33,251 bases of DNA from Eubacteriales bacterium. Lineage in GTDB: Bacteria; Bacillota; Clostridia; Lachnospirales; Lachnospiraceae. Under the pieces are notes generated by a model that had not been told where the DNA came from, did not search any database, and worked only from the letters and a program-made list of their open reading frames with translations. Both the position numbers and the translations under genes were made by a program. Below are positions 1 through 33,251 of this stretch, in pieces (the stretch's first letter is position 1; the number at the start of each line of letters is the position of its first letter). The DNA is taken from assembly GCA_030536755.1 (NCBI GenBank), contig JAUNPJ010000043.1, positions 1 through 33,251 on the forward strand, read 5' to 3'.

Positions 1-255
1 TTAATACGGTTTGAAACAGCTTTTTACCGAAAGCTTTATTAAAGTGCGCCTTTTTGAGGAATTTTCTGAACTTTGCATAAAAGTTACACTATGCATTTGC
101 CCCACCCCCGCATAGTTACTATGTTTTCGAAGATTTAGTATAACTTTTATGCAAAGTTCAGAAATTTGTTTTATACAACTTTCAGCCTCTTGTAATATTC
201 TTTCGTTTTTTTCTGCTTCTTTTCTTAAGTTGACGTTAGGTTGACCACATTGGGG
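1..255 (-). pseudogene. Open reading frame remnant cut by a seam repeat
   Basis: The minus strand is open from the in-frame TGA inside the seam repeat (256-258) to a TAA at 3-1, about 84 codons. The first part is charged and helix-like (LRKEAEKNERILQEAES) and could be the tail of a real protein. The rest runs through a long inverted repeat and looks less protein-like. There is no start codon with a ribosome binding site at the right-hand end, so if it was a gene, its 5' part is gone at the repeat. I recognise no family. It may be chance open sequence. Confidence 0.25.
63..164. repeat. 24-bp perfect inverted repeat with nested hairpin
   Basis: Positions 63-86 and 141-164 are perfect reverse complements over 24 bp (core gcataaaagtta). 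The 54-bp spacer contains a second inverted repeat, actatgc at 88-94 and gcatagt at 110-116. There is no T-run after the right arm, so it is not an obvious terminator. It could be the end of a mobile element, an inverted duplication or a recombination site. Its role is unknown. Confidence 0.6.
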
Positions 256-272
256 TCAGGTACTCAAAAAAT
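243..272 (+). repeat. Seam repeat, copy 1 (core ggggtcaggtactc)
   Basis: This 30-bp copy is identical to positions 3859-3888. It lies 12 bp past the stop codon of the tandem nuclease gene, and the open frame 1-255 begins inside it. The sequence style (short G/C-rich half site at gene junctions, several copies in both orientations) resembles REP-type elements mobilised by Y1 (TnpA_REP) transposases, but no such transposase is in the window. Confidence 0.75.
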
Positions 273-284
273 ACTCGTTATTTA

Positions 285-1265
285 TTATTTTTCCAATTCT
301 GAAAGTATCTCATCCAGTCTGTCCAACAAGTAGGTGGATGGATCTTCCAAATCGAGCTTCATCTTGTTCATTTTAATCAAATCCTCAGTATCCAAGAGAA
401 TAATTAACTTTCCATTTTCTCTCAGACAACCTTTTGCCGCCCAGTAAGCATGTTCATCATAACCATGTGCTGCAATGATTATTCCTACACTTCGCAAAGC
501 CTTTGCGTATAGATACTTCTCTGTAGTATATACTTCTTTTTGAGTTATAGGTTCCTTGTAATTCTTGAACTCAAAAATCACATATTTCGACTTGAAATAT
601 CTTTCAAGGATTGACCAAAATGTTTTTTGATTTTCATCTTTGATTCGGCAAAGAAGATCAAACCTATACAAATCATTATTTGATTTTTGTTGTTCGCTCC
701 ACAATGCTAAATCTTCAGAAAAAATATTCTCTAAAAGCTTCTGGCATAATACCTCATATGTTCGCGCCATCGGCTTTCCTGCTTCACATAGAGCCATCTC
801 TGCAATTAATGAATTCGTGTAATCATCATGTTGAAAACTGTCAAACTGAACAAATCCTTTTTGCGGCTCTATGTCAGCAACTGTAAATGGCAATATTGCT
901 ATTAATTCGTTGCGCAATTCGGTTCGATATTGTACAGCAAATAACAAATTCGCAATATCTATCAGAATTAAATCTGGATATTCTTCTTGATAATGGCTTC
1001 TCTTTTTTTCGTCAATCTGAAACGCTGTTACCAATATCGGTGTCATTCCACAAGATTGCCCAATGGTATAAATTCGTTCAACAGCTTTTTCAATTAGCTG
1101 TGAGTATTTTACCTCAATACAATAGCTGTTGCCCTCTTTCTCAGCTACAATATCAATATCCCCTGATCGTTGTTCTAATTGAACATCTTGCTGTATGGCA
1201 TACCCAGCTTCACTAAATATTTTGGCAATAATGTTTTCAAACATATACCCGCTTCTTGCATCCAA
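285..1265 (-). CDS. Tandem PD-(D/E)XK (Mrr-like) restriction endonuclease-type protein
   Basis: This 326-residue protein appears to carry two restriction-endonuclease-like domains. The first, about residues 8-110, has the core G35-D36-I-D38 followed by E51-V-K53. The second, about 170-310, has RFDLL (D203) followed by E232-F-K234, then a GIIIAAHGYDEHAYWAA segment and a LIILLDTEDLIKM end typical of the Mrr fold. The start is a TTG with a GAGGTG ribosome binding site 8 nt upstream; the next ATG is 7 codons downstream. It lies 80 nt behind abiEii on the same strand, so it may be the third gene of the abiE operon. Mrr-like proteins cut foreign or modified DNA; that role here is inferred from fold motifs and context. 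Both active-site cores look intact. Confidence 0.7.
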   Translation of the reverse strand: MDARSGYMFENIIAKIFSEAGYAIQQDVQLEQRSGDIDIVAEKEGNSYCIEVKYSQLIEKAVERIYTIGQSCGMTPILVTAFQIDEKKRSHYQEEYPDLILIDIANLLFAVQYRTELRNELIAILPFTVADIEPQKGFVQFDSFQHDDYTNSLIAEMALCEAGKPMARTYEVLCQKLLENIFSEDLALWSEQQKSNNDLYRFDLLCRIKDENQKTFWSILERYFKSKYVIFEFKNYKEPITQKEVYTTEKYLYAKALRSVGIIIAAHGYDEHAYWAAKGCLRENGKLIILLDTEDLIKMNKMKLDLEDPSTYLLDRLDEILSELEK

Positions 1266-1345
1266 GAATTATTCACCTCATCTCTCGTGCTATTTGTTTT
1301 CTATTGTATACAGTTGCTACCCTTCGATTGAGATTTCATAGAAAC

Positions 1346-2344
1346 TTACAGTGAATTGATTTCCTTTTCTAACTCCCTGATCACTTCCATAACTGCCTCA
1401 AAGGAAGGAACATCACCATAGAGCATATCCCTCATGTCCTCATAATCTGCAGCAAGGGCCACAAAACGGAACTCTGGTGGAATCAGCTTCAGCGTTCCCG
1501 GAACAGCTTCTGGATATTTTGCCCATGCTCTCGGATAAAACTTCATTTTGAAATCGACCACAGTTTTCAATAGGTCCGCCCGAGCAAAAGCCTCATCTTT
1601 AACAGGCGTCATAGACATACGGTACAGATCATAGTAGTGCCGTGAGTATCGCTGGGGCATTTCCAGATGTTCTGGTCTGTTTGCTTCATGATGCAGAATC
1701 GTTGCTTTTTCCCAAAAAGTCCGTTCCGGAGCAACTGTCAGAATTGCCGAATCTTTTTGCTCGAAGATTTTCGGATAATAGGTCGCAGCATAAGGTTCAA
1801 TCTTAGCAATTTTTGCCGGGGTCCACGCTGCCAATGCACCAATTTCCAGACGAATGACCTGCAAAGTCGATGCGTTTGTAAACAGGTGTGGATAAGCAAA
1901 AATAACGGTCTGCTTTTCTTTTTGATCTATGTAGATGTTTGCCTCGCAGCCAAGTTCACGAGATATTTCTGTCTTAATAGTTGGGCAAAATTGTTCTGCA
2001 AGAAAAATCTCTGCCCGTGCATTGGCCTCTTTGTTGAAGGCATCCTGCTTAGTGTTGGAGCGCTTTTCCCAAGGTTCATCCTTGCCATAGCCCAATACCC
2101 GCCAGTCCAAGATCAGGTCAATATCCTCAGAAAAACGGCTAATTAGATTAAACGCTTTAGAAAGACTTGTACCACCCTTGAATGTGATCGAATTTCTCCA
2201 TAGACAGCGATGGAACAGATAGTCCAGCGTAAAGCATACCCAAAAGTCTTTTTCCACAATGGCATCATTTAGGCCCATCTTGTCTGCTGTATTTCGGAAC
2301 AGCTCCCGCCGGTCATTCTCCGACAACCGTGCTATATTTCTCAC
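1346..2344 (-). CDS. AbiEii-type nucleotidyltransferase toxin
   Basis: A 332-residue protein of the AbiEii / nucleotidyltransferase toxin family, the toxin of type IV abortive-infection toxin-antitoxin pairs. The nucleotidyltransferase signature is clear: FKGGTSLSKAF (residues 55-65, with the G-G-T-S loop) followed by FSEDIDLIL (71-79), where the acidic pair should bind metal. AbiEii-type toxins of this class transfer nucleotides to an RNA target (tRNA for the related MenT toxins) and arrest growth. Its ATG overlaps the stop codon of the upstream AbiEi gene in an ATGA arrangement, which indicates translational coupling. Length and motifs look complete, so the toxin is probably functional. Confidence 0.85.
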   Translation of the reverse strand: MRNIARLSENDRRELFRNTADKMGLNDAIVEKDFWVCFTLDYLFHRCLWRNSITFKGGTSLSKAFNLISRFSEDIDLILDWRVLGYGKDEPWEKRSNTKQDAFNKEANARAEIFLAEQFCPTIKTEISRELGCEANIYIDQKEKQTVIFAYPHLFTNASTLQVIRLEIGALAAWTPAKIAKIEPYAATYYPKIFEQKDSAILTVAPERTFWEKATILHHEANRPEHLEMPQRYSRHYYDLYRMSMTPVKDEAFARADLLKTVVDFKMKFYPRAWAKYPEAVPGTLKLIPPEFRFVALAADYEDMRDMLYGDVPSFEAVMEVIRELEKEINSL

Positions 2345-2955
2345 CGTATGTCACCTCCACAAATTTTCCGAATTGTATCATAAACCCAATCTGTAGATTC
2401 CGCTGCCTCTTTCAAGCAGGCTTGCTTTTCATCATCAGACAGTTTCTCTGAAAGAGTTTTTATAATATCTGAAGTTACATTGGACCTTCCAAGTGTCTTT
2501 AATGCCTGAATAACCAAGCTTGTCATATAAGATAATCCGGTGATTTCCTTATTGGTCCTATGCTTAAACTCCAACTTCGTAGAATTCCACTCATAGGTCT
2601 TGTATGGACCGTCGCTAATGTAGGACCAAACCGCAGTTACCTGTGTGGATAAGCCCAGTAGGTTAAGGGCTGTATTTCCGCATGGAGCAACAGTCCAGTG
2701 ATAGCTTCGAGCCAATGCTTTTGCAACTGCATCTGGATCCGCTGCAACATATTCTTCAAGCAACTTACTGTATTTTGGCTTTTCATAAACACCTTGCAAT
2801 ATTCTCCTTAACGTTCCATCATTTACAAGACGATAGATGCTTTGGCGAATTGTATTGGTATCTGCAATATCTGCAAAATCCGATGTTACGAAAACAGTAC
2901 CATCTTCAGCAGAAAGAACTCTTTCGCGTATTCCGCTCATATATCCATTTGCCAT
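2341..2955 (-). CDS. AbiEi-type antitoxin / autorepressor (DUF6088-like)
   Basis: A 204-residue protein encoded directly before the AbiEii toxin. The N-terminal 60 residues form a winged-helix DNA-binding segment (VFVTSDFADIADTNTIRQSI then LVNDGTLRRILQGVYEKP), followed by a domain with the family feature of a 'TALNLLGL' stretch. This is the organisation of AbiEi antitoxins, which repress their own operon and counter the toxin. The ATG at 2955 lies downstream of GGGGTGA; a second in-frame ATG five codons on (MSGIRERV) is a possible alternative start. Two palindromes upstream are probably its operators. Confidence 0.8.
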   Translation of the reverse strand: MANGYMSGIRERVLSAEDGTVFVTSDFADIADTNTIRQSIYRLVNDGTLRRILQGVYEKPKYSKLLEEYVAADPDAVAKALARSYHWTVAPCGNTALNLLGLSTQVTAVWSYISDGPYKTYEWNSTKLEFKHRTNKEITGLSYMTSLVIQALKTLGRSNVTSDIIKTLSEKLSDDEKQACLKEAAESTDWVYDTIRKICGGDIR

Positions 2956-2976
2956 AGTCCCTCACCCCTTTCCTTT

Positions 2977-3014
2977 GTAACGAATATTATATATTATTCG
3001 TTACATTTTTGCAA
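2977..3014 (-). promoter_or_regulatory. abiE promoter overlapped by a perfect palindromic operator
   Basis: Reading the minus strand, TTGCAA (3014-3009) and TATAAT (2991-2986) are 17 bp apart, a near-consensus sigma-A promoter, 31 bp from the AbiEi start codon. A 28-bp palindrome with perfect 10-bp arms (gtaacgaata / tattcgttac, 2977-3004) covers the -10 box and most of the spacer. Binding here would block RNA polymerase. AbiEi antitoxins are known to autoregulate by binding inverted repeats upstream of abiE, so AbiEi is the likely ligand. Confidence 0.75.
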
Positions 3015-3095
3015 CTGCATGGGAAGATATATTTTCAGCATTCCCAAAAGAAGCATCATACATACAACAAAAAATACCCAATGGCCGTCTTTTTT

Positions 3096-3123
3096 ATAAC
3101 GGATAATATACATTATTCGTTAC
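3096..3123 (-). promoter_or_regulatory. Second, imperfect copy of the abiE operator
   Basis: A 28-bp inverted repeat with the same arm length and 8-bp centre as the 2977-3004 palindrome. Eight of ten positions of the left arm match the first copy, and the right arm tattcgttac is identical. It starts 119 bp upstream of the first. No convincing promoter overlaps it, so it looks like an auxiliary operator that could allow cooperative binding or DNA looping by AbiEi. Confidence 0.65.
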
Positions 3124-3241
3124 ATTTTATGATTGCTCAATTATTCTTATAACAGAAACCGGTACTTACTGCCATCAAAATATCTCCTCGTTCAAAGTAT
3201 TCTCAATTTCTACCCATATCAGCTTTATTCTAAATTCAAGA

Positions 3242-3267
3242 AACGGCCCGGATTGTTCCGAGCCGTT
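3242..3267 (-). terminator. Hairpin after the small accessory gene
   Basis: On the minus strand, 4 bp past the TGA at 3272-3274, a stem forms from aacggc...gccgtt with an inner cgga-acaa-tccg. It is followed only by a weak T-rich stretch (gtttcttg), so termination efficiency is uncertain. Confidence 0.5.
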
Positions 3268-3271
3268 AAAA

Positions 3272-3595
3272 TCAGATTGCTTTGATTTTTTTGAGGTAAG
3301 CCACCGCATCCGTATGTCCGCGGAAGTAAAGCTGCAGGCGCTCCATATCATCCAGCTTTCGGGATAACCGAAGACATTGAACAAAGGCAGCGTGTTCCTC
3401 TGCGGTCAGATGAATCTCACCTTTGTCCTCCATCACTTTCATAATACACGGGAACCGCTTTTTCAGGTCAGAGATCTGCTGTTGAATGTCTGCGTATTCT
3501 TCGCTGGTTTTCCGCAGATCCGTTACAATATCGCTGTCGATCTCCGGGAAGGAATCCTCCAAGCGGGAGGGCAAATCGAAATATGTGTCACTCAT
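3272..3595 (-). CDS. Small conserved protein of clostridial mobile regions
   Basis: A 107-residue acidic, helical protein starting MSDTYFDLPSRLEDSFPE. I chose the ATG at 3595 because an AGGAGTG ribosome binding site lies 8 nt before it; a GTG three codons upstream is less likely. Proteins with this start are common behind DUF1273/SLOG genes in clostridial integrative elements, and here the tail of such a gene does lie 63 bp upstream. The central part (residues about 20-45) could form a coiled coil. Function unknown; no catalytic motif is visible. Confidence 0.6.
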   Translation of the reverse strand: MSDTYFDLPSRLEDSFPEIDSDIVTDLRKTSEEYADIQQQISDLKKRFPCIMKVMEDKGEIHLTAEEHAAFVQCLRLSRKLDDMERLQLYFRGHTDAVAYLKKIKAI

Positions 3596-3658
3596 AGTTT
3601 TCACTCCTGTTTTTCTTTTACTATACCCATAGGGCAGGGCAATATCAAATGTGCAATT

Positions 3659-3856
3659 TCATTTCTGCTCTGCAAGATTGATGACCGGCTTGCCTTGCTT
3701 TTTCGCGTATTTGACGGTTTCATAGGCACCGCCAAAATCCCGGAACAGATAGGCGATCAGGCAATCGGCTCTGTCCACCAACCAGCGGTTACGCTTTTGA
3801 ATCGCGGCTTTGTAGTGAACGCCGCACAGTTTCTCTGGAATAATGATTTCATCATA
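3659..3856 (-). pseudogene. 3' end of a DUF1273/SLOG-family gene
   Basis: The last 65 codons of a gene whose 5' part has been replaced by the seam repeat at 3859-3888. The remaining sequence contains the RNRWLVDRADCLIAYL and GGAYETVKYAKKQGKPVINL segments characteristic of the C-terminal half of DUF1273 (YpsA/YspA-like SLOG) proteins, a Rossmann-like nucleotide-sensing fold. No start codon or ribosome binding site remains. The following small gene (3272-3595) was probably its operon partner. Confidence 0.7.
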
Positions 3857-5462
3857 GAGACCACATTGGGGTCAGGTACTCAAAAAATGTACTGGTAAAA
3901 TCAGTATAGTTAGTCACATCCGTCAAGGTCTTCATGGCAAACATCTCTTCACTCTGCCAGTTGCCCTTATGCGTCCACTTTATCTTGCGGATGTTCGGAT
4001 ATTCACCATCGTGATTTTCGTCATACTCATAATCAGATTCTACAATGCCACGGCCAAGAATCTCACTCCGCCCACGCTTTGCAAATATCACATCTCCAGG
4101 CTTAAGGTCATGAACAAACTGCCATACAGCATGAACAGAATTCTTGTATGATGAATCTCCTCCATGAATATCACGGAGCTTCTGTGCCATCTCTTCTTTG
4201 CTGGCATAAGTATTCAGGTCACCCAGCTCATCCCAGCCAAGTCCCATAATGCCTGCAGCATAAAAATCCTCCCACATGGATGCACCTTCACCCGGTGCAT
4301 AGAGCCAATAATGTACGGTATCTACATCCGCATCACCCAAAGAATTTTTTTCTTTGTTTTTCGCAGCATTATCTGCAACACCATTTTTAAAGATCTCGGA
4401 TGCCAATTCATCTGTCATCTCAACAGACTGCCCCTTCTCCGTCAGCGTCCAGATCCCATACACTTTATTATCAATATACCCAGCTTTAACCAAATAGCTT
4501 CTGGCAAAAGCAACCTCATTCTCAAATTTATTTACGTTATTCTTACCGCGTGTGGCATTTACCTCTTCATCGGAAAGATGCTCGTTCTCAATGATCCGTT
4601 TTCTTGTATCCTCAGGTGTCGCTGCCCCTCCAAGATCCCGAAGTGCCTGAAGGACGGGTCCAAACCATCTCAGGAATGCCGCATTTGACTTTCCAGATTT
4701 AGCTTTCTTCTCCATTTCACCCTTCTCGACAGACACAATCCATGCTTTATGTGAAAGCTCCGGGAAAGAAGCATAACCATATTCTCCGGACTCAATGGCT
4801 GCTTTGCACTTATCACGGATTGAAAGATACTTCTCCGCAGTCGGAACGGACTTCATAGACTTCATCTCTGCGACCACATTAGCGGAGATATTAGCTGGAT
4901 TGCTCATAAATTCTCTGTTGCGTGAATCCATATTGATATAAGTATATGGACGGATCCAGTACAGTCCCATTGTCAAATTCCAACGAATAGCAAACTGGGA
5001 CTTGACCTGATCATAAGCAGACATGAACAGACTGCGATTTTCCTGTGTGTCAGTATCAGCAAAATTGATAGCTGCTTCAAACACCTTCCAAAGATTATCA
5101 ATATCATCGTCCTTACGGCGCTCATCACCCTCAAAAGCATAGAATGTAGCCATCATGTTGTTCAATACCGGTATGCCTGAGAAATCATCAGGGATTTCTG
5201 CAGTGATACCGAATTCCAAGGCAATACCGCCTAGAATCGTAATACGATTAGTGTCGGTTATACCTTTATTAAACAATCCGAATACAGTGAACGGATCAAT
5301 ATCCTTTGGAACATTATCTTTTTCCAGTTTCGGCAATTTCATCCCGATATTGGAATACACCGCTTGAAGTTTCGCAATAAGCACACTCCTATCTTTCCTG
5401 TATTCTAATAATTTGGTGGCGAACTCCATATAAAAGTCTGCCCATTTGAATTGTTTCGACAT
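3852..5462 (-). CDS. McrB-like restriction protein truncated before its GTPase domain
   Basis: 536 residues. The N-terminal ~260 residues (KWADFYMEFATKLLEY onward) resemble the leader region of clostridial McrB homologues. They are followed by an Mrr_N-type winged helix (about 270-350, ALRDLGGAATPEDTRKRI ... YGIWTLTEKG) and an EVE-like reader domain (about 385-525, HYWLYAPGEGASMWEDFY ... GDVIFAKRG). McrB should continue into an AAA+ GTPase domain that drives DNA translocation and recruits McrC. Here the frame runs into the seam repeat and stops; the final residues FFEYLTPMWSL are repeat-encoded. No Walker A motif is present and no mcrC follows. Modified-DNA binding may persist, but restriction should be lost. 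ATG at 5462 has AGGAGG 8 nt upstream. Confidence 0.7.
   Translation of the reverse strand: MSKQFKWADFYMEFATKLLEYRKDRSVLIAKLQAVYSNIGMKLPKLEKDNVPKDIDPFTVFGLFNKGITDTNRITILGGIALEFGITAEIPDDFSGIPVLNNMMATFYAFEGDERRKDDDIDNLWKVFEAAINFADTDTQENRSLFMSAYDQVKSQFAIRWNLTMGLYWIRPYTYINMDSRNREFMSNPANISANVVAEMKSMKSVPTAEKYLSIRDKCKAAIESGEYGYASFPELSHKAWIVSVEKGEMEKKAKSGKSNAAFLRWFGPVLQALRDLGGAATPEDTRKRIIENEHLSDEEVNATRGKNNVNKFENEVAFARSYLVKAGYIDNKVYGIWTLTEKGQSVEMTDELASEIFKNGVADNAAKNKEKNSLGDADVDTVHYWLYAPGEGASMWEDFYAAGIMGLGWDELGDLNTYASKEEMAQKLRDIHGGDSSYKNSVHAVWQFVHDLKPGDVIFAKRGRSEILGRGIVESDYEYDENHDGEYPNIRKIKWTHKGNWQSEEMFAMKTLTDVTNYTDFTSTFFEYLTPMWSL
3859..3888 (+). repeat. Seam repeat, copy 2, identical to copy 1
   Basis: This 30-bp sequence is identical and in the same orientation as 243-272. 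It separates the DUF1273 gene fragment from the truncated McrB-like gene, and the last 11 codons of the latter are read from it. Together the two copies bracket a 3.6-kb block holding the tandem nuclease, AbiE and the small protein, as expected if the block moved or recombined by way of the repeats. Confidence 0.8.
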
Positions 5463-5488
5463 GCTTCCTGCCTCCTTGAATTCTTTTT

Positions 5489-5650
5489 TTATGAATGCAA
5501 TTCCCTATATAGCTTGCCTGCTAATGCGGCCTGCACTGTATGGTATTTCTTTGCATCCAGGAACAACTGCTTATATGCCTCTGTATTCTCAGCATATGCA
5601 GACATTGCCGTCTCATCGAAAATGCTAGGGAACACGCTCCGGTCATAGAC
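5489..5650 (-). pseudogene. C-terminal fragment of an unidentified gene
   Basis: An open stretch of 53 codons ending in TAA just upstream of the McrB-like gene, closed on its 5' side by an in-frame TAG (5653-5651) shortly before the next seam repeat. The sequence (FPSIFDETAMSAYAENTEAY ... KLYRELHS) is protein-like and recalls the C-terminal tail of type I restriction R subunits, but this match is from memory and weak. The gap to the McrB-like ATG is 26 bp, so both were probably one operon before decay. Confidence 0.45.
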
Positions 5651-5675
5651 CTAGCGGTCATCCGTCTGGGAGAGA

Positions 5676-5697
5676 CAATGGGATCAGGTACTCAAAA
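5676..5697 (+). repeat. Seam repeat, copy 3 (one-base variant)
   Basis: Contains gggatcaggtactcaaaa, differing by one base from the shared core (ggggtcaggtactcaaaa). It separates the gene scrap at 5489-5650 from the group II intron fragment. Confidence 0.65.
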
Positions 5698-6018
5698 GAC
5701 ATTTTGGAAGGAAAATACAGGTTCTCCCCAGTTGACACGTAATCCTTGTGTAACATGAATAGTTCTCTCCGACACCGCAGAGCCACGTGAAATCTCGCCA
5801 TTACGATAAACCCGTGTGTTGCCTTCCCCTCAGACAACAGAGTCGGCACTCTGAGTTATGGGATTTCGGTGCTCTATAGCTATCCCTATTACCTTGCTGT
5901 CTACGCTTAGCATATGACGTTACCGCCATACACCCAAGACTCGCTTCAAATGCTGTGGCTAACAGCTTATTCGACAGGATTTCCACCTGCCGGATTACGC
6001 ACCCTTAGCTGGGCGCAC
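5698..6018 (-). mobile_element. 5' fragment of a group II intron (domain I part)
   Basis: Read on the minus strand, the segment begins GTGCGCCCAGCTAAGGGTG, which carries the GUGYG start of group II introns and matches the opening of well-known members such as Ll.LtrB (GTGCGCCCAGATAGGGTG). It continues through domain I-like sequence to CAACTGGGGAGAACCTG, then ends about 320 nt in at a seam repeat. Domains II-VI, including the catalytic domain V, and the intron-encoded reverse transcriptase/maturase are absent, so it cannot splice or move. The 5' splice junction lies directly after the seam core ggggtcaggta. Short open frames across this segment are not genes. Confidence 0.8.
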
Positions 6019-6030
6019 TACCTGACCCCT
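6019..6030 (-). repeat. Seam repeat, copy 4 (abuts the intron 5' end)
   Basis: Minus strand reads aggggtcaggta directly followed by the intron's GTGCG. This core is shared with the other seam copies, although the sequence upstream of it (caaaacatc) differs. Confidence 0.6.
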
Positions 6031-6095
6031 GATGTTTTGTGAAATGAGTTGAACATCCTGACTGACCCTTATGTTTCAATTAATCGAGTAGAAAA

Positions 6096-6782
6096 TCACC
6101 CAATTAACTGCTCCCCAATCTGAACCATTTTTTCATACCAATCTTGAAATAATTCATGTCCTGCAATTCTCTGAGGATGATAGAAAGATACTACAGGTGT
6201 TGACTTATCTTTTTCATCAAACTTACAGTAAAAGTAGTTAAAACCATTTTTTGTTTGTTTCCACTCACTTAATGCATTTTTAGGTAATATTTCTTCGTAC
6301 AATAAATCAGCATTCTTTCCAGTACCTCTTCCACAACAAATGATGATATCTGGCTTATATAACAACAACTGTTCCAGCAAAAACCCTTTATCATTTTTTG
6401 CATAGGAACGAATTATTTCGTCATTCGCCCGACTGCTGCCACCAACTTTTTTGAGATTAATAAAACTCACTTTCGATAACCAAAATGTTTTATCTGCTTT
6501 AGAAATATATTTAGGATATTCCCCCTTTTCAAGAAGAGCTTTGGTCCATCTGGCAATATTGTTCCATGTTTTCCAATAGGTTGATTTTGGTTCTGACATA
6601 ATCCACTCGCATAAATCTACGGTATGATTCTTCCAATTCGCTTCTTTCAATACAAAGGTAATTTTTATTTCTTGTTGATTCCAAACATTTTCATCAAATA
6701 TCCCATCTGCGACAAAAGAATCATAACCTCGTCTCTCTTTCCAGTGTTTAAAGAGTTCTCGTTCTTTTTCTTTAATAGACAT
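6096..6782 (-). CDS. Possible uracil-DNA glycosylase-fold protein, function unknown
   Basis: A 228-residue protein without signal peptide or membrane segment. Features that recall the uracil-DNA glycosylase superfamily are an early strand-loop ITFVLKEANWKN (about residues 40-51), a central YKPDIIICCGRGTG (about 144-157) where family members have a strand and glycine loop, and a late VSFYHPQRIAGHELFQDW (about 199-216) resembling the family's H-P-(S) motif. UDG-fold proteins remove or sense altered bases, and some members occur in defence islands. The assignment is from motif layout only. The ribosome binding site is weak. No co-oriented neighbour is close enough for an operon. Confidence 0.45.
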   Translation of the reverse strand: MSIKEKERELFKHWKERRGYDSFVADGIFDENVWNQQEIKITFVLKEANWKNHTVDLCEWIMSEPKSTYWKTWNNIARWTKALLEKGEYPKYISKADKTFWLSKVSFINLKKVGGSSRANDEIIRSYAKNDKGFLLEQLLLYKPDIIICCGRGTGKNADLLYEEILPKNALSEWKQTKNGFNYFYCKFDEKDKSTPVVSFYHPQRIAGHELFQDWYEKMVQIGEQLIG

Positions 6783-6822
6783 ACCCGCTTATCCTATTCT
6801 TTTATTCCATCTTCCTAAGGCA

Positions 6823-6866
6823 CCAAAAAAATAATGCCCTGTAGGCTTTTCTACCTACAGAGCATT
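6823..6866 (-). terminator. Rho-independent terminator
   Basis: On the minus strand, arms aatgc-t-ctgtagg and cctacag-g-gcatt close on a short loop and are followed by atttttttgg. It ends transcription of whatever gene once ended at 6878, before the 6096-6782 gene. Confidence 0.8.
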
Positions 6867-6877
6867 ATAACATAATC

Positions 6878-6925
6878 TTATGCAATTACAATTCTTCCAG
6901 CCAGCATTTTACTTGTCGAGAGCAC
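6878..6925 (-). pseudogene. 15-codon gene tail between seam repeat and terminator
   Basis: Minus strand reads VLSTSKMLAGRIVIA then TAA, 11 bp before the terminator hairpin. This looks like the last codons of a gene whose body was removed at the seam repeat (6922-6944). Too short to identify. Confidence 0.3.
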
Positions 6926-6944
6926 TACCTGACCCCAATGTGGT
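6922..6944 (-). repeat. Seam repeat, copy 5
   Basis: Minus strand carries accacattggggtcaggta, the same 19 bases as copies 1 and 2, but then continues gtgc instead of ctcaaaaaat. It lies 15 bp after the stop codon of the TPR protein. Confidence 0.7.
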
Positions 6945-6959
6945 TCATTCTGATATTAC

Positions 6960-8110
6960 TTATTCATAATAGCTGCCTGATGAATAATGTGGTGTGAATT
7001 CTACATTATAGTTATCCAATTCCACATCCTGATCATCAATCCAAAAATCGGCATTTGCCTCTACACCAGGCTTCCAACTTTCAAGATTTCCACCAGATCC
7101 AGTAGTGATAATGCTTCCTTTAGCATCAACAACATTAGCATCAACATAGAAATACTCAAACGTAAGATCCGTAGTGTTTTTCATTTTTAATCCAAATGTT
7201 TTATATCCCCACTCATCTTTTTTCACAGTTATTTCAAAGGATTGGCACATCTCAGCGACATCAGCCTTAACTTTGTTATTTGCTGCTACTGCTTCTGCGT
7301 CAACCATAAGATCATCTAATGTATCCTGATGTTCTTCATCTACAGTTAATCCATATTCTGAAATCATTTTTTGAAGAAGAATTGTTCTATTCGCATAAAC
7401 TTTACCCCATTTATCCGAATATGCTGAATAATTAACTGTGTACTGTTTTGTTGCTTCCTGAGCTTCTTTCAGATAATCAATATACTGTCTTGCATCGTCT
7501 TGAAGTTCAGTATTGTCAAAGGTTTGATCGTAAAACTGTTCTACTTGATCTAATTCGATCTGACAAAATTCTCGATATCTATCTGGATCTTCTCCTACTT
7601 CACCATTTTCCTCATATTCATCATTTTTATCCCAACGAGCCATTAAGCCTTTTGAAAGTGCTCTCATGAATTTGCCATCAACGGTTAATTCATAATTACA
7701 TTTTTCGACCCAATCTTCAGAATCATTATAATCCTGGATGCCCTCAAAAATTTTCAAAGCTTCCTCAAAATTCTCGCTCGTAAATGCTACATTTCCTTCC
7801 TGGTACTTACATTCATTTACCAGCTCTGCTGAATCTTCATAATCTCCTAACTCAGCAAAAATAGCTTCAGCCTCTACATAATTCCGGTTGTTTAATAATT
7901 CCTGGGCCTTAGCATAATCTCGGGAATTTTTAGTAACAAAAAAAGCAACCACCGCGATAATAGCGATAGCACAAATGACACCAGCAACAATAATGCCAGT
8001 CTTCTTATTAGCTGGCTTCTTTGCGTTTTCCGACTCTGTTTTACTCTCATTTGTTAAATCAGTAGGTACAGTTTTATTATCCCCTTCGTCGTTCGCCTCT
8101 GAGGACGCTA
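6960..8110 (-). pseudogene. TPR-type single-pass membrane protein, 5' end lost to IS630
   Basis: The remaining ~380 codons encode an acidic linker, one membrane segment (KKTGIIVAGVICAIAIIAVV), two repeats of the type FAELGDYEDSAELVNECKY, a helical region, and a C-terminal FxLYD-like domain (FGLKMKNTTDLTFEYFYVDA). Proteins of this layout in Clostridia usually begin with a zinc ribbon on the cytoplasmic side and expose the repeats outside. Here the reading frame enters the left end of the IS630 element at 8111, so N-terminal residues read through the element are artefacts. Joining across the element (one TA removed) keeps an open frame back to an ATG at 9449, but that start has no ribosome binding site and adds no zinc ribbon. 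Probably inactive. Confidence 0.65.
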
Positions 8111-8163
8111 GTGTGCTGACAAATTGATTTCTAAAACAAAATATTCTCAAGTCTGACCCATTT

Positions 8164-8844
8164 TCATGAGTCAAACTTTGGATATAATGAACGAAGTTTT
8201 GTCCTTGCATCTTCTGCTGTGAAATGCCAATTGACACTCCTGCGATTTCGGTTTCGTCTGCTTTCCCATGCAGAAAGTTCTTCTGATAATTTCTGGATAT
8301 CATCAATCCTTCGGTCAAGACATTGTCTGGTCATAGCATTTAATTCAATTTCTGCGATATTTAACCAGCTCCCATGTTTTGGTGTATAGTGGATTTCGAG
8401 ACGATTTGCCAGTGCAGCGGCTTCCGGGGCAGGAAAACTCTGATATAAAGATGCTTTGGTATGTGTATTCAGATTATCCATGACAAGAATTATTTTTTCA
8501 TAATCTGGATAAACTTCTGTGAGAAGATAACGGATTTCTTCCGCCCAGTCCTGTCTGGTCCTCTGCCGACGGACGCTGACATGGCGGTAATCCGCAAGTG
8601 TCTCTGTGAATACAAAAATACTGCAGGTTCCACAACGGATATATTCAGAATCCAGCTTTTTGACATCTCCGGGTTTGATTTCCAGAGGTTCCCTTGCTTC
8701 TCCGAGAAGTTGATATGGTTTTTCGTCCATGCAAACAACCGGAAGATTTTTGTTATACGGAAGAGAATATATATGAAGGATGTCCTCCATACAGGCCACA
8801 AATTCGGCATTTTCTTTGGGTGGGATACACCAGTATTCGTTCAT
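8164..8844 (-). CDS. IS630 transposase, DDE catalytic half
   Basis: A 226-residue frame with the three parts of the DDE transposase core: CMDEKPYQLL, LVMDNLNTHTKASLY, and WLNIAEIELNAMTRQCL, supplying D, D and E. It overlaps the upstream half by ATGA and lies in the -1 frame. Reading the -1 frame upstream of its ATG gives KKNELKPHMNEYWCIPPKE, the usual uninterrupted IS630 sequence, so the functional product is probably a fusion made by slipping at the A8 run (8861-8868). Alternatively, a single-base change split a formerly continuous gene. Confidence 0.85.
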   Translation of the reverse strand: MNEYWCIPPKENAEFVACMEDILHIYSLPYNKNLPVVCMDEKPYQLLGEAREPLEIKPGDVKKLDSEYIRCGTCSIFVFTETLADYRHVSVRRQRTRQDWAEEIRYLLTEVYPDYEKIILVMDNLNTHTKASLYQSFPAPEAAALANRLEIHYTPKHGSWLNIAEIELNAMTRQCLDRRIDDIQKLSEELSAWESRRNRNRRSVNWHFTAEDARTKLRSLYPKFDS

Positions 8845-9305
8845 ATGAGGCTTAAGTTCATTTTTTTTAACATCACACGAATGGTTTCCTTACTGACTGG
8901 TTCAGCTACGCCCTTTTTGTTCACTTCTTCTGTCAGCAGTTCCAGTGTCCAGCGGGCATGACCTTCTGGCGCTTCGCCGCATGCAAGTTGGATCACATGG
9001 GCCTCCAGTTCACCATTTGTTTTACGTGGACGAACAGACGAAGGATTAAAATGATGAGAGATCGCAGAATCCAGTCCGTTCTGGGAATAATTACGTGCCG
9101 TTGCTACAATCGTAGTTACGGTTGTGTTTAATGCGGAAGCAATCTGTCTGTGGCTTAAATTGGAATTGTTTTTATTATCCAGAGCCAGAAGAATCAAAAC
9201 ACGTTTGGAAACACGTGCAGACAGAGTATTATCGTTGCTCATTGCCAAAAGTTTTTCTTTCTCTTCCTGACTGAGAGAAACTGTATATTGAGTATGACGT
9301 CCCAT
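8841..9305 (-). CDS. IS630 transposase, N-terminal DNA-binding half
   Basis: A 154-residue frame with two helix-turn-helix regions: LSHRQIASALNTTVTTIVATARNY (about residues 51-74) and a C-terminal winged helix ending TIRVMLKK. These bind the terminal repeats. The ATG has a GAAGGAAA ribosome binding site. The frame ends six codons after the A8 run, whereas the -1 frame continues into the catalytic half. Confidence 0.85.
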   Translation of the reverse strand: MGRHTQYTVSLSQEEKEKLLAMSNDNTLSARVSKRVLILLALDNKNNSNLSHRQIASALNTTVTTIVATARNYSQNGLDSAISHHFNPSSVRPRKTNGELEAHVIQLACGEAPEGHARWTLELLTEEVNKKGVAEPVSKETIRVMLKKMNLSLI

Positions 9306-9464
9306 ATAAATTTCCTTCTTTCGTAAATGGATTTTGATATGTATATGGTATCACACTTTGCTTTAGAAATCAATCTGTCGTCACACTAGGGCACATCTCT
9401 TGTAATTAAGAACCGTCACTTCAAAGTCCTGAGACTTCAGTGGGGGCATGTTATCACTTTACAA

Positions 9465-9695
9465 TCATATCCAGTTGTTTTCTGATTTTCGGTGCAGCAG
9501 GTAGCTGATTGTTCCCTTTTTCCAATTCAGGACATAAAGCGACAGATAAATCGCAAAATTTGTAAGTGAAATAGGTACTGATCCAATGGGAATGGATAAA
9601 GGTGCGACAATACAGGTAACTGCTGTCATCAGTGCAGTTACTGCCATTGTATAGGTTTTTGTATTTCGTATAGTATTGGTATGTTGTTTATTCAT
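9465..9695 (-). pseudogene. bioY: Truncated biotin transporter BioY
   Basis: About 65 of the 76 codons match the N-terminus of BioY, the substrate-binding S component of the ECF biotin importer (CIVAPLSIPIGSVPISL then LSLYVLNWKKGTIS). Intact BioY is about 180-200 residues with six membrane helices; here the match stops after roughly two, and the last residues (HRKSENNWI) are foreign. It starts 20 bp after bioB and so would share its operon. The following ~75 bp up to the IS630 element holds a small hairpin (aagtc-ctga-gactt) and no recognisable gene; an older insertion or deletion probably removed the rest. Confidence 0.75.
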
Positions 9696-9714
9696 AGTTA
9701 TAACTGATTTCTTT

Positions 9715-10686
9715 TTATGCTGATTCAATTTCATAAGTAAATCCTGCGTCAGTGATGGACTTAATCGTATCTGCGATTCCCTGTCCGTCTGCGGTAAGAT
9801 ATCCAGATGCAAAAATAGAATCTACGACGCTTAGAAGTTTCTTTTCTTCTCCTTTGAAATAAACTTCTCGGCCTGCAGCACAGCGAATATCGGACTGTGG
9901 AAGCAGAAGTCTTGCAAGACATAGAACCTTCATACAGTAAGATGTAGTGAGGACGGAGATGTCTGTATGTTCAAGAGGGGTTCCCGGAATTGGAAGCAGA
10001 AAGTTAAGTGGAAGAGCTTCGGGGCGAATTTCACGCAGTTCCAGAAGCATGTCTACAACATCCTCCTTGCTTTCTCCCATACCGATGATACCGCCGCTGC
10101 ATATTTCAAATCCGAGTCGCTGCAGCATATGTATATTTTCCACACGTTGTTCAAAGGTGTGGGTGCTGCAAATATTGCTGTAGTAGGAGCGGCTGGTGTT
10201 TAGATTGTGGTTAATTCGGTCAAGTCCGGCATCTTTAAGCATTCTCGCCTGCTTTTCTGTCAAGAATCCGATAGAACAGCAAAGGTGGGTGCATTTTTCT
10301 TTCATGATACGGATACGCTTTGCCAGTTCTTCAATTTCCTTATCTGCAAATTTCATTCCGCTAAGTCCGATGCAGTGTCGGGACAAGTGATTTTCATTTA
10401 CAAGATCATTGTCCTGGTAAAGTTTCTCGTCAGATACCCATTTGTACTTTTCAATTTCTGCTTTGGAACGGCATGACTGAGCGCAGTAGGCACAATCCTG
10501 AGAACAATTACCACTTCGCGCATTTGTTAGTATATGAATACTGACATGATTGCCTTTATATTTTCTGCGAAGTTTCTCAGCACGTGCGATAAGTTCATTT
10601 AGCTGTTCATCTGGAGTATTGAGAATCTGAATTGCTTCTTCACGGGAAATTACAGGATTCTCAATTGTTTGAAGTTCAGAAATCAT
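9715..10686 (-). CDS. bioB: Biotin synthase BioB
   Basis: A radical-SAM enzyme of 323 residues that inserts sulfur into dethiobiotin to give biotin. The SAM-cluster motif C61-x3-C65-x2-C68 is in NCSQDCAYCAQS. Positions equivalent to the auxiliary-cluster ligands are also present: RHCIGLSG, HLCCSIGF, EICSGGIIG and the arginine in CAAGREVYF. Extra cysteines occur in KCTHLCCS. No bioA, bioD or bioF lies nearby, so the cell may convert imported dethiobiotin or have the other genes elsewhere. ATG at 10686 is preceded by AGAAGG. Transcription is likely under BirA control (see 10727-10780). Confidence 0.95.
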   Translation of the reverse strand: MISELQTIENPVISREEAIQILNTPDEQLNELIARAEKLRRKYKGNHVSIHILTNARSGNCSQDCAYCAQSCRSKAEIEKYKWVSDEKLYQDNDLVNENHLSRHCIGLSGMKFADKEIEELAKRIRIMKEKCTHLCCSIGFLTEKQARMLKDAGLDRINHNLNTSRSYYSNICSTHTFEQRVENIHMLQRLGFEICSGGIIGMGESKEDVVDMLLELREIRPEALPLNFLLPIPGTPLEHTDISVLTTSYCMKVLCLARLLLPQSDIRCAAGREVYFKGEEKKLLSVVDSIFASGYLTADGQGIADTIKSITDAGFTYEIESA

Positions 10687-10726
10687 AATAGTAATACCTT
10701 CTTTGAAATTTTATAAAGCACTTTAG

Positions 10727-10780
10727 ATTCTATCATAATAGATGTTTAATTGTCAACTAAATAAATTTAACGGTTTACAG
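10727..10780 (-). promoter_or_regulatory. bioB promoter with BirA-type operator
   Basis: Minus strand reads ctgtaaacc (10780-10772), a 13-bp spacer, then agttgacaa (10758-10750), matching the Firmicutes BirA box TTGTAAACC-N14/15-GGTTAACAA in both half-sites with small deviations. The right half-site contains the -35 box TTGACA (10756-10751); the -10 TAGAAT (10732-10727) is 18 bp further. BirA bound to biotinyl-AMP would thus occlude the promoter. Confidence 0.75.
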
Positions 10781-10832
10781 TTTGTGTAAGATCTTTATGA
10801 CAATGTCTAGGTATATTAACATGTGTCATCTC

Positions 10833-11744
10833 CTATATAGAAAATGGCTGTGGCGTAAGAAGAGAAATTTCGGTAAATTGTTTTGCTGTACAGCGCAGTT
10901 CCTGGATAAATGCAGACAGTAACGGATTGGGCTGATGCTGGTCATTTAAAATGGCATAGCAGGTGCGTGGTTCTGGTGGATTTTGTACAGGGACAATACG
11001 GAAGCAGTCTTTCTTTGCGAGTGTCTGTGCCACGGTAGCAGGAACGATTGCCCAGGCATTTTTCAGTTTCAGAAGCTGCTCCAGAAGAGACATATTGTCC
11101 AGAGATACTTTTAAATCGGAATGACTTCCAAACCAGTAATCATGCCACATAAGAAAGGTATTGCTCCAGGGAATATAGATTTCGTCGGTGCTGTTTAATT
11201 CTGAGGGCAGAACCGGAGATTGATACGGAGCATCTTTGTAGCAGATGAATACGAGATTTTCTTTAAACAAAGGAATGGTGTGTACTTTTTTGAAAAAATG
11301 CGGATTGGTAATAAAACCAAGATCCACCTCTTTGTTTTCCACAGCCTTATAGGCGGCATTGGAGCGCATTGTGACCAGATTCAGACGGCAGCTTGGATTC
11401 TCTTTTAGAAAATTGGCTGTCACTCTGGGCATGAAGAAAAGATTCAGGCTGTCTACATTTGAGATACGAAACGGTGTGGAGGGGCGTTCCAGATGGATGG
11501 ACTGTGTTTCTTTCCAGAGCTGTTCCCATTTTTGTGCGATAGGGACGAAACGTTGTCCTGCCGGGGTCAGTTCAATGGAACGTATTCCTTTGTGCCTTAC
11601 AATTAATTCTGCACCGAGTTCTTTTTCCAGAGCATGCAGGCGATGGCTGAGTGCTGGTTGGGATATGTACAAAATTTCAGCTGCTTTGGACAGAGAAGGT
11701 GCGGAAGCGATGGTTAAAAAGGTTTGGATATCTGTAAGATTCAT
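10833..11744 (-). CDS. LysR-family transcriptional regulator
   Basis: A 303-residue LysR-type regulator: winged helix-turn-helix in residues 1-60 (SLSKAAEILYISQPALSHRLHALE) and a periplasmic-binding-protein-like effector domain from about 90 (PFRISNVDSLNLFFMPRVTANFL). It is divergent from the YoaK-like membrane protein gene with overlapping promoters, the classic arrangement in which a LysR protein controls its neighbour and itself. The effector cannot be told from sequence. Confidence 0.9.
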   Translation of the reverse strand: MNLTDIQTFLTIASAPSLSKAAEILYISQPALSHRLHALEKELGAELIVRHKGIRSIELTPAGQRFVPIAQKWEQLWKETQSIHLERPSTPFRISNVDSLNLFFMPRVTANFLKENPSCRLNLVTMRSNAAYKAVENKEVDLGFITNPHFFKKVHTIPLFKENLVFICYKDAPYQSPVLPSELNSTDEIYIPWSNTFLMWHDYWFGSHSDLKVSLDNMSLLEQLLKLKNAWAIVPATVAQTLAKKDCFRIVPVQNPPEPRTCYAILNDQHQPNPLLSAFIQELRCTAKQFTEISLLTPQPFSI

Positions 11745-11777
11745 GATAAAAACTCCTTAAATATAAAAGATAATTAT

Positions 11778-11828
11778 ATTATATAAATAAAATATCAAAT
11801 TTACAATATATTCTGAGCGTATTATAAT
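11778..11828. promoter_or_regulatory. Divergent promoters with overlapping -35 boxes
   Basis: Plus strand: TTTACA (11800-11805), 17 bp, TATAAT (11823-11828), driving the YoaK-like gene. Minus strand: TTGTAA (11806-11801), 17 bp, TATAAT (11783-11778), driving lysR. The -35 boxes share six bases, so polymerase binding on one side should exclude the other. A LysR site is expected here; I could not single out a T-N11-A box among the A/T-rich repeats. Confidence 0.75.
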
Positions 11829-11879
11829 TCCAGATAGCAACAGAAAGATGCTGAAAATTGGGAAAGTCAGGATATAAAA

Positions 11880-12545
11880 ATGAAAGAAAATATGGAGAGA
11901 TGGATACATTTTAATATGGCATTGATTGGAGGTTTTATTGGGGGATATGCCATCCTGAACCACTGTGATTTGTTTGGTTCGGCACAGACTGCAAACATGA
12001 TTTCTATTGCAATGGATGCAGCGGGAAGAGCAGATTCCAACTGGCTGGTGCGCATCATTGGTTTGCTTGTTTATGCAGCAGGTCTTATGAGTACGGTATT
12101 CATTCCTTATAAGATAAAAAAGATTAACATGAAGCTGTTCAGTTTGATTGTGGATGCTATTGCATTAACGGTTGTCGGGTTCTTTCCCGCAGGGATGAAT
12201 CATTTTCTTGCGCTGTATCCATTGTTTTTTGCAACCGCGATACAGTGGTGTTCTTTTAAGGGAGCAGATGGATTTGTCAGTTCCAGTATTTTCTCTACCA
12301 ATAATCTTCGCCAATGTACGACATCTTTTGCAGAATATTTTTGTACGAAAGATCAGGAAGCACTGCGTAAGGGAAAGTTTTTTGGCAAAGTATTGATTTC
12401 TTATCATATCGGCGTTATGGTATCATTCCTTTCCTGTCAGGCATTTGGGCTGAAAGGTTCCTGGATTGCATTAATTCCGGTTTGTACGGCGATGCTTTTG
12501 GTGTTAGAGGAAAGCGGAAGCAAGGTGAAAGTGCTGCCTGTATAG
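11880..12545 (+). CDS. YoaK/DUF1275-family membrane protein
   Basis: A 221-residue protein with about six hydrophobic segments and the DUF1275 pattern at its start: NMALIGGFIGGYAILNH, then SAQTANMISIAM, and later TTSFAEYF. The family is widespread, of unknown function, and often paired with a LysR regulator; a small-molecule transport role is usually supposed. The ATG at 11880 has only a weak ribosome binding site (gtcagga). Confidence 0.8.
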   Translation: MKENMERWIHFNMALIGGFIGGYAILNHCDLFGSAQTANMISIAMDAAGRADSNWLVRIIGLLVYAAGLMSTVFIPYKIKKINMKLFSLIVDAIALTVVGFFPAGMNHFLALYPLFFATAIQWCSFKGADGFVSSSIFSTNNLRQCTTSFAEYFCTKDQEALRKGKFFGKVLISYHIGVMVSFLSCQAFGLKGSWIALIPVCTAMLLVLEESGSKVKVLPV

Positions 12546-12659
12546 CATCCCCTATCCTTTAGGTGTGGAATCATTATATAGAGTTGGGATACATTTGGTA
12601 CAGCAGATCGTGTAAAATAAGAGTAGAACAAAAAAGAAATAATGTGTGGGGGATTAAGT

Positions 12660-13229
12660 ATGGGTGAAATTAATTTGAAAATGCATAAAATCTATCAGGA
12701 ATTGATGGAGAGTATGACCGGCATTGTGAGAAGTCAGGAAGATGCATTCTGGATTTTTTGGAGCAATGTGGCACAACTGGTAAATCAAAGCGATATGAGA
12801 TGTAAAAATGATTGTTTTGGTATGCTTATGAGCACAATTAAAGGTGATAATTGTATGTGCAACCATATTTATTTTTCTGTTGAAAATGGACAATCTGATT
12901 ATAATAATTGGGAATATAAAAGAATATTGGAGAAATATGCTTTTTCTGATCAACTTGATCAACTTGGTCGATTTTGGAAAGAATTGATTAGAGAAGAGAA
13001 AATATCAAGGATAATGAGAGTATATGGGTGGCTGGATATATTTCAGAAAAAAATTATTCCATTTGTGGATAAATATATAGGTGATTTTGAAGGTCAATGG
13101 GGTGAGGCGTCTGAATTGAATAAAGAAAATTATTTAAACAGAGAGCGGCGAATTACAAAAATAAAAAAGTCTTTTAAAAAGCTTGAAGATAAAATGTTGG
13201 TGGTGTGTGAGATTATCAAACTTAGATAG
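12660..13229 (+). CDS. Unknown protein, first gene of the WYL-nuclease cluster
   Basis: 189 residues from the ATG at 12660, chosen because GGGGGA lies six bases before it; an upstream ATG (12642) has no ribosome binding site. The protein is soluble, rich in Lys/Glu/Trp and probably all-helical. A compact cluster, C-x3-C-x12-C-x-C-x-H (RCKNDC ... NCMCNH), could bind a metal, but it is not a motif I recognise. The C-terminal 30 residues are basic. The next gene starts 9 bp after its stop, so they are co-transcribed. Function unknown. Confidence 0.65.
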   Translation: MGEINLKMHKIYQELMESMTGIVRSQEDAFWIFWSNVAQLVNQSDMRCKNDCFGMLMSTIKGDNCMCNHIYFSVENGQSDYNNWEYKRILEKYAFSDQLDQLGRFWKELIREEKISRIMRVYGWLDIFQKKIIPFVDKYIGDFEGQWGEASELNKENYLNRERRITKIKKSFKKLEDKMLVVCEIIKLR

Positions 13230-13238
13230 GAGATGTTT

Positions 13239-13472
13239 ATGCTTACAGAAAGATTTCAATTGATTGATGAACAGGGAAACATATTGATTAGTAAAAAGAA
13301 AATGGAAAGGTTATTTTTGTGGCTTGCGGACAATGAGTTTTTTGTGAAAAACTCAAATGTAATATTGCAATTAAGGGAAGAGACAACAAAAGTGTTTTGT
13401 ATGGAAATAAACAAAGAAACTACAATTCAAGAAGCGCAAGATGCTTGGAAAAAATTTAATGGATATATTTAG
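13239..13472 (+). CDS. Small unknown protein of the WYL-nuclease cluster
   Basis: 77 residues starting MLTERFQLIDEQGNIL. The ATG at 13239 is favoured over 13233 because TAGGAG ends six bases before it. The sequence suggests a small alpha/beta fold (alternating short strands and helices), no cysteine cluster and no membrane segment. It sits 3 bp before the WYL regulator gene. Small size and tight packing would suit an accessory or antitoxin-like role, but there is no direct evidence. Confidence 0.6.
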   Translation: MLTERFQLIDEQGNILISKKKMERLFLWLADNEFFVKNSNVILQLREETTKVFCMEINKETTIQEAQDAWKKFNGYI

Positions 13473-13475
13473 AAG

Positions 13476-14474
13476 ATGACAGGAAATAGTAAATTAAAGA
13501 TTATATGTATATTAGATATAATGAGAAAAACAGATGAATTTCATCCACTTAATACAACTCAGATTGCGAAAGAACTTCTTAGTTATGGAGTTAAAGCAGA
13601 GCGTAAATCTATTGTTAGAGATTTGGAATGTCTTGAATCGGCAGGATACTCTATTATGAAGTGTGAAAATCATAATCAAGGATGGTATATGTCAGATCAG
13701 GAGTTTGAAGAATATGAGCTTAAAATGTTGGTAGATGCAGTAGCTTGTGCAAAATTTATGACTTTGGAAGAAAGTCGTATTTTGATTAAGAAATTGAAAA
13801 AACTGGCAACCAAAGAGGGCGAAAAGTTAATTGATGCAACAATTATTATGGATCCGGCACTTAAAATTGTTGATGGTAAATTTAAATTGAAGTACGATTT
13901 AGTGATGAGGGCGATTACTGAAAAGAAACAGATTCGTTTTCAGTATTATGAGTTAACCTCAGGAAATAAAAAAATTTACAAAAGGAATGGTTATGTATAT
14001 CAAATCAGTCCGTATTATCTAGCCTTAGTGGGAGATGAATACTTTGTTTTGGGAAATCCGATTACACATGATCATGTAACACATTTTCGTATTGAAATGA
14101 TGGCAAATGTGGAAATCATAGATAGACGAATTCGTCCCATGAAAGAAATTATAGAATTGAAAGAAATTGGAGTGTCTAAGACGATAGGGGAATATATTCG
14201 AGAAAATGTTAATATGTGGACTGGAACTTCAACAATGGTAAGACTTCGGTGTATGAATGGATGCAGGCATGATTTAATGGTGAAGTTTGGTAAAGATATT
14301 ATTATGACAGATAGTGGTCCAGATGAATTTGTAGTCAATGTTAATGTTACAAATAATGAAGGTTTTTATCAATGGCTGGCAGCGCATGGACCTCAAATAG
14401 TACTTGAAAGCCCGAAGGATATGAGGCAACACTATATTGAGTATTTAAAACAGACATTAGAAAATTATCAATAA
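13476..14474 (+). CDS. WYL-domain transcriptional regulator
   Basis: 332 residues. The N-terminal ~65 residues form an HTH_11-type winged helix (HPLNTTQIAKELLSYG ... RDLECLESAGYSI). A helical linker follows, then a WYL domain from about 145 to 225 (KKQIRFQYYEL ... VYQISPYYLALVGDEYFVLG) and a C-terminal WCX-like extension. WYL domains sense nucleic-acid or nucleotide ligands, and WYL regulators such as BrxR and CapW control phage-defence operons. Its position inside an operon ending in a nuclease suggests that it regulates the cluster. The ribosome binding site is weak, so translation is probably coupled to the preceding gene 3 bp upstream. Confidence 0.85.
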   Translation: MTGNSKLKIICILDIMRKTDEFHPLNTTQIAKELLSYGVKAERKSIVRDLECLESAGYSIMKCENHNQGWYMSDQEFEEYELKMLVDAVACAKFMTLEESRILIKKLKKLATKEGEKLIDATIIMDPALKIVDGKFKLKYDLVMRAITEKKQIRFQYYELTSGNKKIYKRNGYVYQISPYYLALVGDEYFVLGNPITHDHVTHFRIEMMANVEIIDRRIRPMKEIIELKEIGVSKTIGEYIRENVNMWTGTSTMVRLRCMNGCRHDLMVKFGKDIIMTDSGPDEFVVNVNVTNNEGFYQWLAAHGPQIVLESPKDMRQHYIEYLKQTLENYQ

Positions 14475-14487
14475 GGAGATGTCAGGA

Positions 14488-14505
14488 ATGAGTAAATTTT
14501 CTTGA
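14488..14505 (+). other. Micro-ORF of five codons before the nuclease gene
   Basis: ATG AGT AAA TTT TCT TGA with AAGGAG (14473-14478) nine bases upstream, a better ribosome binding site spacing than most genes around it. It could be a leader peptide that tunes translation of the TTG-initiated nuclease 36 bp downstream, or the scar of a deletion. Only the layout supports it. Confidence 0.2.
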
Positions 14506-14540
14506 ATATATAACGAGTAAACAAATGAAGGAGAGTAAAT

Positions 14541-16214
14541 TTGGATTATAAAGAGTATTTAAATTTAAAAAAAAGTAATGCGTTTATAGAATTGAATAAG
14601 TATTATACGCAGGAAACATTTTTGGATGTTCTTGATGTTGCAAGAAAGGAAAATACTCATAGTAGCTTTATTAGATGGATGTTGAATGATAAAAGTACGC
14701 ATGGATTGGGGACAGTGCCATTGGAAAGGCTTTTGGAGACGATATGCCTTGCAGAACAAAAACTATATCAAAAAAATGAAGTCTATTTAAATCACAGAGA
14801 TCTTCACAGAATGAACTTATTTTCTTGGCAGAATAAGGAATATCTTGAACAGATTAAGTATGGAAGATATAAAATAGAAGATCTGAGAATTAAGACAGAA
14901 GCAGTCCTTGACAAAAAACGCAGAGCGGATATTATGCTGGGATGCAGAATCCTCTTTCGACAGGAAACGAAGTATCTGGTACTCTTGATCGAGAATAAGA
15001 TCAAGAGTACCGAACACACGAATCAAACAAAGGAGTACGAAAATGCTGTATTTAATTTGGAAACATTGATAAAGAAGATGAAAGAATTGTTTGACGATGA
15101 CAATGCCACAATTGATTTTTCTAACGCACAGGAACAGGACTTTATTATCTGTTGTGTCTTTTTAAATGCCTGCAAAACTTCAGAAATTAAAGATGCTCTA
15201 AATAAGAAACAGCAGAAATCAGAAAAGATACTTCCGATGAGTAAGCAGTTTATTGCTTTGAATTATCAGTATCTTCTGGATGGTGTGATTGAACCGATAC
15301 ATAATATTTGTATAAATGAGGAGGCAAGATGTAGATTCGATGAATATATTCGATGTCTTGGACAGGCAAGGCTGGAAGAAAACAATAAGGATTATCTGGT
15401 TATGGCATTATCGCAGAAAGAACGGAATTATGCGAGGGAATTGTGGAATCACAATGAATTTCAAAAGGTTATTATAGAGATTTTCAATTCCTTGCTCCCA
15501 ACGGAAGAATTTGTACTTAATAAACGGGAAAGAGCATTTTGGAGATCTTTGGCATATGTTTATTCTTTTTTACTTCCTGAGTATGAGAAAATAAAAGAAC
15601 ATATGTCTGCGGAGGAAAAAGTAAATTATGAGCAGTTAAAAAAGACAGTGGAAAATATTACGAGAAGCTCACGTAAACATATTTACGAATATAAACGGTT
15701 GGAAACAAAACAGACAGTCATCTACCAGAGTTTCACAGAGAATAGTATTGGAAAGTTATGCAGGGATATTATTGAAGATTTAGCAAAAAATTATGGAACT
15801 GTCTGGAACAAAAAAGATGCAGAAAAATTCCGAAAGAAGGTCCAAGGATTTAAGGCTAACTGGCTTAGAGAAGTCATTCTTTTTGATGACGAAGTGGCAG
15901 GATTGGGAAGTGAACCAAGATACTTTGAAAAGGATTTTGAATATGATAACAATTTGATTGTGAAAGGAAAATATAAGACATTAAGCATTGAAGAGTTTTC
16001 ATATGCATTCTTTTCGTATCTCGGTATGGAAAAAAAGAGAGATAAAAATTATGATGTAACGAAATACTCAAAAGATCATCCGGATCAGTGGTCATTGGAA
16101 ATTGTCTTGCCGGATTGTAAAATGTATGTGGCAAAATTCTGGGGGGCAGATGATTTGCGAAAATTGAGTTCTTTGATTCAAAAAGAGTATCATATAAAGA
16201 TTGATTATAAGTAG
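14541..16214 (+). CDS. PDDEXK_4-type nuclease-superfamily protein
   Basis: 557 residues. The N-terminal block E37-NTHSSFIRWMLND followed by STHGLG (about 53-58) is the conserved opening of the PDDEXK_4 family. The active-site core follows: RRAD130-IML, then LVLLIE151-N-K153, with Q162 further on. This fits a PD-(D/E)XK nuclease. The rest, about 200-557, is helical and of unknown function. The start is TTG at 14541 with AAGGAGA six bases before it; no in-frame ATG is close. It ends four bases before a palindromic REP-like element. Such proteins are common in accessory regions and are suspected DNA-targeting effectors, though none of the cluster's activities is shown. Confidence 0.75.
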   Translation: MDYKEYLNLKKSNAFIELNKYYTQETFLDVLDVARKENTHSSFIRWMLNDKSTHGLGTVPLERLLETICLAEQKLYQKNEVYLNHRDLHRMNLFSWQNKEYLEQIKYGRYKIEDLRIKTEAVLDKKRRADIMLGCRILFRQETKYLVLLIENKIKSTEHTNQTKEYENAVFNLETLIKKMKELFDDDNATIDFSNAQEQDFIICCVFLNACKTSEIKDALNKKQQKSEKILPMSKQFIALNYQYLLDGVIEPIHNICINEEARCRFDEYIRCLGQARLEENNKDYLVMALSQKERNYARELWNHNEFQKVIIEIFNSLLPTEEFVLNKRERAFWRSLAYVYSFLLPEYEKIKEHMSAEEKVNYEQLKKTVENITRSSRKHIYEYKRLETKQTVIYQSFTENSIGKLCRDIIEDLAKNYGTVWNKKDAEKFRKKVQGFKANWLREVILFDDEVAGLGSEPRYFEKDFEYDNNLIVKGKYKTLSIEEFSYAFFSYLGMEKKRDKNYDVTKYSKDHPDQWSLEIVLPDCKMYVAKFWGADDLRKLSSLIQKEYHIKIDYK

Positions 16215-16218
16215 TTGT

Positions 16219-16281
16219 GGGACAGGGGGGACGGTTCTGTGTCCGGGATACAACCCGGACACAGAACCGTCCCCCTGTCCC
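16219..16281. repeat. REP-like palindrome at a convergent gene junction
   Basis: A 63-bp element with arms of about 28 bp, complementary except for one bulged G, around an 8-base loop. The arm contains ggggacggttctgtgtccgg, a sequence type repeated widely in Firmicutes genomes and attributed to REP elements moved by Y1 transposases. It fills almost the entire space between the nuclease stop (16214) and the aminopeptidase stop (16285), and as a very stable stem it may also act as a bidirectional transcript end, although no T-run follows. Confidence 0.85.
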
Positions 16282-16284
16282 GCG

Positions 16285-17676
16285 TTATGCATTTTTCAGG
16301 AATGCCAGATAGCCTTTCTTTGCCTCGTAGATATCTGCCTTGCTCGAAATCTCCATCGGGGCGTGCATACTCAGCAGTGCCACGCCGCTGTCGATGACCT
16401 CCATGCCGTACAGAGCGCAGATGTAAGCGATGGTTCCGCCGCCGCCCATATCCACTTTACCAAGCTCTGACATCTGGAAAGCCACGTTGTTGTCGTCGAA
16501 AATGCGGCGCAGGTGGCCGATGTATTCGGCGTTGGCATCGTTGGAGCCGGATTTTCCTCTGGAGCCGGTATATTTGTTGAGCACAAGGCCGTGACCGAAG
16601 TGTGCTGCATTTTTCTTCTCGAAGAAGGACGGGAAGTTCGGGTCAAAGGCGGCACTGACATCGGAGGAAAGCATTTTGCTGTTTCGAAGCGTGCGGCGAA
16701 GACCAAGCTCTGAGAAGCTTCCCATACAGTTCATCAGTTCCGCCACGGTATTCTCGAAGAATGCGGACTGCATTCCTGTGGCACCGACGCTTCCAATCTC
16801 TTCTTTATCGACCAGCAGACAACAGCAGGTCTTCTCCTGTGGACCAGCCTCCAACATAGCGACAAGAGAGGTGTAGGCGCAGATGCGGTCATCCTGTCCG
16901 TAGGCCAGAATCATGCTGCGGTCCATGCCGCAGTCTCTTGCCTTGTCTGCAGGCACGACTTCAATCTCTGCGGAGAGGAAATCTTCTTCCTCCATGTCAT
17001 ACTGCTCTTTCAGAATCTGAAGGAGATAAGCGGAAACGGCATCCTTCAGCTCCTCATCTTCATCGGATGTGAGAGGACGGTTGCCCACCAGGACATTCAG
17101 ATCGTCTCCCTCGATGACTTCGCTGGCCTTCTTCTCCATCTGTTTTCCGGCCAGATGGATGAGAAGGTCGGAAATGCATACGACCGGATCATCCTCTTTT
17201 TCTCCGATGGAAATCTCGATAACGCTGCCGTCTTTTTTGGCAACGACACCGTGAAGCGCCAGTGGGATTGTCACCCACTGGTATTTTTTGATGCCGCCGT
17301 AGTAATGTGTATCAAGTAGTGCCATCTCGCTGTCCTCGTAGAGTGGATTCTGCTTTAAATCAAGGCGGGGGGAGTCGATGTGTGCTCCCAGAATCCGCAT
17401 ACCGTTTTCCAGAGGTTCGCTGCCGATGGTAAAAAGAGCGATTTCCTTATTCATGTTGACAGCGTAAACCTTATCGCCTGCCTGGAGAGAACCCTGACGT
17501 GCAATGATGTCATCAAGATTCTCGTATCCATTGGCCTTAGCGAGACGAATTGTCTCTTTGACGCATTCCCGCTCTGTCTTTCCGACATTGAGGAAATGGC
17601 GGTAGTCTTTTGCGAGCTGTTCCAGTTCCGTTAATTGTGTTTCTGTGTAAGTGTTCCAGACACTTTTCTTTTGCAT
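16285..17676 (-). CDS. M18-family metalloaminopeptidase
   Basis: 463 residues, full length for M18 (aspartyl/yeast-type aminopeptidase I) peptidases, which remove N-terminal residues from peptides in the cytoplasm with a two-zinc centre. Metal-binding and catalytic motifs are visible: GAH99-I-D101-SPRLDLK, DKEEIGSVG, SSDVSAAFDPN and LSMHAPME. The ATG has AAGGA eight bases upstream and lies 15 bp after potCD, so it is the last gene of the hisD-like/pot operon. The link between a peptidase and polyamine-type import is not obvious; it may free amino acids from imported amines or simply share control. Confidence 0.9.
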   Translation of the reverse strand: MQKKSVWNTYTETQLTELEQLAKDYRHFLNVGKTERECVKETIRLAKANGYENLDDIIARQGSLQAGDKVYAVNMNKEIALFTIGSEPLENGMRILGAHIDSPRLDLKQNPLYEDSEMALLDTHYYGGIKKYQWVTIPLALHGVVAKKDGSVIEISIGEKEDDPVVCISDLLIHLAGKQMEKKASEVIEGDDLNVLVGNRPLTSDEDEELKDAVSAYLLQILKEQYDMEEEDFLSAEIEVVPADKARDCGMDRSMILAYGQDDRICAYTSLVAMLEAGPQEKTCCCLLVDKEEIGSVGATGMQSAFFENTVAELMNCMGSFSELGLRRTLRNSKMLSSDVSAAFDPNFPSFFEKKNAAHFGHGLVLNKYTGSRGKSGSNDANAEYIGHLRRIFDDNNVAFQMSELGKVDMGGGGTIAYICALYGMEVIDSGVALLSMHAPMEISSKADIYEAKKGYLAFLKNA

Positions 17677-17691
17677 AAAATCAGTCCTTTT

Positions 17692-19551
17692 TTAATGTGC
17701 TTTTACTTTGTTCCACAGTTCATTGTAGAAGGCATCCGCGTCGTTGCCGAGGAAACGGAAGGTTTCGCAATCTTTGAGCATATCGGCTGTCGGGAAAGCG
17801 ATGGTGCTGTTTCGCAGCTCTTCGTCTTCGATGAGCGCGCGCGCCTCTTTGTTTGGTGTGGAATAAGTAATGTATTCAAAGTTCATCAGTGCGATATCAG
17901 GGCGGCAGAGGAAATTGATGAATTTCTCACCGTTTTCTTTGTTCTGGGCATTTTTCGGAATGACCCAGGAATCGATCCATACATTGGATCCTTCTTTCGG
18001 AATGACGTATTCTAGATTTTCGTTTTCCCATTGTGTGTAAATGGCTTCTCCGGAATAGATGACGCCGATGGCTGCCTCATTGCCGATCATTTTGTCACGT
18101 ATCTGGTCAATGACATAGGCCTGCACCAGAGGCTTCTGTTTGATCAGATCAGCAGTTGCCTCTTCGAGTTCGTTGACGTCTGTGGAATTTAACGAATATC
18201 CTTTGCGTTTCAGTGCAACGGCGAAGGCATCCCGGACGCTGTCCTGCATGAGAATGTTGTCTGTATATTTTGGATTCCAGAGGACATCCCAGCTGTCAAT
18301 CGGTTCGTCCACCATTGTTTTGTTATAAAGAATGCCGACGGTTCCGAAGCAGTAAGGTACGGAGTAGGCATTGTCAGGGTCAAAGGATTTTGACTGATCC
18401 ATGTAGGTAGGATCAATATTCTTAATGTTCGGTACATTGTCCCAGTTAATCTCAGCCAGTAAGTCTTCCTTTACCATACGTTCAATCATGTAGTCGGAAG
18501 GACAGACGACGTCGTAGGCAATTGCCCCTGATTTGATCTTGGGGTACATGATCTCGTTGGTCTCAAACTCTTCGTAGATGACGCTGATTCCTGTCTCTTC
18601 CTCAAACATGGTAAGCACTTCCGGATCAATGTATTCGCCCCAGTTATAGACGATCACCTGTTTCTCGTTTCTGGTTTTGTTTTGGGAGCCGTAGAAAATT
18701 CCGCCTCCTGTGATTAGGATGACCAGAGCAACAGGAATGACTCTGCGAAGTACCAGAGAAGTCATCTGTGATTTTCTGGAAGTTTTCTCTTCGCTTTTCG
18801 GAGAGGAATTAACCAGGATCATCAAAACCAGTACCGTCAGAAACAGCAGAGTGGAGAGTGCATACATTTCCGGTCGGATACCCTTTCGCACTTCGGAATA
18901 AATCTTCGTCGGCAGCGTGTCCACCCCCGGTCCTTTCGTGAAGTGGGTGATGATGAAATCATCGAGGGACATCGTAAATGCCATCAGAAATCCGGAAAGA
19001 ATTCCGGGGAGAATATCCGGGAAAACAACCTTGAAAAAGGCGTACACCGGAGATGCTCCAAGATCCAGCGCTGCTTCATACGTATGTTTGTTCGTTTGTT
19101 TCAGCTTTGGCATCACGCTTAAGATTACATAAGGGATATTAAACGTAATGTGTGCCAGCAAAATGGTGCTGTAACCGAGAGTAACGCGGCAGGCAATGAA
19201 CAGAAGCATTAAAGAGATACCTGTTACAATGTCTGCATTTAGCATGGGAATGTTGGTTACCGTCATCAGATAATTTCTGTATTTGGCCTGCATACCGTGC
19301 ATGGCAACGGAGGCTGCCGTTCCGATTAGAGTGGCGATGAATGCCGAGAGCAGAGCAATCGTCAGTGTGGTATACAGCGCGTTCATGATGGCTGTGTCGG
19401 AGAACAGGGAGGAGTACCATTTCAAGGTGAACCCACCCCATTTTGCTCTTGTCTTGGAAGAGTTGAACGACAGCACCACCAGGGTTGCAATCGGTGCATA
19501 CAGGAAAATAATAATCAGGGTAAGGTACAATTTTCTTGCTGCATTTTTCAT
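17692..19551 (-). CDS. potCD: PotC-PotD fusion: ABC permease joined to substrate-binding protein
   Basis: 619 residues. Residues 1-255 are a PotC-type permease with six membrane helices and the EAA loop (AALDLGASPVYAFFKVVFPDILPG). After a basic stretch, a further membrane helix (RRVIPVALVILITGGGIFYG, about 270-290) tethers a PotD-type binding domain outside the cell (VIVYNWGEYIDPEVLTMFEE ... GEAIYTQWENENLEYVIP ... NGEKFINFLCRP). The fusion removes the need for a lipoprotein anchor and guarantees one binding domain per transporter. Such PotCD fusions are known in Firmicutes. The start overlaps the potB stop by one base (TGATG). Confidence 0.93.
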   Translation of the reverse strand: MKNAARKLYLTLIIIFLYAPIATLVVLSFNSSKTRAKWGGFTLKWYSSLFSDTAIMNALYTTLTIALLSAFIATLIGTAASVAMHGMQAKYRNYLMTVTNIPMLNADIVTGISLMLLFIACRVTLGYSTILLAHITFNIPYVILSVMPKLKQTNKHTYEAALDLGASPVYAFFKVVFPDILPGILSGFLMAFTMSLDDFIITHFTKGPGVDTLPTKIYSEVRKGIRPEMYALSTLLFLTVLVLMILVNSSPKSEEKTSRKSQMTSLVLRRVIPVALVILITGGGIFYGSQNKTRNEKQVIVYNWGEYIDPEVLTMFEEETGISVIYEEFETNEIMYPKIKSGAIAYDVVCPSDYMIERMVKEDLLAEINWDNVPNIKNIDPTYMDQSKSFDPDNAYSVPYCFGTVGILYNKTMVDEPIDSWDVLWNPKYTDNILMQDSVRDAFAVALKRKGYSLNSTDVNELEEATADLIKQKPLVQAYVIDQIRDKMIGNEAAIGVIYSGEAIYTQWENENLEYVIPKEGSNVWIDSWVIPKNAQNKENGEKFINFLCRPDIALMNFEYITYSTPNKEARALIEDEELRNSTIAFPTADMLKDCETFRFLGNDADAFYNELWNKVKAH

Positions 19552-20372
19552 CAGAACATTCCTCCTTCCCCGTCTTTGTCATATTTGTTCATCACAGCCA
19601 TACTCAGGAGGATGAAGATCATCAGTACAAGAGAAAGTCCGCTTCCGGCATTCCAGTTGCTTCCCTGTTTGAATTTCTGTTCGATGACATTTCCGATCAG
19701 GAGGATTTTGCTTCCGCCAAGAAGATCGGAGATGACGAACGTGGTTAGTGCAGGTACAAACACCATGGTGATTCCGCTGATGACGCCGGGAAGACTCAAT
19801 GGGAACATCACTTTCCAAAATACCTGAAATCCATTGGCCCCCAGATCGCGTCCTGCATTGATGATATCCTTGTCAATCTTAACCAGTGCATTATAAATAG
19901 GAAGCACCATAAAGGGCAGGAAGTTGTAAACCATACCCAGGATAATCGCATAGGGTGTGTTGATGATCTGTAAGGCCGGCAGATGCAGCAGCCCCAGAAC
20001 GCTGTTGATGACGCCGTTTTTCTCCAGAAGCGTCTGCCATGCCAGTGTTCGCAGCAGGAAATTCATCCACATGGGAAGAATAAAGATCACGACGATAAAG
20101 CTGCTCTGACTCATCGAGGATTCCGCCAGGATCATAGCCAGAGGATAGGCAAGGAGCAGGCAGATGACCGTGCTGATAAAGGACAGAAGCAGTGCCAGAC
20201 CCAGTGCCTTCAGATTTTCAGCAGAACCCATCAAAGCCAGATTTTTCAGGGTGAAGGCTCCGTCTTCGTTGGTCAGTCCATAGTACAGGATCATAGCCAA
20301 CGGAATCAAAATGAAGGCGGTGGACCACACCACGTATGGTCCGGACAAAAAACGATTGTATTTTTTATTCAT
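19551..20372 (-). CDS. potB: Polyamine-type ABC transporter permease PotB
   Basis: 273 residues with six membrane helices and the EAA coupling loop [24 protein letters not shown] (about 185-208) that docks with PotA. Pairs with the PotC part of the neighbouring fusion to form the channel. Its start lies inside the last codons of potA (8-bp overlap) and its stop overlaps the potCD start, so the three are translationally coupled. Confidence 0.93.
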
Positions 20373-21438
20373 TGACTCCCACGGCCTCCTCGTCCTCGGA
20401 TTCAGGTTTGTTCATAATCTGAATATTAAAAGGATCTACCCAGAGACCGACTTCTGTGCCTACCGGGAACATAGAGGTACTGTGAACGAGCCATTCAAAG
20501 CCGTTTGCCATGACTTCCATTTCATAGTGAACTCCTTTGAAGATCAGATGGGTGACACGGCCGTTGATGATGCCCTTGTCCGGTTTGACAAGCTCGATGT
20601 CCTCCGGACGAATGACAACATCCACCGGCTTGTTTTTGCCAAAGCCGACATCCACGCAGGCAAAACGGGCACCGAGGATTTCTACGAGCTTGTCTTCCAG
20701 CATGATGGCTGGAAGAATGTTGCTCTCTCCGATGAAATCAGCAACAAATGCGTTTTCCGGTTCGTTGTAGATATCTTCTGGAGATCCCATCTGCTGAATG
20801 TAGCCTTGGTTCATAACAACGATGGTATCGGACATCGTCAATGCCTCTTCCTGGTCATGTGTGACGTAGATGAAGGTGATTCCAAGCTCGTTTTTTAATC
20901 GGATCAGCTCGTATGCCATATCCTGGCGAAGCTTCAGATCAAGAGCGCCAAGCGGCTCGTCGAGAAGAAGCACCTTTGGTTCATTGACAATCGCTCGTGC
21001 AATGGCGATTCGCTGCTGCTGACCGCCGCTTAACGAATCAACCTGACGATTTTCGAAACCATCCAGATTTACCAGCTTTAAGGCGTATTTGATCTTGTCA
21101 TCAATATAAGCTTTTGATTTTTTCTTGATCTTCAGACCAAAAGCAATGTTTTCTGCGATGGTCATATGAGTAAACAGAGCGTATTTCTGAAACACGGTAT
21201 TCAGATTTCGTTTATTGGGCGGCAGGTTTGTGATATCTACTCCGTCAAAAATAACCTGACCGCTGTCCGGTGTCTCAAATCCGCCCAGAATACGAAGGGT
21301 GGTTGTTTTTCCGCAACCGCTGGGACCCAGCAATGTAAGAAATTCATTTTCCTTCACGGACAGATTTAGCTCGTCTAATACAAGGTTGTTGTTAAATGAT
21401 TTGGAAATATTTACAAAATCAATCAATGTACGTGACAT
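20365..21438 (-). CDS. potA: Polyamine-type ABC transporter ATPase PotA
   Basis: 357 residues. Walker A GPSGCGKT (38-45), ABC signature LSGGQQQR (136-143), Walker B VLLLDE (156-161) and the switch histidine in YVTHDQEEA are all present, followed by a C-terminal TOBE-type regulatory domain from about 240. Energises uptake through PotB and PotCD. AGGAGG precedes the ATG, and the gene begins 26 bp after the HisD-family gene. Substrate (spermidine, putrescine or another amine) cannot be decided from sequence. Confidence 0.95.
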
Positions 21439-21464
21439 GTACCCCTCCTCCTAAAGTATAAAAT

Positions 21465-22730
21465 TTATTTTTTGATGCGGGCTGCTGCAGCGCGTGCGTG
21501 CCCCATCAATCCCTCTCCTTTCGCCATGCGGTTTACCAGAGGTGCGATTGCGTTGGAAGCCTCCAAAGTCATGCTCTGCTGGGTACATACTTTCAGGAAG
21601 GTACCTGCCCAGACACCGCCGGTATAGCGTGCTGCTTTTAAGGTTGGAAGCGTGTGGTTGGTTCCGGACGCATAATCGCCGAATACCTCTGCGGTATTTT
21701 CTCCGATAAACAGAGAACCGTAATTGTAAAGCTTTTCCACTGCGTAATCGGTATGGGCAAGGTTCAGCTCCAGATGTTCCGGTGCATATGCGTTTGCCAT
21801 ATCAATGGCCTCGTCAATGGAATCTGCGAGGAGTACCTCACCGAAGGTATCCCAGGACTGTCTGGCGATACCGGCTGTCTCCAGAGTTTCCAGTTCTTTT
21901 TCTACCGCTGCGATCACCGCTTTTCCAAATGCTTCGTCTGTCGTGACAAGAATTCCCTTTGCATTCGGGTCATGCTCAGACTGAGCCAGAAGGTCAGCTG
22001 CAATAATTTCCGGTGTTCCAGTTCCGTCTGCAATGACAAGCACTTCACTTGGACCTGCCACAAAGTCAATGCCAACCTGGCCGTAACACTGGCGTTTTGC
22101 TTCTGTGACAAAACGGTTTCCAGGACCTACGATGATGTCAACCGGTGAAATCTGCTCAGTTCCGTAGGAGAAGGCTGCGATTGCCTGGGCACCGCCCACG
22201 GTGTAAATCTCGTCGGCACCGGCAAGGTCCATGGCAACGAGAGTCTTTGGGTGAATCTGATCCGTTCCCTTCATAACAGGAGAGCAGGCAGCAATGCGCT
22301 TGACACCCGCAACCTTTGCTGGTCCGATCAGCATCAGTGCTGTAGAGTACAGAGGATAGCCGCCTCCCGGAACGTAGCAGCAGCAGGACTGTACCGGAAT
22401 GATGCGATGTCCGAGGAAAATGCCCGGTGCAGGACTGAAATTCTTTACCTCACTCATAGAGTCTTTCTGTGCCTGGGCAAAGGCTGTGATGTGGCTTAAG
22501 GCCGTTTTTAAGTCTTCAATTTCCTGTGCATCCAGTTTTTCGTAAGCTGCTTCAATTTCCTCGCGTGATACGCGAAGATTTTTACGGTTGCATCCGTCAA
22601 ATTTTGAATTATATTCCTGAAGTGCCGCATCACCTTCGGCACATACATGCTCAATCATGCCAGCTACGGTATCGCGCAGCGCTTTGTTGTCTGCGGCAGT
22701 TCGCTTTTGCGATTTTTTCAATGTTTTCAT
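21465..22730 (-). CDS. hisD: HisD-family (histidinol dehydrogenase/HpsN-like) dehydrogenase
   Basis: 421 residues, a zinc- and NAD-dependent alcohol dehydrogenase family that oxidises a primary alcohol to a carboxylate. All expected active-site residues are present: Q250 and H253 (AQSEHD), E318-H319 (APEHLEL), D352 and H411 (GLMGHA). However, the stretch PGIFLGHRIIPVQS and the region after GTNHTLPT (KAARYTGGVWAGTFLKVCT) resemble the HpsN/sulfopropanediol-dehydrogenase-like branch rather than histidine-pathway HisD, as I recall those sequences. No other his gene is nearby; instead it heads the pot operon. It may therefore oxidise an alcohol related to the transporter's substrate. The symbol gives the family only. 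The ribosome binding site (AAAGGA) is rather far, 13-14 nt from the ATG. Confidence 0.85.
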   Translation of the reverse strand: MKTLKKSQKRTAADNKALRDTVAGMIEHVCAEGDAALQEYNSKFDGCNRKNLRVSREEIEAAYEKLDAQEIEDLKTALSHITAFAQAQKDSMSEVKNFSPAPGIFLGHRIIPVQSCCCYVPGGGYPLYSTALMLIGPAKVAGVKRIAACSPVMKGTDQIHPKTLVAMDLAGADEIYTVGGAQAIAAFSYGTEQISPVDIIVGPGNRFVTEAKRQCYGQVGIDFVAGPSEVLVIADGTGTPEIIAADLLAQSEHDPNAKGILVTTDEAFGKAVIAAVEKELETLETAGIARQSWDTFGEVLLADSIDEAIDMANAYAPEHLELNLAHTDYAVEKLYNYGSLFIGENTAEVFGDYASGTNHTLPTLKAARYTGGVWAGTFLKVCTQQSMTLEASNAIAPLVNRMAKGEGLMGHARAAAARIKK

Positions 22731-22888
22731 AGCGCGTCAATCAATCCTTTCTTTAAGATTTTCAGAATTAATAATACTCTTTTTGACGAAATATGTCTAT
22801 CAATAATTTGATGAAAATATTTATAGATAAAAATAATATATATTATAGAATGTCATGAATAAACAATAAATGGAGAACTTTGATTTGC

Positions 22889-22918
22889 TTGACATGTTTT
22901 GAGTGCTTCATTTATACT
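22889..22918 (+). promoter_or_regulatory. Sigma-A promoter of the ABC importer operon
   Basis: TTGACA (22889-22894), 18-bp spacer, TATACT (22913-22918), 47 bp before the lipoprotein start codon. The 230-bp intergenic region is very A/T-rich and must also hold the promoter of the divergent hisD-like operon, which I could not place with confidence. Confidence 0.75.
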
Positions 22919-22965
22919 TTTATTATGATTTATCATCTAAGGAAAAAGCATATTGGGAGGAAAAA

Positions 22966-24123
22966 ATGAAAAAGAAACTATCCATTTTTCTGGTGCTTGT
23001 AATGATGGCGTCTATGTTGCTTACAGCATGCGGAAACAAACAAACAGAAGAAACACAAGAGACAACTGCGCAGACGGAAACAGAAGAGACAGAGGAAGCG
23101 TATCATATTGCGGTGGTGACACCAACGTTGTCTGTCAGTGAAGATGAATTCCGTGCCGGTGAGCAGTTAGAAGAGCAATATCCTGATATTGTAAAACATC
23201 TTGTACTTCCGGAAAAATTTGATACGGAAATTGAGGGATGCATCAGTACGATTGTATCAGCAGCAGATGATCCGCTCATGAAAGCTGTCATCGTAAGCTC
23301 CGGACAGTCAGGATTGATTCCGGCCTTCCAGCAGCTCAAAGAAAAAAATCCGGATATCATCACGATTTCTTCAGCAATTTATGATGAGCCGGATATGATG
23401 TCTGAGAATATTGATTTGAACTTAGATATGGATGCGATTCGAAGAGGCGAGACGATTCCGAAAAAAGCGTATGAAATGGGAGCAAAGACATTTATTCACT
23501 ATTCATTCCCGACACATCTTGCGAAACCAACGATTACAGCAAGAAGAGATCAGATGAAAAAAACATGTGAAGAACTGGGAATGGAATTTGTAGAAGTGAT
23601 TACTCCTGATCCACAGACAGGTAATGGACCGGAAGCAATGCAGCAGTTCTTGCAGGAAGATATTCCGAGACAGATCGAGAAGTACGGAGTAGATACAAAT
23701 ATCTTTGGTACAAACTGTCCAATGTATGATGTGATTATTGCGAAGGCGTTAGAGTTAAAATATACGGTTGCAGAGCAGTGCTGCCCGACACCTACACAGG
23801 CATATCCTACTGTTTTAGGACTGGAGATTGCAGAGGAAGATGCTACAAACTTTGATAAGATCAATGAAATGATTGCTGAAAAAGTGGATGCACAGGGCAT
23901 GAAGGGAAGATTATCCGGATGGCCGATTCCAGTGACCATTTTCCTGCCGAAGTTTGGTGTGGAAGTTGCAATGGAAATGATCGCAAACAGTGAGTTTGAT
24001 CCGAACAATGCGGAGAATCTTGGAAATCTTGCAAAAGATAAGTTTGGTTTAGAGGTAGATTTCCAGCAGTATGAAGACTACGAAAATTATTACATGTTCA
24101 TCATGGAATCTATTTATTATTAA
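22966..24123 (+). CDS. Lipoprotein substrate-binding protein (DUF3798-like)
   Basis: 385 residues from the ATG at 22966, chosen because GGGAGGAA precedes it and it opens a lipoprotein signal peptide (MKKKLSIFLVLVMMASM, lipobox LLTAC with C22). The acidic Glu/Thr-rich linker is followed by a two-lobed binding-protein fold (YHIAVVTPTLSVSEDEF ... AVIVSSGQSGLIPAF ... GAKTFIHYSFPTHL). It resembles the DUF3798 family, which accompanies sugar/nucleoside-type ABC transporters in Clostridia. It is held on the outer membrane face by a lipid and delivers ligand to the permeases downstream. The ligand is unknown. Confidence 0.75.
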   Translation: MKKKLSIFLVLVMMASMLLTACGNKQTEETQETTAQTETEETEEAYHIAVVTPTLSVSEDEFRAGEQLEEQYPDIVKHLVLPEKFDTEIEGCISTIVSAADDPLMKAVIVSSGQSGLIPAFQQLKEKNPDIITISSAIYDEPDMMSENIDLNLDMDAIRRGETIPKKAYEMGAKTFIHYSFPTHLAKPTITARRDQMKKTCEELGMEFVEVITPDPQTGNGPEAMQQFLQEDIPRQIEKYGVDTNIFGTNCPMYDVIIAKALELKYTVAEQCCPTPTQAYPTVLGLEIAEEDATNFDKINEMIAEKVDAQGMKGRLSGWPIPVTIFLPKFGVEVAMEMIANSEFDPNNAENLGNLAKDKFGLEVDFQQYEDYENYYMFIMESIYY

Positions 24124-24132
24124 AATCTGACA

Positions 24133-24163
24133 GAAAGGGGCGGAAGTTTTTCGCTCCTTTTTG
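24133..24163 (+). terminator. Leaky terminator/stabilising hairpin behind the binding-protein gene
   Basis: The stem aaaggggcg / cgctccttt (one mismatch) is followed by a short T-run, 10 bp after the lipoprotein stop and about 20 bp before the ATPase start. This position is typical for partial termination or mRNA end protection that yields more binding protein than transporter. Confidence 0.65.
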
Positions 24164-24184
24164 CTGTGAAAAGAAGTGGGGAAA

Positions 24185-25765
24185 ATGGAAGAATATATCT
24201 TAAAGGTAGAAAATCTGAATAAATATTTTGGACAGAATCAAGTGTTGCATCAGGTGCATTTGTCTGTTAAGCCGGGAGAAATCTGCGGTCTAATAGGCGC
24301 GAATGGCTCAGGAAAAAGTACATTAATGAACATTCTGTTTGGAAGCCGTGTGATTGAGAAGACGGGAGGTTATGAGGGAGAGGTCTGGTATGATGGGGAA
24401 AAGGTGCAGATTCGTTCTGCAAAGGATGCTATTGCGCGGGGAATCGGGATGATTCATCAGGAATTTATCTTAATTCCGGAAATGACAGTTGCGGAAAACA
24501 TTAAACTTACCAGAGAAAATACAAAAAAGAAGTTTAACCGTATATTAAAACCAGAAATTTCTTATTTGGATAAGAAAAAAGATCAGGAGGATGCCGGAAA
24601 AATTTTAGAGGAGCTTGGCTTTCAAATTGACAGTTCGTATTTAATTAAAAATATATCGGTAAATGCCAAGCAATTTGTGGAAATTGCAAGAGAAGTAGAC
24701 AAACAGGACTTGAAGCTTCTTTTATTAGATGAGCCTACCGCCGTTTTAAACGAGGAAGATGCACGGAAATTAATGAAAGTTTTAAAGAACTTGGCTCAAA
24801 AAGGAACGGCAATTCTTTTTTGTTCGCATCGTCTGCATGAAATTTGTGAAATTTGCGATCACGTTACGGTGCTTCGAGATGGCGAAGTGGTATCAGAATA
24901 TAAAAAAGAAGAACTGGATATGGAAAAACTGGCCAAAGATATGATCGGGTATGACATCTGCACTGTGAAGAAAGAGACAAGAAATCGAAAGAAAGACAAA
25001 ATCATAAGTTTTCAAAATTTTTCGGTTCATATGCCGGGGGAGGCTTTGCATGGAATCGACCTTGATGTATACGAAGGCGAGATCTTGGGAATCACAAGTT
25101 TTTCCGGACATGGAAAGCTGGCACTGGGATATGGAGTCATGGGGATGTTTCCGGTAGAAGGACAGGCAGTGCTGCAAGGGCTGCCTCTGGATATCGGGAA
25201 TGTGAAAAAAACAATAGAGCGAGGCATCTTTCTTCTTCCGGATGACAGGAAAAATATGGGGCTTCTTCTGGAACATTCTATTTGCGAAAATATGATGTTT
25301 TCCGGCTTTTATGGAAAACATATGTTTCAAAAAAAAGCGTTTGGCATTTTGCCAATCCGAGATTGGAAACAAATACGGGCATATGCAGAAAAACAAATAG
25401 AAAAACTGGACATAAAGTGCGAGAGCATGGATCAAAACACTGGAGAGTTAAGCGGAGGAAACCAGCAGAAAGTCTGTATTGCAAGGGCGATTGCGGTAAA
25501 TCCGAAGGTGCTTTTTGTGATGGAACCCACAAGAGGAGTCGACATAGGGGCAAAAGAAAAAATATTGGACATGTTGGTGAGGATGAATCAGGAGCAGGGC
25601 ATGACAATTGTAGCTGCATCCAGCGAATTAGAGGAACTAAAGCGCATCAGTGACAGAATTGCTGTGCTTTGTGAAGGAAAGCTTTCGCGTATTCTGCCGC
25701 CGGAAGCGTCTGAAAAAGAGTTTGCATTTGCATATACAGGAGGTGAAAAGAACAGTGAAAAGTAA
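24185..25765 (+). CDS. ABC importer ATPase with two nucleotide-binding domains (RbsA/YufO type)
   Basis: 526 residues with tandem ABC domains. The first has Walker A GANGSGKST (38-46) and Walker B LLLLDEPTAVL but a degenerate signature (VNAKQFVEIAREV). The second has the degenerate Walker A typical of this family (ITSFSGHGKLALG) with a good signature LSGGNQQK and VMEPTRGVDIG. This asymmetric design is shared by carbohydrate and nucleoside uptake ATPases (RbsA, NupO/YufO). ATG at 24185 or GTG at 24176 could start it; neither has a strong ribosome binding site. It overlaps the next gene by 11 bases. Confidence 0.9.
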   Translation: MEEYILKVENLNKYFGQNQVLHQVHLSVKPGEICGLIGANGSGKSTLMNILFGSRVIEKTGGYEGEVWYDGEKVQIRSAKDAIARGIGMIHQEFILIPEMTVAENIKLTRENTKKKFNRILKPEISYLDKKKDQEDAGKILEELGFQIDSSYLIKNISVNAKQFVEIAREVDKQDLKLLLLDEPTAVLNEEDARKLMKVLKNLAQKGTAILFCSHRLHEICEICDHVTVLRDGEVVSEYKKEELDMEKLAKDMIGYDICTVKKETRNRKKDKIISFQNFSVHMPGEALHGIDLDVYEGEILGITSFSGHGKLALGYGVMGMFPVEGQAVLQGLPLDIGNVKKTIERGIFLLPDDRKNMGLLLEHSICENMMFSGFYGKHMFQKKAFGILPIRDWKQIRAYAEKQIEKLDIKCESMDQNTGELSGGNQQKVCIARAIAVNPKVLFVMEPTRGVDIGAKEKILDMLVRMNQEQGMTIVAASSELEELKRISDRIAVLCEGKLSRILPPEASEKEFAFAYTGGEKNSEK

Positions 25766-26774
25766 AATAAAACTGCCGCAAATCATTATTTCACTTTTTA
25801 TGCTGTCACTGTTTGTTCTGGCTGGATTTTTAAAGATGAACATTCCGGAACTCGTCAGCGGATCGTTTGTTAAGTTTGTGATGAATGGTGTTCTTGTACT
25901 GGCAATGATTCCGATGATTAATGCGGGAGTGGGGATGAATTTCGGCCTTCCTGTTGGAATTGTTGCAGGACTTTTGGGCATGTGTATGGCGATTCAGCTT
26001 CGAGTGACAGGAATTTTCGGATTTATCACAGCCATCCTTTTGTCAATCATTCCGGCAGTTGTGTTCGGACTGCTCTATGCGAAAATATTAAATATGGTAA
26101 AGGGAAAAGAAGACATTGCTGCCATATTTATCGGTTATTCCTTTATTCCGATTATGAATTTTGTATGGACAGTGATTCCGTTTTCCAATCGGGAAATGTT
26201 GTACCCCGTGGGCGGGGAGGGACTTCGCCCTAAAATAAGCCTTGAAAATTACTTTGGAAATGTATTGAATGAATTGTTTGTTGTTAAGATTGGGGAAATA
26301 GTAATTCCGCTTGGATTGCTTGGGGTATACGCGATTATATGTTTATTGATCCATTTCTTTTTTAAGACCAAATATGGAACGGTGATGTTAGCTGTAGGAG
26401 AAAATGAAAAATTTTGTCAGCTTTCCGGAATCAAAATTAATAAGGTGCGGACAACAGCAATCGTACTGTCAACCGTAATTGGTGCTGTAGGAATTTGTGT
26501 GTATGCGCAGACGTATGGATTTGTGGAACTGTATAATGCGCCACTGTCTCATACATTCCCGGCAGTTTCTGTTATTTTGATTGGCGGCTGCATCGGCAAG
26601 CGGGCAACGATCTTTCACGCAATTCTTGGAACGTATTTATATCAGACGATTTATCTTCTGTCTGCTCCGATTGCGAATGCAATCCTGATTCCGCAAATGT
26701 CGGAGATTGTCCGTATGATTATTACGAACGGAATCATTTTGTATGCATTTTTGAAGCAAAAGAGGAGGAAATAA
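25755..26774 (+). CDS. ABC importer permease 1 (YufP/RbsC-like)
   Basis: 339 residues, about eight to ten hydrophobic helices, of the BPD_transp_2 type (GVGMNFGLPVGIVAGLLGMC; cytoplasmic loop ILNMVKGKEDIAAIFIGY). The GTG at 25755 is the best start, 11 bases after AGGAGG and inside the last codons of the ATPase gene; this short overlap implies coupled translation. Pairs with the following permease as a heterodimer, as in NupP/NupQ. Confidence 0.85.
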   Translation: MKSKIKLPQIIISLFMLSLFVLAGFLKMNIPELVSGSFVKFVMNGVLVLAMIPMINAGVGMNFGLPVGIVAGLLGMCMAIQLRVTGIFGFITAILLSIIPAVVFGLLYAKILNMVKGKEDIAAIFIGYSFIPIMNFVWTVIPFSNREMLYPVGGEGLRPKISLENYFGNVLNELFVVKIGEIVIPLGLLGVYAIICLLIHFFFKTKYGTVMLAVGENEKFCQLSGIKINKVRTTAIVLSTVIGAVGICVYAQTYGFVELYNAPLSHTFPAVSVILIGGCIGKRATIFHAILGTYLYQTIYLLSAPIANAILIPQMSEIVRMIITNGIILYAFLKQKRRK

Positions 26775-26776
26775 GG

Positions 26777-27832
26777 ATGAGAAAGAGAATTCGAAAAGAA
26801 GAAATGATTGTACCTGCTACGTTTATCCTGTTCAGTATCCTGTGTTTCTTTCTGGCGGATGTCAGTCTATCGTTTCTTGTAGAACAGGTATCCTTGCGTT
26901 TTATCAGAAATATCATTTTGATTCTTGCATTGATCTTTCCAATCATGGCAGGAATGGGATTGAATTTTGCTGTCGTCATCGGAACTATGATTACACAGGC
27001 AGTTTTTATTTTTGTATTGAATTTCAATATTACAGGAGCAAAAGGTGCGGCAGTTGTATTAGTGGTTTCGCTGATCGTTTCGGCAATCATCGGAAGCTTG
27101 ATCGGGCATCTTTTAAATAAAGTAAAAGGAAAAGAAATGGTAACATCGATCGTTGTTGGATTTCTGGCAAATTATATTTATCAGCTTATATTTGTGGCAG
27201 GATTCGGGACAGTGATTCACGTTTATAATGAAAAACTTGTTTTATCTACGGGAATTGGCGTGAAAAATATGGTAGATTTAAAAACTTATAAGGAAGTATT
27301 TGACAGCGTGGGTGTATTTCAGATTGGAGAAGCGAAGATATCGGTTTTGCTTCTTACGATTATTGTTTTGTGCGGAGGCTTCATATACTATCTGATGCAT
27401 ACGCCTTTCGGACAGAAAATTAAGGCGGTTGGTATGAGTGAGGAAAAATCTGCAAATACAGGAATCGATGTGGATCGAACAAGAATCGTTGTCATTATAC
27501 TTTCGACAATGATTGCGGCATTGGGACAGTTTGTGTATTTACAGAATATCGGGTCGCTGAATGTATATACAGAGCATTTGGATACAGAAAAATTTGCGTG
27601 TGCAGCTCTGCTGGCGGGTGGTGCAAGCATTCGAAAAGCCAGTGTAAGAAATGCATTTGTAGGGGTGATTTTGCTTCATACATTATTTATATTGTCGCCT
27701 CTTGCAGGACGAAATGCCTTTTCAAATGCATCACTTGGAGAGTATTTTCGCAGTTTTTTGGCATATGGAATCATTGCATTTGCTCTTGTAGTAAATCTGA
27801 GACTGGAACAGAAGCGCGAAAAGGAAAATTAG
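26777..27832 (+). CDS. ABC importer permease 2 (YufQ/RbsC-like)
   Basis: 351 residues, similar in layout to the preceding permease (GMGLNFAVVIGTMITQAVF; loop LLNKVKGKEMVTSIVVGF; KAVGMSEEKSANTGIDVDRTR). The two permeases share the V-K-G-K-E coupling segment, which points to an old duplication. The ATG lies 2 bp behind the previous stop with AGGAGG before it. Completes the importer; no terminator is evident after it. Confidence 0.85.
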   Translation: MRKRIRKEEMIVPATFILFSILCFFLADVSLSFLVEQVSLRFIRNIILILALIFPIMAGMGLNFAVVIGTMITQAVFIFVLNFNITGAKGAAVVLVVSLIVSAIIGSLIGHLLNKVKGKEMVTSIVVGFLANYIYQLIFVAGFGTVIHVYNEKLVLSTGIGVKNMVDLKTYKEVFDSVGVFQIGEAKISVLLLTIIVLCGGFIYYLMHTPFGQKIKAVGMSEEKSANTGIDVDRTRIVVIILSTMIAALGQFVYLQNIGSLNVYTEHLDTEKFACAALLAGGASIRKASVRNAFVGVILLHTLFILSPLAGRNAFSNASLGEYFRSFLAYGIIAFALVVNLRLEQKREKEN

Positions 27833-27876
27833 TATCAAACACAAAGAAAAAGATATATATAACCGCATAATTTTAC

Positions 27877-27905
27877 TTGCTATTTCCATGGAAGAAAACT
27901 ATAAT
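27877..27905 (+). promoter_or_regulatory. Promoter of the thrE-like gene pair
   Basis: TTGCTA (27877-27882), 17 bp, TATAAT (27900-27905), 34 bp before the start codon of the exporter gene. Indicates that the exporter pair can be transcribed independently of the ABC operon. Confidence 0.65.
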
Positions 27906-27939
27906 GGAATGAAATTGTCAAGGGGGACAAAAGAACGCG

Positions 27940-28686
27940 ATGAAGAACGAACTGGTGCTTTCAAAAATTCTGGAAATCGGGGAATTGATGCTGATTGCAG
28001 GCGGGGAAGTGAGCCGTGTGGAGGACACCATCTCAAGAATATGCTGCGCTTATGGAATGACAGAAATCCATGTGTTTTCCATTACGACCAGTATTGTAGT
28101 TACAGTAACGACGGCAGAGGGACATGTGATTACCCAGACCAGAAGAATCCATACACACGATACGGACTTTACAAGACTGGAGCTTTTGAATGAGCTTTCC
28201 AGAGAATTGTGCAGCAGTCCGCAGGATGAACAGTATATACAGAAGAAACTTGATGAAATTTGCCAAGTATCCGAATATTCCAAAGGGATTTATGTGTTTG
28301 CCTATGCGTTGATTTCGGCTTCGTTTACGGTGTTTTTCGGGGGAAGCTTTTGGGATGCGGCCGCATCGGCGCCGATTGGAGTTTTGCTGTATTTTCTGGT
28401 ACGTTTTAACCGCAGGATAAATATGAATTACATTGTATCGAATCTGATGTGCTCTCTTTTGGGTGGTGCGGCTGCGGTTGCTCTTGTCAGAATCGGACTT
28501 GGGCAAAACATAGACAAGATTGTAATCGGAAATATCATGCCGCTGATTCCGGGACTTGCCTTCACAAATGCGATTCGCGATATGATCAACGGCGATGTGA
28601 TGGCTGGAACGGGAAGACTGTGTGAATCTGTACTGACGGCAATTGCGCTGGCGGTCGGGTTTACCGTGACTTTGCTGGCGTATTAG
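27940..28686 (+). CDS. ThrE-type threonine/serine exporter, large subunit (DUF1212)
   Basis: 248 residues. The N-terminal ~110 residues are the soluble domain of ThrE-family exporters (LMIAGGEVSRVEDTI-like pattern at 17-31 and the TSIVVTV/HVITQTRRI strands); the C-terminal half has about five membrane helices (GIYVFAYALISASFTVFFGG ... NIMPLIPGLAFTNAIRDMI). In many Firmicutes the ten-helix exporter is split into this subunit and a DUF3815 partner, as here. The role is proton-driven export of threonine/serine or related amino acids. Start ATG 27940 with AAGGGGGA upstream. Confidence 0.85.
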   Translation: MKNELVLSKILEIGELMLIAGGEVSRVEDTISRICCAYGMTEIHVFSITTSIVVTVTTAEGHVITQTRRIHTHDTDFTRLELLNELSRELCSSPQDEQYIQKKLDEICQVSEYSKGIYVFAYALISASFTVFFGGSFWDAAASAPIGVLLYFLVRFNRRINMNYIVSNLMCSLLGGAAAVALVRIGLGQNIDKIVIGNIMPLIPGLAFTNAIRDMINGDVMAGTGRLCESVLTAIALAVGFTVTLLAY

Positions 28687-28695
28687 GAGGAAATT

Positions 28696-29151
28696 ATGGG
28701 AGACGAATTGATTCAGATTCTGATGGCATTTTTGGGGACGATTGGATTTGCAATCTTTTTTAATATACGAAAAACAAAACTACTCCTTGTCGGAACCGGC
28801 GGAGCGGTGATATGGACCGTATTTCTTGTAGTGAAATATGCAACCGGGCAGGAAATGATTGCGCTTTTTGCGGCTTCTGTTCTGGCTTCTGTGTTTGCCG
28901 AAATTCTGGCAAGGATTGTGAAATCACCGGCAACGGTACTTTTGGTGCCGATGGTAATCGCGTTGATACCGGGAGGAAATCTGTATTATACGATGTTTTA
29001 TATGGTGCAGGGGCATTCGATCCTGTTTCAGGCTTATCTGAAGCTTGTGCTTCAGGAGGCGGCTTCCATTGCACTGGGGATTATGATCGTGATGTCTGCG
29101 ATGCAGGTAATACAAAAATCTCAAATTTATCATCAGAAAAAGAGCGTCTGA
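28696..29151 (+). CDS. ThrE-type exporter, small subunit (DUF3815)
   Basis: 151 residues, four to five membrane helices, with the family segment SPATVLLVPMVIALIPGGNLYYTM (about 76-99). It follows the DUF1212 gene by 9 bp with AGGAGG before its ATG. The pair should form one exporter. No clear terminator follows in the 86 bp before the next promoter. Confidence 0.85.
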   Translation: MGDELIQILMAFLGTIGFAIFFNIRKTKLLLVGTGGAVIWTVFLVVKYATGQEMIALFAASVLASVFAEILARIVKSPATVLLVPMVIALIPGGNLYYTMFYMVQGHSILFQAYLKLVLQEAASIALGIMIVMSAMQVIQKSQIYHQKKSV

Positions 29152-29237
29152 TACCGACAAAATGTGACAAAAAACAGCAAAAGTACCAAGGAAAGAGGCT
29201 CTGTATTGCATATAATGCCAAATCTTGTAAATGACTG

Positions 29238-29266
29238 TTGAAATTTCTCCTTTCATATGATAGAGT
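29238..29266 (+). promoter_or_regulatory. Promoter of the glycine-riboswitch transcript
   Basis: TTGAAA (29238-29243), 17 bp, TAGAGT (29261-29266). The predicted start near 29273 lies just before the leading hairpin of the riboswitch. Confidence 0.6.
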
Positions 29267-29271
29267 AATGT

Positions 29272-29374
29272 CATTGCGCAGGGGGGATCTGCGTAAAAAA
29301 CTCAGGAGAGTCCCGCAAAAAGCGGGCGCCGAAGGTGTACCCGGCAAGATGCCGCTAATCACTCAGGCAAAAGG
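29272..29374 (+). ncRNA. Glycine riboswitch, single aptamer
   Basis: The aptamer core (29301-29374) has the hallmark elements in order: caggagag, a gc-rich stem (cccgc-aaaaa-gcggg), gccgaagg, a second stem (cccggc ... gccg) and ctcaggcaaaagga. Only one aptamer is present. A hairpin directly upstream (cgcag-gggggat-ctgcg, 29276-29293) is in the place of the 'ghost aptamer' stem that supports some singlet glycine riboswitches. The ribosome binding site of the symporter gene begins three bases past the aptamer, so control is probably at translation initiation or by nearby refolding. Confidence 0.92.
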
Positions 29375-29392
29375 ATGGAGGGAGAATTTCAT

Positions 29393-30799
29393 ATGTTACA
29401 ATCAATCAACAACTTTATCACATGGTTTGATGGCGTAGTCTGGGGACTGCCACTGATCATTCTTATCCTGGTGACAGGAATCTACTTAACCGTCCGACTT
29501 GGATTATTACAGGTCAGACATCTTGGAAGAGCCCTGAAGTACATGGTGAAAAATGAAGAAGATGGCAAGGGAGAGGTCAGCAGTTTTGGAGCTCTCTGTA
29601 CTGCTTTGTCTGCGACCATCGGTACCGGTAATATCGTAGGTGTTGCCACAGCAATTGCTGCAGGCGGACCGGGAGCGTTATTCTGGATGATCGTTGCCGC
29701 ATTTTTCGGAATGGCAACGAAATATGCCGAAGGACTTCTGGCAATCAAGTATCGTACGATTGACGAAGATGGACACGTACTGGGCGGACCATTCTACTAT
29801 ATCGAAAACGGTATGGGCGTGAAATGGAGATGGCTTGCAAAGATTTTTGCTTTCTTTGGAGCTGGTGTAGGTCTGTTCGGAATCGGTACGTTTACACAGG
29901 TAAACGGTATCGCATCTGCATCTACCAATTTCTTTGATCCGAATATGGCTCACACAGTAGAACTGTTCGGACATACCTATTCCTGGGCAACGGTAATTAC
30001 CTGTCTGATCGTGACACTGTGTGTAGGTCTGGTTGTCATCGGTGGTCTGAAACGAATCGCAAGCGTATCACAGGTGATTGTGCCATTTATGGCAGTGCTG
30101 TATTTTGTGTTTGCGGCAATTATTATCCTGACACATATTCCACAAATTCCGGGAGCGATTGCTACGATCGTAAAGAGCGCATTCACAGGAAGCGCACTGG
30201 CCGGTGGTGCTATGGGAAGCATGGTTGTCGCTATGCAGAAAGGTATTGCCCGTGGTATTTTCTCAAACGAGTCTGGTCTTGGTAGTGCGCCAATCGCGGC
30301 TGCAGCAGCTCAGACACACGACGCTGCCCGTCAGGGTCTGGTATCCATGACAGGTACTTTTATTGATACCATCGTGATCTGTACGATGACAGGTCTTTCT
30401 ATCGTGCTGGCAGGCACATGGAATGTAGAAGGGCTGGAAGGTGTGGCAATCACGATGGCTGCGTTCCAGAAGGGACTTCCGTTCCCGCCGCAGGTTGCAT
30501 CTTTTGTACTGATGCTTTGTCTTGTATTTTTTGCATTTACGACAATTCTCGGATGGAACTATTACGGTGAGAGATGTCTGGAATATCTGTCCAACAGAAA
30601 TATGACAGCTGTAAAGACTTACCGATGGCTGTACATTCTGGCAGTATTTATGGGACCATACATGACGGTAGAGGCTGTGTGGAACATTGCAGATATCTTC
30701 AATGCGTTGATGGCATTCCCGAACCTGATCGCTTTGATTTCTCTGAGCGGAGTTGTTGTATCAGAAACAAAAGCGTATTTTGCGAAACTGAATAAATAA
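29393..30799 (+). CDS. AGCS-family sodium:alanine/glycine symporter
   Basis: 468 residues from the ATG at 29393, preferred over 29375 because GGAGGGA ends nine bases before it. About eleven membrane helices. The AGCS signature is present: ALSATIGTGNIVGVATAIAAGGPGALFWM (split here as TIGTGNIVGVATAI and AGGPGALFW), with ESGLGSAPIAAAAAQT further on. Imports glycine or alanine with sodium. The upstream glycine riboswitch directly supports glycine as substrate or signal. Confidence 0.93.
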   Translation: MLQSINNFITWFDGVVWGLPLIILILVTGIYLTVRLGLLQVRHLGRALKYMVKNEEDGKGEVSSFGALCTALSATIGTGNIVGVATAIAAGGPGALFWMIVAAFFGMATKYAEGLLAIKYRTIDEDGHVLGGPFYYIENGMGVKWRWLAKIFAFFGAGVGLFGIGTFTQVNGIASASTNFFDPNMAHTVELFGHTYSWATVITCLIVTLCVGLVVIGGLKRIASVSQVIVPFMAVLYFVFAAIIILTHIPQIPGAIATIVKSAFTGSALAGGAMGSMVVAMQKGIARGIFSNESGLGSAPIAAAAAQTHDAARQGLVSMTGTFIDTIVICTMTGLSIVLAGTWNVEGLEGVAITMAAFQKGLPFPPQVASFVLMLCLVFFAFTTILGWNYYGERCLEYLSNRNMTAVKTYRWLYILAVFMGPYMTVEAVWNIADIFNALMAFPNLIALISLSGVVVSETKAYFAKLNK

Positions 30800-30810
30800 G
30801 ATTGTGTAAG

Positions 30811-30853
30811 AAAAAAGGAGGCTTCTGCATACAATGCAGGGCTTCCTTTTTTT
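30811..30853 (+). terminator. Rho-independent terminator after the symporter
   Basis: Stem aaggaggcttctgcat / atgcagggcttcctt with one internal mismatch, followed by a T-run, 12 bp after the stop codon. The A-run on its left would let it work in both directions, but no minus-strand gene reads into it. Confidence 0.85.
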
Positions 30854-31001
30854 GCGTGCTTTTGTGCATATTTTATACTGTATGCACGCAAATAAAAGTG
30901 AGCGGATGTAATAGGAATATGTGTAAAATTACAAGAAAATGCCCTGTTTTTTGAGGAAAACCTTAAAAATAGACGAAAATGGATTTTGTTTTTGTAACAT
31001 A

Positions 31002-31030
31002 TTGACAATAGGTTGAGTTCCAACTATAAT
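31002..31030 (+). promoter_or_regulatory. Consensus sigma-A promoter of the MATE gene
   Basis: TTGACA (31002-31007), 17 bp, TATAAT (31025-31030): both hexamers perfect with optimal spacing, 54 bp before the chosen start. Such a promoter should be strong unless repressed. GTTG-agttc-CAAC in the spacer is a short inverted repeat that might be an operator, but it is too short to call. Nothing else is evident between 30854 and 31001. Confidence 0.85.
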
Positions 31031-31083
31031 TACCGGGTTTGTAAAAAAATGTAGCCGTACATTTGGAGAGGAGGAGTATGATT

Positions 31084-32421
31084 ATGGAAAAAGATATGAC
31101 GGTTGGAAGTCCGTCGAAAATGATTATCAGTTTTACGATCCCGGTATTTCTGGGAAATGTGTTTCAGCAGTTTTACAGTATGGCCGATACGATCATCGTT
31201 GGAAAATTTGTGGGTACAACGGCATTGGCGGCTGTTGGTTCTGTGGGAACAATTATGTTTTTGCTGATAGGTTTCCTTCAGGGAATGACAGCAGGGTTTA
31301 CAGTTTTGACATCGCAGCGTTTTGGCGCAAGGGACATGAGGGGAATGCGAAAGACGGTGGGTTCCGCTTATATACTTTCTGCAATCGTGTCTGCAGTTAT
31401 GACGGCATTGAGTATGCTTTGTATGAAGCAGCTGCTTATTTTCATGAATACTCCTGCCGATATTTTTGCGGATGCCTATCATTATATTATGATCATCTGC
31501 GGCGGTATTTTTGCCCAGACCGCGTACAACCTTTTTTCCAGTGTGTTAAGAGCCATTGGAAACAGCAAAACGCCGCTGTATTTTCTGATTCTGGCCGCTG
31601 GATTGAATGTTTTGCTGGATCTTCTTCTGATTATTGTGTTCCAAATGGGAGCGCCTGGTGCGGCATGGGCAACGGTTATCGCGCAGGGGATTTCGGCATT
31701 GTGCTGTCTGGTCTATATTATAAGAAAGATTCCTATTTTGAAGCTGGAGAGAGATGACTGGAAGATTGACGGTCATCTGGCAAAAATCCAGATGGGAATC
31801 GGTTTCCCGATGGGATTTCAGTATTCCATCACAGCGATTGGAACCATGATGGTGCAGGCTGCATTGAATACGCTTGGTTCTCTGGCAGTTGCAGCTTATA
31901 CAGCAGCCATTAAGATCGAACAGATTCTGACACAGGCGTATGTGGCGATGGGTGTTACGATGACGAATTACTGTGCGCAGAACCGTGGTGCCGGAAAATA
32001 CACAAGAATCCGTCAGGGATTTCGTGCGATCACAATCATTGGAGCCGTGTATTCCGTATTTGCTGCGGCCGTGTTTGTCTTCGGCGGAAAATACATGGTA
32101 TACCTGTTTGTATCGGATAATGTAACAGAAATTATGGGATATGCAGACACGTATTTGAGATGCATTTCCATATTTTTGATGTTTCTTGCTATTGTCAATA
32201 CCTATCGAAATGGAATCCAGGGTATGGGTTATGGCGTGCTTCCGATGATGGCAGGTGTTGCAGAACTGGTGGGGCGTGCGATCGTTGCGCTGATTGCGGG
32301 ACACTATAAGAGTTATCTTGGTGTTTGTCTGGCGAGTCCGGTGGCATGGGTTCTGGCCGATACACTTTTGCTTGTGATGTATTTTAAAATTATGAAGAAT
32401 CATCCGGTGGATGTGGAATAG
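31084..32421 (+). CDS. MATE-family efflux transporter
   Basis: 445 residues with about twelve membrane helices in two related halves: first half PSKMIISFTIPVFLGNVFQQFYSMADTIIVG and second half GIGFPMGFQYSITAIGTMMVQAALN (both given only by their landmarks, about residues 10-40 and 240-265). Cation-driven export of drugs or other cationic compounds. I chose ATG 31084 because AGGAGG ends nine bases upstream; ATG 31078 is too close to it. It is monocistronic between a consensus promoter and a terminator. Confidence 0.9.
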   Translation: MEKDMTVGSPSKMIISFTIPVFLGNVFQQFYSMADTIIVGKFVGTTALAAVGSVGTIMFLLIGFLQGMTAGFTVLTSQRFGARDMRGMRKTVGSAYILSAIVSAVMTALSMLCMKQLLIFMNTPADIFADAYHYIMIICGGIFAQTAYNLFSSVLRAIGNSKTPLYFLILAAGLNVLLDLLLIIVFQMGAPGAAWATVIAQGISALCCLVYIIRKIPILKLERDDWKIDGHLAKIQMGIGFPMGFQYSITAIGTMMVQAALNTLGSLAVAAYTAAIKIEQILTQAYVAMGVTMTNYCAQNRGAGKYTRIRQGFRAITIIGAVYSVFAAAVFVFGGKYMVYLFVSDNVTEIMGYADTYLRCISIFLMFLAIVNTYRNGIQGMGYGVLPMMAGVAELVGRAIVALIAGHYKSYLGVCLASPVAWVLADTLLLVMYFKIMKNHPVDVE

Positions 32422-32453
32422 AAAAGGGGGCTGCGGCGGCAGCCTCCTTTTCT
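32421..32453. terminator. Bidirectional terminator between convergent genes
   Basis: Stem gaaaaggggGctgc / gcagcctccttttc around a short loop, with A-run on one side and T-run on the other, directly at the end of the MATE gene and facing the convergent spore-coat genes. Confidence 0.8.
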
Positions 32454-32484
32454 GTAAGCACAAAAAGTGAGAGAAATAGAAAAA

Positions 32485-32742
32485 TTACATCGTTGTTGAC
32501 TGTGTCAGTATAGATTTTACATGCTGCACTTCTTCCTGTGTTGCTTTTGCAGCAGGCACGTAGAAGCTTTTTTCTCTTGCCAGGTTATAAAGCTTTTCCT
32601 GGGACATTTCGCATTCGTTGCGAAACTGCTTTAAAGTCTGTTTCAGTTCTTTGTTCTCGGACTGTGAAATATAGTCTGCATACATTTTCAGTTCGTTGTT
32701 GATGGATACCAATGCATCCGATACCATTGTTTTATCGTTCAT
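32485..32742 (-). CDS. CotF-like spore coat protein
   Basis: 85 residues, helical, with the ferritin-like Coat_F pattern (MVSDALVSINNELKMYADYI ... LKQTLKQFRNECEMSQEKLYNLAREKSFYVP). Related proteins are deposited in the spore coat, and several small copies are typical of Clostridia. It follows a second small coat-like gene by 12 bp with GAGGAAGG before its ATG, so the two form an operon. Confidence 0.75.
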   Translation of the reverse strand: MNDKTMVSDALVSINNELKMYADYISQSENKELKQTLKQFRNECEMSQEKLYNLAREKSFYVPAAKATQEEVQHVKSILTQSTTM

Positions 32743-32754
32743 TCTGCCTTCCTC

Positions 32755-32937
32755 CTATAAGAATTTCATCAGTTCCTGCTTATGCTGCATGGCGCAGTTA
32801 GCTGCGTCCTGGAACATCTGTTTTACCTGAGGATCCTGAGCCTGATTTGCGTAGTCCGTCATTTTGCAGTGGCTTGTCTCGAATCCACCGATTAGGTGGC
32901 GGAGATTCTGCAGATCAAGAATGGAAATTTCTTTCAT
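32755..32937 (-). CDS. Small CotF-like spore coat protein
   Basis: 60 residues from the ATG that follows AGGAGG (MKEISILDLQNLRHLIGG); the frame is open further upstream but without a ribosome binding site. The HLIGGFETSHCKMTDYANQA and MFQDAANCAMQHKQELM segments resemble the two helices of CotF-type proteins. Together with the following gene it resembles a CotF protein split into two polypeptides. It contains two cysteines, a common feature of cross-linked coat proteins. Confidence 0.65.
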   Translation of the reverse strand: MKEISILDLQNLRHLIGGFETSHCKMTDYANQAQDPQVKQMFQDAANCAMQHKQELMKFL

Positions 32938-32954
32938 GTGAGTGCCTCCTTTGA

Positions 32955-32980
32955 ATTGTATTGTTGAACACGAATAGTAT
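32955..32980 (-). promoter_or_regulatory. Possible sporulation (sigma-E-like) promoter of the coat genes
   Basis: Minus strand has ATA (32980-32978), 15 bp, then AATACAAT (32962-32955), close to the sigma-E pattern ATA-N16-CATACANT. No sigma-A promoter is obvious here, and the downstream genes are of sporulation type. The match is short and could be chance. Confidence 0.3.
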
Positions 32981-33004
32981 TGACGCAATCAAAAAAAATA
33001 TTCT

Positions 33005-33251
33005 TCAAAAATTTCTGTTTGTCGGGGTGGTCGTATGTGCACCACTTTCCTGTTCAACGGAACACTTTCCAACGGCAGGGTTTGGCTTGGGGCTTCCGAA
33101 CAGCCATTTGCACAGGGGAGGCTTTCCGCATCAAGTGCGATCTCTCCGCTTGTGCAGTCAACCTGTTGATTTTCTTGTTTGGCTGCGCCGCTTATGGATT
33201 GCTTTTCAAACGAACTCGCGCTATGCGCTCAAACAGTGTTTTCAAAGCAAT
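33005..33251. other. Right-end stretch with no recognised gene
   Basis: The last ~250 bp become G/C-richer than the preceding intergenic DNA. The minus strand can be read IALKTLFERIARVRLKSNP then stop (33251 to 33192), which may be the tail of a gene beyond the window, but I do not recognise it. No RNA gene or clear repeat seen. Confidence 0.3.

Follow-up and report, generated by a model that had tools for sequence, protein, structure and literature searches.

The seams, copies of a short repeat in a 33,251-nucleotide stretch of DNA (the whole stretch analysed, hereafter the window), may be scars of mobile-element insertion at one favored landing core, a reading drawn from sequence comparison in which we place moderate confidence. 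A seam is laid out as an IS end (GACCACATTG), an 11-bp target-like core (GGGTCAGGTAC), and a constant arm (TCAAAA), and the repeat looks more like the end of an IS4-family insertion sequence (IS) with its 11-bp target than like a genome-wide REP repeat. If this is right, a repeat resembling a REP family can in fact be what remains of an IS end next to its favored target, and the seams would be a readable mark of defense-island breakage and rejoining in gut bacteria, with a concrete agent, a Blautia IS4-family element, whose target choice is testable.

Copies of the seam repeat

With at most one mismatch allowed, the core GGGGTCAGGTA matched five times within 6.7 kb of the window (Table 1), against a mean of 0.16 and a maximum of 2 in 100 shuffles. 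The repeat noticed in the preliminary description is thus real, as are the 30-bp identity of copies 1 and 2 (243-272 and 3859-3888) in direct orientation and the inverted orientation of copies 4 and 5, which match on the minus strand. The source genome (3.84 Mb) contains seven exact core 11-mers (four in the window, one on contig C41, and two on contig C69), vs. 0 matches in the reversed-pattern control. The source assembly consists of 145 contigs with 5.12% estimated contamination, which would suit an origin of the seams in chance matches or assembly misjoins; however, the excess of core matches over shuffles, together with the presence of the same seam in the assembled genome of a B. luti strain with a name, renders such an origin highly improbable.

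Table 1 Features of the window at and between the seams
Feature	Position	Strand	Description
IS4-family outer end remnant, 28 bp	225-252	+	Just left of copy 1; 26/28 identical to one Blautia IS end
Seam copy 1	243-272	+	GACCACATTG + GGGTCAGGTAC + TCAAAAAAT
Seam core copy 1	252-262	+	GGGGTCAGGTA match
Mrr_cat nuclease gene	285-1265	-	PF04471, E 4e-10
AbiEii toxin gene	1346-2344	-	PF08843; PADLOC AbiEii 4.7e-108
AbiEi antitoxin gene	2341-2955	-	PADLOC AbiEi 8.5e-63
SLOG (DUF1273-like) 3' fragment	3662-3862	-	5' part absent at copy 2; 53% identity to SLOG protein
McrB-like gene, Mrr_N domain	3852-5462	-	3' part absent at copy 2; last residues seam-encoded
Seam copy 2	3859-3888	+	30 bp identical with copy 1
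Seam core copy 2	3868-3878	+	GGGGTCAGGTA match
Seam copy 3	5671-5697	+	Core with one mismatch; at cut side of intron fragment
Seam core copy 3	5680-5690	+	GGGGTCAGGTA match, one mismatch
Group II intron 5' fragment	5691-6018	-	RF02005 at 5763-5983 (-), E 2.9e-46
Seam copy 4	6019-6029	-	Core alone, then intron
Seam core copy 4	6019-6029	-	GGGGTCAGGTA match
Weak uracil-DNA-glycosylase-like gene	6096-6782	-	Between copies 4 and 5; PF03167 E 0.0073, under its cut-off
Seam copy 5	6926-6945	-	AACCACATTG + core, then GTGC
Seam core copy 5	6926-6936	-	GGGGTCAGGTA match

Genes and breaks at the seams

Copy 2 joins two broken genes, as had been proposed from the window alone. Against a Monoglobus SLOG protein of 152 aa, the SLOG fragment covers residues 88-150 and has therefore lost ~87 residues. 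Residues 361-530 of the 536-residue McrB-like ORF align with residues 272-445 of a Rhodococcus ATPase of 747 aa, whose gene is adjoined by mcrC; ~300 aa have therefore been lost. The claim that only gene tails remain at copies 1 and 5 was not confirmed: ORFs 285-1265 and 6960-8318, both on the minus strand, each terminate at a stop codon of their own, separated from the seam by 12 and 14 bases, respectively. The frame at 166-237 (minus strand) beside copy 1 has no convincing family match. We take the piece at 5492-5641 to resemble an HsdR tail; no family support for it was found. The window's first 9.3 kb has no near match in plasmid or phage records.

Breaks also occur at seams outside the window. 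On C69, the reading frame of an IS66-type gene ends at a seam, and the sequence common to G000:C69 and contig C46 of a sister species (G002) ends 23 bases from one. Together with the cut genes at copy 2, these boundaries partly support the preliminary description where it made the seams recombination-prone joints; where it made them REP-like, it is not supported. Under that suggestion the seams would be REP elements moved by a RAYT, in keeping with a repeat that is short and in some copies partly palindromic. However, there are just seven exact copies in 3.84 Mb, whereas REP copies usually number >100 per genome (PMC2817692). No RAYT was found: the only Y1 match, where a TnpA_REP gene flanked by the repeat had been anticipated, is an IS605 TnpA followed by TnpB, on a contig lacking the 11-mer. 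The folds of the seams also speak against it, with no hairpin signal in the window (z vs. shuffles: -0.68, -0.30, -0.89, -1.22, and +0.36); outside the window, z was -4.35 for the C41 copy and -2.18 for one B. luti copy. On copy number, absent RAYT, and folds, we rejected REP/RAYT as a very improbable origin.

An IS4-family element in Blautia and its target

An IS4-family insertion sequence is intact in Blautia, where its end reads ...GTTGACCACATTG. In B. luti, an IS4-family transposase lies between two seams (NF033592: E = 1.1e-49; PF01609); it is a single-ORF DDE transposase with a Y(2)R(3)E(6)K (YREK) motif, which reads YFYRWPVETKYKELK in B. luti and YFYRWPVELKYKELK in L074. Both IS ends start with CAATG, and the WTW of -AATR--------WTW fits CAATGTGGTCAACTTAAG, not CAATGTGGTCAACCTAGCG. 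The target duplications of the Blautia IS are 11 bp long and of the form GGG-N5-CCC; IS231 has a GGG-N5-CCC target preference. An IS with 67% identity is present in genome G515 as seven full copies and one damaged copy, and the 11-bp repeats at these copies are exact in six of the eight and carry one mismatch in two. No duplication pair was found at the copy in G467. The B. luti IS is flanked on both sides by GTACCTGACCC (the core reversed), and one of its sides is longer by 16 bases, where the end is doubled; a computed search matched its 11-bp pair only with the end placed 264 bp further out. A miniature element with 29-bp inverted ends lies in G002 between GGGTCAGGTGC and GGGTCAGGTAC, the flanking core pair differing by one mismatch.

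Remnants of such IS ends are kept in the window. The 28-bp match beside copy 1 (Table 1) compares with 17 at the next best window site and at most 19 in 200 shuffles; at copies 2 and 5, 9-10 bp of this end survive, and copies 3 and 4 have none. The IS-type ends at copies 1 and 2 (plus strand) and copy 5 (minus strand) are oriented inside-out around the cargo, and inspection by eye showed no paired duplication there. The sequence ACCACAKTGGGGTC was present in 5 of 46 genomes, chosen partly for carrying the IS: 18 copies in G515 (13 at IS ends, 5 solitary), 5 in G145, 3 in the source genome (all within the window), 2 in G478, and 1 in G467.

We propose that IS4-type elements inserted at the seam sites, and that later deletion or recombination between the scars may have taken out the IS bodies and the absent gene parts. 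The landing site is probably itself a short repeated element, because the constant TCAAAA arm lies outside the 11-bp duplication. Several observations weigh against insertion scars. No match to the B. luti transposase turned up in the source genome or G002 at E 0.001; copies 3 and 4 lack the IS end; most copies have an unchanging TC(A/G)AAA arm beyond the 11 bp, which is unexpected from independent insertions; and the flanking cores of the B. luti and G002 elements, given the extra bases and outlying pair in the former and the mismatch in the latter, could each represent a pair of earlier seam copies and not a duplication. Searches of plasmids (limit 1e-40), phages (limit 1e-30), and viral contigs returned no match to the same transposase.

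The start of an intron reported at copy 4 was borne out: a group II intron (RF02005) begins with GTGCGCCC immediately after the core. It looks incomplete, because the window yielded no second group II intron family at or above its gathering score, and it would have entered a core and afterwards lost its 3' part. Searches with the intron gave weak Rhizobium matches at best, and pairing between intron and core amounted to one 5-base complement, not above chance.

Possible palindrome halves and cassette boundaries

The copy on C41 is an imperfect palindrome with both arm types and a strong fold (0 of 200 shuffles folded as well), which makes it possible that some seams are halves of a palindrome. 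Each seam could then correspond to a single arm of a short, mobile palindromic element (~46 bp core to core), seen complete once, on C41; breakage at its center, or one-ended remains of a miniature transposon (ends GGGGTCAGGTACTCAAAAG and GAGTCAGGTACAATAAAGT), would have left half-elements, and IS4-type elements would merely prefer to land in the palindrome. This would account for the constant arm. Arm 1 is common to copies 1 and 2, the first C69 copy, and the G002 copy, up to 5-6 bp before the C41 center, and the second C69 copy has GTCAGGTACAATAAAGT of arm 2, ending ~4 bp from the center as read by eye; a computed comparison with arm 2, out of frame, returned 0. However, the C41 palindrome is the only complete one seen, none of the window seams folds clearly better than shuffles, the B. 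luti copies run on into other sequence, and the 28-bp IS end at copy 1 is left unaccounted for. We regard the palindrome origin as unlikely, although it deserves consideration.

Different left and right flanks join at one core, as they would if the seams were cassette-boundary sites at which a recombinase swaps small defense or toxin modules in an integron-like array. Within 13 kb of B. luti there are six copies, all oriented alike, and two of these enclose a toxin-antitoxin-like ORF pair. A search of plasmid and phage DNA with the B. luti seam and copy 1 as queries returned MT836320 (E 0.02-0.04), where the seam lies between two candidate defense genes. However, no site-specific recombinase was found among the 29 window ORFs scanned with Pfam, no folded site is apparent at the window seams, the genes at copy 2 are cut instead of whole, and the putative link with defense comes from few loci. 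A cassette-boundary origin is therefore improbable. We give only an outside chance to a broader scheme, in which, across gut Lachnospiraceae, one rare 11-bp core is a landing and break point shared by mobile elements as unrelated as IS4-type ISs, a miniature element, and a group II intron, half-palindromes mark the cutting and rejoining of defense and toxin modules, and the scars form a cassette-exchange system for defense islands in more than one genus.

Relation to known systems

Returning to insertion scars, the Blautia IS resembles the IS4 subgroup of the IS4 family in its DDE transposase with YREK, its CAATG ends, and its 11-bp duplication; the subgroup table of PMC2266710 gives ends -AATR and duplications of 10-13 bp. 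The source genome differs from that subgroup in having end remnants only, with no transposase found, and a constant arm beyond the target. IS231, an IS4-family element, is known to insert into terminal repeats of other transposons, and mobile insertion cassettes, in which IS ends enclose cargo but no transposase, have been described (PMC1196294). No paired inverted ends with matching duplications were seen around the window cargo, and the ends differ, the IS231 subgroup starting with CAT (PMC2266710). Like the REP elements of PMC2817692, the seam is short and in places partly palindromic, but it has far fewer copies, no RAYT found, and no hairpin signal at the window seams. ISPpu9 is reported to insert into REP sequences (PMC8450116), likewise an IS landing in a repeated palindromic sequence, although in another organism and with another IS. 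Among the titles returned by literature searches, none describes the seam repeat.

Other occurrences

Several further matches were set aside. L018 (viral contigs) and L035 and L037 (genome collection) are without an IS-type flank and look like chance by eye; the GACCACATTGGGGTCTGG of L086 stands in unrelated surroundings, the AAA arm is missing from the G006 copy, and the weaker plasmid and phage matches to the B. luti seam and copy 1 were taken for chance. Two further patterns had no match in viral contigs. The one-mismatch copies at G145:C73 and G002:C64 do not exceed chance, the reversed control having given four matches in G145 and one in G002.

Seam copies in the window and related genomes

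The 11-bp core, GGGGTCAGGTA, was matched five times in the window, at 252, 3868 and 5680 on the plus strand and at 6029 and 6936 on the minus strand, against 0.16 matches expected by shuffling (100 shuffles of the window). The identity of copies 1 and 2 noted in the preliminary description was borne out by sequence comparison (243-272 = 3859-3888), and GTGC directly follows the core in both copy 4 and copy 5. The window spans one entire contig of a genome assembled into 145 contigs (3.84 Mb). Seven exact copies of the 11-mer are present in this genome (four in the window, two on contig C69, one on contig C41), and the reversed 11-mer pattern, the control, has no occurrence.

The longer GGGGTCAGGTACTCAAAA was present in two of 145 genomes (this one, four copies; the sister species G002, one), and TGGGGTCAGGTACTC in two of 397 family genomes, a draw to which G002 did not belong (this one, four; G006, one). 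In the genus to which G145 belongs, one genome out of 64 had GGTCAGGTACTCRAAA, with five copies inside 12 kb. A genome-collection search returned four stretches (Blautia luti, a G002 contig and two others), of which the last two look like chance matches.

An IS4-family element as likely source

The IS4-family element of B. luti and other Blautia is the likely source of the seam sequence. In B. luti, six seam copies (four exact for the searched 13-mer) lie in the same orientation on a single contig (15.5-29 kb; stretches L054 and L055), and an intact IS4-family transposase gene sits between two of them. This transposase has matches at 1e-60 in 6 of 64 genomes of the genus; G515 carries eight copies of a 67%-identical IS, seven full and one damaged, G467 has one full copy, and three further genomes have partial or distant ISs. 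The G515 ISs (1622-1627 bp, ends CAATGTGGTCAAC and GTTGACCACATTG) are flanked by 11-bp direct repeats of the form GGG-N5-CCC, exact in six of eight and with one mismatch in two; no such 11-bp repeat was found flanking the G467 copy. Features of the IS4 subgroup used for comparison come from PMC2266710, and PMC1196294 describes mobile insertion cassettes and the nesting of IS231 within the ends of transposons; REP elements and ISPpu9 are further published points of comparison.

The 28 nt ending at 252 are identical to one IS end at 26 positions; elsewhere in the window the best match reached 17, and no more than 19 came out of 200 shuffles. Copy 2 keeps 10 bp of the IS end and copy 5 keeps 9 bp; the end is absent from copies 3 and 4. 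ACCACAKTGGGGTC was found in 5 of 46 genomes partly picked for carrying the IS (G515, 18; G145, 5; this genome, 3, all inside the window; G478, 2; G467, 1) and had no copy in G469 or G466, which have partial or distant IS matches. By coordinates, 13 of the 18 copies in G515 are IS ends and five are solitary. An IS4-family transposase of this kind was sought in our genome, and none was found.

The B. luti IS carries GTACCTGACCC, the seam core reversed, at both sides; on one side, 16 bases of a doubled IS end intervene, and the script could pair the B. luti 11-mers solely by using an end that lies 264 bp farther away. In G002, an element with 29-bp inverted ends sits between GGGTCAGGTGC and GGGTCAGGTAC. 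Duplication of the core is likely in B. luti and G002 but not proved, because two older seam copies could leave a similar pattern. The doubled end (L055, 8235-8300) reads as though the IS had taken up a solitary 10-bp end as its new terminus.

The proposed landing site

Outside the core, the seams have the arm TCAAAA in common; four of the six B. luti copies read TCGAAA. The C41 seam is a short imperfect palindrome carrying both arm types (folding z = -4.35). The shared arm-1 block ends 5-6 bp from its centre, and arm-2 sharing ends ~4 bp from it by eye, the scripted comparison having been out of frame. Given this palindrome and the shared arms, the landing site may therefore be a short mobile palindrome where IS4-type elements and an intron landed; we infer that the palindrome would have come first. 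Compared with their own shuffles, the window seams did not fold clearly better. The minus strand at 6061-6077 reads AAACATAAGGGTCAG, which by eye resembles arm AAACATAAGAGTCAG of the C41 palindrome and is perhaps a sixth, decayed seam.

Break points and neighbouring genes

The seams had been described as marking broken junctions. At copy 2 this stands, the neighbours on both sides being cut: compared with a 747-aa homologue, the McrB-like gene is short of ~300 aa, and ~87 aa are missing from the SLOG gene. At copies 1 and 5 no break was demonstrated. An intron does start at copy 4, as proposed: the 5′ end of this group II intron, which looks incomplete and is bounded by copies 3 and 4, abuts the core of copy 4. 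One C69 seam terminates the frame of a gene with a DUF6444 match, which we take to be an IS66-type tnpC, and in B. luti a 162-aa frame runs into a seam. The sequence that C69 shares with contig C46 of G002 does not begin until 7017, a point 23 bases away from a seam core.

Defence genes in the window are AbiE, an Mrr-type nuclease and the McrB-like gene. In B. luti, a toxin-antitoxin-like ORF pair (an assignment made in part by eye, with the antitoxin scoring under the Pfam cut-off) lies between two seams, and in the faecal scaffold MT836320.1 a seam separates a gene matching PADLOC PDC-S21 from an AAA ATPase gene that has AriA-type matches; the possible association with defence genes comprises a few loci. 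The scaffold (L061, 1-6028), filed as bacteriophage, contains an ArsC-like gene alongside candidate defence genes and is more like a bacterial defence region than a phage.

Further features of the window
Feature	Position	Description	Reading
Inverted repeat, contig start	63-91 and 136-164	29 bp, 96.6% identical; arms surround TTCTGAACTTTGCATAAAAGTTA	looks like a miniature transposable element
Two near-identical palindromes	2976-3009 and 3097-3128	around TGTAACGAATAATATATAATATTCGTTACA; directly upstream of AbiE genes	conceivably AbiEi operators, a guess based on where they lie
Transposase in two overlapping frames	8164-9305	DDE_3 and HTH_32	presumably IS630-like
Self-complementary sequence	16226-16275	50 bp, 92%	
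Glycine riboswitch aptamer	29293-29388	precedes sodium:alanine symporter gene
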